Of a stretch of 64,000 nt of DNA, positions 1-64,000 are shown one piece after another. Both the position numbers and the translations under genes were made by a program. The notes below the pieces were generated by a model. That model did not search any database. It saw nothing but the letters and a program-made list of their open reading frames with translations, and was not told the DNA's origin. Origin of the DNA: Ruminococcus sp. (GTDB lineage Bacteria; Bacillota; Clostridia; Oscillospirales; Acutalibacteraceae); the NCBI GenBank assembly GCA_022768065.1, contig JALELS010000024.1, forward strand, positions 1 through 64,000. The letters run 5' to 3'. Numbering within the stretch: the first letter of the stretch is position 1; the number at the start of each line of letters is the position of its first letter.

Positions 1-55
1 CTCCTTGATATTTTTAGTCGTGTGGTCGGCAAACCACTTCTAATATACCAAGGAG
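1..55. other. Edge hairpin, possible terminator or end of a structured RNA
   Basis: CTCCTTG at 1-7 pairs with CAAGGAG at 49-55, and an inner stem GTGGT/ACCAC sits in the loop. CTTTTT follows the right arm, so it could end a plus-strand transcript coming from left of the window. I cannot identify the RNA or gene involved because its beginning is outside the window. Confidence 0.4.
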
Positions 56-100
56 CTTTTTCCTTGTCTACTCCACTCCTCGCTGTAAGCTATTTCTTTC

Positions 101-125
101 CCCCCTGCATAGCAGGGGGTTTACT
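101..125 (+). terminator. GC-rich hairpin followed by a T-rich tail
   Basis: CCCCCTGC at 101-108 pairs perfectly with GCAGGGGG at 112-119 over a 3-base loop and is followed by TTTACTTTG. It may terminate a plus-strand transcript from the left or be part of the same structured element as the hairpin at 1-55. The plus frame through here is open but resembles no protein I know. Confidence 0.4.
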
Positions 126-143
126 TTGTCACAGACAAATAGA

Positions 144-183
144 CAAAAAACAGCCCTCGGTTAACACCGAGGGCTGTTTTTTG
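144..183. terminator. Bidirectional rho-independent terminator
   Basis: A perfect 10-bp stem, CAGCCCTCGG at 151-160 with CCGAGGGCTG at 167-176, has six A on its left and six T on its right. It works in either direction and is the natural end of the minus-strand metallophosphoesterase gene that stops at 202. Confidence 0.9.
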
Positions 184-201
184 TATGCATTTTTGCATAT
201 A

Positions 202-1368
202 TTATTTTTTGTGTTTAATGCAGATTGCCGCACCAAGTACCAATGCCGCAACGCCGCCTGCAACTGCGCCTTTTTTTATAAGCGGTATTACGGATTCAAA
301 ACTAGGCGGAGCAAATTTGTAATAAGCATATTTCAGTTTATCATGTAAGTCCTTTGATGTATAAAAATCCTTATACATTACCGTATGTGTTTTGAACTCA
401 CGCACATTGTTTTCGTCTAAGTCAATTACACGCACGCCTCTGTTTAAATCGGGACCGTAAACATTAAATCCGCAACCCTGTGTATAACCGAGAATAACAT
501 TTTTATAGCGAGCAATAAAGCTGTTATTATGGTCGTGACCGAACAACATGGCAAGCACATCGCCTTTTTCCGCCGCCGCATTAAATTCGCCGCTGTTTTT
601 CTCAGGTGTAGCCGGAGTTTCAAGCAAAAAATCACAGTTGCCCGGGATAAGATATTTTTCATCCATCCAATAATATTTTCCGTAATGAGACCTATATCCG
701 ACAGCGTGCGGCTTATGTGATTTCGGAACTTCTTTCAGCACATTCCACATTTCGGGTACGGGTATATGCTGGAACAATAAAGACGGCACATAATCCCCTG
801 TTTCGTCTTTTAAATAATCTCTGACGCTCTTGTACCAAGCAATCTGCCCCGCGGAAACCGCACTGCAATGGCCGTCAAGACTCGCGGAAAGAGAGTCTAT
901 AAGATATATATTAAATAATATTTTTTTGCCGTCCGAGCTTAGAATATTTATGTAATGGTTACCGTATCCGCTGATAGAGGGGTCCCCCGGTTCCGCAAGG
1001 CAGGTAGGAAAGCTCTTGTAAATTATCATCTGCTTTTCCTTGGAAATACCGAAAGCCTGATCATCATGATTTCCGAATACAAATGTAAACGGAATGTTTC
1101 TTTCGGCAACGGGTGTTACGATATTACGTATTGCTTCGGTAACCTTTTTATCACGGTTACCCGTGGCAAAACTGAGACCGTAGCCTTTTATCTGGTCGCC
1201 TGTAAACACTACAAGGTCGGGCTTTTCGCTGTCAAGCGCTTTACCGATAAATTCCATAGTGTTTTTTGAAGTGATGTTTGTATCTTGAGTGTCGGCTATC
1301 TGCATAATGCGGAAAGTGCCGTCTTTCTTGAATTTTAAGTTTTTCGCTTTGCCTATCGGAGAAGCCAT
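202..1368 (-). CDS. Metallophosphoesterase with C-terminal membrane anchor
   Basis: A 388-residue calcineurin-like phosphoesterase. Visible motifs in order are ADTQD (about residues 25-29), FTGDQ (56-59), GNHDD (99-103) and a late GHDH. In the family these bind two metals and hydrolyse phosphoesters; the substrate here is unknown. The first motif has Q where the family normally has the metal-ligand H of D-x-H. The last 25 or so residues form a hydrophobic helix ending in KHKK, so the enzyme is probably tail-anchored with its catalytic domain in the cytoplasm. An upstream ATG at 1410 exists, but an extended -10 (TGTTATACT) lies between it and the ATG at 1368, so 1368 is preferred; neither has a clear ribosome binding site. 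Confidence 0.85.
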   Translation of the reverse strand: MASPIGKAKNLKFKKDGTFRIMQIADTQDTNITSKNTMEFIGKALDSEKPDLVVFTGDQIKGYGLSFATGNRDKKVTEAIRNIVTPVAERNIPFTFVFGNHDDQAFGISKEKQMIIYKSFPTCLAEPGDPSISGYGNHYINILSSDGKKILFNIYLIDSLSASLDGHCSAVSAGQIAWYKSVRDYLKDETGDYVPSLLFQHIPVPEMWNVLKEVPKSHKPHAVGYRSHYGKYYWMDEKYLIPGNCDFLLETPATPEKNSGEFNAAAEKGDVLAMLFGHDHNNSFIARYKNVILGYTQGCGFNVYGPDLNRGVRVIDLDENNVREFKTHTVMYKDFYTSKDLHDKLKYAYYKFAPPSFESVIPLIKKGAVAGGVAALVLGAAICIKHKK

Positions 1369-1389
1369 AACGCACCAACTTTCTGTTTT

Positions 1390-1405
1390 TATGTCAAAAG
1401 TATAA
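1390..1405 (-). promoter_or_regulatory. Extended -10 promoter for the metallophosphoesterase
   Basis: On the minus strand TG-T-TATACT forms an extended -10 element. No good -35 is found at 17 bases. It lies downstream of the ATG at 1410 and so supports translation from 1368. Confidence 0.45.
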
Positions 1406-1462
1406 CACATAATCGCGCAAAATAAAAGTCAAAACTCACAGCAGAACACATTTCGGCTATGT

Positions 1463-1490
1463 GTGCATAAACTAAAAAATCACCGCCCAG
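1463..1490. repeat. Direct repeat copy 1 flanking the 1490-1886 segment
   Basis: GTGCATAA, a 3-base extra ACT, then AAAAAATCACCGC (1474-1486) and CAG. The same order of elements recurs at 1886-1908, where it forms the outer arm of the pckA terminator. Thirteen bases are identical without gaps. The repeat brackets the segment holding the small RNA locus. Apart from this copy I see nothing coding between 1369 and 1538. Confidence 0.5.
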
Positions 1491-1538
1491 AACATCTGCG
1501 CCCTAATGGAATGAATTAGACGTTTTCCCATAAAAAAA

Positions 1539-1560
1539 TAAAGCCCCTTTTGGGGCTTTA
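1539..1560 (-). terminator. Terminator abutting the small hydrophobic frame
   Basis: TAAAGCCCC (1539-1547) pairs with GGGGCTTTA (1552-1560) over a TTTT loop. On the minus strand it is followed by TTTTTTTA. It begins immediately after the stop codon of the 27-residue hydrophobic frame at 1561-1644, as expected for a very small gene. Confidence 0.8.
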
Positions 1561-1644
1561 TCAATTTTTATCTTTTTTCTTGACAAATAAATTTAGAGCA
1601 GCTATAATAGCAAGTGTAGCAAGGTCGCTTGCTATTACAACCGA
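1561..1644 (-). pseudogene. Possible type I toxin remnant, small hydrophobic peptide
   Basis: The minus frame reads SVVIASDLATLAII, AALNLFV and then KKKDKN before TGA: a single hydrophobic helix with a lysine-rich end, the plan of small type I toxins of Firmicutes. The stop touches a strong terminator. The frame is preceded directly by TAA with no ATG, GTG or TTG start. Upstream in another frame TTG-CAC-TTT-GAA-ATC could be the lost N-terminus. I therefore call it a broken or frameshifted relic; a chance frame cannot be excluded. Confidence 0.35.
1580..1608 (+). promoter_or_regulatory. Perfect consensus sigma-A promoter for a small RNA
   Basis: TTGACA at 1580-1585 and TATAAT at 1603-1608 are separated by exactly 17 bases. 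No plus-strand gene follows; only the short structured segment to 1726 does. The promoter lies inside the 3' part of the hydrophobic minus-strand frame, an arrangement typical of antisense antitoxin RNAs. Confidence 0.85.
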
Positions 1645-1726
1645 TTAGATTACTTCATTAGGATTTCAAAGTGCAAAGTAATCTTTTTAACAAAGCTGTT
1701 CAGTATATACTGGACGGCTTTTTTAT
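1615..1726 (+). ncRNA. Predicted small RNA, about 110 nt, possible antisense antitoxin
   Basis: Transcription from the promoter at 1580-1608 should start near 1615 and stop at the terminator at 1693-1726. The RNA contains a small hairpin (AGCAAG/CTTGCT), a 9-bp stem AGATTACTT/AAGTAATCT with a long loop, and the terminator. It overlaps the hydrophobic minus-strand frame in antisense. It encodes no evident protein. I do not recognise a named RNA family. Confidence 0.6.
1693..1726. terminator. Terminator of the small RNA
   Basis: AAGCTGTTCAGTA (1693-1705) pairs with TACTGGACGGCTT (1708-1720) through 13 positions including two G-U pairs; the innermost pairs open to form the loop. Six T follow on the plus strand. 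Confidence 0.8.
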
Positions 1727-1742
1727 TGCCTTGAGCATTTCA

Positions 1743-1769
1743 ACATCACCACCTTTCCCGATGTGATGT
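1743..1769 (-). promoter_or_regulatory. Hairpin that could hide a ribosome binding site
   Basis: ACATCAC at 1743-1749 pairs with GTGATGT at 1763-1769. On the minus strand the hairpin holds AAGGTGG, a ribosome-binding-like sequence just before ATG codons. Such sequestration is known in leaders of type I toxin mRNAs. No convincing complete frame follows, so the function is inferred only. Confidence 0.3.
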
Positions 1770-1891
1770 ATCTATGTAAACCCGCCTTGCCGGTCTTAAG
1801 CGCTTGAACCTTGAAGGCTTGTCCTGAGCAAATGCTCTTTAGCCTTTTGTTTCTTTTACCTCCTTTCTGTGATGTCAATTTAAACGTGCAT

Positions 1892-1925
1892 AAAAAATCA
1901 CCGCACAGCAATAACTGTGCGGTGA
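1892..1925 (-). terminator. Terminator of pckA
   Basis: TCACCGCACAG (1898-1908) pairs with CTGTGCGGTGA (1915-1925), an 11-bp perfect stem, followed on the minus strand by six T. It lies 16 bases after the pckA stop codon. Confidence 0.95.
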
Positions 1926-1940
1926 CCAAAAAGTTTTTAA

Positions 1941-3731
1941 TTATTTAAGGTTTGCCTTAAGAGTTTCAAGGCTCTCTTTAAGTTCCTTGGGAAGTTTGTC
2001 GCCGAACTTCTTGAAGAACTCTTCAATACCGTCCGCTTCTTCTTTCCAAAGGTCCTTATCTACATCAAGAATCTTTTCAAGTGACTCGAGTGAAACCTCA
2101 CCTTCAAGACCTTCAATGTTAATATCCTTTGCATAAGGAATATAGCCGATAGCTGTTTCCTGAGCGTCAACTTCGCCCTCGCAGCGCTTAATAATCCATT
2201 CGAGAACGCGAAGGTTATCGCCGAATCCGGGCCACATAAAGTTACCCTCGTCGTCTTTTCTGAACCAGTTAACATTAAATATCTTCGGAGCTTTATCGGG
2301 GTCAAGAGTAGCACCGATATCAATCCAATGCTGCCAATAATCAGCCATATTGTAACCGCAGAACGGAAGCATAGCCATAGGATCACGACGAACTACACCG
2401 ACAGCACCTGCAGCTGCAGCTGTTGTCTCCGAAGCCATTGTAGCACCTACAAATACGCCGTGGTTCCAGTCTCTTGACTGATATACCAACGGAGCGAGCT
2501 TAGCACGTCTGCCGCCGAATACAAATGCGGAAATCGGAACACCGTTCGGATTGTCAAACTCTTTACTGAGGCACGGGCAGTTTCTTGCGGGAGCGGTGAA
2601 ACGGCTGTTCGGATGAGCAAGGTTTTTGCCCTCTGCCTTCCACTCTACGCCGTTAACCTTTTTACCTGTCCATTCTTCTGCATTAACGGGCGGATTCTTG
2701 TCAAGACCTTCCCACCAAACGGTGTTATTGTCAAGATTCAATGCTACGTTGGTAAAGATTGCGCCTTTCTTTGTAGAAGCAAGTGCGTTCGGGTTTGATT
2801 TATCGTTGGTTCCGGGTGCAACACCAAAGAAACCGTTTTCGGGGTTGATAGCATAAAGTCTGCCATCCTCGCCCTTCTTGATCCAAGAAATGTCGTCGCC
2901 GACAGTCCAAACCTTATAACCCTTTTTACGATATCCCTCTGGCGGAATAAGCATTGCAAGGTTGGTCTTGCCACAAGCCGACGGGAAAGCCGCACAGATA
3001 TATTTAACTTCGCCCTTCGGATTTTCAATACCGAGGATAAGCATATGCTCTGCCTGCCAGCCTTCGTTCTTGCCCTGGTAAGAAGCTATACGAAGCGCAA
3101 AGCACTTTTTACCGAGAAGAACATTTCCGCCGTAAGCCGAGTTAACGGAAATAATTGTATTGTCCTCGGGGAACTGGCAAATCCATCTCTTTTCGGGGTC
3201 CACATTGCATTTGCAATGAAGTCCGCGAACCCAGTCGTTGCTGTCGCCGAGAACGTCAAGGACTTTCTTGCCGACTCTGGTCATAATTGCCATGTTAAGA
3301 ACAACATAAATTGAATCGGTAAGCTCAATGCCTGCCTTAGCGAGCGGTGAACCTACGGGACCCATTGAATAAGGGATTACATACATTGTTCTGCCCTTAT
3401 AGCTGTCCTTTGCGATAGCATAGAGCATTTCATAAGCTTTGCCGGGCTCCATCCAATGGTTTGTAGGACCGGCATCTTCCTCTTTCTTTGAGCAGATAAG
3501 AGTTCTGTCTTCAACACGAGCAACATCGTTGGGAGCTGTTCTGTGATACAGGCATCCCGGAAGTAAATCCTCATTTAATTTACGCATCTCACCTGACTTG
3601 CAAGCTTCTTCACGAAGCTTTTCGAGCTGTTCTTCGCTGCCGTCGATCCAAACGATCTCATCAGGCTTAACAAGAGCTGCTTTTTCGTCAATCCATGACA
3701 AAATGCTTTTGTTAGTTGTAAGTGCTGCCAT
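1941..3731 (-). CDS. pckA: Phosphoenolpyruvate carboxykinase (GTP)
   Basis: A 596-residue protein, full length for the GTP-dependent family. It interconverts oxaloacetate plus GTP with PEP plus CO2 in the cytoplasm. The kinase-1 loop FPSACGKTNLAM, the metal-binding stretch VGDDISWI and the active-site neighbourhood NPENGFFGVAPGT are all visible. The ATP-type enzyme has a different loop and is shorter. In fermentative anaerobes the enzyme often runs in the carboxylating direction towards succinate or propionate; the sequence cannot settle the direction. A ribosome binding site AAGGAG precedes the ATG by 8 bases. The gene has its own promoter and terminator. Confidence 0.97.
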   Translation of the reverse strand: MAALTTNKSILSWIDEKAALVKPDEIVWIDGSEEQLEKLREEACKSGEMRKLNEDLLPGCLYHRTAPNDVARVEDRTLICSKKEEDAGPTNHWMEPGKAYEMLYAIAKDSYKGRTMYVIPYSMGPVGSPLAKAGIELTDSIYVVLNMAIMTRVGKKVLDVLGDSNDWVRGLHCKCNVDPEKRWICQFPEDNTIISVNSAYGGNVLLGKKCFALRIASYQGKNEGWQAEHMLILGIENPKGEVKYICAAFPSACGKTNLAMLIPPEGYRKKGYKVWTVGDDISWIKKGEDGRLYAINPENGFFGVAPGTNDKSNPNALASTKKGAIFTNVALNLDNNTVWWEGLDKNPPVNAEEWTGKKVNGVEWKAEGKNLAHPNSRFTAPARNCPCLSKEFDNPNGVPISAFVFGGRRAKLAPLVYQSRDWNHGVFVGATMASETTAAAAGAVGVVRRDPMAMLPFCGYNMADYWQHWIDIGATLDPDKAPKIFNVNWFRKDDEGNFMWPGFGDNLRVLEWIIKRCEGEVDAQETAIGYIPYAKDINIEGLEGEVSLESLEKILDVDKDLWKEEADGIEEFFKKFGDKLPKELKESLETLKANLK

Positions 3732-3826
3732 AGTATTATCTCCTTTTAACTAATTCGGCACAGCCGAAATATTTAACTGTTTCAGACGGATTTTTAGGGC
3801 TTCCCCAACCTCCGCCATTATGAATA

Positions 3827-3855
3827 ATTATAGTCTAAATCTTTCATTCTGACAA
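3827..3855 (-). promoter_or_regulatory. Promoter of pckA
   Basis: On the minus strand TTGTCA (3850-3855) and TATAAT (3827-3832) are 17 bases apart. Transcription would start near 3820, giving a leader of about 90 bases. Confidence 0.8.
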
Positions 3856-3920
3856 GTGAAAAAGTGTTAAATAGTTGTCAATATTTATCGTATTTTTGAT
3901 GAACAATAAACAAATAGAAA

Positions 3921-3954
3921 TGATATGACAAATATCACTTAATGATATGACAAA
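3921..3954. promoter_or_regulatory. Repeated operator-like sites upstream of pckA
   Basis: TGATATGACAAA occurs at 3921-3932 and again at 3943-3954, 22 bases apart, two helical turns. The first copy also forms a perfect palindrome TGATAT-GACAA-ATATCA (3921-3937). It lies about 70 bases upstream of the pckA -35 and just after the tsaD stop. I infer a binding site for an unknown regulator. Confidence 0.5.
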
Positions 3955-3956
3955 AG

Positions 3957-4970
3957 TTACTGAACATTGTCGATATCAAGCGTTGCTCTGGCATTTAATG
4001 TCATATCGCCGCGAGTGCCGGAAACGTACTCAAAATACCCCTGCGCCCCGACCATTGCCGCGTTGTCTCCGCACAGTGAAAGCTCGGGAAAACAGATTTC
4101 GATGTTTTTCTCTTTTGCAAGAGAGAGCATACGTTCTCTCAAAACAGAATTAGCGGAAACGCCGCCTGCCAAAACAAGCTTATCGTATCCGGTAGAGTCA
4201 AGGGCCTTTCTGACGTTGTCTTCCAAAGAATCCACAACAGCCTTTAGAAACGATGCTCCGACATCGGGTACACTGACAGTCTCTCCTTTTTGTTCTGCAT
4301 TATGAATCAGGTTGATTACCGAAGTTTTAAGCCCTGAAAAGCTGAAATCAAGCGGTGAACCGTCAACGTGCGGCCTCGGAAATTTATATGAGTCGGGATT
4401 TCCGTTCTTTGCAATTTTGTCAAGATTCACGCCGCCCGGATAATCAAGCCCTAATGTACGCGCAGCTTTGTCAAGCGCCTCGCCCGCCGCATCATCTCGC
4501 GTTCTGCCGAGAATTTTAAAATCCGTATAATCCTTAACTTCCGTTATCAATGTATTCCCGCCGGAGACAACAAGACATAAAAACGGCGGTTTTAAATTCT
4601 CATATGTTAAATAATTGGCGGCAATATGAGAACGAAGATGATGCACGGGAACCAACGGCACTCCGGACGAAAGAGACAAACCCTTTGCGTAATTTACACC
4701 GACAAGTAATGCGCCTATCAGCCCCGGTGCATATGTTACGGCTATGGCGTCAATATCGGACATTTTGCAATTTGCGTCGGATAGCGCTTGTTTTGTAACC
4801 GCACATATTGCTTCCGTGTGCATTCTTGAAGCTATTTCAGGTACTACGCCGCCGAATATTTTATGTTTTTCAATCTGTGTCGCCACTACCGATGAAACTA
4901 TTTTTCTGCCGTTTTCTACAACGGCAGCCGCAGTTTCGTCGCAGGAGCTTTCTATTCCGAGAATTAACAT
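3957..4970 (-). CDS. tsaD: tRNA N6-threonylcarbamoyladenosine synthase subunit TsaD
   Basis: A 337-residue protein of the Kae1/TsaD ASKHA fold. It transfers threonylcarbamoyl from threonylcarbamoyl-AMP to A37 of ANN-decoding tRNAs, working with TsaB and TsaE, which are not in this window. It begins LILGIESSCDET as the family does, and carries the metal-binding HHLRSH and the nucleotide loop SGGNT. The frame opens 6 codons earlier at 4988, but GGTGG lies 5 bases before the ATG at 4970 and family starts match, so that start is used. It is the third gene of polA-rimI-tsaD. Confidence 0.95.
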   Translation of the reverse strand: MLILGIESSCDETAAAVVENGRKIVSSVVATQIEKHKIFGGVVPEIASRMHTEAICAVTKQALSDANCKMSDIDAIAVTYAPGLIGALLVGVNYAKGLSLSSGVPLVPVHHLRSHIAANYLTYENLKPPFLCLVVSGGNTLITEVKDYTDFKILGRTRDDAAGEALDKAARTLGLDYPGGVNLDKIAKNGNPDSYKFPRPHVDGSPLDFSFSGLKTSVINLIHNAEQKGETVSVPDVGASFLKAVVDSLEDNVRKALDSTGYDKLVLAGGVSANSVLRERMLSLAKEKNIEICFPELSLCGDNAAMVGAQGYFEYVSGTRGDMTLNARATLDIDNVQ

Positions 4971-5012
4971 TAAACCACCACATTCCATTAAAAAGACTGA
5001 CGTTCTGTTTTC

Positions 5013-5471
5013 TTATAAGTATTTTGTCATTATCAACGCATCTTCACGCGGATTTTCGTAAAAGTTTTCCCTGACGCCTATTTTTTCAAAACCCAGCTTA
5101 CCGTAAAGAGATATTGCCGGTGCATTTGAGCACCTGACTTCAAGAGAAACAAATTCGGATTCTGCATCTTTTGCCAAATCGATAAGCTCCGAGAGCAAAC
5201 CCACAGCTACACCTTTTCTCCTGTATTTGTTTTTTACAGCAACATTGGTTATATACACTTCACCGGAAACAAAATATGAACCGACATAGCCCGCCGTTTC
5301 TCCGTTTATTTCAGCCAAAATAAACCGAGCATTTGCATTTTGGAGCTCTTCGGAAATTGATTTAATACTCCACGGCACGCTGAAACACTCTTTTTCAAGC
5401 TCATACACATGTATTACATCATCTTCCGACATAAAGTGAAACGACAAATTTTCGTTATCATCACGCTTTGG
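5013..5471 (-). CDS. rimI: Ribosomal-protein-alanine N-acetyltransferase RimI
   Basis: A GNAT-fold acetyltransferase of about 152 residues. The acetyl-CoA loop is visible as NKYRRKGVAVGLL, followed by EVRCSNAPAISLYGKLGF, typical of RimI. The family acetylates the N-terminal alanine of ribosomal protein S18; linkage to tsaD is common in Firmicutes. The start overlaps the polA stop by 11 bases, which suggests translational coupling. An upstream in-frame ATG at 5504 is possible but lies further inside polA. Confidence 0.85.
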   Translation of the reverse strand, partial: PKRDDNENLSFHFMSEDDVIHVYELEKECFSVPWSIKSISEELQNANARFILAEINGETAGYVGSYFVSGEVYITNVAVKNKYRRKGVAVGLLSELIDLAKDAESEFVSLEVRCSNAPAISLYGKLGFEKIGVRENFYENPREDALIMTKYL

Positions 5472-8025
5472 CATCATACCAGCTCTTTCCCGAATGTGCA
5501 TCACTCTTTAACAGGACTTTCATCTTACAGGCGTTTTCCATTTCTTCTTTTACAATCAGTTCGGCCTTAGATTGTTCATCGGCCGGAGCCTCTACTATAA
5601 GTTCATCGTGAATCTGTAATATCAGACGTGCATTAAGCTTTTCTTCTTTAAGTCTTGTATAGACTCTTATCATGGCAATTTTGATAATATCGGCAGCTGT
5701 TCCCTGTATCGGCATATTTCTTGCCACTCTCTCGCCAAATGCTCTCAGCATACCGTTCGAGGAAGAGAGTTCCGGAAGATACCTGCGTCTTCCGAACAAG
5801 GTTTTGACATACCCGTTCTTTTTGGCTTCTTCTACTACTTCGTTCATATATCGGTCAACACCGGAGTAATGGTGCAGATAGTCCTTGATATATCGGTCGG
5901 CTTCGGCTCTGCTGACACCTATATCCTTTGCCAAAGAAAATGCACCTATGCCGTACACTATACCGAAATTAACGGCTTTGGCACGACTTCTCATAAGCGG
6001 AGTTACCATTTGCAAGGGCATTTTAAATACCTGTGACGCTGTAATTGCATGAATGTCATCGCCGTTGTTGAACGCATCAATCATAGCTTTGTCGTCGGCA
6101 ATATCAGAGAGAACTCTTAATTCTATCTGCGAATAATCCGCATCGACAAACACTTTGCCGTCATCGGCGATGAAGAACTTTCTCATTTCTCTGCCCAGTT
6201 CTGTCCTGACGGGAATATTCTGAAGGTTCGGTTCGGTAGACGAAATACGACCGGTTCTTGTCTCGGTCTGATTAAATGTCGAGTGGATTCGTCCGTCGGC
6301 GGCTATTTCTTTAAGCAAACCGTCACAATATGTGGACTTCAGCTTTGTGTAGGTTCTGTACTCCAAAATAAGATTAACAATTTCATAATCATCGGCAAGT
6401 TTTTCGAGAACCTCGGCATTTGTGGAAAATCCGCTTTTTGTTTTCTTTTTAGTCGGTATGGCAAGCTTAACAAAAAGAATTTCGCCGAGCTGTTTCGGAG
6501 AATTTATGTTAAATTCTTCCCCGGCAAGTTCATATATGCGGCTCTGCAGTTCTTTTATTCTCTCGCCGAGCATATCTCCGAAAGCTTCAATACCGCTTTT
6601 ATCCACTTTAACACCGATTTTTTCCATAGAGGCAAGTACCTCTGCCAACGGCAATTCAATGCTGTTTAAAAGTTCTGTTTGGTCTCGTTCCTCCAATAAT
6701 GCAGAAAGTTTCAACGTAAGAGGATATACGGTTTCGGAAAGTGCCGAAAATCCCCCGTCGGCTTCATAGTATACATTGTACTCTGCCGCCAATTTTTCAA
6801 TATCATAATCCTTAGCCGATGGATTGAGTAAATACGCCGCGAGCATTAAATCCATTTTTACATTTTTAATCTCAAATCCGTGAGAAAATGCATACGCATA
6901 CAGCGGCTTTATATTAAAAGTATATTTTTCTGTATTCTCATCCTCAAGGATATTTATAAAGGCTTCGACTTCGCTGTCATTCTCGGTATTTACTTCACAT
7001 ATATCATCGCCGTTGCAAGCGGCAAGATTTTTAAATCTGCCGTCTTTAACGGAGTATACAAAATAAATCTTATTTGCTTTTAACGAAAAGTCATTTAAGC
7101 TGTTTACCCTTTTATATTCCTTTACAGTCGTATTTTCCGACTTAGCGTCATACGTGACGGTATTTAAGCCGATTTTGTCTATCAGCTTATACATTTCAAG
7201 AGAACGCAAAATAGACAAAGCCTCACTTTTGTCTCCTCCGTCCGGAACATAAAAAGAGTAATCGGTCTCAATCGGAACACTTTTGCAAATCTCGCCGAGT
7301 TTATAGCTCATAAAAGCCGAGTCTTTGTCGTTCTTCAACTTGTTGCGTAAGGATTCCCTTATGTCAATAGTATCAATATTATCATAAATATTTTGTATTG
7401 AACCGAACTCGGAAATGAGGCTCTGAGCCGTTTTTTGCCCAACGCCCGATACTCCCGGGATATTATCGGAGCTGTCACCCATAAGAGCCTTAATGTCAAT
7501 CAATTGATGCGGAGTAACACCGTAATCATCTTTAATTCTTTTAACATCGTAAATATTTGTCTCGGGTCTGCCCATTTTTGTTGATGCAAGCAATACATTT
7601 ACATTATCACCGACAAGCTGTAAGCTGTCACGGTCTCCGGTGGCAATATAGCATTCATCGCCGTCCTTACAGGAAAAAGCAAGAGTGCCGAGAATATCGT
7701 CGGCCTCATACCCTTCTTTTGTTACTATCTTATATCCGAGCGCCTTGAGCAGGTCTTTAAGAACGGGCATCTGTTCCGCAAGTTCAGGCGGCATAGGCTT
7801 ACGGCCTGCCTTATACTCATCATACATTTTGTGCCTGAATGTAGGTGCCTTTAAATCAAAAGCGAACGCAACGCTGTCGGGATGAACCTCGTCGCACAGC
7901 TTATAAAATATATTCATAAACCCATAAATGGCATTGGTATATCTACCATCCTTGGTTGTAAGAAGTTTTATTCCGTAAAAGGCACGGTTAATAATACTGT
8001 TCCCGTCCAAAACCAGCAGTTTCAT
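5461..8025 (-). CDS. polA: DNA polymerase I
   Basis: An 854-residue family A polymerase. The N-terminal 5'-3' exonuclease domain (residues about 1-290, LLVLDGNSIINRAFYG, EADDILGTLA, GDSSDNIPGV) removes RNA primers. The C-terminal polymerase domain has motif A DYSQIELR, motif B RSRAKAVNFGIVYGIG and motif C IHDELIVEAP. The middle 3'-5' exonuclease domain lacks the DxE of motif I (the stretch around residues 310-325 reads NKIYFVYSV), so proofreading is probably lost, as in Bacillus and Thermus enzymes. AGGAG precedes the ATG. It heads a polA-rimI-tsaD operon. Confidence 0.97.
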   Translation of the reverse strand: MKLLVLDGNSIINRAFYGIKLLTTKDGRYTNAIYGFMNIFYKLCDEVHPDSVAFAFDLKAPTFRHKMYDEYKAGRKPMPPELAEQMPVLKDLLKALGYKIVTKEGYEADDILGTLAFSCKDGDECYIATGDRDSLQLVGDNVNVLLASTKMGRPETNIYDVKRIKDDYGVTPHQLIDIKALMGDSSDNIPGVSGVGQKTAQSLISEFGSIQNIYDNIDTIDIRESLRNKLKNDKDSAFMSYKLGEICKSVPIETDYSFYVPDGGDKSEALSILRSLEMYKLIDKIGLNTVTYDAKSENTTVKEYKRVNSLNDFSLKANKIYFVYSVKDGRFKNLAACNGDDICEVNTENDSEVEAFINILEDENTEKYTFNIKPLYAYAFSHGFEIKNVKMDLMLAAYLLNPSAKDYDIEKLAAEYNVYYEADGGFSALSETVYPLTLKLSALLEERDQTELLNSIELPLAEVLASMEKIGVKVDKSGIEAFGDMLGERIKELQSRIYELAGEEFNINSPKQLGEILFVKLAIPTKKKTKSGFSTNAEVLEKLADDYEIVNLILEYRTYTKLKSTYCDGLLKEIAADGRIHSTFNQTETRTGRISSTEPNLQNIPVRTELGREMRKFFIADDGKVFVDADYSQIELRVLSDIADDKAMIDAFNNGDDIHAITASQVFKMPLQMVTPLMRSRAKAVNFGIVYGIGAFSLAKDIGVSRAEADRYIKDYLHHYSGVDRYMNEVVEEAKKNGYVKTLFGRRRYLPELSSSNGMLRAFGERVARNMPIQGTAADIIKIAMIRVYTRLKEEKLNARLILQIHDELIVEAPADEQSKAELIVKEEMENACKMKVLLKSDAHSGKSWYDAKA

Positions 8026-8054
8026 TTGACATTCTCCTAATAAATTATCAATTT

Positions 8055-8063
8055 ATTGTATCA
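8055..8063 (-). promoter_or_regulatory. Extended -10 promoter of polA
   Basis: On the minus strand TG-A-TACAAT occupies 8055-8063, upstream of the polA ribosome binding site. The -35 match is poor, as is tolerated with an extended -10. Confidence 0.55.
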
Positions 8064-8095
8064 TAAAACGCTTGCGAATGCACTATATTTTTAAG

Positions 8096-8124
8096 TTGTT
8101 AATATTTTTAGTATGTGATATACT
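8096..8124 (+). promoter_or_regulatory. Promoter of the dihydrouridine synthase gene
   Basis: TTGTTA (8096-8101) and TATACT (8119-8124) with a 17-base spacer. Transcription would start near 8131, which excludes the in-frame ATG at 8072 and fixes translation at 8153. Confidence 0.7.
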
Positions 8125-8152
8125 TTATAAAAAACTATTGAAAGCTGTTATT

Positions 8153-9115
8153 ATGAATATCGGAGATTTACACATAGAAGGATTTGCGGCGTTAGCGCCT
8201 ATGGCAGGCGTTGCCGACAGAGCATTCAGAGAAATTTGCAGAGGTTACGGCGCCGCTTTTACAGAGAGCGAAATGATAAGTGCCAAGGCGCTGTCCATGG
8301 GCGACAAAAAGTCATACGAACTTATGCATATAACAAACGGCGAACGCCCGACAGGTATACAATTATTCGGAAATTCACCTGAAATTATAGAAAAAGCAAT
8401 GAAATCGGTTGAAACCGAAAACCCGGATTTTATTGATTTTAACTTCGGATGTCCCGCGCCGAAAATAGCCGGTAACGGCTCCGGCTCGGCTCTTTTAAAA
8501 ACACCCGATGTAATCGGAGAAATACTGAAAAGCGCCTCATCCGTTACAGATAAACCTATAACCGCAAAAATCAGAATCGGTTGGGATAACGAAACAAAAA
8601 ATGCTGTTGAAACGGCAACAACGATTGAGAAAAACGGTGCGGTTGCAATAACGGTACACGGAAGAACACGCGCACAAATGTATGCGCCGCCGGTTGATAC
8701 GGAAGCAATTCGCGAAGTAAAGAATGCCGTTTCAATACCTGTAATCGGCAATGGTGACATTACAGACGGACAAAGTGCGGCGCTTATGTTTGAAAAAACA
8801 AATTGCGACTTGCTGATGGTCGGCAGAGGCGCTCTCGGCAGGCCGTGGGTTTTCGCACAAATAAACGCTTATATGACAGAGGGCAGAATTTTACCTGAAC
8901 CGCCCGTTTCGGAACGTATGCGCGTTATGGTAAACCACGTAAAGAAAATATGCGAATATAAGGGCGAAAAAATCGGCATAAAGGAAGCCCGTAAACACGC
9001 CGCATGGTATATAAAAGGCATAAGGAATGCCGCCGAATACCGTCAAAGCGTAGGACTCCTTGAGAGCATTGAGCAGCTCGAAGAAATAGCATATAAAATA
9101 TCAATATCAAATTAA
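8153..9115 (+). CDS. dus: tRNA-dihydrouridine synthase
   Basis: A 320-residue FMN-dependent TIM-barrel enzyme that reduces uridine to dihydrouridine in tRNA, of the DusB-like branch. Visible are LAPMAGVADRAFR at the N-terminus, the catalytic cysteine in FGCPAPK, HGRTRAQMY for FMN or tRNA contacts, IPVIGNGDI and the phosphate-binding MVGRGALGRPW. The start at 8153 follows from the promoter position; the family also starts close to this point. It is a single-gene unit ending in a strong terminator. Confidence 0.93.
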   Translation: MNIGDLHIEGFAALAPMAGVADRAFREICRGYGAAFTESEMISAKALSMGDKKSYELMHITNGERPTGIQLFGNSPEIIEKAMKSVETENPDFIDFNFGCPAPKIAGNGSGSALLKTPDVIGEILKSASSVTDKPITAKIRIGWDNETKNAVETATTIEKNGAVAITVHGRTRAQMYAPPVDTEAIREVKNAVSIPVIGNGDITDGQSAALMFEKTNCDLLMVGRGALGRPWVFAQINAYMTEGRILPEPPVSERMRVMVNHVKKICEYKGEKIGIKEARKHAAWYIKGIRNAAEYRQSVGLLESIEQLEEIAYKISISN

Positions 9116-9133
9116 AGCTTTACATCAAAACAT

Positions 9134-9164
9134 AAAAACAGCCGCTATAAAGCGGCTGTTTTTT
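9134..9164. terminator. Bidirectional terminator between dus and the mannosidase
   Basis: ACAGCCGCT (9138-9146) pairs with AGCGGCTGT (9151-9159) over ATAA, with A on the left and six T on the right. It serves converging genes. Confidence 0.9.
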
Positions 9165-9192
9165 CATATACAATGTTGCTTTTAAAAAAATA

Positions 9193-12141
9193 TCATCTTA
9201 ATATGCCTATGGTGATAATTTCAAACGGCTTATAATCAATTTCATCCGTCAAATACAGCTTATCCTCAAGCATATTCAGAACATAAACCTGCTGCGGAAA
9301 TTTCATTTTGCCGCGTCTGCCGTTTTGTTCGGACAAACGGACAACTACCATTTCACCGTTTTCGGAAATTTTCATCGCCTGCAAGAACATTCCGTCAAAT
9401 GTATTTTGGCATGAAACATCAGCCCTTGTCAGCGGAATATTAAATTCAAATGCGATGTCATTTATACGAGCGTCAACTGCCGAACCGGAATGCGGATAAA
9501 TGAGGTAAGCAAAGCTGTGCTTGCCTATGTCGCTTTCGGGATCGGGTCGCTCGGTAGCGCGAAGCAAGCTAAGCGATAAAGTGTTTTCCGAAATTCCTAT
9601 TCCGTATTTTGAATCGTTTATCACAGATATGCCGCCGTCCGTTTCCGAAATATCAAACCATTTGTGGTGGCAACATTCAAATCGGGCGCTTTGCCAGGAG
9701 GTGTTTTTGTGAGTTTCACGCGCAATAAATCCCGCACCGGTATCACAAAGAACCTCACGGCTTAAAACATTCGGAGAAAACAGTACCTTAGCGAGCTTAT
9801 GCTTTTCATGCCAATCAACATTGTTTTCGACTTCGATTTTTTTGGAACGTCTGAAAACTCTGATTATTCTTTCCCATTTACTGTTTTCGGTGGCGAGTGT
9901 TACTCTAAAAGAACAAACCTCTCCGCTTTTTTCCGTAAGCTTCAGCGGAGAAACTACCTTTAGCGGAATTTTTTTATCGGTATAATTCGGTAAAATATCC
10001 CATGCATCATACACGCCCGGATTATCCGCATATATTTCAAGGCGGTTAAAAGCTCCGTTTACCCATTCCCTGTCAAGTCTCTTATCATACAGACCGGTGA
10101 TAGAACCGTCAGAAGCAAAACTGATTTTATAAAACGGGGTTTCTGCCGAATTGCCGGACACGCTGCACCATTCGTCGGCAAATACTTCGTCCGGTTTATC
10201 GATAACGGCACAGTCAAGAGGAGCTATGTCGGGCACAGCCCAAAATCCCTTTTTTCCGAATCTTGTCTCGGTTCCGTCCTCGTCCTCAAAGAAAGTCAGC
10301 TCTTTACGCTTAAAGTTAAGCGAATTAAAATAAGCTTCGCCGTAACCGATAATTCCGCTCAGAGTTTTATCTATATATGCGTAATCTGCCAAGGCGTCAT
10401 TATAAACAGGGTTTATATGACTGCCGGGTAAAATATCATGAAATTGGTTTATAAGAAGCTTTTTATAGCATTCCTTTAGTTTTTCTCCTGGATAATCAAA
10501 ACCCGACATTGCACGCAATGTGGAAATAATTTCCGCCTCACGTATTTTATATTCAAGCTTTCTGTTTAATTTCTTTAAATTTGCCTTTGTGGTGAATGTA
10601 CCCCTATGCATTTCAAGGTACAATTCACCGTCCCACTTTGCGAGTGAAGTATTGCCTTTAAGATTTTTTTCTAAGAATTCGGCCCCACCCATATGCTTTG
10701 TTTTAGGCATAACGGAAATTTTGTCAAAACGCCTCATAACTTCAAGCATTTCTTCGGTAACACCGCTTCCGCCGTCTCCGTAGCCAAACATCGACATTGT
10801 TTGTCCGCCCGAATTTTTATCTTGATATGCTTCCCAATTTTCTTGTATTTGGCTCGGCATATTCCATGTAATAAAGTGCGTAGGCGGAACACAGGCATAT
10901 ACCTCGCTACCGTCTATCCCTTTCCATATAAAATTATTGTGGGGAAAACGGTTAGTATCGTTCCAAGTGGACATTTTATTTGAAACAAAATAATCCACTT
11001 CGCATTTTTTCAGTATTTGAGGCAGTATCCAACTGTTACCGAAAACATCGGGAAGCCAGCAATTGTTTATGGTCTTTCCGAAATTTTCCCTGAAAAACAG
11101 TTGCCCGTAAAAGCACTGCCTTATTAAGCTCTCAGCTGACGGAATATTGCAATCAGGCTCGATATACATAGCTCCGACAGGTTCAAATCTTCCCTCTTTA
11201 ACTCTTTTTTTGAGTTCTTCAAAGACTTCAGGATAGTACCGCTTTAAGGATTCATAAGTATATGCCTGAGTATGTGTATATTTAAATTCGGGATATCTGT
11301 CCATAAGGCGAAGCTGTATTAAAACAGTACGCAAATTCTTTTGAACAGCATGAATTCTGCGCCAATAATACGCTATATCAAGATGTGAATGCGCTACAGG
11401 TGCAACATCGCCGCTGCCCTTATAGTCTTTATTTGCGAAAATTACATCATTGATATATTTTTTTGCTTCTTTTATCCCGGTAGGTCTGCTGTCTGTGTCA
11501 AAATCAACCAGATTAAGCGCATTGTTAAGCTCGGCATTTACAAACTTTCGGTAATCCTCGTTGAACAACTCCGATTTTGCTATATCCAAAAGCGTTTCAA
11601 TATCGTATACAAGGCTTTGCACATCACGGTCAATCGTTACGAGGTACGCACCGTTAAAAATCTGCCTGCAACCGCGAACCGCTAACGACTCTGGATTTCT
11701 CTCGTCATCGGGTTTGGAACGGTTATATCCCTGCATCTCAAATTTAATTTTGTCGGGAGTACCAATATACGGGGTAAGAAGCACTCTGTCTCGATTTGGG
11801 TCAATGCCCCCCACAAACTTACCGTTAGCTTTGACAATAATTTCAGCAGCCGTTTTGAGATAAAGCCAAAGTTCCTTGTTTTTTAAACTGTCGGGCACTT
11901 CCATTTCCGCTTTTATAAATGCTGTGCCGTCCGGAGTAAAATACATATCTCCCTTTTTCAGCGGTCTGAATTCATCGGAATAAAACTCATAGTTGTTTTC
12001 CGTAACCTGACGGGCATCTTTAATAACTATATTATCTATCGGTAATTTATCATTTATAATATATCTTTTGAGCCAACCGAACCTGAGGTCATTCCATTCC
12101 TCGGGACGCATACTGCGCCTGACGACTTTAATATGTGCCAT
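9193..12141 (-). CDS. Alpha-mannosidase, glycoside hydrolase family 38
   Basis: A 982-residue cytosolic enzyme with no signal peptide. Zinc ligands are in HSHLD (residues 251-255) and the nucleophile is Asp365 in WLPDVFGNS; both fit family GH38, which releases alpha-mannose from glycans by a retaining mechanism. The C-terminal half is the beta-sandwich part typical of the family. GAGGAG precedes the ATG. It begins 11 bases after the phosphosugar mutase gene ends, so the two are almost surely cotranscribed, coupling mannose release to sugar-phosphate handling. Which linkages are cut cannot be read from the sequence. Confidence 0.95.
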   Translation of the reverse strand: MAHIKVVRRSMRPEEWNDLRFGWLKRYIINDKLPIDNIVIKDARQVTENNYEFYSDEFRPLKKGDMYFTPDGTAFIKAEMEVPDSLKNKELWLYLKTAAEIIVKANGKFVGGIDPNRDRVLLTPYIGTPDKIKFEMQGYNRSKPDDERNPESLAVRGCRQIFNGAYLVTIDRDVQSLVYDIETLLDIAKSELFNEDYRKFVNAELNNALNLVDFDTDSRPTGIKEAKKYINDVIFANKDYKGSGDVAPVAHSHLDIAYYWRRIHAVQKNLRTVLIQLRLMDRYPEFKYTHTQAYTYESLKRYYPEVFEELKKRVKEGRFEPVGAMYIEPDCNIPSAESLIRQCFYGQLFFRENFGKTINNCWLPDVFGNSWILPQILKKCEVDYFVSNKMSTWNDTNRFPHNNFIWKGIDGSEVYACVPPTHFITWNMPSQIQENWEAYQDKNSGGQTMSMFGYGDGGSGVTEEMLEVMRRFDKISVMPKTKHMGGAEFLEKNLKGNTSLAKWDGELYLEMHRGTFTTKANLKKLNRKLEYKIREAEIISTLRAMSGFDYPGEKLKECYKKLLINQFHDILPGSHINPVYNDALADYAYIDKTLSGIIGYGEAYFNSLNFKRKELTFFEDEDGTETRFGKKGFWAVPDIAPLDCAVIDKPDEVFADEWCSVSGNSAETPFYKISFASDGSITGLYDKRLDREWVNGAFNRLEIYADNPGVYDAWDILPNYTDKKIPLKVVSPLKLTEKSGEVCSFRVTLATENSKWERIIRVFRRSKKIEVENNVDWHEKHKLAKVLFSPNVLSREVLCDTGAGFIARETHKNTSWQSARFECCHHKWFDISETDGGISVINDSKYGIGISENTLSLSLLRATERPDPESDIGKHSFAYLIYPHSGSAVDARINDIAFEFNIPLTRADVSCQNTFDGMFLQAMKISENGEMVVVRLSEQNGRRGKMKFPQQVYVLNMLEDKLYLTDEIDYKPFEIITIGILR

Positions 12142-12152
12142 AATTACTCCTC

Positions 12153-14045
12153 TCAGTTATCCCAAAAATACGGCTTTTTGCGCACTGCCTTTATTTTTAC
12201 GGACTTACCTGTATTTTTCAGCACTTCTTCCGCTATCCAGTCAACGCATCTGTTCAAGATAAGGCATTTAGAACATTCTCCTCTGAAAATCAAAGTTAAA
12301 GTTCCGTCCTCAGACAGGGACTCAAATTCAACCTCACCGCCGTCGCCCTGAATTTTAGGCCTTATTATTTTTTTAATATATGTTTCGATATCCGTGCCCA
12401 TTATTCCGTTTATAATTGTTCTGATATTCTGAAGCGAACGCTCGCACGTTGAAGAGTCAATACCCCTTACGGAATAATAAATTTTCAATTTTGGTTCGGT
12501 GCCCGATGGTCTGACGGCAATCCAAGAACCGCCTTTAAGGAAAAACTTTAAAACATTTGATTTTGGCAAATCGCCGATGCCCGTACTATAGTCCTTAACA
12601 TCTGTGATGTTTGGAAAAACTGTTGCTTTATTTGCTCTGAAATATGACATAATATTCTTTATGCGTGCGGCACCGTCTTTCCCTTTTAGGACAAAAGAAT
12701 CAAGTGAATCAAGATAAAAACCGTATTCTGCATAAAGGACATTTAAAGCATCTGCCAATGTCATTTTATGCTTTTTGTAATATGCCGCCATCTCGCATAT
12801 TAGCATCGAAGCAACAACCGCATCTTTATCACGCGCATATGTGCCGACGAGATAGCCGTAGCTCTCTTCATAACCTATTAAAAACTCGTTCTCGCCTGTT
12901 TTTTCATACTTGGTAATCTGATCGCCGATATATTTAAAGCCTGTCAAAGTCTCAACAACATTCAAGCCGTTTTTCCGTGCAATTTCCGCACCCAAATCAT
13001 TGGTAACTATTGTTTTAACAAGCGTTGACTTCGGATTTAAACTTTGTTTCTTAAATTTAAGATAAAAATCCACGAGCAATGCTCCGGTTTGATTGCCGGT
13101 AAGCAAAATATATTTTCCGTTGTGCAAAACGCCGACGCCGACTCTGTCGCAGTCCGGATCGGTGCCTATAACCAAATCGGCATTCTCTCTTTCCGCCTTT
13201 TTAAGTGCCAGATTAAGTGCGTCTTTCTCTTCCGGATTCGGTGATCTGACTGTTGTAAAATTACCGTCGGCAACAGCCTGCTCTTTAACAACGGAGACGT
13301 CAAACGACATATCGGACAATACTTTTCTGACGGGAATATTGCCTGTTCCGTGCAAAGGGGTGTAAAACACCTTTAAGTCGGACGCTTCTTTGTAAACGTC
13401 CATTTTTTCGACTTCCGAAATATAGTTGTTCAGCACTTCATCGCCGATATACGTCAAGAAACCGTTTGACAATGCCATATTCAAATTCATATGCTTTACG
13501 GACTTTATATCTTTAACATTATTGATATATGATATGACTTTATCGGCGTATTGCGGAACAAGCTGACAGCCGTATTTATCATACACTTTATAACCGTTGT
13601 ATTCTTTCGGATTATGACTTGCGGTAATAACTATTCCGGCATTACATTTTAAATATCTTACGGAAAAAGAAAGTACGGGAGTGGGCATTATCTCCTCAAA
13701 AAGGAAGGTCTTAATACCGTTATAACACAATACTTCGGCGGCATATTCCGCAAAAGTCTTTGAATTATTGCGTGAATCATATGCAATAACAACGCTTTTA
13801 TCACCAGTAAACTCGGTTTTTAAATACTCACAGAGACCCTTTGTAGCCTTACTGACTGTATACTTATTCATTCTGTTGGCTCCGGCGCCCATAACGCCTC
13901 TTAAGCCTCCGGTACCGAATTCAAGGTCTTTATAAAACCTATCCTCAATTTCTTTTTCATCCGCTATTGATTCAAGTTCTTTTCTTGTATCTTCATCAAA
14001 CGTAAGCCAATACTCATATTTTTCACGAATGTTCAAGTTGTTCAT
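12153..14045 (-). CDS. Phosphosugar mutase fused to a NifU-like domain
   Basis: A 630-residue protein. Residues 1 to about 550 are an alpha-D-phosphohexomutase of the long PgcA/Pgm type: GTGGLRGVMGAG, the phosphoserine loop TASHNPKEYNG, the metal loop GTDPDCDRVG, the sugar loop GYEESYG and the phosphate loop RPSGTEPK. The last 80 residues (12156-12395) do not belong to that family: IRPKIQGDGGEVEF followed by RGECSKC (Cys591 and Cys594) is the pattern of the NifU C-terminal iron-sulfur scaffold. The frame runs through without a break. An ATG at 14093 lies within the -35 of the promoter, so 14045 is used, though GGAG is unusually close to it. The mannosidase gene follows at 11 bases. Confidence 0.88.
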   Translation of the reverse strand: MNNLNIREKYEYWLTFDEDTRKELESIADEKEIEDRFYKDLEFGTGGLRGVMGAGANRMNKYTVSKATKGLCEYLKTEFTGDKSVVIAYDSRNNSKTFAEYAAEVLCYNGIKTFLFEEIMPTPVLSFSVRYLKCNAGIVITASHNPKEYNGYKVYDKYGCQLVPQYADKVISYINNVKDIKSVKHMNLNMALSNGFLTYIGDEVLNNYISEVEKMDVYKEASDLKVFYTPLHGTGNIPVRKVLSDMSFDVSVVKEQAVADGNFTTVRSPNPEEKDALNLALKKAERENADLVIGTDPDCDRVGVGVLHNGKYILLTGNQTGALLVDFYLKFKKQSLNPKSTLVKTIVTNDLGAEIARKNGLNVVETLTGFKYIGDQITKYEKTGENEFLIGYEESYGYLVGTYARDKDAVVASMLICEMAAYYKKHKMTLADALNVLYAEYGFYLDSLDSFVLKGKDGAARIKNIMSYFRANKATVFPNITDVKDYSTGIGDLPKSNVLKFFLKGGSWIAVRPSGTEPKLKIYYSVRGIDSSTCERSLQNIRTIINGIMGTDIETYIKKIIRPKIQGDGGEVEFESLSEDGTLTLIFRGECSKCLILNRCVDWIAEEVLKNTGKSVKIKAVRKKPYFWDN

Positions 14046-14064
14046 CTCCGGAAGCTTTTTATTG

Positions 14065-14093
14065 ATTTTAACACAAGGCCACCGCCTCGTCAA
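14065..14093 (-). promoter_or_regulatory. Promoter of the mutase-mannosidase operon
   Basis: On the minus strand TTGACG (14088-14093), a 17-base spacer ending TGT, and TAAAAT (14065-14070). Transcription starts near 14058, only about 13 bases before the chosen ATG. Confidence 0.75.
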
Positions 14094-14129
14094 ACAAATT
14101 AAATATTTGATGAATTTTATTTTATATTA

Positions 14130-14138
14130 TGCTATAAT
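14130..14138 (+). promoter_or_regulatory. Extended -10 promoter of the GH36 gene
   Basis: TG-C-TATAAT at 14130-14138. The best -35 (TTGATG) is 20 bases upstream, too far, so the extended -10 probably carries the promoter. Confidence 0.6.
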
Positions 14139-14140
14139 AA

Positions 14141-14182
14141 GAGAACCATATATTAAACAAATTGAAGCTTTCAAAGGTTCTC
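14141..14182 (+). promoter_or_regulatory. Leader stem-loop of the GH36 gene
   Basis: GAGAACC (14141-14147) pairs with GGTTCTC (14176-14182) at the very start of the predicted transcript, ahead of the ribosome binding site. It may stabilise the mRNA or be a DNA operator; the sequence does not decide. Confidence 0.4.
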
Positions 14183-14208
14183 ACGTAACAATTACAAAGG
14201 AGGAAGCT

Positions 14209-15852
14209 ATGGAAAAATTCAAGCTCAATATAGAATACAAGGTTGGAAAATCTGTTTTCTCTACCAATCTTTTTGAAACGGAGCATTTCAAAATTTCTTA
14301 TAAAGCAACCAAAAGCCATATTACACTTAATATGACTTCATTTGTCCCGTTGGAAATTTTAAATCTTACCGCAAGCGTCCCTTATACATTCAAAGCCGAC
14401 AGCAGAGTTTTTGCTAACGGGTATCAGTCGTGGACCGAATGTCGGGAAATGTTTAAAGATGATAAACAGTCACACACATTCGGCCCCACAAGCTTTGCTT
14501 ACAGGCACTCGCTCCTCGGAGCCGCAGGTTCGTATACATTTGATGACAATGTCAGCCGTCGCGGCGTCTTTCAGGGCTTTTCTTATATATATGTAAGAAA
14601 CGGTGGAGAATACGACCTTTTTGCATCTCTTACAGAGAGAACCGGTTACACAATATTTACCGCCGATTTTAACAATAATATGATAACCGTGCAAAAGGAC
14701 CTTGAAGGAGTAACCGTTGACGGCGAATATGAAATTTTGAATTTTGCCGAGTACGTAGGAAACGAGAACTTTGTTTTCGATAAATGGTTTGACGAGCTTA
14801 ATATACCCAAACCTTCTGTAACCCCAAAAAACGGATACACCACATGGTATAACTATTACGGCAAAATCAACGAAAAAATCGTGTCCGACGATCTTGAGGC
14901 TTTATCAAAAGTCAAAGCAGATATCGACATATTCCAAATTGACGACGGATATCAATCGGCAACCGGCGACTGGCTTTCGATTGACAATAAAAAATTCCCG
15001 AGCGGAATGAAATCTGCTGCCGATAAAATACATTCAAAAGGAATGCTTGCGGGTCTTTGGTTGGCTCCTTTCGGTGTGCAATTCACATCTAAAACCGCCA
15101 CACAGCACCACGATTGGCTTATTCGCAGAAAGAACGGACACCCCGTGACATGCGGAGTAAACTGGGGGGGCTTTTATGCACTTGATATTGAAAATCCTGA
15201 AGTCAGAAACTATATTAAGAACTTTTTTGACGTTATACTGAATGATTGGGGTTTTGACTTAGTTAAGCTTGACTTTTTATATGCTGCCGCAATAATACCG
15301 AATCACGGCAAAAGCCGCGGTCAGCTTATGTGCGAGGCTATGGATTTTCTGCGCGAATGTGTCGGTGAAAAAATGATACTCGGTTGCGGCGTTCCCTTGA
15401 TGCCTGCGTTCGGCAAAGTGGATTATTGCCGTATCGGTGCGGATATGGGGCTTAGTTGGAAAGTTCCGTTCTTTGCAAACAGAGAATTTATTTCAACATA
15501 TCACACCCTCGGCAATTCAATATTCCGCCGACAGCTCGACGGCAGAGCATTTCTCAATGACCCTGACGTTTTCCTTTTGAGAGATGAAAACATCCATTGC
15601 ACGTTTGAACAGCGCAAGATAATAGCCACCGTCAACAAAGTTTTCGGCAGTGTTCTGTTCACGTCGGATAATGTCGGAAAATATAACGACGAGCAAATGT
15701 CTGTACTTCTCGACACATTTAGAAAGAGCAAAATTGATGTTAAAAGCGCCGAGTTTTTAAGCGAGAACAAACAAATAATGAAATTCGTGTACACACAGGA
15801 CGGTACCGAACACACATTTAAATTTAACATTGATAAAGGCACAATAGAATAG
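14209..15852 (+). CDS. Alpha-galactosidase, glycoside hydrolase family 36
   Basis: A 547-residue cytosolic enzyme of the melibiase-like GH36 group. It shows ANGYQSW (residues 69-75), the barrel strand FQIDDGYQ (242-249), LWLAPF, the nucleophile Asp355 in LVKLDFLY and the acid/base Asp412 in RIGADMG. The family hydrolyses alpha-1,6-galactosides such as melibiose and raffinose. The frame is open from 14029, but AAAGGAGGAAGCT directly precedes the ATG at 14209 and the promoter lies between, so that start is used. It is divergent from the mutase-mannosidase operon, and the shared intergenic region suggests joint control of glycan use. Confidence 0.92.
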   Translation: MEKFKLNIEYKVGKSVFSTNLFETEHFKISYKATKSHITLNMTSFVPLEILNLTASVPYTFKADSRVFANGYQSWTECREMFKDDKQSHTFGPTSFAYRHSLLGAAGSYTFDDNVSRRGVFQGFSYIYVRNGGEYDLFASLTERTGYTIFTADFNNNMITVQKDLEGVTVDGEYEILNFAEYVGNENFVFDKWFDELNIPKPSVTPKNGYTTWYNYYGKINEKIVSDDLEALSKVKADIDIFQIDDGYQSATGDWLSIDNKKFPSGMKSAADKIHSKGMLAGLWLAPFGVQFTSKTATQHHDWLIRRKNGHPVTCGVNWGGFYALDIENPEVRNYIKNFFDVILNDWGFDLVKLDFLYAAAIIPNHGKSRGQLMCEAMDFLRECVGEKMILGCGVPLMPAFGKVDYCRIGADMGLSWKVPFFANREFISTYHTLGNSIFRRQLDGRAFLNDPDVFLLRDENIHCTFEQRKIIATVNKVFGSVLFTSDNVGKYNDEQMSVLLDTFRKSKIDVKSAEFLSENKQIMKFVYTQDGTEHTFKFNIDKGTIE

Positions 15853-15863
15853 CATAAGAAAAG

Positions 15864-15894
15864 AATCCGCAGAGCCTTGGCTCTGCGGATTTTA
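15864..15894. terminator. Terminator after the GH36 gene
   Basis: AATCCGCAGAGCC (15864-15876) pairs with GGCTCTGCGGATT (15879-15891), 13 bp, followed by T. It separates convergent genes. Confidence 0.88.
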
Positions 15895-15912
15895 AGTAAA
15901 CATCGAAATTAT

Positions 15913-16458
15913 TTATATTTTCAAACTGTGGTATTTTTCTCCGTCAAGTGTTTTCCAAATAAACTCTTCATTTTCAAGAAGCATATATCCGTGGGCACTG
16001 TTTTCTTTCGGAATTGAAACCGAACCGGGATTCAGATAAAGATTATTTTCTCCGAATTCTTCCCATACGGGAATATGAGTGTGACCGTGGAGCAAAATAT
16101 CACCGCTGCAAAGCGGCGGAAGGTTATTCAAATTAAAATTATGCCCATGGGTCGCATAAATAAGCCTATCGCCTGCCGGTATTATACAGTAATCGGCAAG
16201 GATCGGGAAGTTGAGAACCATTTGGTCTACTTCGGTATCACAGTTACCGCGCACGCAAAAAAGCCTGTCTCTCATATCGTTAAGCATAGAAATAACCTTT
16301 TTCGGTGCATACTCTTCCGGTAAATCGTTTCTCGGTCCGTGATATAAAATATCGCCGAGCAAAAGAAGTCGGTCAGCTTTTTCGCGGTCAAACGCCTCTA
16401 ATAATTTGTTGCAATACATCGCCGAACCGTGTATGTCGGAGGCTATCATAAGTTTCAT
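15913..16458 (-). CDS. yfcE: YfcE-type phosphodiesterase
   Basis: A 181-residue metallophosphoesterase of the YfcE/MJ0936 group. Motifs are ASDIHG at the N-terminus, LLGDILYHGPRN, RGNCD, ATHGH and LLHGHTHIP, all with intact metal ligands. Homologues hydrolyse phosphodiesters in vitro; the cellular substrate is unclear. It is the last gene of the long run beginning at ruvC, 54 bases after the ClpE-like gene, with a hairpin in that gap. It is unrelated in detail to the larger phosphoesterase at 202-1368. Confidence 0.88.
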   Translation of the reverse strand: MKLMIASDIHGSAMYCNKLLEAFDREKADRLLLLGDILYHGPRNDLPEEYAPKKVISMLNDMRDRLFCVRGNCDTEVDQMVLNFPILADYCIIPAGDRLIYATHGHNFNLNNLPPLCSGDILLHGHTHIPVWEEFGENNLYLNPGSVSIPKENSAHGYMLLENEEFIWKTLDGEKYHSLKI

Positions 16459-16474
16459 TTTAACACATCCGTTT

Positions 16475-16508
16475 AAATAAGCGGCAGGCTGCTGCCTGCC
16501 ACTTATTT
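16475..16508. terminator. Hairpin between the clpE-like gene and yfcE
   Basis: AAATAAG plus GGCAGGC (16483-16489) pair with GCCTGCC (16494-16500) plus CTTATTT, with one mismatch. The minus-strand T run is short, so it may attenuate rather than stop transcription into yfcE. Confidence 0.55.
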
Positions 16509-16512
16509 TTTG

Positions 16513-18843
16513 TTATTTTGTTTCGAGAACTACCTCATCGCCGTCTGCGGACAAGTTAATTGCCTTTAACGGTTTATCATAATTGTCAACTAAATAATTT
16601 GATATTTTGTCTTCAACATTACGGCGGATAACATTCCTGAGGTCTCTTGCGCCTCTTACGGTTCCATCCATTTTTGAAACCAAAAGAGCCGGAATATCGT
16701 CACTGTAACCGAACGATATACTTTTTTCCTTGAGAGAGTCGGAAAGCTCCGAAAGCATCAGTTTCGCAATATCTTTATAGTTATCCACAGTCAACTCATT
16801 AAACACAACTATTTCGTCAACTCTGCCTATGAATTCGGGCCTTAAAAATTCCCTAAGCCCTTTAATTGCATTTTCTTTTTTAATATCTGACGGGGCTTTA
16901 GCGAAGCCGAGTGCACTTTCTCTTCTTTCACTGCCGGCATTGGAGGTCATAATAATAACGGTATTTGCAAAGCTGACGGTTCTTCCGTGAGCGTCATTGG
17001 TCTTTCCTTCGTCAAGGATTTGCAAAAGTATATTCATAACATCCGGATGAGCTTTTTCAATCTCATCAAACAGAATGATAGAATACGGCTTTCTTCTGAC
17101 CTTTTCGGTTAACTGACCTGCCTCGTCATATCCCACATATCCCGGAGGAGAACCGATAAGTCTTGATACGGAGTGCTTTTCCATAAACTCCGACATATCA
17201 AGTCTAATAAGAGTTTCGGGTGTATCAAACAACTCTTTTGAGAGCAACTTTACAAGTTCAGTTTTTCCGACGCCGGTGGGACCGACAAATATAAATGAAG
17301 CGGGTCTTCTCTGAACGGACAATTGTACCCTGTTGCGCTTTATGGCCGCAACCACAAGATCCACAGCTTCATCCTGACCGATGAGATGTGCTTTAAGTCT
17401 GTCCTCAAGCCCGGCAAGGCGCTTAATATCGCCCTCCATAACTTTGGTAACGGGAATACCTGTCCAAAGATTTATAACCTTTGCCAAATCTTCCTCTTTT
17501 ACATCGTTATGAGAAGCTTTTTCTTTTAATTCATCTTCTTTTCCGTCATAAGACAACAACTCGGTCTTGACAGTGGCCAAATCCTTGTAAACCTTGTCGC
17601 GTTCGGCATCCTCTGTGGTTGTTTCTGCCTTAAATGTAAGCTCTTCCTCTTCGCTCTTTAATTCATCGCGCTTTTTAAGGAATATTTCATAATCGCTTAT
17701 AGCCTTGTTTCTGAGGTTCGCACAAGTACAAGCTTCATCAAGCAAATCTATGGCCTTATCAGGCAAAAATCTGTCGGTAATGTATCTTTCTGACAAAGTA
17801 ACAGCACGATAGACCAAATCATCGGAGATTTTCACCTTATGATAGTCCTCGTAATATTTCTTTATTCCGAGGAGCATATCATACGTATCGTTAATTGACG
17901 GTTCTTCTACCTTAACGGGCTGGAAACGGCGTTCCAACGCTGCATCTTTTTCAATATTGTTACGGTACTCATTAAAGGTTGTTGCACCGATAACCTGTAT
18001 TTCGCCGCGTGAAAGAGCAGGCTTTAAAATATTGGCAGCATTCATTGTACCTTCGCTGTCGCCTGTTCCGACAAGGTTGTGAACTTCATCGATAAAGAGG
18101 ATGATATTACCCTCGTTTTTAACTTCCTCTATAAGTCCTTTAATACGACTCTCAAACTGACCGCGGAATTGAGTTCCGGCAACCAAAGCGGTAAGGTCTA
18201 AAAGATGGATTTCCTTATCGGCTATTTTTGCCGGAACATCGCCTGCGGCAATTTTCAGAGCGAGCCCTTCGGCAATAGCTGTCTTACCGACGCCGGGCTC
18301 ACCTATAAGGCAGGGATTGTTCTTTGTTCTGCGGCACAAAATTTGAATTGTTCTGTAAATTTCCTTATCCCTGCCGATAATTCTGTCAAGCTTACCCTCT
18401 CTTGCCCGTTCCGTAAGGTCAGTGCAATAAAGGTTCAAATATTTTCTTTTTTTGTTTTTTGTGCCTTTTTTCTTTTTGCCTTTGGTATTATCACCGCCGT
18501 CCGATGTATCTTCGGTCTCCGAACCGTCGGAACCGTCTTCGGTATCATCATTTTTTCCGGGGAACATCCCCTGTAAAAACGATAACGGCAAAGCACCGCC
18601 GGGTTGAAATCCCTCCATACCGTCGGGATTTTCCATCATCTGATTCATCTGCTCGGCAACATCATTCATCTCATCTTCCGAGATGCCCATTTGGTCCATT
18701 ATTTGCTTTACGGGGCCGATGTTCAGCTCCATAGCGCATTTAATACAAAGACCCTCGTTGGTGGTTTTGTCGCCGTCGATTTTTGAGATGAAGAATACAG
18801 CAGGATTTTTATGACATCTGCTGCACAACATGTTTTTGTTCAT
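16513..18843 (-). CDS. ClpE-like Clp/Hsp100 ATPase with N-terminal zinc finger
   Basis: A 776-residue AAA+ unfoldase. The N-terminus has CSRC (Cys7, Cys10) and CIKC (Cys33, Cys36), a zinc finger as in ClpE and McsA, instead of the ClpC/ClpB N-domain. An acidic stretch and a lysine-rich stretch link it to two ATPase domains with Walker A motifs GEPGVGKT and GPTGVGKT and Walker [10 protein letters not shown] and ILFDEIEKA. An LGF tripeptide in the second domain matches the ClpP-docking loop. It probably feeds misfolded proteins to ClpP under stress. No CtsR-like operator was seen upstream; it follows pgsA by 7 bases, so it is read from the long operon. Confidence 0.85.
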
Positions 18844-18850
18844 CTGATTG

Positions 18851-19492
18851 TTAATCCTCTTTCTTAGTTTGCTTTTTTAGTTTTCTCTCTTTAAACTGCT
18901 GCACAGTATTGGGAACATAGCTGAGAAGAGCGGCAAATGTCAAAAGAGCAGCAATTATTACAAGAACTATCATAACAGGATCGGGAAGTGTGAAATACGC
19001 CCTGAGAGCTCCGACCTCCGGACCGAATGCAATAACAAGAATCATAACGCCGTAAAACGCTGTTGTAGCGACCTTGCCCCACATTACCGCAGCACTCGGG
19101 CGAAGACCTATGCCTATCATAACCGCACCTACGAGCACCATAAGCAGTTCCTTGGCGATAAAGAAAAGGAATACCCATTTAAACCATTTCATAGTGGGAT
19201 TGGTCGATTTGTTAAACTCAAGGAAAAGCACAACGGCTATTGTCATCTGTGTAAGCTTATCTGCTACGGGGTCAAGTATTTTACCAAGCTCGCTGACCTG
19301 ATTAAAACGACGGGCTATTTTGCCGTCAAACAAATCGGTAAGGCCGGACACGGCGAGAACTATTACCGCCGCCAACACATGGTCATGATAAAACAACACT
19401 CCGAATATCGGAATTAAAATTATTCTGATAAGTGATAAAAGATTAGGAACTGTAAGGCAGCCCGTAAACAGTCTTTTTAGATTTTCTTTCAT
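18851..19492 (-). CDS. pgsA: CDP-diacylglycerol-glycerol-3-phosphate 3-phosphatidyltransferase
   Basis: A 213-residue membrane protein of the CDP-alcohol phosphatidyltransferase family. The signature D-G-x2-A-R-x8-G-x3-D-x3-D is present in LFDGKIARRFNQVSELGKI followed by LDPVADK. It makes phosphatidylglycerol phosphate, the first step to phosphatidylglycerol and cardiolipin. Several membrane helices are evident and the C-terminus is lysine-rich. Other CDP-alcohol transferases share the motif, but the length and the start NLLSLIRIILIPIF favour PgsA. Confidence 0.88.
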   Translation of the reverse strand: MKENLKRLFTGCLTVPNLLSLIRIILIPIFGVLFYHDHVLAAVIVLAVSGLTDLFDGKIARRFNQVSELGKILDPVADKLTQMTIAVVLFLEFNKSTNPTMKWFKWVFLFFIAKELLMVLVGAVMIGIGLRPSAAVMWGKVATTAFYGVMILVIAFGPEVGALRAYFTLPDPVMIVLVIIAALLTFAALLSYVPNTVQQFKERKLKKQTKKED

Positions 19493-19541
19493 AAGTTTAC
19501 CCCTTAAATAGTTATTTTAATATTTTGATTGGATTAATGTT

Positions 19542-20243
19542 TCACCCGATGGGCACAACACTGTGGTTCTGTATAAATGTAATAATAGCAGAATTATTTA
19601 CCGCTTCATAAAAAGAAGTGTTTTGTTTGCAGTTCGCGGATAAGAGCAGCAAAATAATGCTGATAAAATATACCGCGATAATCCCTTTAAGTATGCCGAA
19701 AACACCTCCCAAAACAGTATTTGCCGTCCCTATAAGGGGCAACTTGCATATTTTATTAAGCCATTTTGCCGCTACACTCAAAATCTGCGACAAAACTATG
19801 CTCAAAAGCAAAAACATAATAGGTGACAACACCGTTACGGCTATCGGCTTTGCAACATCGGCACTCAGTTTTTCCGCCGCGTCATTCCCCGAAAAATCAC
19901 CGTTTAAAATTTCGGAGGTAACAGAACTTTCCTCCGGGTCGGTTCTCAATATGTAGTTCTTAATAAATCCCGGTAAATTTTCGACCACGGCAAAAGCCTT
20001 AGTGCCGCCGTCTGCCGCGTCCGAATTTTCCGAAAGGGTAACTGTTATTTTTTCCGTAATATGCGGTCCTATAAAAGCATCATAAAAACCGTTTGCCGCG
20101 GGTTTACACAAATTTGCTGCCAAAATAACGGCAATTGCAAAAACCAGAACCTCCAAAAGTGTGACAAGAAAGCCTCTTTTTGCCGAAACAACAAGAAAAA
20201 TCAATATAACAATCAAAAGTGCTATATCTATATAAATTCCCAA
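19542..20243 (-). CDS. cvpA: CvpA family membrane protein
   Basis: A 233-residue protein with about four hydrophobic helices; the first reads IDIALLIVILIFLVV followed by SAKRGFL, typical of CvpA. The family is linked to colicin V production and envelope stress in other bacteria, with no settled biochemical role. The start is TTG with GGTGA just upstream. A possible -10 (TATAAT) in the 65-base gap before it could be an internal promoter, but no good -35 is seen. Confidence 0.75.
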   Translation of the reverse strand: MGIYIDIALLIVILIFLVVSAKRGFLVTLLEVLVFAIAVILAANLCKPAANGFYDAFIGPHITEKITVTLSENSDAADGGTKAFAVVENLPGFIKNYILRTDPEESSVTSEILNGDFSGNDAAEKLSADVAKPIAVTVLSPIMFLLLSIVLSQILSVAAKWLNKICKLPLIGTANTVLGGVFGILKGIIAVYFISIILLLLSANCKQNTSFYEAVNNSAIITFIQNHSVVPIG

Positions 20244-20308
20244 ATCATCACCGCCGTTATAAATATTATACTACCATACAAAAGCCTAAAAGACAAATTA
20301 ACAAAGTG

Positions 20309-21523
20309 TTAATTATCATTAGCGGCTGTTGTGGTTTCATCTTTGGAATTGCCATTTGTTTTATATGACGAAATCTTGGAGGTAGAATACACATAAGTAT
20401 CAGCACCGTCCGCGAAACAGCGTATACCGTCGCTGTCAACCGAATGTCTGCTGACTTCGGCACTCTTCATATCATAACAAATCAATTCGGAATCGGTCAG
20501 TACACTTACATGCTGATTATCGCTCGAAACCGATTTAACGGCGATTGTTATATCGACAGTAAACAATTTATCGCCGTTTCTGTTATACACATTTAAAATT
20601 TTAGCGGAAGAACTGCCGTATTTTGAAAGCACAGCCGCCACAACATTATTATCGGAAACAGATATACGCGAAAGCGAATTCAAAGAAAGGTCTTCATCCT
20701 GCTTATCCGTTTTATTTTTAATGACGGAAAAAACATTTTCACCCGTTATAAGAAGTGTATCTCCCCTTAAGAAATTCACTCCCGATACTATATCCGAGCC
20801 GAAATCGAATTCACTTACAGCCTCTTCATATGAAAAATCAAAAATAAGCACTCTCGAATAAAGTTCGCCGTTCTCAGCACCTACAACGGATACTGCGGCA
20901 AGCTTACCGTTATCGGAAATATCAATTGCAACTATATTTTCTTTTGCACATTTCCAGCTGAAAATCACTTTTTGGTTTTTATTGTAAACCGTTAAATCCG
21001 ATTGTGAATTTGTACCGCGCGTAGCAACTGCCGAAGTGCCGTTTTTGCCTATCGCCGCCGACATTATTTTCTTTTCCGTTGTTCCCTCATACAGAGTTTT
21101 TGTCCTAGACATTATTTTAAACGAATTGCCGCCTATATCAGCAAGCAACACCCTGCCGGAATTCTCATAGCACACGGGAGCCGAATATGTATGCTGAATT
21201 TCACTTACCTTACGGGCGGTGGAATCAAGCACGACAGTTGATGAGTCGTTTATAAGGATGAGGTCCGAGCCTATTGCCTTAACATCTTTCACCTGCAAGC
21301 TGTCAAACGAATACGGATATCCGTCTCCGCGTTTTGTTCCGGAAACCACAGACGATATATAATCACCTACGGAAGAAAATGTAATATTACCGAACTTATC
21401 AGCCACGATAAACAGCAAAATCAGTATCACCAATACGGTCGATAACGATTTTATCAATTTAATTATACGGTCCTGCCCCTTAGTCTTTTTCCTTGCAGGC
21501 GCTTTTCTCTCGCCGTCTTTCAT
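20309..21523 (-). CDS. DUF5711-type membrane-anchored beta-propeller-like protein
   Basis: A 404-residue protein. A basic N-terminus (KAPARKKTKGQ) is followed by one membrane helix (LSTVLVILILLFIVA), then about 350 residues of short repeated beta-strand segments that would lie outside the membrane. This plan fits the DUF5711 family of Clostridia, whose function is unknown. It lies 14 bases after truA and upstream of cvpA. No catalytic motif is visible. Confidence 0.65.
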   Translation of the reverse strand: MKDGERKAPARKKTKGQDRIIKLIKSLSTVLVILILLFIVADKFGNITFSSVGDYISSVVSGTKRGDGYPYSFDSLQVKDVKAIGSDLILINDSSTVVLDSTARKVSEIQHTYSAPVCYENSGRVLLADIGGNSFKIMSRTKTLYEGTTEKKIMSAAIGKNGTSAVATRGTNSQSDLTVYNKNQKVIFSWKCAKENIVAIDISDNGKLAAVSVVGAENGELYSRVLIFDFSYEEAVSEFDFGSDIVSGVNFLRGDTLLITGENVFSVIKNKTDKQDEDLSLNSLSRISVSDNNVVAAVLSKYGSSSAKILNVYNRNGDKLFTVDITIAVKSVSSDNQHVSVLTDSELICYDMKSAEVSRHSVDSDGIRCFADGADTYVYSTSKISSYKTNGNSKDETTTAANDN

Positions 21524-21537
21524 AACACACCTCGTGT

Positions 21538-22275
21538 TCAGTCGTAATTTACACGATTAAGATAGAGACCGTCCGGTGCCGCCGTAGCACCGGCAAGATT
21601 TCTGTCTTTGCTTTCTATTATTTGCGGAATACTGCCCTGTTCTATCTTTCCGCGATTTATGTCCAAAAGAGTCCCGACCATTATTCGCACCATATTATAG
21701 AGGAAACCGTCGGCCTCAAAAGTAAACTCAACAATTTCGTTGTTTCTTATTACAGAAGCATTTTTTAAAGTACGTACTTTGCTTTCCACACTGCTACCAG
21801 CGGCACAAAATGCTGAAAAATCATGCATACCGACAAAGCTTTGCGCTTCGCCGTTCAGCAAATCCGCATCAATATGATACGGATAATACAGCGCACGCTT
21901 AAATAAAAACGGATTTCTGTAATCGCTGTTTAAAATTATGTATTTGTATTCTTTTGACGTGCAGTCATACCTTGCATGAAAAGAATACGGTACTTCGCCG
22001 CAGTTCTTAACGGCTATACTCGGCGGAAGTAATGCATTCAGCGCTTTTTTCAGCTTTTCGGGAGGAATATCCGATTCCGTTCTCATATTGCAGCAAAACA
22101 TATTTGCATGAACACCGCTGTCGGTTCTGCTGCAACCTACAATATTCTCTCTTTTGCCGAGTATTTTTTCAATTGTATCCTGCAATGTCTGCTGAACCGT
22201 AACGGCATTATCCTGTACCTGCCAACCGTGGTAGTCGGTTCCGTCAAACATTAATGTAATTAAAATATTTCTCAT
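21538..22275 (-). CDS. truA: tRNA pseudouridine(38-40) synthase
   Basis: A 245-residue TruA. It converts uridines 38-40 in the anticodon stem to pseudouridine. The catalytic aspartate is in GCSRTDSGVHA, and MFDGTDYHGWQ near the N-terminus is typical. The frame opens 5 codons earlier at 22290, where AAGGA touches the ATG; family alignment favours the ATG at 22275. It stands directly downstream of the ECF module genes, a common clostridial order. Confidence 0.95.
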   Translation of the reverse strand: MRNILITLMFDGTDYHGWQVQDNAVTVQQTLQDTIEKILGKRENIVGCSRTDSGVHANMFCCNMRTESDIPPEKLKKALNALLPPSIAVKNCGEVPYSFHARYDCTSKEYKYIILNSDYRNPFLFKRALYYPYHIDADLLNGEAQSFVGMHDFSAFCAAGSSVESKVRTLKNASVIRNNEIVEFTFEADGFLYNMVRIMVGTLLDINRGKIEQGSIPQIIESKDRNLAGATAAPDGLYLNRVNYD

Positions 22276-22305
22276 TTCAGAAAAAAACATTCCTTTCGGA
22301 ATTAA

Positions 22306-23121
22306 TCAGATAACGGCAGGAAGTAGCTTGTTTGAAACTATAATTCCGGCAGTAAGCAAAACAATAACGGCTATTGCAACATAATCTCTGCCGGCAAGAC
22401 GCATAACTTTGAGTCTTGTTCTGCCCTCTCCGCCTCTGTAACAGCGACATTCCATCGCAAACGCCAGCTCATATGCCCTTCTGAATGAATTTATAAACAA
22501 AGGTATAAATACGGGAACAAGAGCTTTTCCGCGCTTGATAATTCCGCCGCTTTCTATATCGGCTCCCCTCGCCTTTTGCGCGGACATTATCTTATCTACT
22601 TCATCTATAAGAGTGGGTATGAATCTTAACGCTATTGTCATCATCATAGCGATTGAATGAACGTTTATTTTAATAACCTTGAGCGGCGAAAACAGACGCT
22701 CCATAGCGTCGGTAAGCATCGTAGGCGAGGTTGTATAAGTAAGCATAGAACTTGCTATAACAAGGCATATGATTCGCACCGTGGTAAAGAGTGCCATATA
22801 AAGTCCGCCGGTATATAACGAGAATTTACCGATTGTAAAAAGCACAGTGCCGTCTTTATTATAGAAAATCTGTAAAAGCGACGTAATCGCGATAATAATA
22901 AATATCGGTTTTACGCTTTTCCAAATCAGCTTCGGCGAAATCTTTGATAAAAGAATTACCGCTATCAATGCAACTACAATAGATGCAAGCGAAACAAAAT
23001 TTTTGCACAGAAAAACAATAATAATATATACGAAAGTCAAAACAAACTTTATTCTGGGATCAAGCTTATGAATAACCGAGTTTCCCGGAAAAAACTGCCC
23101 TATTGTTATATCTTTAATCAC
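22306..23121 (-). CDS. ecfT: ECF transporter membrane subunit EcfT
   Basis: A 271-residue membrane protein with about five helices. The cytoplasmic coupling segment contains ARGADIES, one of the A-R-G motifs that contact the ATPases. With EcfA1 and EcfA2 it forms the shared energising module for vitamin and metal uptake; substrate-binding S components are not in this window. It overlaps ecfA2 by 4 bases. Confidence 0.95.
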   Translation of the reverse strand: MIKDITIGQFFPGNSVIHKLDPRIKFVLTFVYIIIVFLCKNFVSLASIVVALIAVILLSKISPKLIWKSVKPIFIIIAITSLLQIFYNKDGTVLFTIGKFSLYTGGLYMALFTTVRIICLVIASSMLTYTTSPTMLTDAMERLFSPLKVIKINVHSIAMMMTIALRFIPTLIDEVDKIMSAQKARGADIESGGIIKRGKALVPVFIPLFINSFRRAYELAFAMECRCYRGGEGRTRLKVMRLAGRDYVAIAVIVLLTAGIIVSNKLLPAVI

Positions 23122-23984
23122 GATAAAACACCCTCCTCTCTCAAGAGGCGCAAAAGCTCAGCCTCGGCGCTTTCGATGGTGTATATATCTGTACGGACGT
23201 CAATTCCGCTATGTTTTAAATTTAAAAATATCTGTGTAAGCTGCGGAACATTAAGTCCTATTTCCGCAAGGCGCTCCACTTTGGAAAATACTTCGTTTAC
23301 CGTGCCGAACATCTCAACCTTGGCTTTGTTCATAACAAGCACCTTATCGGCACTTTTCGCAACATCCTCCATACTGTGTGAAACAATAATAACCGTACTT
23401 CCGGTAGTCTTACGGTAGCTTGAAATCATATCGGCAATCATATCACGGCCACGCGGATCAAGCCCTGCCGACGGCTCGTCAAGAATCAAAATTTCAGGTT
23501 CCATAGCCATAACACCGGCTATTGCCACACGTCTTTTTTCGCCGCCCGACAAATCAAAAGGAGACTTACTGAGCATATCGGGCTTTAAGCCGACAAATTC
23601 GGCAGCCTTTTTCACATGGCTGTCAACATCTTCCTCAGATAAGCCCATATTTTTAGGACCGAAAGAAATATCCTTATATACGGTACTCTCGAACAATTGG
23701 TATTCCGGATACTGAAAGCAAAGCCCGACTTTAAATCTTGCCTGTCTGCGCGTCACTTTGGATTCGTTAATATTTTTACCGTCAAGTAAAACTTCGCCCG
23801 AAGTCGGTGTTAAAAGTCCGTTTAAATGCTGAACCAACGTGCTTTTACCCGAACCCGTATGTCCTATTATGCCGACAAACTCGCCTTTTTCGATTGATAT
23901 ATTTACATTGTCTATTGCGGTTACACGAAACGGCGTTCCGTCGGAATAAACATATGAAAGGTTTTTTGTTTCAAGAATGGGCAT
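23118..23984 (-). CDS. ecfA2: ECF transporter ATPase EcfA2
   Basis: A 288-residue ABC ATPase. Walker A GHTGSGKST, Q-loop QYPEYQLF, signature LSGGEKRRVAIAG and Walker B ILILDEPSAGLD are intact. It pairs with EcfA1 to power the ECF module. It overlaps its neighbours at both ends, which indicates tight translational coupling. Confidence 0.95.
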   Translation of the reverse strand: MPILETKNLSYVYSDGTPFRVTAIDNVNISIEKGEFVGIIGHTGSGKSTLVQHLNGLLTPTSGEVLLDGKNINESKVTRRQARFKVGLCFQYPEYQLFESTVYKDISFGPKNMGLSEEDVDSHVKKAAEFVGLKPDMLSKSPFDLSGGEKRRVAIAGVMAMEPEILILDEPSAGLDPRGRDMIADMISSYRKTTGSTVIIVSHSMEDVAKSADKVLVMNKAKVEMFGTVNEVFSKVERLAEIGLNVPQLTQIFLNLKHSGIDVRTDIYTIESAEAELLRLLREEGVLS

Positions 23985-24844
23985 TATTTTCTCCTAAGTA
24001 ATTTTAATATTTCATCCGAAAATTCATCTGCCGAAAGTATGTCTTCAGGAAGCGGAGCTCCGCTCCTGCGTAAGTCGTTTGCAAGTTTTGCCGTCTCCGG
24101 TACATCAAGACCGACCTTTTTAAGAAGTTCCGAATTGTGAAAGACCTGTTTCGGTGTTCCGTCCAATATAATTTTTGCGTCATCCATTACGATAACACGA
24201 TTGGCTAAAACGGCTTCTTCCATAAAGTGAGTTATAAACACAACAGTCATACCCATTTCCCTGTTAAGCTTCAAACAGGTGTCCATAACTTCTTTTCTGC
24301 CGCGTGGGTCAAGCATTGCGGTGGGTTCATCCAAAACTATACATTCCGGAAGCATTGCAATTATTCCCGCTATTGCCACGCGCTGCTTTTGACCGCCCGA
24401 AAGCTTATGAGGCTCGTGACCGCGATACTCATACATTCCTACGGCTTTTAAAGCATTGTCAACACGTTTTCTTATTTCTTCGGGAGGCACACCGAGATTT
24501 TCCGGTCCGAACGCAACATCTTCCTCGACTATTGTGGCAACAATTTGGTTATCCGGATTTTGAAAGACAACACCGACCGTACGTCTTATGTCATACGATA
24601 GGTCTTCGTCTGCAGTATCCATTCCGTTAACGAGCACCTTGCCGCTTTCGGGTATCAAAATCGAATTGGAAAGCTTGGCAAGTGTTGATTTGCCGGAACC
24701 GTTGTGACCGAGAATCGCAATAAAATCGCCTTTTTTAAAATTAAGACTGACATTATTCACAACAAGCGGGAGCTTTTCTTCGCCGTCATCCGCCTCGTAG
24801 CGATAAGATACGTTGTGAAATTCTATTATGTTATCGTTTTGCAT
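23984..24844 (-). CDS. ecfA1: ECF transporter ATPase EcfA1
   Basis: A 286-residue ABC ATPase with Walker A GHNGSGKST, Q-loop QNPDNQIV, signature LSGGQKQRVAIAG and Walker B CIVLDEPTAMLD. It is the first gene of the ecfA1-ecfA2-ecfT set, 10 bases after the methyltransferase gene. Confidence 0.95.
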   Translation of the reverse strand: MQNDNIIEFHNVSYRYEADDGEEKLPLVVNNVSLNFKKGDFIAILGHNGSGKSTLAKLSNSILIPESGKVLVNGMDTADEDLSYDIRRTVGVVFQNPDNQIVATIVEEDVAFGPENLGVPPEEIRKRVDNALKAVGMYEYRGHEPHKLSGGQKQRVAIAGIIAMLPECIVLDEPTAMLDPRGRKEVMDTCLKLNREMGMTVVFITHFMEEAVLANRVIVMDDAKIILDGTPKQVFHNSELLKKVGLDVPETAKLANDLRRSGAPLPEDILSADEFSDEILKLLRRK

Positions 24845-24854
24845 TTTGATATCC

Positions 24855-25730
24855 TTAAACCGTTTTTTTATTTGTCCAAATAGCAGAGGCTCCGCACGGA
24901 AGCACCATTCCTGTGCTCGTTACCGGTAATCCGATTTCATCACTCATTACGGTTCCGCCGAATTTTCTAGCAACAGCGGAGCCTAAAATATACTGCATTA
25001 CAGACGGTGAAAGTCCCGTAGTGTATGAATTTATCAACATCAAAAGAGGATCATCCGACAATACGTCTTTACACAAATCCACAAAACCGTATACTTCGTT
25101 CTCAAGCTTCCAGACTTCTCCGCCCGGACCTCTTCCGTAAGAAGGAGGATCCATTATAATAATATCATAACGGTTTCCGCGCCGTATTTCACGTTTTACA
25201 AATTTAATACAGTCATCAACTATCCAGCGCACGGGCTTGTCCGCAACAGCACTTGAGGCAGCGTTTTCTTTTGCCCACTGCACCATTCCTTTTGATGCGT
25301 CAACGTGCACTACCGAAGCACCTGCCTTTAATGCAGCCACTGTAGCGGCGCCTGTATATGCAAAAAGATTAAGCACTTTTACTTCTCTGTTTTGGGTTTT
25401 AATAAGCTTACTTACCATATCCCAATTGACGGCTTGCTCAGGAAAAATACCCGTATGTTTAAAACCCATGGTTTTTACATTAAACGTAAGGTCTTTATAA
25501 GCAATTTTCCAACTTTGCGGAAGAACTCCGTTAATCTGCCAATGACCGCCGCCCGTATTTGACCGGTGGTACACCGCGTCTGCCCTGCCCCAAAGGCGCA
25601 TATCCTTAGGTGTATTCCAAATAACCTGCGGATCGGGTCTTATCAGAATTTTATCGCCCCATCTCTCCAGTCTCTCGCCGGAGGCGCAATCTAAAAGTTC
25701 ATAATCTTTCCAAGCGGATGAATAACGCAT
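24855..25730 (-). CDS. Class I SAM-dependent methyltransferase, RlmI-like
   Basis: A 291-residue protein. SAM-binding motif I reads NLFAYTGAATVAALKAGA, an acidic ribose ligand follows in VVHVDASKG, and the catalytic-type DPPSYG lies at about residue 197. This fits the group related to 23S rRNA cytosine-C5 methyltransferases of the RlmI/RlmK type, but the N-terminal PUA domain of RlmI is not evident, so the target is uncertain. It lies 4 bases after glmM. Confidence 0.75.
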   Translation of the reverse strand: MRYSSAWKDYELLDCASGERLERWGDKILIRPDPQVIWNTPKDMRLWGRADAVYHRSNTGGGHWQINGVLPQSWKIAYKDLTFNVKTMGFKHTGIFPEQAVNWDMVSKLIKTQNREVKVLNLFAYTGAATVAALKAGASVVHVDASKGMVQWAKENAASSAVADKPVRWIVDDCIKFVKREIRRGNRYDIIIMDPPSYGRGPGGEVWKLENEVYGFVDLCKDVLSDDPLLMLINSYTTGLSPSVMQYILGSAVARKFGGTVMSDEIGLPVTSTGMVLPCGASAIWTNKKTV

Positions 25731-25734
25731 TAAA

Positions 25735-27084
25735 TTAAACTAACCTTTCTCTTACAACATCGGCTATTGCTTCGCCTAGCGACTGTATTTTAGCCTTATC
25801 TTTGCCCTCAAGCATTACGCGTACAAGAGGTTCCGTACCGGAAACTCTGACAAGCACGCGCCCGTCATTTCCAAGCTCGTTTTCAGCGCGCTTAATAGCA
25901 TTCTTTATCTCCATATCGCTTGTAAAACGGACTCTGCCGTATTTTGATACTTTAACATTTATAAGGACCTGTGGGAATATTTCCATTTCGCCTGCAAGTT
26001 CCTTGAGGGTTTTGCCGGTGTTTTTAATTACTTTTAAAACCTGAAGCGCTGAGACCTGACCGTCTCCGGTTGTAGCATAATCAAGGAAAATAACATGGCC
26101 AGACTGCTCACCGCCTATTGAATATCCGTTTTCAAGCATATTTTCAAGCACATATCTGTCGCCGACCTTGGTTTTTTCGCAGTACATACCGTTATCATCA
26201 CAAAATTTGAAAAATCCCATATTGCTCATCACGGTAACAACCGCAGTATCTTTTTTGAGAGTACCGACGGACTTCATATATTTGGCGCAGAGCGCAATAA
26301 CCTGATCACCGTCAACAATATTTCCCTCATTGTCAACAGCCAACATTCTGTCGGCGTCACCGTCGAATGCAAAACCGAGATCACAGTGATTATCAATTAC
26401 ACATTTTCTCAATCCGTCCATATGCGTCGAACCGCAATCGGCATTTATATTTACACCGTTGGGCTCGGCGTTTATGATTATGCAATCCGCTCCGAGGGAT
26501 TCAAACACACGTTTTGCGGAAACACTTGAAGAACCGTTTGCACAGTCTATGGCTATTTTAAGATTTTCACATCTTACGTCAATGGTAGACAGCACGTGCT
26601 TAATATAGTCATCTACCGCCGTATCGGAGCGTGTTATCCTTCCGACATCTCCGCCGATCATAACAGGCGGAACCTTTGCGTCATCAAGAATAATGCTCTC
26701 TATTTCGTTTTCAAGCTCATCCGGCAGTTTGTATCCGGTGGACTGGAATATTTTTATACCGTTATATTCGCACGGATTATGCGATGCGGAAATCATAACG
26801 CCTGCATCGTAACCGTACTCCTTAACCAAAAAAGCAACAGCCGGAGTCGGTACAACGCCTAAAAGAAGTACGTCCGTACCCACGGAGCAAAGCCCCGCCG
26901 CTATAGAAGCCTCAAGCATTTCCGAAGAAGCTCTCGTATCCATGCCTATCATAACTTTAGGTCTGTGAGAAAGATTTTCCGTAAGCACCATCGCCGCGGC
27001 TCTTCCTATCTGCATTGATAATTCACATGTAAGCTCGCTGTTGGCAACGCCTCTTGCGCCGTCTGTTCCGAATAATCTGCCCAT
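25735..27084 (-). CDS. glmM: Phosphoglucosamine mutase
   Basis: A 449-residue enzyme that converts glucosamine-6-phosphate to glucosamine-1-phosphate for UDP-GlcNAc and peptidoglycan. It has the start FGTDGARGVAN, the phosphoserine loop ISASHNPCEYNG, the metal loop FDGDADR and the phosphate loop RVSGTEPLVRVM. It is separate from the long mutase at 12153-14045, which has the glucose-type sequence motifs. Confidence 0.97.
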   Translation of the reverse strand: MGRLFGTDGARGVANSELTCELSMQIGRAAAMVLTENLSHRPKVMIGMDTRASSEMLEASIAAGLCSVGTDVLLLGVVPTPAVAFLVKEYGYDAGVMISASHNPCEYNGIKIFQSTGYKLPDELENEIESIILDDAKVPPVMIGGDVGRITRSDTAVDDYIKHVLSTIDVRCENLKIAIDCANGSSSVSAKRVFESLGADCIIINAEPNGVNINADCGSTHMDGLRKCVIDNHCDLGFAFDGDADRMLAVDNEGNIVDGDQVIALCAKYMKSVGTLKKDTAVVTVMSNMGFFKFCDDNGMYCEKTKVGDRYVLENMLENGYSIGGEQSGHVIFLDYATTGDGQVSALQVLKVIKNTGKTLKELAGEMEIFPQVLINVKVSKYGRVRFTSDMEIKNAIKRAENELGNDGRVLVRVSGTEPLVRVMLEGKDKAKIQSLGEAIADVVRERLV

Positions 27085-27107
27085 TTTACATTCTCCTGTC
27101 TGTATAA

Positions 27108-28136
27108 TTAAACATCGAGTTTTTGCTGACCGTTCATCGGCAGCTTTAAATGCTCATAAGCTTTTGCCGTTGCAACCCTGCCGCGCGGTGTCTTTGAAAG
27201 AAATCCTATCTGCATAAGATAAGGTTCGTAAACATCTTCAATGGTTACCGCTTCTTCCCCTATGGTTGCCGCGATTGTTTCAAGACCTACGGGGCCACCG
27301 TTATAATTTTTTATCATCGAAGTCAAAAGAAGTCGGTCAATAAGATCAAGGCCCAATTCGTCTATTTCCATTCTGCCGAGCGCTATTTTTGCAGTGTCAC
27401 CTGTTATAACGCCGTTGCCCATAACTTCCGCAAAGTCTCTTGCTCGTTTTAAAAGACGGTTGGCAATACGCGGAGTGCCTCTTGATCTTGACGCTATTTC
27501 CCTTGCACCGTCCTCGTCAATGGGTATTTCAAGTATTCCCGCGCTTCTCTTTACTATAAGAGACAACTGTTCGGGAGTGTACATTTCAAGTCTCAGTATT
27601 ACCCCGAATCTGTCGCGCAAAGGTGCGGTAAGCTGCCCTGCACGCGTTGTGGCGCCGACTAATGTAAATCTCGGCAAATCAAGTCTTATTGAGCGCGCCG
27701 AAGGCCCCTTACCGATAATAATATCAAGCGCATGATCTTCCATAGCGGGATAAAGCACTTCCTCAACGCTCTTTGAGAGACGATGTATTTCATCGATAAA
27801 TAAAACGTCTCCGTCACCGAGGTTTGTAAGAAGTGCAGCGAGGTCGCCCGGTTTTTCTATTGCCGGACCCGACGTCACTCTTATTTGTACGCCCATCTCG
27901 TTGGCAATTATACCTGCAAGCGTTGTTTTTCCGAGACCGGGAGGTCCGTAAAGCAAAACATGGTCGAGCACGTCGCCTCGCGTTTTTGCCGCCTCAATAT
28001 AAATTTTCAGATTCTCTTTTGCCTTTTCCTGACCGATATACTCATTGAGAGTGTGCGGACGAAGCGATAATTCAATATCCTTATCGGTTTCCTCAAGGTC
28101 CGGAGATACTATTCTGTTTTCATTATCAAAATCCAT
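27108..28136 (-). CDS. ruvB: Holliday junction branch migration helicase RuvB
   Basis: A 342-residue AAA+ motor with Walker [10 protein letters not shown], Walker [11 protein letters not shown], sensor GATTRAG, and the C-terminal winged helix ([10 protein letters not shown]). It drives branch migration with RuvA. It lies 3 bases after ruvA. Confidence 0.98.
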
Positions 28137-28139
28137 TTA

Positions 28140-28748
28140 TTATACCTGCCTTGAGAGAATTTTTAACGCCTGTTTTATTATTTCTTCTACCGATAAATTT
28201 TCATCGATTTTTGCAACGGCAACCGACGCTTCGCTTTGTGTATAACCTAACATTGTAAGAGCGCTCACCGCTTCTGATTGATTGCCGGAAGAGCTTACGG
28301 AATTCACCGCGGACACATTAATTGTATTCACCGATAAATCAAGTCCTTTGGCAAGCTTATCTTTAAGCTCAAGTACAATTCTCTGTGCAATTTTAGGCCC
28401 TACACCCTGCGCCCTTGTAATCGCTTTATTGTCACCAGAAGCTATACATATTACAAGTTTTTCCGGCGCAAACTCCGAGAGGATGGCTATTCCGGCTTTA
28501 GGTCCCACACCGGAAACGGAAATCAATGCTTTAAAGCACTCAAGCTCTTGCTCGGTGGAAAAGCCATACAAATCAAGCGCGTCTTCCTTTACGCTCAAAT
28601 ACGTATAAAGAGTGGCTTTGGTGCCCTTTTCGCCGATTTGCTTTAATGTATTTAAACTTGTGTAACACTTAAAGGCAATGCCGCTGCAATCCAATGCGAC
28701 ACTTACCGAATCGACATAGCATATAGTGCCCGTGATTGAATAGAACAT
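28140..28748 (-). CDS. ruvA: Holliday junction DNA-binding subunit RuvA
   Basis: A 202-residue protein with the N-terminal OB fold, two helix-hairpin-helix motifs (SVSGVGPKAG and AQGVGPKIAQRI) and a C-terminal RuvB-binding domain. Its ATG overlaps the ruvC stop as TAATG. Confidence 0.97.
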   Translation of the reverse strand: MFYSITGTICYVDSVSVALDCSGIAFKCYTSLNTLKQIGEKGTKATLYTYLSVKEDALDLYGFSTEQELECFKALISVSGVGPKAGIAILSEFAPEKLVICIASGDNKAITRAQGVGPKIAQRIVLELKDKLAKGLDLSVNTINVSAVNSVSSSGNQSEAVSALTMLGYTQSEASVAVAKIDENLSVEEIIKQALKILSRQV

Positions 28749-29254
28749 TATCTTATCCCCATACTGTTAAGTTTACCCATAAGCGAACCGCTCGCGTGAG
28801 CGTGGCAAATTGCCATTGCGAGAGCGTCTGCGGTATCATCCGGCTTCGGGATTTTAGCAAGCTTCAAAATAATACGCGTCATTTCCTGAACCTGCTTTTT
28901 CTCCGCTCTGCCGTAACCGACAACGCTCTGTTTAACCTGAAGCGGCGTATATTCAAAGATGGGTATATTATTTTTCTTTGCCGCAAGAACCGTTACCCCC
29001 CTTGCCTGAGCAACGTCGATAACCGTCTTGGCATTTGTGTTATAAAAGAGCTTTTCTATTGACATAGCCTCCGGGTGATACTTTTCCATAAGGAGATTTA
29101 AATCATCATAGATAAGCTCAAGGCGTCTTTCGAAAGGCGTGCCGGCGTTTGTTGTTATCGCACCGTAATCGACAACTGAAAAACGATTTGACTTGAATTC
29201 AATTACGCCGTAACCGACAATCGCATAACCCGGATCAATACCCAATATAATCAT
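28748..29254 (-). CDS. ruvC: Holliday junction resolvase RuvC
   Basis: A 168-residue endonuclease. Catalytic acidic residues are seen in GIDPGYAIVGYG, SIEKLFYN and DDTADALAMAICH. It heads the ruvC-ruvA-ruvB set and, by spacing, the run of genes down to yfcE. Confidence 0.97.
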   Translation of the reverse strand: MIILGIDPGYAIVGYGVIEFKSNRFSVVDYGAITTNAGTPFERRLELIYDDLNLLMEKYHPEAMSIEKLFYNTNAKTVIDVAQARGVTVLAAKKNNIPIFEYTPLQVKQSVVGYGRAEKKQVQEMTRIILKLAKIPKPDDTADALAMAICHAHASGSLMGKLNSMGIR

Positions 29255-29290
29255 AACAGCCCTATTTCACCTAATAAAAATATTTAAGAA

Positions 29291-29319
29291 ATTTTACCAT
29301 ACTTCAGCCGAAATATCAA
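29291..29319 (-). promoter_or_regulatory. Promoter of ruvC and the long downstream operon
   Basis: On the minus strand TTGATA (29314-29319), a 17-base spacer ending TGG, and TAAAAT (29291-29296). No LexA or DinR box was seen near it. Confidence 0.7.
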
Positions 29320-29341
29320 GGAAAATACCTATAAATATAAA

Positions 29342-29375
29342 CATTCCGCCTACGAGACAAATCAAAGGCAGAATG
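29342..29375 (-). terminator. Likely terminator after the amidohydrolase gene
   Basis: On the minus strand CATTCTGCCT and AGGCGGAATG pair over 10 positions (one G-U), followed by TTTATATTT. The rest of the 288-base gap at 29255-29542 holds an 8-bp inverted repeat (29415-29422 with 29437-29444) and no convincing gene. Confidence 0.55.
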
Positions 29376-29542
29376 CAGTGTTAATTATGTTAAATCAAGT
29401 GAAATCCGAACCCGATATGCCGAAAACAGGACAGCGCGGCATATTTCGTTTTTTCGCCGTTACTGTGCGGCAGCACACCTGTGTTCTTAAAAGCAAAAAT
29501 CCATCCTCGGCATAGGGTTTCGGTGCAAGCGGTTTTAAGCAA

Positions 29543-30817
29543 TCAGCAATATTTATCAAGCTCTGTCTCACATTTTTCATATTTTTTAACGGGCTTTTCT
29601 TTATAAACTTTTCCTCTTGCCACCACCATATAAGGAACCGACATATTTCTGAAATCGTCGAGAGGATTTTTGTCGGTCACTAAAATATCGGCGGATTTCC
29701 CTACCTCAATGCTTCCGGTTATCGCATCAAGACCGGCTATTTCGGCATTGCCGAGCGTAGCGGTGTAAAGCGCAAATCGGGGAGTAACACCGACATATTT
29801 GGTAAAATAATTAAGTTCACGCCACATATTGTAATGTGTTGTGTAGGGGCAGCCGGTATCGGTCCCGAGCCCCACCTTAACTCCGTTTTCCAATGCGGTT
29901 TTTGTGCCGGTTACCATATTATTGAACACAACATTTGAATTATACTGAACAACGTCGGTAATACCCAATATCTCGCGCGGGAACTTTGCCATCGGCAATG
30001 CCGGCGACAAAGTACAAACCAAGGACGCGTTTTTCTCTTTAAACTCATCAATTTCAAGCGAAGTCAAAACAGAACCGTGTTCTATGGTATCCACACCGTT
30101 TCGGACGGCGGCTCTTACTCCGTCGGGGCTTTGCACATGAGCCGCAACGGGAAGGTTATGTTTATGTGCGGCGTCACAGCAAGCCTTTATCATATCGGGC
30201 TTCATCATAAGTATGCCGGGCTCACCCTTAACCTTGGCATCCATAACGCCTCCGGTTATCATTAACTTTATCAAATCGACATTGTGCGAGGCGAGATCTT
30301 CAACCATTGCTACGGCTTCATCAACCGAAGAAGCAACTCTTGACACCGAACCTGCCATATGGCCTTTCGGTACGCAGATTGCATAATCGGCAGCAAGTAT
30401 GCGCGGTCCGTCCATACCCTCTTTAATTTTGTCCCTCAAGCGCGTATCGAGATCTCCGAGACCGCCGACAACCCTTACGGTAGTTACACCGGAGAGCAAA
30501 TCCTGCATAGCATAGGCATGACACATTTTCAGCACAACAGATTTTATCAATTCGTTTGAAAGAGCAAATTTTGCAAGTTTTTCAGCCTTTAACGGTTTAT
30601 TTTTCGGCTTTCCGCCCGCCGGCAAATGCACGTGAAGATTGATAAGTCCGGGCATAACATATTTACCGGTAAGGTCATAGCAAATATCATCTTTTTTCGG
30701 ATTTGCCTTGCCTATTTCAATTATTTTGCCATCTTCAAATACTATATCGGTATTATTCTGAGGCAACATATCTATTGTGCCGTCAAGTAAAGTACAATTC
30801 TTTAAAACAGTGCGCAT
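29543..30817 (-). CDS. Metal-dependent amidohydrolase
   Basis: A 424-residue member of the amidohydrolase superfamily, imidazolonepropionase/prolidase-like branch. The metal HxH is in NLHVHLP, a candidate carboxylated lysine in LIKLMITGG, histidines in AAHVQSP and IEHGSVL, and the metal aspartate in GTDTG. Both ends form the small beta-sandwich of the family, finishing with KSADILV. Relatives hydrolyse dipeptides or cyclic amides; the substrate is not predictable here. ATG with GGAG 7 bases upstream. No promoter is seen in the short gap after der, so it may be read through from der. Confidence 0.85.
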   Translation of the reverse strand: MRTVLKNCTLLDGTIDMLPQNNTDIVFEDGKIIEIGKANPKKDDICYDLTGKYVMPGLINLHVHLPAGGKPKNKPLKAEKLAKFALSNELIKSVVLKMCHAYAMQDLLSGVTTVRVVGGLGDLDTRLRDKIKEGMDGPRILAADYAICVPKGHMAGSVSRVASSVDEAVAMVEDLASHNVDLIKLMITGGVMDAKVKGEPGILMMKPDMIKACCDAAHKHNLPVAAHVQSPDGVRAAVRNGVDTIEHGSVLTSLEIDEFKEKNASLVCTLSPALPMAKFPREILGITDVVQYNSNVVFNNMVTGTKTALENGVKVGLGTDTGCPYTTHYNMWRELNYFTKYVGVTPRFALYTATLGNAEIAGLDAITGSIEVGKSADILVTDKNPLDDFRNMSVPYMVVARGKVYKEKPVKKYEKCETELDKYC

Positions 30818-30837
30818 ACTATAACTCCAATCTTAAA

Positions 30838-30881
30838 AACAGCCGAATACATAAGGCGAAATTCCCACGTATTCAGCTGTT
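30838..30881 (-). terminator. Terminator of der
   Basis: On the minus strand AACAGCTGAATAC and GTATTCGGCTGTT pair over 13 positions with one G-U, followed by TTTTAAG. It starts 4 bases after the der stop, and only about 20 bases separate it from the amidohydrolase start. Confidence 0.75.
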
Positions 30882-30884
30882 TAA

Positions 30885-32228
30885 TCACTTTGTATCCTTT
30901 TTGCCGTTGCGCTTTTCGCGCTCTCTTACGACATATCTTGTGGGCGTTCCCTCAAGCCCGAAAACTTCGCGGATTTGATTATCAATATATCTTTGATAAC
31001 TGTAATGGAACAGGTCTTTGCTGTTGACAAAGCATACAAATGTAGGCGGTCTTGTGGAGGCCTGCGTCATATAATATATTTTCAGTCTTCTGCCTTTATC
31101 TGTAGGCGGCTGAACACGTGTGGTGGCGGCAGCCAAAACATCGTTTAATTTACCGGTTGAAATACGCATTGCATTCTGCGTATCAACAAACTTAATAAGT
31201 TCAAAAAGTCTGTCTAGTCTCTGACCTGTTTTTGCGGAAATAAATATAATCGGCGCATAGCTCATAAATGAAAAGTCATTCATAAGCTTTTTACGTTGAA
31301 CATCCATCGTAGTACCGGTTTTTTCTACGGCATCCCATTTATTAACGGCAATAATACAAGCCTTGCCGAGGTCATGGGCAATTCCCGCGACTTTTGAATC
31401 CTGCTCCGTAAAGCCCTCGTTAGCATCAATCATAATTACACAGACATCAGCTCTTTCGACAGCCATTCTGGCTCTGATCACGGAATACTTTTCAATTTGA
31501 TCCTCAACCTTGCTTTTGCGTCTCAGACCTGCGGTGTCGATAAACACAAAATCGCCGTGAGAATTGTGTATAACCGTATCGGTAGCATCACGGGTAGTAC
31601 CTGCAATATCGGATACTATTGCGCGCTCCTCACCCGAAATTTTGTTTATAAGCGAAGATTTACCGACATTTGGCTTACCGATAACCGCAACTTTGACAAT
31701 ATCTTCGTCTGTATCGTCAAAGCTGCTTTCGGGGATATTTTTGATAACTTCATCAAGAAGGTCGCCCGTTCCGTGCCCGTGAACCGAAGATACCGCTATC
31801 GGATCGCCGAGGCCCAAATTATAGAATTCATAAAATTCGGGCGGAAGAGCACCTATATTATCAACCTTATTTACGCAGAGAACTATCGGCTTGCCGCTCT
31901 TTTGTAACATTGAAGCAACTTCGCTGTCGGCGGCTACAACGCCGGAGCGTATATCGGTTACAAATATTATCACATCTGCGCTTGTTATTGCAAGCTCTGC
32001 CTGTCTTCTCATCTGAGAAAGTATTACGTCATCGGAAAACGGTTCTATACCGCCGGTGTCAACAAGAAGCATGTTATGCCCGAGCCATTCGCAATTTCCG
32101 TATATGCGGTCGCGCGTTACGCCCGGCGTATTGTCAACGATTGAAAGACGTTTTCCGATAAGCTTGTTAAAGAGTGTACTTTTGCCTACGTTAGGTCTGC
32201 CCACAATTGCAACAACCGGTCTTGCCAT
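30885..32228 (-). CDS. der: Ribosome assembly GTPase Der (EngA)
   Basis: A 447-residue protein with two tandem GTPase domains: G1 GRPNVGKST and GKPNVGKSS, G3 DTGG and DTAG, G4 NKVD and NKWD, then a KH-like C-terminal domain and a basic tail (REREKRNGKK). It is needed for 50S subunit assembly. It begins 1 base after the DUF512 gene ends. Confidence 0.97.
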   Translation of the reverse strand: MARPVVAIVGRPNVGKSTLFNKLIGKRLSIVDNTPGVTRDRIYGNCEWLGHNMLLVDTGGIEPFSDDVILSQMRRQAELAITSADVIIFVTDIRSGVVAADSEVASMLQKSGKPIVLCVNKVDNIGALPPEFYEFYNLGLGDPIAVSSVHGHGTGDLLDEVIKNIPESSFDDTDEDIVKVAVIGKPNVGKSSLINKISGEERAIVSDIAGTTRDATDTVIHNSHGDFVFIDTAGLRRKSKVEDQIEKYSVIRARMAVERADVCVIMIDANEGFTEQDSKVAGIAHDLGKACIIAVNKWDAVEKTGTTMDVQRKKLMNDFSFMSYAPIIFISAKTGQRLDRLFELIKFVDTQNAMRISTGKLNDVLAAATTRVQPPTDKGRRLKIYYMTQASTRPPTFVCFVNSKDLFHYSYQRYIDNQIREVFGLEGTPTRYVVREREKRNGKKDTK

Positions 32229-32229
32229 T

Positions 32230-33543
32230 CTATTTCACTCCCAATATATTATAAAGTAAATCCTGCCCGTTATTTTTTACGGGAATAATTTTAACATTCA
32301 GTGCTTTTTCCGCTTCTTTCAGCGTTATATCGTCGAGAAACTTATTGTTCTCTGTTGAATGAGACGTATAATCTATAGTCATAACAAGAGGAATCAGTAA
32401 AACTTCGCCTCGTATTTTGCCCTTCATCTGTTCAATAAGGTCCGTTCCCGTAAGAAGCCCTGCGACCGTAATATTTTCGCCGAAAAAGTTATTGATTATT
32501 TTTTCGGACTGAACCTCGACACCGTATTTTTCCTGTGCCGCTTCGCAAAGCTCTTTTATAAGAGGATAAGCCGCAACACCGGTTATAACGGTAACGCTTT
32601 TACGTGTCGGTGCTTTTTCACAAACAGATAATTCGTAAAAGAACTCGTCACGAAGCGATGTCCAAAGCCCCACGCCGTTGTCAATCTGCGGATAGTCGTC
32701 GTAATACTCCTCGGATGGCATCGGGCGTTCCGCTTTTAAGAAAAACTCGTCCGACGGGTAACAAACACGTGCCCCATACTGTTCTTTGAATTTTCCCGAA
32801 TACTCCTCAATTATGTCAATAACCTCGCCCGCCGTCTTTTTTGTATACGGCTGCATCGGGAAAAGCCCGTCTCTGTATTTTGTAAGACCTACCGGCACAC
32901 AGGCTATGCTTTGAACCGCAGGCATATATTTTGACAATTCTTCAATACTGTAACGAAGCTCATCTCCATCGTTTATACCCGGACACAAAACAAGCTGAGC
33001 ATTCATTTTTATTTCCGAATCGGACAAGCGCTTAATAATCGATAAACACTTACCTGCGTTTTTATTTTTCATCATTTTTACGCGAAGCTCCGGATTCATG
33101 GTGTGAACCGAAATGTTTATCGGGCTTATGTGCATACGTATGATACGGTCTACTTCATGCTCGGTTATATTTGTAAGTGTTACGTAGTTGCCGAACAAAA
33201 ACGATAATCTGCTGTCATCATCCTTAAAATAAAGGCTTTCGCGCATACCTTTCGGCAATTGGTCTATAAAGCAAAAGATACAGCCGTTTTTACAGTGATG
33301 CTGTTGGTCCATCAGATAGGTGCGGAACTTTAGACCTGTATCGTCATTTTTAAACGGAATATCTATAAGTTTACCGGCGGCGGTTCTGAAGTTTAAAACC
33401 ACAGGCGGAAAACTTAAATAGAAATCGTAGTCAAGGATGTCGGTAACTTCCTTGCCGTCTACAGATAAAAGCTCATCGCCGCTTTTAATGCCGTGAAACC
33501 AGCATTTTGAAAACGGCTTGACGCTGCTTATTTTAACCGACAA
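32230..33543 (-). CDS. DUF512 radical SAM protein with PDZ-like N-terminus
   Basis: About 437 residues. A PDZ-like segment (ISSVKPFS, then GIKSGDELLSVDG) precedes a radical SAM cluster motif CKNGCIFCF and a C-terminal DUF512 domain. This is the conserved clostridial family that sits next to der; its reaction is unknown. The frame opens with GTG at 33552, but GGGAGG touches it; TTG at 33543 has an 8-base spacing from GGGAGG and matches where the PDZ part normally begins, and TTG at 33546 is a further option. Confidence 0.85.
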   Translation of the reverse strand: MSVKISSVKPFSKCWFHGIKSGDELLSVDGKEVTDILDYDFYLSFPPVVLNFRTAAGKLIDIPFKNDDTGLKFRTYLMDQQHHCKNGCIFCFIDQLPKGMRESLYFKDDDSRLSFLFGNYVTLTNITEHEVDRIIRMHISPINISVHTMNPELRVKMMKNKNAGKCLSIIKRLSDSEIKMNAQLVLCPGINDGDELRYSIEELSKYMPAVQSIACVPVGLTKYRDGLFPMQPYTKKTAGEVIDIIEEYSGKFKEQYGARVCYPSDEFFLKAERPMPSEEYYDDYPQIDNGVGLWTSLRDEFFYELSVCEKAPTRKSVTVITGVAAYPLIKELCEAAQEKYGVEVQSEKIINNFFGENITVAGLLTGTDLIEQMKGKIRGEVLLIPLVMTIDYTSHSTENNKFLDDITLKEAEKALNVKIIPVKNNGQDLLYNILGVK

Positions 33544-33573
33544 CAAAGTCACCTCCCATTTTTAAAGACGACA

Positions 33574-33606
33574 AAAAGGCGGGGAAGAAAACCTTCTCCA
33601 CCTTTT
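33574..33606 (-). terminator. Terminator of the yceD-rpmF operon
   Basis: On the minus strand AAAAGGTGGAGAAG pairs with CTTCCCCGCCTTTT with one G-U and one mismatch, followed by T. Some read-through into the DUF512 gene is likely because no promoter fits in the short remaining gap. Confidence 0.75.
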
Positions 33607-33633
33607 AACACTCAAACAAAGGTATAAGATAAA

Positions 33634-33822
33634 TTATGCTTCTTCCTTTTTAGAGAGGACCTGTCTGCCGTTATACATACCGCAAGCCGGGCAAACTCTG
33701 TGAGCTCTTTTGTATTCGCCGCAGTTAGGGCACTTCTGAAGCTCTGGAGCCTCCATTTTCCAAACGTTTGAACGTCTCTTATCTCTTCTTGCTGATGAAA
33801 CTCTTCTCTTCGGTACTGCCAT
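33634..33822 (-). CDS. rpmF: 50S ribosomal protein L32
   Basis: A 62-residue protein beginning AVPKRRVSSARRDKRRS, with the zinc cysteines CPNCG and CPACG. AAGGAG lies upstream. It follows yceD, the usual order in bacteria. Confidence 0.98.
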   Translation of the reverse strand: MAVPKRRVSSARRDKRRSNVWKMEAPELQKCPNCGEYKRAHRVCPACGMYNGRQVLSKKEEA

Positions 33823-33854
33823 TTTTTAGCTCTCCTTATGTTAAAATAAATAAT

Positions 33855-34334
33855 TTATTCATCTTTCAGCAGATCTGCCAATGCCTGAAGCCTCGGGTCA
33901 ATCGGCTTTTTGCATGAACAACTGCCGAGATTAAGATTTTTACCGCAATACTGACACAAACCCTTACAGTCGTCACGGCATAAAATCTTAGCCGGCAAGG
34001 CTAAAATTATATCTTCTCGAACGAGCGAATCAAGGTCAAGCTTCATATCCTCGACTAAAATAAACTCATCATTATCTTCATCATTAAGATGGGAAATAAG
34101 GATGTGCTCAATCGGGACCTCAGTTTTTCTTTCAACCGGTGCACCGCATCTGTCGCAATTTGTTTTAAGGACATACTTTGCAACAGCCTTAACGGATACA
34201 ATATCCGTATTGTTAACGACTTCACCGTCTACCGAAACATTATCGGTAAAATCAATTCCGTCGGGAACAAAACTGTAAGAAAACTTTTTTGAGCTGCCTT
34301 CATTATTAAAAATCGGCTCTAATTCGATAAACAT
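33855..34334 (-). CDS. yceD: YceD/DUF177 family protein
   Basis: A 159-residue protein of the family encoded next to rpmF and implicated in 23S rRNA accumulation. It has CDRCG in the middle and CKGLCQYCGKNLN plus SCSCKKP near the C-terminus, probably for zinc. The frame opens with TTG at 34349, but GAGG lies 6 bases before the ATG at 34334, which is used. Confidence 0.9.
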   Translation of the reverse strand: MFIELEPIFNNEGSSKKFSYSFVPDGIDFTDNVSVDGEVVNNTDIVSVKAVAKYVLKTNCDRCGAPVERKTEVPIEHILISHLNDEDNDEFILVEDMKLDLDSLVREDIILALPAKILCRDDCKGLCQYCGKNLNLGSCSCKKPIDPRLQALADLLKDE

Positions 34335-34364
34335 AACATACCTCGTCAAACTTACGCAAAGGAT

Positions 34365-34393
34365 ATTATATATTTAAAGGCGCATTTTGTCAA
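34365..34393 (-). promoter_or_regulatory. Consensus promoter of yceD-rpmF
   Basis: On the minus strand TTGACA (34388-34393) and TATAAT (34365-34370) with a 17-base spacer: a perfect match, as expected for a ribosomal protein operon. Confidence 0.9.
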
Positions 34394-34423
34394 TAAAAAT
34401 TTATATTTAGCCTTCAAACGGCG

Positions 34424-35305
34424 TCAATCTTCGCTTTCAATCAGGATATTCCCGTCCTGAGACGAAACAGCGGTTTCCGTAAGGCTGTCATAAATCGTTG
34501 ATAACTGCTGCTTAACCGACAAGTCCGGATTATAGTATTTTCCGTCAACACAAATAAATGTATCGGAAAATAAATAGCTGTGCCCGTCATAAGTAACCGT
34601 TATGTCCGTACCTCCGGATGTATAATCGGTTTTATCGTGTGATGCCGCCGAATACGAACAGAACTCGACAATATTTTTAATCTTAGCCGAATCGTCATTG
34701 TTGCTCACGTTCTTATATTCGGTATTCCCCTTACCTATCACTAACGATACCGCAGATGTACTTTCGGATTTACTGTCGCTGTCGGTGACGTTTAAAGAAA
34801 CTTTAAGTTTATCTGATATATCGGAAGCGTTCACCTGCACCAAGAAAAGCCTTAAACTCTTTTCGGCATTTCCGCCGCTGCGCAATTCGGCATTTATGAT
34901 TCCGTCGGTTTTACCGACCGAAAAACCGTCGATGATCATTTCCGCATCGGTATCAAAATTCTTCCTTACAATTATAAGCTTTTTATTTTCAAAAAAGCTC
35001 GTATTGTAAACCGAAAGTTTTTGAGAAACAGTTGCGGTACCGTCACCCTGAACGCCCTTTTCGGTATCAACGGTAGAGGCAAGCTTTGTTTTATACTTAT
35101 TAAGGTCGTCCACAGAGCTTACAACCGTTATATCATCGGAGGTTTCATACATAACGCTGTCGGTACACTTCACACAGGAATAAGTAAACACTATATCTCT
35201 TTCGGAACTGCCTGTTTCGGACACAGAATCATCGTTTTTCGGCGTGCAACCGAAAAATGCCGTAAACATAAAAATTATTAAAAACAGAGATAAAACTTTT
35301 TTCAT
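34424..35305 (-). CDS. Putative lipoprotein of unknown function
   Basis: A 293-residue protein. The N-terminus KKVLSLFLIIFMFTAFFGC is a lipoprotein signal with the lipid-bearing Cys near residue 19, followed by a flexible acidic/serine stretch. The rest is soluble and rich in polar residues; I recognise no domain. The frame opens at 35353, but the signal peptide fixes the start at the ATG at 35305. A hairpin separates it from the gene upstream. Confidence 0.75.
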   Translation of the reverse strand: MKKVLSLFLIIFMFTAFFGCTPKNDDSVSETGSSERDIVFTYSCVKCTDSVMYETSDDITVVSSVDDLNKYKTKLASTVDTEKGVQGDGTATVSQKLSVYNTSFFENKKLIIVRKNFDTDAEMIIDGFSVGKTDGIINAELRSGGNAEKSLRLFLVQVNASDISDKLKVSLNVTDSDSKSESTSAVSLVIGKGNTEYKNVSNNDDSAKIKNIVEFCSYSAASHDKTDYTSGGTDITVTYDGHSYLFSDTFICVDGKYYNPDLSVKQQLSTIYDSLTETAVSSQDGNILIESED

Positions 35306-35326
35306 AAATAATACCGCAAAATATAT

Positions 35327-35351
35327 GCCGCTGTGTTTTCGGCACAGCGGC
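35327..35351 (-). terminator. Hairpin after the small P-loop gene
   Basis: GCCGCTGTG (35327-35335) pairs with CACAGCGGC (35343-35351). On the minus strand only ATATATTTT follows, so termination may be partial. Confidence 0.55.
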
Positions 35352-35370
35352 AAGGAAATTCAGCCTGTTG

Positions 35371-35790
35371 TCAGTTTACCTTTTCGCAATACTCGAATAT
35401 TCTTTCGGGAAGATTTTCAAGATCGGTTGAAACGGTAAATGTAAACGCTGTATCGGTAATCTTAGAAAGCTCGTCAACTTTTTTGAGGAAGTCTGCAAAA
35501 GCCTCGTAATCTCTGCCGCCTATTTTAAAGGTAGCGTCAACAAAGATGTCCGTAATATCATGGTCACCGGCGCAAAGACCGCTGAGGAAACCATAAAGCG
35601 CGTCAAACCCGGAAACAGAAAAACTGTCAGCTGCAACAAGTCTTGCACGATAGTTAACATCGTATGTAAGTTTAGTCTCTTTTTCGACACAGATAACATT
35701 ACCGTTTGACTTTTCAACGGCTGCATTAACTCTGTCAACCAAAAGTTTTGTTTTTCCTGAGCCCTTGTGGCCAATTATAAGAGATACCAT
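35371..35790 (-). CDS. Small P-loop ATP-binding protein, function unknown
   Basis: A 139-residue protein starting with LIIGHKGSGKTKLLVDRV, a clear Walker A. A hydrophobic strand ending in Asp (ITDIFVDA) may be Walker B. It lacks helicase, kinase or GTPase signatures I can name and is shorter than most P-loop enzymes. AGGAGGAG precedes the ATG. It lies 50 bases after pgi and may be cotranscribed with it. Confidence 0.7.
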   Translation of the reverse strand: MVSLIIGHKGSGKTKLLVDRVNAAVEKSNGNVICVEKETKLTYDVNYRARLVAADSFSVSGFDALYGFLSGLCAGDHDITDIFVDATFKIGGRDYEAFADFLKKVDELSKITDTAFTFTVSTDLENLPERIFEYCEKVN

Positions 35791-35840
35791 AGAATCTCCT
35801 CCTGTTTATTAATATCCGCCCTTGCGGGATTTAACTGAAA

Positions 35841-37181
35841 TTATTTGCCGAGGCGAGCCTCAAGCTCCGCTTTTTGATCTTCATAGCCCGGTTTGCCGAG
35901 AAGAGCAAACATATTTTTCTTGTAGCTTTCTACGCCCGGCTGATTAAACGGATTTACACCGAGAGTATACCCCGATACAGCACAAGCCTTTTCAAGGAAG
36001 TAAACAAGATAACCGAAGTTATACTCATCCATCTTAGGAAGCTCAAGGATGATATTCGGAACTCCGCCGTCAACATGAGCCAAAACAGTACCCTCAAATG
36101 CTTTGCGGTTTACATAGCTCATGGTTTTGCCTGCGAGGAAATTAAGTCCGTCCGAATTTGTTTTCTCTTCCTTGATGGTTACTTCGTGCTTGGGTTCGTC
36201 AAATACAACCGCAGTCTCAAACATAAGTCTGGTGCCGTCCTGTATAAACTGACCCATTGAATGAAGGTCGGTAGAAAATACCGCCGATGCCGGGAATATA
36301 CCCTTATGGTTCTTACCTTCACTTTCGCCGAAGAGCTGCTTGAACCACTCATTCATCATTGTGTAATCGGGCTCATACGAAACCATCATTTCGACCGACT
36401 TGCCTTTTCTGTAAAGAATGTTGCGTAATGCAGCATACTTATAGCAGTCGTTTTTATCTAAATCATCGTCGCAGTAAGCTTTTCTCGCGTCTGCGGCGCC
36501 CTGCATCATTTTATCAATGTCACAGCCAGAAACCGCTATCGGAAGAAGTCCTACCGCAGTAAGAACGGAATATCTGCCGCCGACATCGTCAGGGACAACA
36601 AAAGTCTCATAACCTACTTTATCGGAAAGCTCTTTTAATGTTCCCTTGCATTTATCGGTAGTTACATAAATACGCTTTGCAACCTCTTCTTCGCCGTACT
36701 TGCTCTCGAGGAGTTCTCTGAAAATTCTGAAAGCAACGGCAGGCTCGGTAGTTGTTCCCGACTTTGATATAACATTGACCGAAAAGTCCTTATTTTCACA
36801 AAGAGAAACAATATCGGAAAGAGCCGAAGAACTTATACTGTTGCCGGTAAAGAATATCTGCGGTGTATCTTTGCATACCAAATTGTAATTTTGCGATTTG
36901 CAAAATTCGACGGCGGCTCTTGCGCCGAGATAGCTTCCGCCTATACCTATAACAACAAGGACCTGCGAGTCCGAACGAATTTTTTCGGCAGCTTTTTTAA
37001 TCCTTGCGAATTCATCTTTATCGTAATTTTCCGGAAGGTCTACCCACCCGAGGAAATCATTTCCCGCACCTGTTTTTTCAGTGAGAGTCTTGTGAGCTTT
37101 TTTAATTTCGGGTGCGATGCTCTCAAGATCGGATTTTGACACAAAATCTTCAGTGTATTTTGTGTTCAGTTTAATAGACAT
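35841..37181 (-). CDS. pgi: Glucose-6-phosphate isomerase
   Basis: A 446-residue isomerase, the short form usual in Firmicutes. It shows [24 protein letters not shown], and [10 protein letters not shown] near the C-terminus. It interconverts glucose-6-phosphate and fructose-6-phosphate, joining the phosphohexomutase product to glycolysis. Confidence 0.97.
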
Positions 37182-37232
37182 TGTTGATTGTTACCCCTTT
37201 TAATGTTTCAACATCTTGTATAATTTGCTTTT

Positions 37233-37261
37233 ATTTTACCCTAATTCGGTCAATATTTCAA
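37233..37261 (-). promoter_or_regulatory. Promoter of pgi
   Basis: On the minus strand TTGAAA (37256-37261) and TAAAAT (37233-37238) with a 17-base spacer. Nothing else is evident in the 153-base gap. Confidence 0.6.
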
Positions 37262-37334
37262 TATCAATTTGTTAATTTCCTAAAAATAAAAGTGTTTTTA
37301 TAAGATATTGAACAATTCCGTGTCAGAAGGGCAA

Positions 37335-38510
37335 TTAACACGGCTGATTCAGAGCGGAAAACAGCCTTAAAATTACGTCTTTCAGCGAAAGCCTTTCGAC
37401 TTTTTCAGGACTTGTAAGCGGTATTTCGCATTGTTTTTCTCCGTCAAGAGACACCACTACCGAGCCGAGCCGCTGTCCTTTTTCAACGGGAGCCGAAACA
37501 TCTTCGGAAAGAGTGACTGTTTTTGTAAGTTTGCTCTCGTCCCCTTTTTTCAGTATCATGGATATTTCTTTCGGCGGAAGCGGCGTTACATAATCCGCGG
37601 TTCCGCCCAATACCCTGACGCCCATAATTTCGTCGTCGGTTACGGAAACAGTCACTTTGGAGTAATTGGCAAATCCCCAGTCAAGCATAGCTCTTGCAGC
37701 CGAAAAGCGGTTTTTGCTGTTGTCGCTTCCGAGAACTACCGCTATCAGCGACATTCCGTCGCGCTCTGCCGTTGCCGACACACAGCACCCGGCTTTATCT
37801 GTTGTTCCGGTTTTTAGACCCGTTGCACCGTTATAGAAGCGAATAAGCTTATTTGTATTGACAAGCTGCGTTTTACCGCCGCGAAGAGAATCCATCCAGA
37901 TGGTTGTATAATTTGTTATTATTTTGTGCTTTAATAATTCCCGTGACATCAGAGCTATATCATAGCAACTTGTGTAATGTTGAGTTACCGTGTCATCCAA
38001 ACCGGTACAGTTTTCAAAATTTGTGTCGTTCATTCCCAGCTCTTTTGCTCTTTCATTCATCATTCTCACAAAAGCGGATGTACTTCCGCCGACATATTCC
38101 GAAAGCGCCGTGCAGGCATCGTTGGCGCTGTATACCGTTGTCGCTTTTAACAAATCGTCAACTGTCATAACTTCGTTCTCTTTAAGCCATATCTGTGAAC
38201 CGCCCATTTTAGAAGCCTCGGTACTTGCGGTAACCTCGTCGGTCAGAGATATTTTCCCATCGTCAATCGCCTCGGCTACCAACAGCAAAGACATAATTTT
38301 GGTAACGGACGCCGGCGGTAATTTTTCGTTCGGATTGGATGCCATTAAAACCTTGCCGGTCTCCGCCTCCATAAGCAAAGCGGCTTTGGCATTTATTTCT
38401 ACCTGCATAGGCGGAAAATCTTCGGCAGGCGTATTTGCCGCAAACGCCCCTATCGAAAAAATCAACATAAAAATTACGGTTGCCGTCATTACAGATACTG
38501 CTCTTTTCAT
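37335..38510 (-). CDS. D-alanyl-D-alanine carboxypeptidase (DacF/PBP5-like)
   Basis: A 391-residue penicillin-binding protein with a signal peptide (AVSVMTATVIFMLIFSIGAFA). Active-site motifs are SVTK (Ser68, Lys71), SAND and KTGTTDKAG. A C-terminal PBP5 beta domain follows, with a weak amphipathic end (LKDVILRLFSAL). It trims the terminal D-Ala from peptidoglycan stem peptides outside the membrane. DacF-type enzymes can be sporulation-specific, but no clear sigma F or E promoter was recognised. Confidence 0.92.
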   Translation of the reverse strand: MKRAVSVMTATVIFMLIFSIGAFAANTPAEDFPPMQVEINAKAALLMEAETGKVLMASNPNEKLPPASVTKIMSLLLVAEAIDDGKISLTDEVTASTEASKMGGSQIWLKENEVMTVDDLLKATTVYSANDACTALSEYVGGSTSAFVRMMNERAKELGMNDTNFENCTGLDDTVTQHYTSCYDIALMSRELLKHKIITNYTTIWMDSLRGGKTQLVNTNKLIRFYNGATGLKTGTTDKAGCCVSATAERDGMSLIAVVLGSDNSKNRFSAARAMLDWGFANYSKVTVSVTDDEIMGVRVLGGTADYVTPLPPKEISMILKKGDESKLTKTVTLSEDVSAPVEKGQRLGSVVVSLDGEKQCEIPLTSPEKVERLSLKDVILRLFSALNQPC

Positions 38511-38646
38511 AGTTTACACCATACCCCTTTCAAACAGCTACTTGCCCACAGTAAAAAATTCTGCTTATGTTTCACCGCACAATGTTTTTTTTGCGAATTT
38601 AATTTATTTTCCCGAAAAACATTCAATAATAAATATGAAAGCAGAA

Positions 38647-40683
<2,037 letters not shown>

Positions 40684-40719
40684 TATTTGTCTTTATCAAA
40701 AGTAAATAATTAAATGTCA

Positions 40720-40762
40720 AAAACGGGCAGATTTCTTAATATCGAAACCTGCCCGTTTTACG
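40720..40762. terminator. Terminator between ligA and the ABC permease
   Basis: AAAACGGGCAG (40720-40730) pairs with CTGCCCGTTTT (40749-40759), usable in both directions for the convergent genes. Confidence 0.85.
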
Positions 40763-40784
40763 TTATTTAATCGATTTAATTTGT

Positions 40785-43286
40785 TTATGCATTGCCATCG
40801 GAGCTGACAACCGTAACAGCCGCACCGAAATTTGAATTATCCGTTAAAACCGCACCGTCAGTCAGTTTCTTAATGTCCTCGGGCAACATTGAACCCGAAA
40901 CGCACATAGAATATGCCGTTTTATCGTTTTCGGGACCGTTAAGCTCAAATGTTACAATATAATCGTCCTGAATATTTACTATATGGCGCATTACTGAAAC
41001 GGAATAGAGCTTATCAATTACATTTTTATCGGTCGATTTGTATTGATACTCGCCGCCGGGATATACGATTTGACCGAGCGCCTCTTTGCCCATTTCCAAA
41101 CCTGAAACGAACCTTGTATAGTTGTTGTTATTGTAAAGATCGGATATTTTGGAAACATACACAGATTTGATTTCATTTTTTGTGTTGAGTGCATTATCCA
41201 AAATACCGAGCTCTTTTAAATATGCAACGGTTTCTTTCATATCAGAAGTGACATATATAACCGGTTTGGATTGTGAAGGAGTGTCATACTGCTCCGTTTC
41301 GGAAGAATAGGTACTGCTGTCGGAATAATATTCGCTCAACCGATAAGAGTCCTGTGCTTCAAAGGAATTAGGTTCTGCCGAAAAGACCAATGCACCGTAT
41401 GTCTCGGAGGGATTATAGAGTTTTTCAGGTGACAAAGTCGATATATCGTTGTAAATATGGGTCAGTAGATTTTTCCTTTCCTCCGATGTTGTATTAAGCT
41501 CGGTCCCGAATACGGATTTATTATAGAAAGTAACTGTACTGCTGTCATCCTGTAACGCCTTTTTATAGGTATTAAAGTTATATTGAGCGATATATTCATT
41601 ATCGTTCTTTTCTGTTGCCTCTTTATAAGCCTTTATATCGTCTGCCGAATATTGTTCTTCGGTTTTATATTCGCCGAAAAAGGCATCATGAAGACGCGCG
41701 GTGCGGTAATCTGATTTATCAAGAGCCAAAAGCATATTATAGATATCCTGATTTACACCGTAATATGCGCGCTTAACCTGTTTTCCGTCTTTAAACGTAT
41801 ACACTATCTTGATATACATAGGATAAACGTCGCTGTTATACGTATCTGTAACCGTGAGGTATCCGCACTTTGCAAGTGCTTTATGAATATCAAGAATTTT
41901 TTGTTTATCGGCTTCGGACTCATAATTGCCGCTCGGATAAGTGCAGCCGGTAAAACTGAAATTATTAAGTCCGTAGTAACTGCTGTCATAATCCGTATCG
42001 TCGGAATAGCTTGTATATCCCGATGTTATTTTTATATTGCTGATTTTATCTATTTGCGGTGTCTTGCCTGCCGCTCCGAAATATCCGGTGGCAAAAAACG
42101 CAAATATCAGTAACGCCGTTGCGAGATGTATCGGCAGTTTATAAAGACCTTTGGCTAACAGCTTGAAGTTCCTTACAAAAATAATATCCAACACAAAGTA
42201 TATAACGGCAAATGTCAAGCATGAAATCGCAAGTGATGACCACTTGTTAATATACATCGATGAAAAGTTGTAAGCCAAAACAAAGCCGTAAAACCCGAGA
42301 GTAAATGTACACAGGAAATTAAGCACCTTATTTTTGCCTATAAAGCCGCCTATTTCCGCTTTGCGGTTTTTGTAGACAATCATGGCACAGAAAAACAGTA
42401 AAGACGCTACCGCAATCCATAACAATATGCTTTTGAAATCAGGAGTTACCCAATCAATATATTTACTCGTGTCGTAATCTGATATTTTGCCTTTTGCATT
42501 GGCATACATATTTTGGTATAAGCCTTTTGAAAGATAAGTAAAAGGCGTGCACCACGGAATTTTATGAAATATTGATTCCCCGCTTCCCGAATAGCCGGAT
42601 AACGAGAAAACTACGCCGAAGGGAGATCCGGGAACAAGCTTCATAATAAATGACTGAACGCAGTATAAGATGATAGCAGGCATAGACACTATAATGCCGG
42701 AAAATACTACACCCTCAAAAACAGTTCCCACCGCGCTGAAAACCATTGCCGTAAGAGAATATGAAAGAGCCGACAAGGAAAATATGCCCAAAAAATAAAA
42801 GAGTGCGGAAAGTAGAAGTTTGGACGACATTCCAAGCTTTACGGCATTCATTATTACATCTGTCAATATCGGCAAAAATATTGCCGCTGCCATAAGAGTG
42901 AGCCCAGAAAGATACTTTGCGGTAAAAAGATGGGTTCGTTTTATACCGAGACTGTAATAAACATTCATAGTCTTTTTACCGGTCATAAACTTAAATGTCA
43001 CTATTCCCATTATTATTCCGAGTATCAGAAATGCGGCAACAAACAAATACCGAAGATACTGCATATTATCGGTCAAATAAAATGAATAATCGTTTTTTAC
43101 GTTATAACTCGCAATTCTGCCCGTCAAAGAGTCTGTTGAGACCTTTTTAAACAAAACTTTTGCCGGAATATAGACAAATGCCATTGCTCCGATAAAAAGC
43201 TGTATAAGCGCTACGGCAATATTGCTTTTAAGACCCGTGCGATATGCAAAGCCGAAATTATTTTTAAAAGATTTTTGAGAAGTCAT
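40785..43286 (-). CDS. ABC transporter permease with large soluble domain
   Basis: An 833-residue membrane protein. About eight hydrophobic helices occupy residues 20-400 (examples FGAMAFVYIPAK region, YLFVAAFLILGIIMGIVTF, LLSALFYFLGIFSLSAL). The C-terminal half is a polar, Tyr/Ser/Asp-rich domain probably outside the membrane. It partners with the ATPase gene that overlaps it by 23 bases. The frame opens at 43346, but GGAGGG lies 8 bases before the ATG at 43286. I infer export or antibiotic/peptide resistance; the substrate is unknown. Confidence 0.75.
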   Translation of the reverse strand: MTSQKSFKNNFGFAYRTGLKSNIAVALIQLFIGAMAFVYIPAKVLFKKVSTDSLTGRIASYNVKNDYSFYLTDNMQYLRYLFVAAFLILGIIMGIVTFKFMTGKKTMNVYYSLGIKRTHLFTAKYLSGLTLMAAAIFLPILTDVIMNAVKLGMSSKLLLSALFYFLGIFSLSALSYSLTAMVFSAVGTVFEGVVFSGIIVSMPAIILYCVQSFIMKLVPGSPFGVVFSLSGYSGSGESIFHKIPWCTPFTYLSKGLYQNMYANAKGKISDYDTSKYIDWVTPDFKSILLWIAVASLLFFCAMIVYKNRKAEIGGFIGKNKVLNFLCTFTLGFYGFVLAYNFSSMYINKWSSLAISCLTFAVIYFVLDIIFVRNFKLLAKGLYKLPIHLATALLIFAFFATGYFGAAGKTPQIDKISNIKITSGYTSYSDDTDYDSSYYGLNNFSFTGCTYPSGNYESEADKQKILDIHKALAKCGYLTVTDTYNSDVYPMYIKIVYTFKDGKQVKRAYYGVNQDIYNMLLALDKSDYRTARLHDAFFGEYKTEEQYSADDIKAYKEATEKNDNEYIAQYNFNTYKKALQDDSSTVTFYNKSVFGTELNTTSEERKNLLTHIYNDISTLSPEKLYNPSETYGALVFSAEPNSFEAQDSYRLSEYYSDSSTYSSETEQYDTPSQSKPVIYVTSDMKETVAYLKELGILDNALNTKNEIKSVYVSKISDLYNNNNYTRFVSGLEMGKEALGQIVYPGGEYQYKSTDKNVIDKLYSVSVMRHIVNIQDDYIVTFELNGPENDKTAYSMCVSGSMLPEDIKKLTDGAVLTDNSNFGAAVTVVSSDGNA

Positions 43287-44166
43287 AATTAGTTCCCTCC
43301 ATTTCATCGAGAAATACCTCTTCAAGTGAAAGCGGCATAGGTTCAACCATTATAGGTGAAAGCGAATTCAGCTTCTCTGCTGTTTCTTTTTCACTTCCCT
43401 TGACGGTGATTACAATAATCCTGCCGTCACGCTTAAACGATTTTACATCGATTCCGACATTCTTTATATCGTCCTGTGAAACATCATTTTTAAAAACTAT
43501 ACGGAATTTGGCTCTGCCCTCGCTCAATTCCTTTATAGACGAATCAAGCACAAGCTTTTTGCCGTTGATAAGTCCGAAATGGTCGCAAAGTCCCTCAAGC
43601 TCATGGAGGTCATGAGAAGATACAATTACCGATGCGTTTGTATCGGACATATATTCATTCAGCAAATTCTTGATAAGCGCTCGCTTCGCAGGGTCAAGTC
43701 CGTCAAAAGTTTCGTCAAAAAGGATGAAATCGGGCTTTGTGGAAATGCCCAGCACTATCTCTGCCTGCCTTTGCATACCTTTTGAAAATCCATTGATGCG
43801 TGCTTTGGTATCAAGTCCGAATACCTCCGCTAACTTACGGAATGTATCGAAACTGAAATCCGGATAAAAGCCGTTATAAAACTTTGCCATTTTTTCCATA
43901 TTGGCATACGGCGCAAAGTAAATATCATCAGGGACGTAAAACATATGCTGTTTCATTTTGGCATTGTCAAAAGCGTTTTCTCCGTCAAGGCGAACCTCTC
44001 CGCCGTCGGGTTTATACACTCCCGTTATGGTTTTTAAAAGCGTCGTTTTGCCGGCACCGTTATATCCGATAAGGCCGTAGATAGAGCCGTTACCGACCTT
44101 AAAGTTCAAATCCTGTATAGCTGTGAAGTCACCGAATTTTTTTGTAACATTTACAACCTCAATCAA
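43264..44166 (-). CDS. ABC transporter ATPase
   Basis: A 300-residue ABC-2-type ATPase with Walker A GYNGAGKTT, signature FSKGMQRQ in place of LSGGQ, and Walker B FILFDETFDGLD. The signature variation is common in YtrB-like exporters of Firmicutes. The start codon is TTG, with AGGAGG 7 bases upstream. No GntR regulator gene accompanies it, unlike ytr operons. Confidence 0.88.
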   Translation of the reverse strand: MIEVVNVTKKFGDFTAIQDLNFKVGNGSIYGLIGYNGAGKTTLLKTITGVYKPDGGEVRLDGENAFDNAKMKQHMFYVPDDIYFAPYANMEKMAKFYNGFYPDFSFDTFRKLAEVFGLDTKARINGFSKGMQRQAEIVLGISTKPDFILFDETFDGLDPAKRALIKNLLNEYMSDTNASVIVSSHDLHELEGLCDHFGLINGKKLVLDSSIKELSEGRAKFRIVFKNDVSQDDIKNVGIDVKSFKRDGRIIVITVKGSEKETAEKLNSLSPIMVEPMPLSLEEVFLDEMEGTNYDFSKIF

Positions 44167-44201
44167 GAGTTATTCCTCCTTTTGGTTTGGTTTACAAGCT
44201 C

Positions 44202-44230
44202 AATATATCATTATAAATTTACACCGTCAA
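44202..44230 (-). promoter_or_regulatory. Promoter of the ABC exporter operon
   Basis: On the minus strand TTGACG (44225-44230), a 17-base spacer ending TGA, and TATATT (44202-44207). Confidence 0.75.
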
Positions 44231-44233
44231 TTG

Positions 44234-44275
44234 AAAACGCCGTTTTGTTATCATTTTTTAACAAAACGGCGTTTT
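44234..44275. terminator. Strong terminator after mtaB
   Basis: A 17-bp perfect stem, 44234-44250 with 44259-44275, with an AAAACGCC/GGCGTTTT base and T on the exit side in both directions. Confidence 0.9.
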
Positions 44276-44334
44276 ATGGAAATATTTCTTAATATGTTTG
44301 TAATATTTAAGCTAACAGAATTGTCTTTGTTGCC

Positions 44335-45624
44335 TCATACCGCTTCCGCATAACAGTAATCCTTGTCGCTGTCGGTAATTTTAACAAATACCGTTTTGCC
44401 TATTGTATCTTTGCTCACCTTAGCCATAACCGGAGTATAATTTTCGGTATAGCCGAACACAAAGCCGTCTTTTCCGTGGGTCTCGGGAATAATACTTACG
44501 GTTTTGCCGATTTGCGAACGCAGAAACTCACTTCTGAGTTTTTCGGCGGTGACGGCAAGCGCCGCAGCCCTTTCCTCTTTTACATGCTTTTCGATTTGCG
44601 GTTTCATAAGGGCTGCCCTTGTTCCCGTGCGAACCGAATAAGGGAAGATATGTATTTTCTCAAATCCGACTTTTTCGGCAAAAGCCACTGTCTCTTCAAA
44701 ATCTTTTTCTGTTTCGGTGGGGAAGCCCACCATTATATCTGTAGTAAGGGTGCAATTTTTAAAAGTATTGCGAAGCTTCACGGCAAGCTCATAGTATTCG
44801 TCGGCTGTATAATGCCTGTTCATTGCTTTAAGGGTAGAATCGCTTCCGCTCTGAAGAGAGATATGGAACTGGGGACAAAGCTTATCTATTTTGGCAAGAT
44901 TGCAGAGAACCTCATCGGTAAGATGGTCGGGTTCAAGTGAACCGAGACGGACTCTCTTTATACCCTCCACATCGGCGGCAGCCCTGACGGCATCGTAAAA
45001 CTTTTCTCCCGTATCCTTGCCGTATGCTGAAAGATTGATACCTACAAGCACAACCTCAGTAAAGCCCGATGCCGACAGAGCTTCGGTCTCTTTAACAATA
45101 TCTTTAATCGGTTTGGAACGCACCCTGCCCCTGGCTTTCGGTATAATACAATACGAGCAAAATCTGTCGCAACCGTCCTCTATTTTAACTATGGCCCTTG
45201 TACGTTCGGAAAAAGCGTTAATGCTCGTTTCATAAAATTTTTCGCCGGTACAATGCTGTTCAATATCAATCATTCTTTCGCGCGAAGAAAGATATCGACG
45301 AAGTTTCGGCAGTATTTCCGCATTGTTTTTATTTCCTATAACTATATCGGCCTCCTCAAGGCCCTGAGCCATTTCCGGAAACGCCTGCGGCATACAGCCT
45401 GTAAGTATAACAATGCTATCCGGGTGATTATGCTTAAGCCTGCGAACTGTTTGGCGCGTTTTGCGGTCACTTTCCGAGGTAACCGTACAGGAATTAACGA
45501 CAAATATGTCGGCATCGTCATCAGACAAAGTTATTTCATAACCGTTTTTTAAAAAGTCCTCGGTTATTGATTCGGTTTCATACTGATTAACCTTACAACC
45601 GAGAGTGTGCAATTTAACTTTCAT
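44335..45624 (-). CDS. mtaB: tRNA t6A37 methylthiotransferase MtaB
   Basis: A 429-residue radical SAM methylthiotransferase. The N-terminal domain starts HTLGCKVNQYE with the auxiliary-cluster cysteines (NSCTVT, GCMPQ), the radical SAM motif is CDRFCSYC, and a TRAM domain ends the protein. The LGCKVN form separates MtaB from MiaB and RimO. It adds methylthio to t6A37, so it acts on the product of TsaD. The frame opens at 45702; AGGAGC 4 bases before the ATG at 45624 fixes the start. Confidence 0.93.
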   Translation of the reverse strand: MKVKLHTLGCKVNQYETESITEDFLKNGYEITLSDDDADIFVVNSCTVTSESDRKTRQTVRRLKHNHPDSIVILTGCMPQAFPEMAQGLEEADIVIGNKNNAEILPKLRRYLSSRERMIDIEQHCTGEKFYETSINAFSERTRAIVKIEDGCDRFCSYCIIPKARGRVRSKPIKDIVKETEALSASGFTEVVLVGINLSAYGKDTGEKFYDAVRAAADVEGIKRVRLGSLEPDHLTDEVLCNLAKIDKLCPQFHISLQSGSDSTLKAMNRHYTADEYYELAVKLRNTFKNCTLTTDIMVGFPTETEKDFEETVAFAEKVGFEKIHIFPYSVRTGTRAALMKPQIEKHVKEERAAALAVTAEKLRSEFLRSQIGKTVSIIPETHGKDGFVFGYTENYTPVMAKVSKDTIGKTVFVKITDSDKDYCYAEAV

Positions 45625-45726
45625 TTTAGCTCCTAAATAATGATTTAAGCAAGTAATGTACCGACAAAGGCGGTTTTTAACGAAGCTCTTTCGGGCAAGC
45701 AATCATCGCTGTCACGATACTTAATT

Positions 45727-45735
45727 ATTGTAGCA
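45727..45735 (-). promoter_or_regulatory. Extended -10 promoter of mtaB
   Basis: On the minus strand TG-C-TACAAT. The -35 (TGGAAA) is weak. Confidence 0.5.
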
Positions 45736-45807
45736 TAAAGAAAAAATTTTTTCCATACACACAGCATATAAAACGCCCGAGCGTACAAAATATTTACGGT
45801 GATTTTT

Positions 45808-46218
45808 TTGACAAAGGCTCGTGAATACTCATTTATATATCTTTTCGGCGCATTGCTGTATGGTCTTATTGAAGTTGTTTGGCGCGGACACACACATTGG
45901 ACAATGGCTCTGACAGGCGGCGCAGCACTTTTAGCGCTATATATAATCAACATCAAAATGAGTAAAAGCAATATGTTTTTGAAATGTCTCATAGGTGCAA
46001 TAACAATAACCGCACTTGAATTTACGGTAGGTGTTATTATAAACATCATATTAAAATGGGATGTTTGGGATTATTCAAACAGGCCGCTGAATATTTTGGG
46101 ACAGATATGTCCGCTTTTTTTCTTTTTTTGGTACTTGCTGTGTATTCCGGGCTTTGCACTTTGCGGTTTTATCAGAAAAAGAATTGTAAAAAGAACATCC
46201 GTCGCAAAAAGCCGATAG
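45808..46218 (+). CDS. Small four-helix membrane protein, CmpB-like
   Basis: A 136-residue protein with about four hydrophobic helices and a basic C-terminus (RKRIVKRTS). The pattern GLIEVVWRGHTHWTMALTGG and the late WDVWDYS fit the family annotated as putative ABC transporter permease (CmpB-like), whose role is unproven. The start is probably TTG at 45808 with GGTGA 5 bases upstream; GTG at 45799 overlaps that site. Confidence 0.65.
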   Translation: MTKAREYSFIYLFGALLYGLIEVVWRGHTHWTMALTGGAALLALYIINIKMSKSNMFLKCLIGAITITALEFTVGVIINIILKWDVWDYSNRPLNILGQICPLFFFFWYLLCIPGFALCGFIRKRIVKRTSVAKSR

Positions 46219-46272
46219 GTTCATAATGTGACATCAATAAAAAACAAATTTGCAGGTACAATAATACATTGC

Positions 46273-46304
46273 CCCCCGAATAATGCCGGCGCATATTCGA
46301 GGGG
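46273..46304. terminator. Hairpin between convergent genes
   Basis: CCCCCGAATAATGC pairs with GCATATTCGAGGGG with small imperfections. T-rich sequence follows on the plus strand (TACTTTTAC). It probably ends both the small membrane protein gene and the GH27 gene. Confidence 0.55.
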
Positions 46305-46340
46305 TACTTTTACATTGTTTTACCGAACAAAACTACATTA

Positions 46341-48053
46341 TCAAACGGACTTAACTCTGTAAACCTTAACTCCGTGAGACGGTACATCTGCCGTTATTTT
46401 ATCGTTGGTAACGGCAATTTCATTATCCCAAAGCTCCGTATACTGATAGTTACCGCTGTTATTAAGGTCTACAAATGCCTCACCTGCAACAGCCTTTAAA
46501 GATGCGGACATAGTGAGAGTTGACGGTGATTTGTTAAAGAAACATACGGCAATTTCGCCGCCCTCAAGAGGTTTGACCAAAACATCGGAAATTCCGTTGG
46601 TTTTTACTCTGCGGCACTGGCAACCTTTTTTGTCCTGGTCTATTGCGATAAGTTCTTTATTTTTGAGAATGGAAAGAATTTTGTTATTCTCATCCACCTC
46701 TCCGTCGGAATTGAGAAACGTTCTTATATCATTGCCTAAAATCAGCGGAGAAGCCATCATACACCAAAGAGAAAAATGAGATTTATTCTCTTCGTATGTA
46801 AGCTTGCCGTTGCCGACTTCAAGCATATCGGGGTCATTCCATGCGCCTACGCTTGCGTATTTATAGAGCTTAACGTTAACCTCATAAATGGCAAGAACCG
46901 AAGCCCAAAACGGTTTTATATCGGGTGTGGTTCGCCATAAATTGCCTGCCTCGGCTCCCCATTTCCACGGTTGATTGGTTCCCCACTCACAAATTGAATA
47001 AACTATCGGTTTTTCCGGTACATTATGTTTCTCGGCAAAGAGCTTTGTCGCACGCTTGAGCTCCTTGCCCATATTTTTATACTGTGTGGCGGCGCTGTCC
47101 ATAGGCGAACCTATCGGATTTTTAAGCTCTATTGTATTGTCGCCCTTTTTAAGCGAAACAAATGTCTGTGTGCGCCCGTCGCGCGACCAAGCCTTTGTCT
47201 CGGGGAATTCCATAGGGTAACTTTCGTCGGCGTTTACGGTGATTTCAAGGTATTTTTTCTTTTTATTTGCCGATTTTACAAATACGACCGTAAGAACATA
47301 CTCGCCGTCTTCCGGCACATTGACAAAACTGAACCTTACAGAGCCGTTACCGCTGTCGAGATGCGAAATATATGAGCCCTTTTCGTCGGTTATAACCTTT
47401 GCGGTTCCGTAAAGTTCGCCGTTTTCAGCCTCAAGAACAATATCTTCCGCAAGATTGTCTCCCGAGATAATTATTTTGTCTATGTTCGGAGCAAGAGAAG
47501 AAATCAGCTTATGATGACAATAATCATATTTAAAATACTCAATGCCCCAATCGGCAAAAGTCTCGGCATCAATTCTTTCATTGCCCAACGAAGCAGGCAA
47601 ATCTTCGCAGGTAAGAGTGCCGTTTGACGAGTATATGCCCGCTTTAAATCCCTTTTCGTTTAACTGCTGTACAAGCGACTTAATGCCCGAAGAAAACGAC
47701 TTGAGGTCACCTTGAAGTCTGCCGTTTTCATCACGGATAGAGCTGTGCCAACAATCATCAAGATTTACATATTGATACCCGGCGTCAAGCAGGCCGCTTT
47801 TTTTCATAGCGTCGGCAGTATCAAGAATCAGCTTCTCGTTTATATTGTTTCTGAAAGTATTCCAGCTCGACCAACCCATGGGCGGAGTCAGCGCCGCATT
47901 ATTGCCGTATGTTCCTGTCGCTTTAATATGCACACCGCATTTTGATATAAGCTTTTTAACCTCGCATACCGGGCAAATATGCTTTTTCTTAATGGCGGTA
48001 ACACCTGCGGCTGCGGTAAAAACGGCAGCAGCGGAAATAATCTTACCTATCAT
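46341..48053 (-). CDS. GH27 alpha-galactosidase with an inserted CBM6/35-like module
   Basis: A 570-residue protein. An N-terminal hydrophobic segment (IISAAAVFTAAAGVTAI then KKK) probably anchors it in the membrane, followed by CPVC. GH27 landmarks are TPPMGWSSWN, NLDDCW, the nucleophile Asp177 in FKYDYC, CEWG, the probable acid Asp378 in WRTTPDI and WNDPDML. Between Asp177 and CEWG, residues about 195-315 form an extra beta-rich module: VLEAENGEL, GNGSVRFSF, VPEDGEYVL, and a final GDNTIEL, the pattern of CBM6/CBM35. GH27 enzymes usually have a short loop there. The first start at 48191 is rejected; GGAGG lies 6 bases before 48053. Confidence 0.88.
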   Translation of the reverse strand: MIGKIISAAAVFTAAAGVTAIKKKHICPVCEVKKLISKCGVHIKATGTYGNNAALTPPMGWSSWNTFRNNINEKLILDTADAMKKSGLLDAGYQYVNLDDCWHSSIRDENGRLQGDLKSFSSGIKSLVQQLNEKGFKAGIYSSNGTLTCEDLPASLGNERIDAETFADWGIEYFKYDYCHHKLISSLAPNIDKIIISGDNLAEDIVLEAENGELYGTAKVITDEKGSYISHLDSGNGSVRFSFVNVPEDGEYVLTVVFVKSANKKKKYLEITVNADESYPMEFPETKAWSRDGRTQTFVSLKKGDNTIELKNPIGSPMDSAATQYKNMGKELKRATKLFAEKHNVPEKPIVYSICEWGTNQPWKWGAEAGNLWRTTPDIKPFWASVLAIYEVNVKLYKYASVGAWNDPDMLEVGNGKLTYEENKSHFSLWCMMASPLILGNDIRTFLNSDGEVDENNKILSILKNKELIAIDQDKKGCQCRRVKTNGISDVLVKPLEGGEIAVCFFNKSPSTLTMSASLKAVAGEAFVDLNNSGNYQYTELWDNEIAVTNDKITADVPSHGVKVYRVKSV

Positions 48054-48083
48054 TTTGTTCCTCCGTAATTCCTTTTTATACAC

Positions 48084-48111
48084 AAAAATGGAGTCAGCAA
48101 AAGCCAACTCC
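48084..48111 (-). terminator. Terminator of the ispH-rpsA operon
   Basis: On the minus strand GGAGTTGGC pairs with GCTGACTCC (two G-U pairs) over TTTT, followed by ATTTTTG. Confidence 0.8.
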
Positions 48112-48126
48112 CCTAAATCGCAATAA

Positions 48127-50142
48127 TTATTCTTCGACAGTTTCAGTCTTTTCTTCCTCTGCGGGAGCTTCTTCGGCAACCGGAGCGTCAAGCAAAGCTT
48201 TTCTTGAAAGGCTTACGCGCTTCTTATCGAAATCGATATCAAGGATTTTGGCTTTAACGGTATCGCCTACTTTAAGAACTTCAGCCGGATTTGCTATATG
48301 CTCATGAGCAATTTCGGAAATGTGGATAAGACCGTCAATTCCGGGAAGGATGTTGGCGAAAGCGCCGAACGAAGTAAGACCGACAATCTTAGCTTCACAT
48401 TCGGTTCCGACAGGATAATCGCGCTTGAGAATTTCCCAAGGATTGTCCTCAACCTTTTTGTAGCCGAGAGAAATCTTTTTGTTTTCTCTGTCGAGAGCCT
48501 TTATGTATACTTCAACGGTGTCGCCGACTTTAACGACATCGGACGGATGCTTGATTCTTGTCCAGGAAAGCTCCGAGATGTGAATCATGCCGTCTACGCC
48601 GCCGAGGTCAACAAATGCGCCGTAAGAAGTGAGCGAACGAACTACGCCGTGATAAACCTGACCCTCTTCAGCCTGAGCCCAGAATTTTTCCTCCGCAGCC
48701 TTTCTCTCTTCCTTAGCAACGGCTCTTATTGAACCTACAACACGTTTTCTCTTCTTATCAACCTCGATAATCTTGAACTTAACGGTTGTTTTAACCATAT
48801 CTTCAAGAGAATCGCTGCGATTAGCCTTTGCAAGTGAAGCAGGGATAAATACTCTTATTCCGCCGTACTGTACAAAGAGACCCTTGCCGTCGCCGACAAC
48901 GCCTGTAACTGTTCCCTCAACGACCTGATCGCTCTCTTCCGAAAGCTCATCCCAAGCCTTAGCTGCATCGTAGCGTTTCTTGGAAAGCATCATGGTGCCT
49001 TCCTGGTCGTTAGTCTTCATAATGATAAGATCAAGCTTATCGCCGACCTTAACCTCTTTCTGAGGATCTGCGTTCGGATCTGCGCTGTATTCGTCAAGCG
49101 GAATATAGCCTGCATGTTTTCTGCCGGCAATCTCAACCTGAATCTCGGTAGGTGTAACGCCTACTACATAACCGACAACTTTTTGGTCTGAGCTTGAATC
49201 TATATATTCGTCAACCAAATCAGCGAAACTCTCACCGGACGGCTTCTCTTGCTCCTCCTTTTCGACTGATGTTGATGCGTTTTTGATTTCTTCGTTTTCG
49301 GACATTGTTTTCAGTACCTCCTTAATAATACTGTCGGGAGTTGAAGCTCCGGCAGTAACGCCAACTGAATGAAACCGCGACAAGTCAATGTCTTGCAACT
49401 CTGCGGCAGTCTCAATTAAAAAAGTCGGACAATTGGCCTCGCAAACAGATTTAAGCTTTGCGGTATTGCTGCTTTGCCTTCCGCCTATTATGACCATTGC
49501 ATCATTGGTCAGCGAAAGCGCGGCGGCTTCCTTTTGTCTTTCCTCAGTCGCACAACATATTGTATCAAAAATTACGGCATTTGTATATACCATTTTTATT
49601 TTTTTTACACATTTTTCAAAAATTTTTGTACTGAAAGTGGTCTGAGAAACCAAAATCAAGCCGTTTTTTGATAAATCGGGTTGATTTTCTATAATTTCAT
49701 CAAGCTCTTTTTCACTGTTAAATACAAAAGATTTGCCGTTACAGTAACTTCGAATTCCGATAACCTCCGGGTGAGATTTATCGCCGGCTATCAAGGTTAC
49801 ATTCTCACTTGTTGAATTTTCGCTTACTATTTTGTGTATTTTTGTGACAAACGGGCACGTGGCATTACAGTAATTCGGAGATATGCTCTTGACGTCTTCC
49901 ATCATATCTTTCGGTATACCGTGAGTTCTGACAACTATTAAGTCGCCGTCTTTGCACTCATCCGGACCGTTAATTATACGTACGCCTTTATCCTCAAAAT
50001 GCTTTATAACCTGCGGATTGTGAATTATAGGCCCCAATGTGCAAACATTTCGGTTCTTTTTCACAAGCTCTTCAAGTAAATTTACGGCACGGTTAACACC
50101 GAAACAAAAACCCGCACTTTTTGCCAAAGTTATTCTTTGCAA
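48127..50142 (-). CDS. ispH-rpsA: IspH reductase fused to ribosomal protein S1
   Basis: A 671-residue bifunctional protein. Residues 1-285 are 4-hydroxy-3-methylbut-2-enyl diphosphate reductase, last step of the MEP isoprenoid pathway, with iron-sulfur cysteines Cys13, Cys96 and Cys196. Four S1 domains follow (about 317-390, 405-472, 493-562, 578-648; the last two show SYGAFVDLGG and SFGAFANI), then an acidic tail. S1 binds mRNA on the ribosome. The fusion is well known in Clostridia. The start is TTG at 50142 with GGAGG upstream, inside the end of plsC; another TTG at 50157 overlaps that site. Confidence 0.95.
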   Translation of the reverse strand: MQRITLAKSAGFCFGVNRAVNLLEELVKKNRNVCTLGPIIHNPQVIKHFEDKGVRIINGPDECKDGDLIVVRTHGIPKDMMEDVKSISPNYCNATCPFVTKIHKIVSENSTSENVTLIAGDKSHPEVIGIRSYCNGKSFVFNSEKELDEIIENQPDLSKNGLILVSQTTFSTKIFEKCVKKIKMVYTNAVIFDTICCATEERQKEAAALSLTNDAMVIIGGRQSSNTAKLKSVCEANCPTFLIETAAELQDIDLSRFHSVGVTAGASTPDSIIKEVLKTMSENEEIKNASTSVEKEEQEKPSGESFADLVDEYIDSSSDQKVVGYVVGVTPTEIQVEIAGRKHAGYIPLDEYSADPNADPQKEVKVGDKLDLIIMKTNDQEGTMMLSKKRYDAAKAWDELSEESDQVVEGTVTGVVGDGKGLFVQYGGIRVFIPASLAKANRSDSLEDMVKTTVKFKIIEVDKKRKRVVGSIRAVAKEERKAAEEKFWAQAEEGQVYHGVVRSLTSYGAFVDLGGVDGMIHISELSWTRIKHPSDVVKVGDTVEVYIKALDRENKKISLGYKKVEDNPWEILKRDYPVGTECEAKIVGLTSFGAFANILPGIDGLIHISEIAHEHIANPAEVLKVGDTVKAKILDIDFDKKRVSLSRKALLDAPVAEEAPAEEEKTETVEE

Positions 50143-50768
50143 TTTCCTTCCTCCCAAAGAGCGGTTATCTCTTCCATAATTTTTTCTGCGGCTCTGTTTA
50201 CTTCTTCGTGCGAGTCTGTATCGGTAAAGCCGAATTCGTCATACTTTATGACCTTTCCGAAACGCACGGTAAGCAATGTGCCGCTTTTAAAATTACTTTC
50301 GCTGTATATACTGCACGGAAGAACATCCGAATGTGTGGCTTTCGCTATTACAGCAGCTCCGGCCTTCGGTTTTCCGGGTCTTCCCTCATGATTGCGTGTC
50401 CCCTCGGGGAAAATACCGAGCACCCAACCGTTTTTAATAAGCCGCTCCGCGTAGCCTATTGCGGTTTTATCATTATGACCGCGTTTTATGGGAAAGGCGT
50501 TAAGGTGAGTCAAGAACCAAGCGGCAAACGGATTTTTGAAAAGCTCGTACTTTGACATAAAATGTATCGGTCTGACATTTGAGCCGCCGAGAGCTATAGG
50601 GTCGAAATTGTTTGCGTGATTGCACGCGAGAATAAGCCCACCCTCTTTCGGTATATTCTCTTTGCCGATATACTGCACTTTCATTTTTGTCTTGCAGACG
50701 GCAAGACATATCGGCATTAAAATATGATACATTTTATATTCTTTCAGCTTATCGAAATTAAACCCCAT
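50130..50768 (-). CDS. plsC: 1-acyl-sn-glycerol-3-phosphate acyltransferase
   Basis: A 212-residue acyltransferase. The catalytic HX4D is in NHANNFDP and the second motif is FPEGTRNHEG. It makes phosphatidic acid at the membrane. It overlaps ispH-rpsA by 13 bases and lies 4 bases after cmk; the order cmk-plsC-ispH is frequent in Clostridia. Confidence 0.92.
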   Translation of the reverse strand: MGFNFDKLKEYKMYHILMPICLAVCKTKMKVQYIGKENIPKEGGLILACNHANNFDPIALGGSNVRPIHFMSKYELFKNPFAAWFLTHLNAFPIKRGHNDKTAIGYAERLIKNGWVLGIFPEGTRNHEGRPGKPKAGAAVIAKATHSDVLPCSIYSESNFKSGTLLTVRFGKVIKYDEFGFTDTDSHEEVNRAAEKIMEEITALWEEGNCKE

Positions 50769-50772
50769 AATC

Positions 50773-51435
50773 TCACATATGCTCCCTTATAATATCTGTT
50801 ATTTTTTCAATCGACTCATCAAGCGACAAAAGAGTTGTGTCCACCGTGATACTGTCTTTTGCCGGTTTCAACGGAGCGATTTTTCGGTGTGAATCGTTGT
50901 AATCACGCTCTTTAAGGTCTGATAAAACCTCTTCGTAACCGACGGCGGCGCCCTTTGCGGAAAGTTCCTTATAACGTCTCATCGCACGGGATTCCGGAGA
51001 AGCCGTTAAAAATATTTTAACGTCTGCATTCGGCAATACAACGGTTCCGATATCTCTGCCGTCCATAATGCAATTGTTTTTTTCGGCTATATTCCTTTGC
51101 AAATCAAAAAGGAAGCTTCTGACTTCGGGTACAGCCGAAACATCGGACGCAGCCATTGATGACTTCGGCAGGCGGATTTCATCGGAGACATCCTCACCGT
51201 TTAAAAATACGTGCTGAACACCGTCTTTAAATCCGAGCTCAACTTTTATTTTCGGTAAAGCCTCTTTCAGCTTTTCGCGTGATTTTGTGTCTATTCCGTT
51301 TCTCAGCGCATAAACACCGACAGAGCGATACAGCGCTCCGGTATCGACATAAATAAATCCCAACTTGTCGGCGGCGGCTCTTGAAATAGTACTTTTGCCG
51401 GCACCGGCAGGTCCGTCTATAGCGACATTTATCAT
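50773..51435 (-). CDS. cmk: Cytidylate kinase
   Basis: A 220-residue kinase that phosphorylates CMP and dCMP. Walker A GPAGAGKST, the CMP-binding region YVDTGALYR, MDGRDIGTVV and the lid region FLTASPESRAMRR are visible. It lies 20 bases after the FAD protein gene. Confidence 0.96.
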   Translation of the reverse strand: MINVAIDGPAGAGKSTISRAAADKLGFIYVDTGALYRSVGVYALRNGIDTKSREKLKEALPKIKVELGFKDGVQHVFLNGEDVSDEIRLPKSSMAASDVSAVPEVRSFLFDLQRNIAEKNNCIMDGRDIGTVVLPNADVKIFLTASPESRAMRRYKELSAKGAAVGYEEVLSDLKERDYNDSHRKIAPLKPAKDSITVDTTLLSLDESIEKITDIIREHM

Positions 51436-51455
51436 AATGCTATCCCCTGTTTTTA

Positions 51456-52688
51456 TTATTGTGCATTGCCTGCGGCAAATCCCGTGGAAAAGGCAATTTG
51501 GAGGTTAAAGCCACCCGTATATGCGTCTACATCAACAACTTCACCGGCAAAATACAAATTCCTGCACAGCTTACTCTCCATTGTCTTGGGTGAAAGTTCG
51601 TTTACATCGACTCCGCCCGAAGTTATAACAGCCTCGCTTATAGGTCTGAATCTGAGGACCGTAAGCTTCAAATTCTTAATTGTGTGAACAAGTCTTTTTC
51701 TTTCTTCCTTTGTAAGCTGATTGCACTTTGTTGAATTTTTAATGCCCGAGAGGCGCACAACCGGATTGATTATAGCCCGCGGCAACAAAAGCCCCACAAG
51801 ATTTGAAACCGCTTTATTGCTGTTTTCCGACATCTCGCGTAAAATACGCGCGTCGAGTTTTTCGTCATCGAGCGCAGGTTTCATATCGACATATATTTCA
51901 TAACGGCACGGCTCCATATTGCGCATATGTGCGCTTGCCGATAAAATCATGGGTCCGGACACACCGAAATGGGTAAAAAGCATTTCGCCGAAATCGGAAT
52001 AAACTTGCTTTCCCGTTTTGGTATCCGTTACTTTCAGCGCACAGTTACGCAGCGAAAGACCCATGGCTTCTCCGCAAAATCCCTCGCGGCACTCAAGGGC
52101 AACAAGTGACGGCAGACAAGCGGTTACGGTGTGGCCTGCCTGTTTTGCAAAGGCATACCCGTCGCCCGTGGAACCTGTTTTCGGATAAGACAAGCCGCCG
52201 GTTGTAACAATAACGGCGTCGGCATAATGTATAAGTCCGTCCTCGGTTTTTACGCCTCTTACCTCTCCGTCGGAAATCATCAAGGATTTAACGCGCGATG
52301 TCTTGCGTTTGACGCCGTTTACGGTTACGAATTTATTAAGGGCATCAACTATGTCTACCGCTTTATCGGATACGGGAAAAACTCTGTTTCCCCTTTCGAC
52401 TTTAAGCGGAACTCCGAGTTCTTCAAAAAAGTCCATAGTGTCCCGTGCCGAAAATTCGGAAAAAGCGCTGTATAAAAATCTGCCGTTCCGCGGAACATTA
52501 TCTATCAGGCCCTTGGTATCAAATGTGGCATTGGTAACATTGCAGCGACCCTTACCGGTAATCATTATCTTTCTGCCGACCTTGTCGTTTCGCTCAAAAA
52601 GAACTACGTCGTTCCCGTTTTTTGCCGCCGTACCGGCAGCCATAAGTCCTGCGGCACCGGCACCCACTACTATAACTTTTTTACTCAT
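51456..52688 (-). CDS. HI0933-family FAD-dependent oxidoreductase
   Basis: A 410-residue flavoprotein. The FAD-binding motif is VVGAGAAGLMAAG, GKGRCNVTN and TGGLSYPKTGSTGDG are family hallmarks, and the C-terminus ends with FAGEVVDVDAYTGGFNLQ. The HI0933/BaiN-like family includes bile acid reductases, but most members are uncharacterised. The start is ATG at 52688, overlapping the rpiR stop; the earlier ATG at 52745 lies well inside rpiR. Confidence 0.85.
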   Translation of the reverse strand: MSKKVIVVGAGAAGLMAAGTAAKNGNDVVLFERNDKVGRKIMITGKGRCNVTNATFDTKGLIDNVPRNGRFLYSAFSEFSARDTMDFFEELGVPLKVERGNRVFPVSDKAVDIVDALNKFVTVNGVKRKTSRVKSLMISDGEVRGVKTEDGLIHYADAVIVTTGGLSYPKTGSTGDGYAFAKQAGHTVTACLPSLVALECREGFCGEAMGLSLRNCALKVTDTKTGKQVYSDFGEMLFTHFGVSGPMILSASAHMRNMEPCRYEIYVDMKPALDDEKLDARILREMSENSNKAVSNLVGLLLPRAIINPVVRLSGIKNSTKCNQLTKEERKRLVHTIKNLKLTVLRFRPISEAVITSGGVDVNELSPKTMESKLCRNLYFAGEVVDVDAYTGGFNLQIAFSTGFAAGNAQ

Positions 52689-53559
52689 TTTCGGAAATAT
52701 CCTCTGCTTTTTCGTATACCTGATATTCGTCCCAAATGCTCTCAAGCTTGTTGAAATTGTTGATTACTTCTTCACGCTTGCTCAGCGTTACCGCTACAAT
52801 AAGCGCGTTAATAAGACTCAGCGGTGCAACGAGCGAATCAACCACGGACGCCATATCGGAGCGCGCCACAAGCAAACAATCCGCATATGAAGCGATGGGA
52901 GAGGTTTCGGAATCGGTTATCGCCACTATTTTGGCGCCTCTGTCCGATACAAATCTTATTGCATTTACGGTCTGCTTTGAATACCGCGGAAAGCTTATCG
53001 CTATGCACACGTCTTCTTTATCTATTCTGAACATCTGCTCAAACATTTCGGAGGCGCTTGATGTATCGATAAGTTCAACCGAATCAAAAACAAGATTGAA
53101 ATAGAAACCGAGGAAACTTGCAAGCGCGGCAGATGAACGGACGCCGAGAATATATATTTTGCGAGCCTTGTTTATGGTGGATACGGCTTTTGCAAAATCC
53201 TCCCTCGATGTCTTTTCGTAGGTTTCACGAATCAAATCAATATCGCCGTTAAGAACGGTTCTAACGATGTCATTATCACCTATGAGGCTTTCCGAAACCT
53301 CCATCCTCTGGACTGCGGTCAGCTTTGATTTTATCATTTGCTGAAGTTCTTTTTGCAATTCGGGATAGCCTTTAAATCCGAGTTCCGTAGCAAATCGTAC
53401 AACGGTACTCTCGCTGACTCCCACCTTTTTGCCGAGAGCGGAAGCCGTCATAAAAGCGGCTTTATCATAGTTTTCTTTAATATACGAGGCTATCTTCTTA
53501 TGACCCTTTGAGAGCTTTCTCACATTTGAATCAAGCTTTGAAAGCAAAGAACTCTTCAC
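52681..53559 (-). CDS. RpiR/MurR family transcriptional regulator
   Basis: A 292-residue regulator. The N-terminal helix-turn-helix (SALGKKVGVSESTVVRFATELGF) is followed by a SIS domain that binds phosphosugars (KIYILGVRSSAALA, AISFPRYSKQTVNA). RpiR proteins respond to sugar phosphates. It leads an operon of housekeeping genes (cmk, plsC, ispH-rpsA), and a 10-bp inverted repeat sits next to its own -10, so autoregulation is likely. Confidence 0.9.
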   Translation of the reverse strand: MKSSLLSKLDSNVRKLSKGHKKIASYIKENYDKAAFMTASALGKKVGVSESTVVRFATELGFKGYPELQKELQQMIKSKLTAVQRMEVSESLIGDNDIVRTVLNGDIDLIRETYEKTSREDFAKAVSTINKARKIYILGVRSSAALASFLGFYFNLVFDSVELIDTSSASEMFEQMFRIDKEDVCIAISFPRYSKQTVNAIRFVSDRGAKIVAITDSETSPIASYADCLLVARSDMASVVDSLVAPLSLINALIVAVTLSKREEVINNFNKLESIWDEYQVYEKAEDISENE

Positions 53560-53585
53560 TGTACAGCGCTTCCTTATCTTATATA

Positions 53586-53618
53586 AATAGTGTTGTATCC
53601 GACGGAGCCAACACTATT
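53586..53618. promoter_or_regulatory. Inverted repeat, probable RpiR operator
   Basis: AATAGTGTTG (53586-53595) and CAACACTATT (53609-53618) are a perfect 10-bp inverted repeat with a 13-base centre. It directly abuts the -10 and covers the transcription start, the classic position of a repressor site. It could also form a leader hairpin. Confidence 0.6.
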
Positions 53619-53646
53619 ATTATAATGTCTATTATACGAAAATCAA
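53619..53646 (-). promoter_or_regulatory. Promoter of the rpiR operon
   Basis: On the minus strand TTGATT (53641-53646), a 16-base spacer, and TATAAT (53619-53624). Confidence 0.7.
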
Positions 53647-53672
53647 GCGAAAATGCAGGAATTACTGCAAAA

Positions 53673-54869
53673 TTATTCAATTCTGACTAAATTATCCGTC
53701 ATATCCGTTCCGCTTTGCCTAATTTTAGGCAATGTCATATTAAAAATGTCCGTAGTTCTGCATTCAAGGGAATATAATCTTTCAGAAAATCCGCCGAGTT
53801 TTTTGACGTCGCCGACAGTCATAACAATCGGTAAAGCTGCGTTTTTTCTCGCTATCCGCAATACGTCTTTTCCCTTTTGCGTAAATCCGAGTACACGGAT
53901 ATACGGAGGATCAGACAAAGTGATATTGTTTGTTATGCCGAAAAACGAATTTAGAACAACGCGCCGAATACGCGAATGAGTAAAGCGCTTTGTTTTGGCG
54001 AGATCATAAAGTTCCGTAAGGTTTTGAGCGGATGCTGCAGCTGAGAGAAGTCGGTTTTCTATCCCCTCGCCGACGCCGTAGATGTTACTGAAATCGGACG
54101 GAGTTTTAAGTTTTAAAGACGCTATTACGGCATTTCCTATCCTGTTCATATCGGACGGCGCCGCCTTGTTTGATATTTCGTTCATCAAAATATTTTGCGA
54201 TTCTGCGGGCAAAAACATATCCGCACTTTTGTTTTCGCGGATAAGGGCACGAATTTTGGACGCGGGCGCAATGTTGCCCGAAACCTCGGCGGAATCGTGC
54301 GACGCACCGCTCCTTTTTACGGTATGCGCCTCAATATCCGAGGAAAGAGCTTTAAGCGCTTTCAGATACTCGACCGCCAAGATGTTGTTAGGCTCAGAAA
54401 GGACCGCGGCGGTTTCCGCTCCGAAAACATCTTTTACCGCGGCAAATCGCGCCGCAGGATAACTTACGCCGTTTTTGAGTTCGGATTTAAGCTTTAAATT
54501 GACATCATCGTCGTATAAAGCCTCCGCAGCTTTTTGTAAAAGGCTTATCCTGCCGCATTCGCTGCCGAATGAAATATCCGTAACCGCTCCGAGAGAATTC
54601 AAAATATACACGGAAGAATAGGCGAAACGCTCTGCCGAAGATACGGCATACGGCATGGGAAGTTCAAGAACAAGGTCAACTCCGCCGAGCAGGGCGGCTT
54701 TTGCCCTCGCGTACTTTGACATCACAGCCGTTTCGGCTCGCTGAACGTAATTACCGCTCATCACCGAAACTACCGCGCAGTCCCCGTCGTTTTTGCGTAT
54801 TTCGTCTATCTGGAATTTATGTCCGTTATGGAACGGATTATACTCGGATACTATACCGTAAACTTTCAT
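53673..54869 (-). CDS. tmcAL: tRNA(Met) cytidine acetate ligase TmcAL
   Basis: A 398-residue nucleotidyltransferase-like protein. It starts VYGIVSEYNPFHNGH, carrying the HxGH adenylation motif (His14, His17), and contains SGNYVQR and SYPAARF-like segments of the TmcAL family. In Bacillus this enzyme makes N4-acetylcytidine at the wobble base of elongator tRNA-Met from acetate and ATP. The neighbouring divergent gene is acetate kinase, which fits an acetate theme. Confidence 0.9.
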   Translation of the reverse strand: MKVYGIVSEYNPFHNGHKFQIDEIRKNDGDCAVVSVMSGNYVQRAETAVMSKYARAKAALLGGVDLVLELPMPYAVSSAERFAYSSVYILNSLGAVTDISFGSECGRISLLQKAAEALYDDDVNLKLKSELKNGVSYPAARFAAVKDVFGAETAAVLSEPNNILAVEYLKALKALSSDIEAHTVKRSGASHDSAEVSGNIAPASKIRALIRENKSADMFLPAESQNILMNEISNKAAPSDMNRIGNAVIASLKLKTPSDFSNIYGVGEGIENRLLSAAASAQNLTELYDLAKTKRFTHSRIRRVVLNSFFGITNNITLSDPPYIRVLGFTQKGKDVLRIARKNAALPIVMTVGDVKKLGGFSERLYSLECRTTDIFNMTLPKIRQSGTDMTDNLVRIE

Positions 54870-54932
54870 AGATAATCTCCGTCAAATCAAGTGCTGTGCC
54901 GGACAAGCCCGACAAAACTTCAAATTAAACAT

Positions 54933-54961
54933 ATTTTATAATATCGGCGAAATTTAGTCAA
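54933..54961 (-). promoter_or_regulatory. Promoter of tmcAL
   Basis: On the minus strand TTGACT (54956-54961) and TAAAAT (54933-54938) with a 17-base spacer. Confidence 0.65.
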
Positions 54962-54984
54962 ATCTCTTCGGCACATATTATTCC

Positions 54985-55013
54985 TTGAAAAATCTGTCGA
55001 AACAGTATATAAT
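54985..55013 (+). promoter_or_regulatory. Promoter of ackA
   Basis: TTGAAA (54985-54990) and TATAAT (55008-55013) with a 17-base spacer. The spacer holds a short inverted repeat CTGT-CGAA-ACAG (54994-55005) that might be an operator half-turn. Confidence 0.85.
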
Positions 55014-55054
55014 AACCATTGATAATTTTATTAGCAATTTGGGAGGTATTATTT

Positions 55055-56272
55055 TTGAAAATTCTTGTTATCAATGCAGGCAGTTCCTCGCTTAAATATC
55101 AGCTTATTGATATGGACGACGAGAGCGTTATTGCAAAAGGTATCTGCGAAAGAATAGGCAATGAGGGATCTTGTATCAGCGGCAAGATTCACGGCAAATC
55201 CGAAAAGTTTGAAAAGACCGTTGTAATGAAAAATCACACCGAAGCTTTCAACGAAGTTAAGAAAGCTCTCACAGAGGGTGAATATAAGGTTATAAACGAC
55301 CTTTCGGAAATAGCCGCTGTCGGTCACAGAATAGTACAGGGCGGCGCCCTTTTCAACCACAGCGTTTTGGTAGACGACGACGTTATCAAGGGCATAGAGA
55401 GTCTTTGCGACCTTGCTCCGCTTCACAACGCAGCGCACATTCAGGGAATTAAAGCCAGCATTGAACTGTTCGGCAAAGACGTTCCGCAGGTCGTTGTGTT
55501 CGATAACGCATTCCACAGCACCATGCCGCCGGAAGCATATATGTTTGGCCTCCCCTATGAATATTATGAAAAATACGCACTCAGAAAATACGGCTTTCAC
55601 GGCACTTCGCACCGTTTTGTAAGCGCTCGCTGCGCAGAGGTTATGGGCGAAGATATCAAAAAGCTTAAAATCGTTACATGCCATCTCGGAAACGGTTCTT
55701 CGATTTCGGCTGTTAAATACGGCAAATGTATTGACACATCTATGGGTCTTACACCGCTCGACGGCGAAATAATGGGAACAAGAACCGGCAGCATTGACCC
55801 GTCTGCCGTTCTCTACATTATGAAAAAAGAGGGCAAGACTCCGGATGAAATGAGCAACCTGCTCAACAAAAAGTCGGGCATTCTCGGTGTATCGGGTCTT
55901 TCTTCCGATGACAGAGACGTTAAAGTAGCCGCTGCCGAGGGCAACAAGAGAGCCAAGCTCGCAAGAGATATGCAGATATATGAAATAAAGAAATATATCG
56001 GTTCTTATACCGCTGCCATGGACGGCGTTGACGCAATAGTTTTCACGGGCGGTATCGGTGAAAATGCCGACGATATGAGAGCTACCGTCTGCGACGGTCT
56101 CACCTTCCTCGGTATTAAAATCGACAAAGAATACAACAAGACTCTTGTAAAGGGCAAAGAGGGAGAAATTTCCACGCCCGACTCAAAGGTTCGTGTTTTC
56201 GTTCTTCCGACAAACGAGGAGCTTGTTATAGCAAGAGACACAAAAGAGATTGTTACAAATCTTAAAAAATAA
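55055..56272 (+). CDS. ackA: Acetate kinase
   Basis: A 405-residue ASKHA-fold kinase that interconverts acetyl phosphate plus ADP and acetate plus ATP. It starts KILVINAGSSSLKYQL and shows GHRIVQGG, FHGTSHR, CHLGNGSS and FTGGIGENA. The start is TTG at 55055 with GGGAGG 8 bases upstream; the preceding 12 codons of open frame have no role. Phosphotransacetylase, its usual partner, is not adjacent. Confidence 0.97.
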   Translation: MKILVINAGSSSLKYQLIDMDDESVIAKGICERIGNEGSCISGKIHGKSEKFEKTVVMKNHTEAFNEVKKALTEGEYKVINDLSEIAAVGHRIVQGGALFNHSVLVDDDVIKGIESLCDLAPLHNAAHIQGIKASIELFGKDVPQVVVFDNAFHSTMPPEAYMFGLPYEYYEKYALRKYGFHGTSHRFVSARCAEVMGEDIKKLKIVTCHLGNGSSISAVKYGKCIDTSMGLTPLDGEIMGTRTGSIDPSAVLYIMKKEGKTPDEMSNLLNKKSGILGVSGLSSDDRDVKVAAAEGNKRAKLARDMQIYEIKKYIGSYTAAMDGVDAIVFTGGIGENADDMRATVCDGLTFLGIKIDKEYNKTLVKGKEGEISTPDSKVRVFVLPTNEELVIARDTKEIVTNLKK

Positions 56273-56289
56273 TCCGTTAAAATAAGAAT

Positions 56290-56329
56290 ACCCGTTCATA
56301 CCGAAAAAAGTATGGACGGGTTATTTTTT
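56290..56329. terminator. Terminator of ackA
   Basis: ACCCGTTCATAC (56290-56301) pairs with GTATGGACGGGT (56310-56321), one G-U, followed by TATTTTTTTT. It also faces the end of tetR. Confidence 0.9.
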
Positions 56330-56344
56330 TTGCTTTTTATCGGA

Positions 56345-56914
56345 TTATTCGGCGCAAAACGCCTTTTCTTCAAAGCTTTTTATCTGCTCAAGCATAAGGT
56401 CAAAAATTTCATTTTCGTCAAGGCGGCGACCGGTAAGCATCCAAGCATATATAAATGAAATTAAAAGCCCCGTCCGCATACAGATGAAGCACACATACTC
56501 ATCGGAACCGACAACCATGTCCGAAAAGAAAGCCTCGCTGTATTTTTCTATTGCCTTTTTATGCGACGCGGCAATGATATTGAGCTTTTCAAGACTTATT
56601 AGGACTTCAAGCAATTCCTTTCTGCGTTCGAGAAAATCCACATAATATTTTATCACCGGAATTTTCTCTCCGCTTTGACATACAGCGGCATATGAGCTTA
56701 AAAGCTCGTCAAAGCACTTATCGCAAGCGTAGAGCAAAACATCGTCTTTTTTATCGAACAGCCTGTAAAATGTAGCCTTACCTACTCCTGCCTCCTCGAC
56801 AAGCTCGGTTACCGTTATGCTGTCAAAATCTTTTCTGTTAATGCAATTCAACAAGCCGCGATAAATCAGCTCCGCGGAAGTTATCACTCGTTTATCGTTT
56901 TTTATATGATACAT
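56345..56914 (-). CDS. TetR/AcrR family transcriptional regulator
   Basis: A 189-residue repressor. The helix-turn-helix is SITVTELVEEAGVGKATFYR; the C-terminal ligand domain is variable. It is divergent from the amidohydrolase at 56993, and the 78-base gap holds a long palindrome, so it very likely controls both genes. The inducer is unknown. Confidence 0.9.
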   Translation of the reverse strand: MYHIKNDKRVITSAELIYRGLLNCINRKDFDSITVTELVEEAGVGKATFYRLFDKKDDVLLYACDKCFDELLSSYAAVCQSGEKIPVIKYYVDFLERRKELLEVLISLEKLNIIAASHKKAIEKYSEAFFSDMVVGSDEYVCFICMRTGLLISFIYAWMLTGRRLDENEIFDLMLEQIKSFEEKAFCAE

Positions 56915-56935
56915 TATATCGCCTTTCGTTTCACA

Positions 56936-56961
56936 TTTTATGATACTATTGTATCATAAAA
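56936..56961. promoter_or_regulatory. 26-bp palindrome, probable TetR operator
   Basis: TTTTATGATAC (56936-56946) and GTATCATAAAA (56951-56961) form perfect 11-base arms around TATT. Further ATGATAC half-sites lie at 56906-56912, across the tetR start codon, and at 56968-56974, in the -10 region of the amidohydrolase gene. Confidence 0.8.
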
Positions 56962-56977
56962 AATATAATGATACAAT
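56949..56977 (+). promoter_or_regulatory. Promoter of the TetR-controlled amidohydrolase
   Basis: TTGTAT (56949-56954), a 17-base spacer ending TGA, and TACAAT (56972-56977). A second possible -10, TATAAT, lies at 56964-56969. The -35 is inside the palindrome. Confidence 0.6.
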
Positions 56978-56992
56978 GAAGCGGGTGATAAA

Positions 56993-58093
56993 ATGAGTTT
57001 TTATAATAAAGTTGATTTTCATTCGCATATACTCACAAAATCATATTATGAGTACCTGAACAAATATGAAGACAAGCGTCCCGACAACTTTGATACGCCG
57101 AAATGGAGCGAAAACGGGCACATTAAGCTGATGGATAAGCTCGGCGTTATCTTTGCCGAACTTTCGCTCTCTTCACCGAGTCTTGCGAACGCTCCTGAGG
57201 GAGAAAGACCCGATTATGCAAGAAGAATAAATAACGAGGCGTTGGAATTTGTCGCAAAATATCCCGACAGGCTCGGACTTTTGGCGACTCTTCCCCTGCC
57301 CGACGTTGACTCCTCGGTAAAAATCGCCGAAGAATATCTGCAAAAAAGCGGAGTGGACGGCATAGGAATGTGCACGAATTATAACGGCTGCTATCTCGGC
57401 TGTAAAGAATTTGAGCCTCTTATGAGCCTGCTTAACGAAAAAGGTACGGTTATTTGCGTCCATCCTACCGCTCCGGCGGGACTTCCGAAAAACGTAAACA
57501 AGGGTCTGCCGATCCCTGTTATGGAATTCCTGATGGACACAACACGCACATTTGCAAATCTTGTATGGACCGATACATTCGAAAAATACCCGAACATTAA
57601 ATGGATATTTCCGCACGGTGCCGCTTTTATCCCGATACTATCCGACAGATTTAACAGTTTTTCCATACTTATAAAGGCGCGGGAGCCATCGAGAAAGCTT
57701 GATTTTTCAAATGCTATGAGACATTGTTATTTTGATCTTGCGGGATTTTCCGTTCCAAAGCAAATAAACGATATGAAAAAGAATATTCCGGTAGAGAACT
57801 TTTTGTACGGTTCCGACTGCCCCTATACACCGAATGCTGTCTGTGAGGCGCTTGCTGGAAATCTTACAACTACCGTAGAATTAACGTCGCGAGAAAAACG
57901 GCTTATGTTTTGTGAAAATTCGGTACAGCTGATACCGCGGCTTGCACCGCTTATCGGTATCGGCTCCGACAGCACTCCGAACGCCGTCATAAGGAGTCGA
58001 CTTTCAAAGCGAAAGCAGTATTTCAGCGATACTTTAGACAAAAGCATTGCCGCCGCATATAACATTTTAATGAAAATAAAAGGGAATCTTTAA
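56993..58093 (+). CDS. Amidohydrolase-2 family protein (decarboxylase-like)
   Basis: A 366-residue TIM-barrel metal enzyme of the ACMSD-like amidohydrolase-2 family. The metal HxH is His10/His12 in DFHSH, with CVHPTAP, FPHGAAF and YGSDCPYTP following. Relatives are non-oxidative decarboxylases or hydrolases of aromatic or related acids. About 50 residues at the C-terminus extend beyond the usual domain end. GGGTGA precedes the ATG. The substrate probably resembles the inducer of the divergent TetR protein. Confidence 0.8.
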   Translation: MSFYNKVDFHSHILTKSYYEYLNKYEDKRPDNFDTPKWSENGHIKLMDKLGVIFAELSLSSPSLANAPEGERPDYARRINNEALEFVAKYPDRLGLLATLPLPDVDSSVKIAEEYLQKSGVDGIGMCTNYNGCYLGCKEFEPLMSLLNEKGTVICVHPTAPAGLPKNVNKGLPIPVMEFLMDTTRTFANLVWTDTFEKYPNIKWIFPHGAAFIPILSDRFNSFSILIKAREPSRKLDFSNAMRHCYFDLAGFSVPKQINDMKKNIPVENFLYGSDCPYTPNAVCEALAGNLTTTVELTSREKRLMFCENSVQLIPRLAPLIGIGSDSTPNAVIRSRLSKRKQYFSDTLDKSIAAAYNILMKIKGNL

Positions 58094-58096
58094 TCA

Positions 58097-58138
58097 AAAA
58101 ATCCTCGGTTTTGTGTTACATCCAAAGCCGAGGATTTT
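58097..58138. terminator. Bidirectional terminator
   Basis: AAAATCCTCGGTTTTG pairs with CAAAGCCGAGGATTTT, one G-U, between the convergent amidohydrolase and uvrA genes. Confidence 0.9.
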
Positions 58139-58140
58139 AT

Positions 58141-60966
58141 TTATTTAAGCATCTTTTTGAGATACATTCCCGTGTACGATTTTTTGCAGGCGGCAACCTG
58201 CTCCGGCGTACCGCAAACAACGATTTTGCCGCCGTTATCGCCGCCCTCCGGCCCTAAATCTATAATATGGTCGGCAACCTTTATCACATCGAGATTATGC
58301 TCGATTACAACAACCGTATTGCCTGCGTCAACAAGCTTCTGGAGAACGTCAATCAGCTTGTGGACATCGGCTGTGTGAAGCCCGGTGGTAGGCTCATCGA
58401 GAATATATATAGTTCTGCCCGTCGGTCTTTTTGAAAGCTCGGTAGCAAGCTTTACTCGCTGTGCTTCACCGCCCGAAAGAGTGGTTGCAGGCTGCCCGAG
58501 CTTAATATAGCCCAAACCGACATCATACAGAGTTTGCAGTTTACGCGCTATTTTAGGCATATTACGGAAGAACTCAAGGCCCTCCTCCACCGTCATCTCA
58601 AGGACATCATATATGGATTTACCCTTGTACTTTACTTCGAGAGTTTCACGGTTGTATCTTGCGCCCTTGCATATTTCGCACGGTACATACACATCAGCCA
58701 AAAAGTGCATTTCGATTTTTACTATGCCGTCGCCTTGACACGCCTCACACCTGCCGCCTTTTACATTGAAAGAAAATCTGCTCGACGTAAATCCGCGGAT
58801 TTTGGCATCTTGGGTCTGTGCAAACAGTGTTCTTATATCCGTAAAAACGCCCGTATAGGTAGCCGGATTTGAACGCGGAGTTCTGCCTATCGGCGACTGA
58901 TCGATATTTATTACCTTATCTAAAAACTCAAGTCCCTCAATCAACTTATGCTTGCCTGCCGGCTTTTTTGCGCCGTTTAAATCATTTGCAAGCTGTTTAT
59001 AAAGTATTTCATTTATAAGCGAAGATTTACCCGAACCCGATACGCCGGTTACGCAAATAAATTCACCGAGAGGAAAAGAGACATTTATATTTTTCAGGTT
59101 ATTTTCGGCAGCTCCGATTACCTTCAGTACATTGCCGTTTCCGCTGCGTCTCTTTTCGGGGACTTCGATTTTTCGTTTACCGCTTAAATACTGCCCCGTA
59201 AGCGAACGATCGCATTTCAAAATATCGTCAAGCGTGCCCGCGCAAACAACCTCGCCGCCGTGGACACCCGCTCCCGGACCTATATCGACAATATAATCGG
59301 CAGCGCGCATGGTGTCTTCATCATGCTCAACAACTATGAGCGTATTGCCGAGGTCACGCATACGTTTGAGAGTTCCGATAAGCTTATCGTTGTCACGCTG
59401 ATGAAGTCCGATGCTCGGCTCATCAAGAATATACAACACGCCCATAAGAGACGAGCCTATTTGAGTGGCAAGTCTTATGCGCTGACTCTCACCGCCCGAA
59501 AGCGTACCTGCGGAACGTGATAAGGTGAGATAATCAAGTCCGACATTTTGAAGAAAGCTCAGACGGCTTTTAATTTCTTTTAAAATCAGCGCCGCAATCA
59601 TCTGCTCACGGTCGGTTAAGACCAAAGAATTTATAAAATCAAGCTCTTTTGTTACCGACATCTTTGTAAGCTCGTAGATATTAAGTCCGCCTACCGTGAC
59701 AGACAGAGACTCTTTTTTTAACCTCGCGCCCTTGCAGTCGGGGCAGTCGCAGGCTGTCATAACCTGCTCTATCTCCCAACGCGCCCAATCGCTTGTGCTC
59801 TCTTTATAGCGGCGCTCCATATTGTTTACTATGCCCTCAAATTCGGCATTATAGGTACCGGTACCGTAAACGTTTTTGCGCTGCATTTTAAGCTTTTTAC
59901 CGCCCGTTCCGTAGAGAAGCGCATTATATGCTTCCTTGGAGAAATCGCATATTGGTGTGTCGAGGGTAAACCCGTATTCTCTGCCGAGCGCCGCATAGTA
60001 CATTTCGGCTATTGTTCCGCTGTCGGCATTTGACCAGCCGCTCGCTCTGATGGCGCCGTCTCTTATAGAAAGCTTCTTGTTCGGAATTATCAGATTAGGG
60101 TCTACCTTGAGGAAAATGCCGAGACCGGTACACGTGGGGCATGCGCCGAAAGGATTATTGAACGAAAACATACGCGGCGACAGCTCGTCAATGCAAGCGC
60201 CGTGTTCCGGACACGCGAAATTCTGCGAAAACAGCATTTCGTCTCCGCCGATAACATCAACAATGACATTTCCGCCTGTGAGAGTTGACGACATCTCTAT
60301 CGCCTCGGCGAGACGACTGCGTATATCGTCGTTTATAACAAGCCTGTCAACAACAATTTCTATGTTGTGTTTGATATTTTTTTCAAGCTTTATATCCTCG
60401 GAAAGGTCGTACATATTACCGTCTATACGCACGCGTACAAAGCCGGATTTTCTTGCGGAATCAAGCTCTTTTTGATGTTCGCCCTTACGCCCTTTTACCA
60501 CGGGTGCCAAAATCTGTATTTTTGTGCCGCCATCGAGCGCCATAACCTTATCGACTATAACGTCTACGCTCTGCTTTGATATTTCCCTGCCGCAAATCGG
60601 GCAATGCGGAATACCTATACGGGCATATAAAAGCCTTAGGTAATCATAAATCTCCGTAACCGTGCCGACTGTTGAGCGTGGGTTTTTTGAAGTGGTTTTT
60701 TGGTCTATGGATATAGCCGGAGAAAGACCGTCTATATAATCGACATTCGGTTTTTCCATCTGCCCCAAAAACATACGTGCGTATGAAGAAAGCGATTCGA
60801 CGTATCTGCGCTGACCCTCGGCATAAATTGTGTCAAACGCAAGCGAGGACTTTCCGGAACCCGAAAGACCCGTAAATACCACAAGCTTGTCACGCGGTAT
60901 TTCAAGGTCAATATTTTTTAAGTTATGCTCTTTTGCACCTTTAATAACGATTTTATTACTTGCCAT
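58141..60966 (-). CDS. uvrA: Excinuclease ABC subunit A
   Basis: A 941-residue DNA damage sensor with two ABC ATPase halves: Walker [10 protein letters not shown] and GVSGSGKSS, signatures LSGGESQRI and LSGGEAQRV, and zinc-binding cysteine clusters including CPICG and CEACQGDG with CEICKGAR. It starts by overlapping the uvrB stop as TAATG. uvrC is not in the window. Confidence 0.98.
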
Positions 60967-62921
60967 TATTTACCTTCTCTTAATTTTTGTATCTTATCGC
61001 GCAGCATAGCGGCGTGTTCAAATTCGAGAATTTTTGCCGCCGCTTTCATCTCCGCTGTTAATTTAACTATAAGGGCCTCGCGTTCGCGCGCGCTGAGACG
61101 TTTTTTGGGTTTATCATCGGCATGAGTTGATATTTCAATAATATCGCGCACATCTTTTTTTATTGTTTTAGGCGTTATATGATGTTCCTTATTATAAGCC
61201 GTTTGTATTTCACGCCTGCGATACGTTTCTGATATTGCTTTTTCCATAGACGGCGTTACGGAATCGGCATACATTATTACCTGCCCGTCGGCATTTCGCG
61301 CGGCACGGCCTATGGTTTGTATAAGCGACGTTTCGGAACGTAAAAATCCCTCTTTGTCGGCGTCAAGTATCGCCACAAGCGAAACCTCGGGGATATCAAG
61401 CCCCTCTCGCAAAAGGTTTATTCCCACAAGCACGTCAAATTCGCCGAGACGAAGATCGCGGATTATCTCCATTCTCTCAATTGTATCGACGTCGTAATGC
61501 ATATAGCGAACTTTTATGCCGTGCGTATCCAAAAACTCCGTCAGGCTCTCAGCCATTTTTTTTGTCAAGGTTGTTACAAGCACACGCTCCTTACGCTCGA
61601 TACGGATATTTATTTCCGAAATCAGGTCGTCTATCTGGCCGTCGGTGGGTTTAACGATAATTTCGGGATCCAAAAGCCCTGTCGGCCTTATAACCTGCTC
61701 AACTATCTGCGAACTCTTTTCCCGTTCAAATTCGCCGGGTGTAGCGCTTACAAAAATCTTTTGACCGACACGGGAATAAAATTCATCAAAGGTCAGCGGT
61801 CGGTTATCGTATGCGGATGGGAGACGGAAGCCGAAATCAATAAGCGCGTCTTTGCGCGAACGGTCGCCGCCGTACATTGCTCTGACCTGAGGCAAGGTTA
61901 CGTGCGATTCATCAACAAAAAGCACAAAGTCCTTGGGGAAATAATCAAGGAGCGTAAACGGCGCCGAACCCGGTGCTCTGCCGGACATAATACGGGAGTA
62001 GTTTTCAATGCCCTTACAAAAGCCCGTTTCTTTGAGCATCTCCATATCGTATTCGGTACGCTGCTTTATTCGCTGTGCCTCCAACAGCTTTCCCTGTTTT
62101 GTAAACTCCTCTACCCGCTCTTCCATTTCCTTTAATATTTCATCAATGGCGCGCTCAAGCTTTTCGGGCGCAACAACATAGTGCGAAGCCGGATATATCG
62201 CAACATGGGACACGGTATTTTTAACCTGCCCCGTCAGAGCGTTTATTTCACAAATTCGGTCAATTTCATCACCGAAAAATTCGACTCTTATCGCCGTATC
62301 GTTTGAATATACCGGAAAAATATCCACAACATCGCCGTGAACGCGGAATTTATTACGGATAAAGTTAATATCGTTGCGCTCATATTGTATATCAACAAGC
62401 TTTGCAAGCAGCTCGTCACGGGACTTCGTCATACCCTGCCTAAGCGAAATTACCATATTCCGATAATCTATCGGGTCGCCGAGCGAATATATACATGAAA
62501 CGCTTGCAACTATAATGACATCTCTCCGCTCCGAAAGCGACGATGTTGCCGAATGACGAAGCTTGTCTATTTCATCGTTAATCGCGGAATCTTTTTCGAT
62601 ATAAGTATCGGTAGTCGGAATATACGCTTCGGGCTGATAATAGTCATAATAGGAAACGAAATACTCCACCGCATTCTCGGGGAAAAACTCTCGAAATTCG
62701 GAACAAAGCTGTGCGGCAAGCGTTTTGTTATGCGCCAAAACGAGCGTAGGACGGTTTACATTTGCAATAATATTTGCCATTGTAAACGTTTTACCCGAAC
62801 CCGTTACGCCCAGCAATGTCTGCTCTCTGTAACCGGCATTAAGCCCCTCGGTCAGTTTTTTTATTGCTTCGGGCTGATCGCCTGTCGGTTTATATTTTGA
62901 ATGTAATACAAAATGATCCAT
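60966..62921 (-). CDS. uvrB: Excinuclease ABC subunit B
   Basis: A 651-residue helicase-like subunit. It has the start [11 protein letters not shown], Walker [11 protein letters not shown], the beta-hairpin region [12 protein letters not shown], helicase motifs and a C-terminal UVR domain for UvrC contact. The frame opens at 62945, but GAGGTG lies 5 bases before the ATG at 62921. Confidence 0.98.
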
Positions 62922-62958
62922 ATGCACCTCATATTTACCAAACAAATGTTTACCTAAG

Positions 62959-62987
62959 ATTATATCATATACATAAATTATTGTAAA
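62959..62987 (-). promoter_or_regulatory. Promoter of uvrBA
   Basis: On the minus strand TTTACA (62982-62987), a 17-base spacer ending TGA, and TATAAT (62959-62964). No SOS box of the GAACN4GTTC type was found. Confidence 0.8.
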
Positions 62988-63036
62988 CCAAATTATTTAA
63001 AATAAGGCAGTCAAAATTAAAATAATTAAACTGACA

Positions 63037-63090
63037 AAAAACAAAAACGCCACAGCAAATCGACTCTTAGCAGAGCAAAAATGCTGTGGC
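63037..63090 (-). terminator. Terminator of the surface protein gene
   Basis: On the minus strand GCCACAGCA and TGCTGTGGC pair with an inner partial stem, followed by GTTTTTGTTTTTT. Confidence 0.85.
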
Positions 63091-63096
63091 TGATTT

Positions 63097-64000
63097 TTAA
63101 ATCATAATTCCGTTTTGCACGTAATACCAAGTACCGTAATAATTTGTAAATCCGGTATAATTCCAGTCGAGTATTCCGCCGCCGACATAATACCATGTAC
63201 CGTAGTAATTTGTGAGCCCGGTATAGTTCCAATCGAGTATTCCGCCGCTCACATAATACCATGTGCCGTAGTAATTTGTAAGCCCGGTATAATTCCAATC
63301 AAGGATTCCATCGCCGACATAATACCATGTGCCGTAGTAGTTTGTGAGTCCGGTATAGTTCCAATCGAGTATTCCGCTGCTTACATAGTACCATGCATCT
63401 TTGAATTTTACGAGACCTGTATAAGCGCGGTCTATTTTACCGTCAACAACATAGCACCATTCGCCGTTAATCAACTGCAATGTGTCTGTATTAACTATGG
63501 GATTTTCACCTATTGATATAAAGTTAAGATTATTTTCTGCCGCATAGTTCTCTGCCGCAGAGTAAGTATATCCGTAAACGGTAAAATCCGTTGATTTAAC
63601 CGTTTTGCCGCATGACTTATAAAAGCCTAAAGCCCTCGTTGAAATCTCACTTATGGTTTTGGGCAATGTAATTTCGGTTAAATTAGGACATCCGAAAAAA
63701 GCGTCGTCCGAAATCTTGACCGTTTCGTTACCGACTTTTACATTTGCAAGGTCCGTACAATTCATAAAGGTATATTTTGATATGGTTTTCAGAGAATTCG
63801 GCAGGATTATTTCGCGAAGGTCGGTTTCTTTGAATGCGGCCGCCCCAAGATTTGACAACGATTCGGATAAATCAATTTCTTTAATCGAGCTGTTAGCGAA
63901 CGCCTCCACAGCTATTTCCGTCACCGTATTCGGTACAACATATTTTTCAGTAAACTTCTTTGACGGCGGACATTTTATCAGTATGCTTTTGTTTTTATTA
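63097..64000 (-). CDS. BspA-like leucine-rich repeat surface protein, 5' end outside window
   Basis: The frame stays open to the window edge (the last visible upstream residues include KCPPSKKFTEKYVVPNTV), so the GTG at 63924 is not the real start. The N-terminal visible part has BspA-type leucine-rich repeats (TEIAVEAF, LKTISKYTF, NLTEITLPKTI). The C-terminus is made of six 22-residue units of the type NYYGTWYYVGGGILDWNYTG, resembling the aromatic glycine-rich repeats that bind cell walls. The protein is probably secreted and cell-surface attached, for adhesion; the signal peptide would lie outside the window. Confidence 0.85.
   Translation of the reverse strand, partial: NKNKSILIKCPPSKKFTEKYVVPNTVTEIAVEAFANSSIKEIDLSESLSNLGAAAFKETDLREIILPNSLKTISKYTFMNCTDLANVKVGNETVKISDDAFFGCPNLTEITLPKTISEISTRALGFYKSCGKTVKSTDFTVYGYTYSAAENYAAENNLNFISIGENPIVNTDTLQLINGEWCYVVDGKIDRAYTGLVKFKDAWYYVSSGILDWNYTGLTNYYGTWYYVGDGILDWNYTGLTNYYGTWYYVSGGILDWNYTGLTNYYGTWYYVGGGILDWNYTGFTNYYGTWYYVQNGIMI
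63100..63480. repeat. 66-bp tandem coding repeats
   Basis: Unit starts recur at 66-base intervals (the TACCA marker at 63125, 63191, 63257, 63323 and 63389). The units nearest the 3' end of the gene are almost identical in DNA and those further upstream are diverged, which points to recent expansion at that end. Confidence 0.85.

Follow-up and report, generated by a model that had tools for sequence, protein, structure and literature searches.

A single open reading frame in the window analysed here, the whole 64,000-nucleotide stretch of a contig from a Ruminococcus sp., encodes a phosphohexomutase followed by a NifU-like domain, which raises the question of which protein this putative iron-sulfur or metal carrier serves. 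The initial annotation had looked for the answer in the mutase itself. A finding more general than the fusion emerges from the comparison with relatives, namely a three-cysteine NifU subfamily whose genes are tied to those of a glycoside hydrolase of family GH38. The features of the locus are as follows.

12153–14036, minus strand: fused mutase–NifU gene, 627 residues from the probable TTG start (630 residues from the ATG at 14045)
12408–14036, minus strand: PgcA-type phosphohexomutase part (mutase A), domains I–IV, delimited by Pfam and by comparison with relatives
12156–12389, minus strand: NifU-like domain (Pfam match 12204–12389), a separate gene in relatives
12246–12275, minus strand: CX2CX5C motif, CSKCLILNRC, with all three cysteines invariant in the subfamily alignment
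12156–12179, minus strand: conserved C-terminal tail KKPYFWDN, which remains at the free end despite the fusion
12142–12152, minus strand: 11-base gap between the NifU stop and the GH38 gene, with a GAGGAG ribosome-binding-like site
9193–12141, minus strand: gene of a 982-residue GH38 protein (alpha-mannosidase family), the invariant partner of the NifU-like gene
11668–11670, minus strand: Cys158 of GH38, present in all 44 subfamily rows, in none of 13 paralogues
11377–11385, minus strand: His253 and Asp255 of GH38, two of the four aligned metal ligands (the others being Asp365 and His568)
14209–15852, plus strand: divergent GH36-like (Melibiase) gene with a putative start, a frequent neighbour of mutase A

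Counted from the ATG, the frame (12153–14045) runs through 630 codons without interruption. Translation more probably begins at the TTG of codon 4 (14036), since a CGGAG sequence lies nine bases before it but directly abuts the ATG, and since the database copies are 627 residues long. Pfam domains PGM_PMM I, II, III, and IV, followed by NifU (PF01106), are all matched above their own cut-offs; the PF01106 match covers residues 553–614 (E 1.8e-10, 41.2 bits, cut-off 27). The initial annotation of a complete mutase and a NifU-type C-terminal domain in one frame is thus borne out, as is the cysteine pattern described in it, a CxxC with a third cysteine six residues further on, which reads as CX2CX5C (GECSKCLILNRC). 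The translation contains TASHNP, DPDCDR, GYEESYG, and RPSGTEP, which we take to be the active-site motifs of PgcA-type phosphohexomutases, and these motifs together with the four PGM_PMM domains place the N-terminal part among the PgcA-type alpha-phosphoglucomutases/phosphomannomutases, from which the protein differs in bearing the NifU domain at its C terminus. None of the equivalog cut-offs of the NCBIfam profiles is reached by the mutase part. The profile of NifU proper (TIGR02000, full-length with an IscU-like N-terminal part) scores 25.3 bits against a cut-off of 273, at profile positions 222–290 only. The fused gene is the sole PF01106 match in its genome (1.92 Mb, 96.8% complete), which also carries an unfused mutase paralogue, 48–50% identical to the PgcA-type part. 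A distant mutase paralogue (27% identity), presumably GlmM-like, is located in the window at 26023–27072 on the minus strand, and further paralogues are found on contigs C21 and C16.

A search with residues 540–630 of the fused protein yields 2157 proteins at E ≤ 1e-3 within the allowed length range. The best 120 of them (one being the window's own) are all 627-residue proteins with the same five domains, 93–99.8% identical to that of the window, and all keep the CX2CX5C motif and the KKP[FY]F tail; one of these listed copies is found on 188 contigs. Since all 120 are fused, an assembly error or frameshift, which had been named, together with absence of the fusion in close relatives, among the findings that would undo the proposal, is ruled out as the source of the fusion. 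Asked whether relatives share it, the initial annotation is answered differently at two levels: these close copies do, but in the genus only one of 39 genomes, that of the window, has the fused gene, and the 36 other carriers of the NifU-like gene have it as a separate one. The fusion is a species-level joining, and probably a recent one. In most other genomes of the genus the mutase and an approximately 80-residue NifU-like protein are encoded by separate, adjacent genes, and at most of the 34 unfused genus loci holding both parts, where the junctions were compared, the NifU-like gene (encoding about 77–85 residues) starts a few bases past the mutase stop or overlaps it by four bases. In six relatives (G026, G013, G033, G018, G019, and G032; loci L013–L018), the NifU gene lies in the frame of the mutase with one intervening stop, TGA in five of them and TAG in G033. 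With a single stop between the two parts, fusion requires little change, and readthrough of that stop would yield the same fused protein. The fusion probably came about when the stop codon separating the mutase and NifU genes was lost.

The GH38 gene lies directly downstream of the NifU-like gene, on the same strand, in all 49 NifU-like loci (48 of 48, plus that of genome G896), and these GH38 proteins form one distinct subfamily. The gaps between the two genes are mostly 8–34 nucleotides, the largest being 228, and the ribosome-site-like sequence of GH38 often begins at the NifU stop. At L030, L032, L033, L071, and L137, GH38 is truncated where the contig or the fetched stretch ends, the copy of G406 being whole in L125, and at L017 its frame breaks near the end. 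In the family sample (150 genomes), NifU and the subfamily GH38 are found in exactly the same ten genomes (Fisher 8.6e-16, a guide only, as genome relatedness is ignored), with GH38 identity falling from 58% to at most 42% in the remaining listed matches. In the genus (39 genomes) both are found in the same 37, with G014 and G027 (the latter 85% complete) having neither, and in the class sample (391 genomes) both occur at high score in the same two, G000 and G406. The order sample (394 genomes) gives 11 strong NifU matches, of which ten belong to genomes already counted and one to G896, whose GH38 was identified at its NifU locus. Across the samples of genus, family, and class, no subfamily GH38 lacking NifU turned up. 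Among proteins of 886–2819 residues, six candidates for natural NifU–GH38 or triple fusions were considered, and none scored. Clustering of neighbouring genes served only for spotting neighbours.

In 40 of the 49 loci, the gene immediately upstream of NifU is the mutase. It is absent from that position in eight (L012, L032, L049, L063, L067, L068, L070, and L071), of which L068 has it after GH38, and L050 is truncated on its upstream side by the end of the contig. In a quick tree with four outgroup paralogues, the 45 subfamily GH38s group as a single clade whose stem is very long (support 99). Within it, a clade of 38 rows (support 95) holds the mutase–NifU–GH38 order (L050 being cut), and all seven rows outside that clade, from G081, G182, G114, G007, and G118 as well as hRUG856 and G406 of other families, have no upstream mutase. 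In its simplest reading, the tree suggests that the NifU–GH38 pair came first, that the mutase was placed upstream later, and that the fusion was last. The placement of G406 and hRUG856 would also suggest that the pair travels between families, exact positions in the tree being unsure because of long branches, such as that of G406 meeting hRUG856.

The aligned NifU-like copies have in common GDGG, GECSKC, and the third invariant cysteine, and nearly all of them carry the KKP[FY]F(W)D tail. The CxxC is invariant in the 21 rows of alignment A1 and in the best 120 of 2467 free homologues; CX2CX5C is present in all 120 of the latter and the tail in 116. Four free relatives match PF01106 at 46.8–50.8 bits. 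The G030 copy shares 68 of its 77 residues with one NifU protein named Fimenecus and 69 with another, and the genus is probably Candidatus Fimenecus. The GDGG, the GxCxxC core, and the alpha-beta-beta-alpha-beta order predicted by AlphaFold2 are shared with the Nfu-type carrier domain (PF01106; human NFU1, 2m5o, and HIRIP5, 1veh), from which the subfamily differs in its third invariant cysteine, its tail, the lack of an N-terminal domain of its own, and the tie to GH38. In the model of the fused protein (mean pLDDT 41.3, unusable for contacts), the NifU blocks are mostly at 75–92 and the last one is at 55. As judged from sequence, the NifU-like proteins are a distinct subfamily defined by CX2CX5C and the KKP[FY]FWD tail, both of which are absent from the ordinary Nfu proteins compared. 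In the class sample, 16 weak NifU matches look like ordinary Nfu, the 13 with available sequence having CxxC without the third cysteine or the tail, and no match to the subfamily GH38 lies beside any of the 16 within flanks of about 1.5 kb or less.

The GH38 partner consists of GH38 N, middle, and C domains. Its closest solved relatives are the Ams1-type alpha-mannosidases (7vqo, 6lz1, and 5jm0) and the entries 7ufr–7ufu, named alpha-mannosidase, with which it shares all three domains and the aligned metal and catalytic positions. GH38 enzymes are zinc-type hydrolases according to PMC7609781 and PMC2815779, and His253, Asp255, Asp365, and His568, present in 44 of 44 subfamily rows, align with the zinc ligands described there for Ams1 (PMC7609781) and SpGH38 (PMC2815779); both the domains and the ligands of GH38 are therefore in place. 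The partner differs from the Ams1-type enzymes as a separate subfamily with its own loop carrying Cys158 and a NifU-like partner in every locus seen, the best other GH38s of the family sample being 31–42% identical to it. Compared with 13 paralogues (L126 being more distant, and row L114 left out), Cys158 is the only cysteine that is both fully conserved and subfamily-specific. Cys343 is found in 39 of 44 subfamily rows and no paralogue, Cys417 in 43 and one, and Cys799 in 43 and none, while Cys331 and Cys824 also recur among the paralogues (10 and 7 of 13). The GH38 subfamily shows no evident Fe-S motif. The AlphaFold2 model of GH38 built from two rows (pLDDT 34.3) is unusable for contacts, and nothing useful was found in the literature on metal preferences of cytosolic alpha-mannosidases.

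Nfu proteins act late in cluster assembly, handing [4Fe-4S] clusters to select clients via their CxxC, as described in PMC5014551. Only one other of the 150 family genomes, G089, carries PF01106, in a small gene that also adjoins a single large enzyme. That enzyme is a close homologue of 4-hydroxybutyryl-CoA dehydratase (1u8v, E 2e-239), and the Nfu gene lies between it and an acyl-CoA transferase-like gene (L121, 8169–11335). The Nfu of G089 differs from the subfamily described here in having an ordinary CxxCP without the third cysteine or the tail, and in that its presumed client resembles a known Fe-S enzyme. 4-Hydroxybutyryl-CoA dehydratase is a [4Fe-4S] enzyme. By analogy with this arrangement, the constant neighbour of the NifU-like protein, GH38, is likely to be its client, and the cargo may be a cluster, iron, or another metal.

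We tentatively favour, at a little under an even chance, a role of the NifU-like protein as a dedicated Nfu-type iron-sulfur or metal delivery partner of GH38, with the mutase as a neighbour in the operon, probably joined to it through the loss of a stop. A dedicated helper is made likely by the position of the NifU-like gene directly before GH38 in every related locus, and the main weakness of cluster delivery is the lack of an evident Fe-S motif in GH38. The zinc-type character of GH38 enzymes with all four ligands retained, the single cysteine (Cys158) that is at once invariant and subfamily-specific, and the failure to find a natural NifU–GH38 fusion among proteins of 886–2819 residues also speak against this role. 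The NifU part would take up a cluster or metal, SufB/SufD-type genes being located elsewhere in the genome, would dock on the GH38 protein, perhaps via the conserved tail, and would load or protect the GH38 cofactor, the translation of the two genes possibly being coupled. In the fused protein, the mutase would carry the donor and be drawn into the same complex as GH38; with the tail still at the free C terminus, maturation of GH38 would continue.

The chief rival is a lasting regulatory subunit. The NifU-like protein would then be a permanent small subunit or redox sensor, its three cysteines binding an Fe-S cluster, and would stay attached to GH38, switching the activity of that enzyme according to oxygen or iron status. 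The constant pairing, the small coupled gene, and the third cysteine and tail that set it apart from ordinary Nfu would all agree with such a role, but Nfu domains are known as carriers and not as sensors, and we consider it rather unlikely. A more specific arrangement, a glycoside hydrolase reliant on iron-sulfur chemistry, in which a [4Fe-4S] cluster or metal would be coordinated jointly by the CX2CX5C cysteines and Cys158 of GH38 as a bridging site, yielding an oxygen-sensitive mannosidase complex that here also includes a phosphohexomutase, is improbable. A NifU domain that controls or tethers the mutase, so that hexose-phosphate flux would follow Fe-S status or oxygen, was the reading of the initial annotation. 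The fusion is real and stable, the mutase is the partner actually fused and the usual upstream neighbour, and co-occurrence of NifU and mutase A in the family sample is above chance (Fisher 1.4e-8, to be taken as a guide, since relatedness is ignored). The relatives nevertheless lend this reading no support, as each gene occurs without the other and NifU is a separate gene in the other carriers of the genus. At 60% identity or more, mutase A is found in nine of 150 family genomes, seven of them with NifU, and the two are discordant in five; NifU is present in G118, G081, G114, and G007 with mutase A nowhere in the genome, and mutase A is present in G053, G175, and G014 with NifU absent. Discordance in both directions weakens the mutase as a constant partner, and its control by the NifU domain is quite unlikely.

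Two further explanations would loosen the tie to GH38. A general-purpose cellular Fe-S carrier merely housed in the operon would agree with the fused gene being the only PF01106 match in a genome with SufB/SufD-type genes, but PF01106 is missing altogether from 139 of 150 family genomes, which makes the function an accessory one, and presence tracks one GH38 subfamily exactly; such a carrier is very unlikely. A shared operon with no physical or maturation link between NifU and GH38, the NifU-like protein serving, for example, an unlinked sugar-pathway enzyme, is likewise very unlikely: the loci do sit among other carbohydrate genes, but the flanking genes vary while the pair is constant. To our knowledge, no glycoside hydrolase has been described that has an Nfu-type partner of its own. 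Neither a phosphoglucomutase–NifU fusion nor a NifU with an alpha-mannosidase or GH38 was found in the literature searched, with subscription journals mostly outside its coverage, and within these bounds the initial statement that the mutase–NifU architecture has no described precedent stands. Should the NifU partner load or gate GH38, the breakdown of sugars by a group of gut bacteria would hinge on their supply of Fe-S or metal. Being small, adjacent, and co-expressible, the pair lends itself to direct testing, and the natural mutase fusion offers an extra handle.

Some individual loci show additional features. A class V aminotransferase gene (PF00266), which we take to be cysteine-desulfurase-like, is found about 3 kb or less from the NifU–GH38 pair at L012 (9940–11229) and L049 (8425–9612), where the mutase is absent; this proximity could be due to chance. 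Genome G012 has on contig C5 (L032) a second, divergent NifU–GH38 pair with no upstream mutase and with GH38 cut by the contig end. In G406, which belongs to another family, the pair is followed, as seen by eye, by an AraC-type regulator and GH31- and GH2-like genes (L125, 8458–17640), hinting at a carbohydrate-use island.
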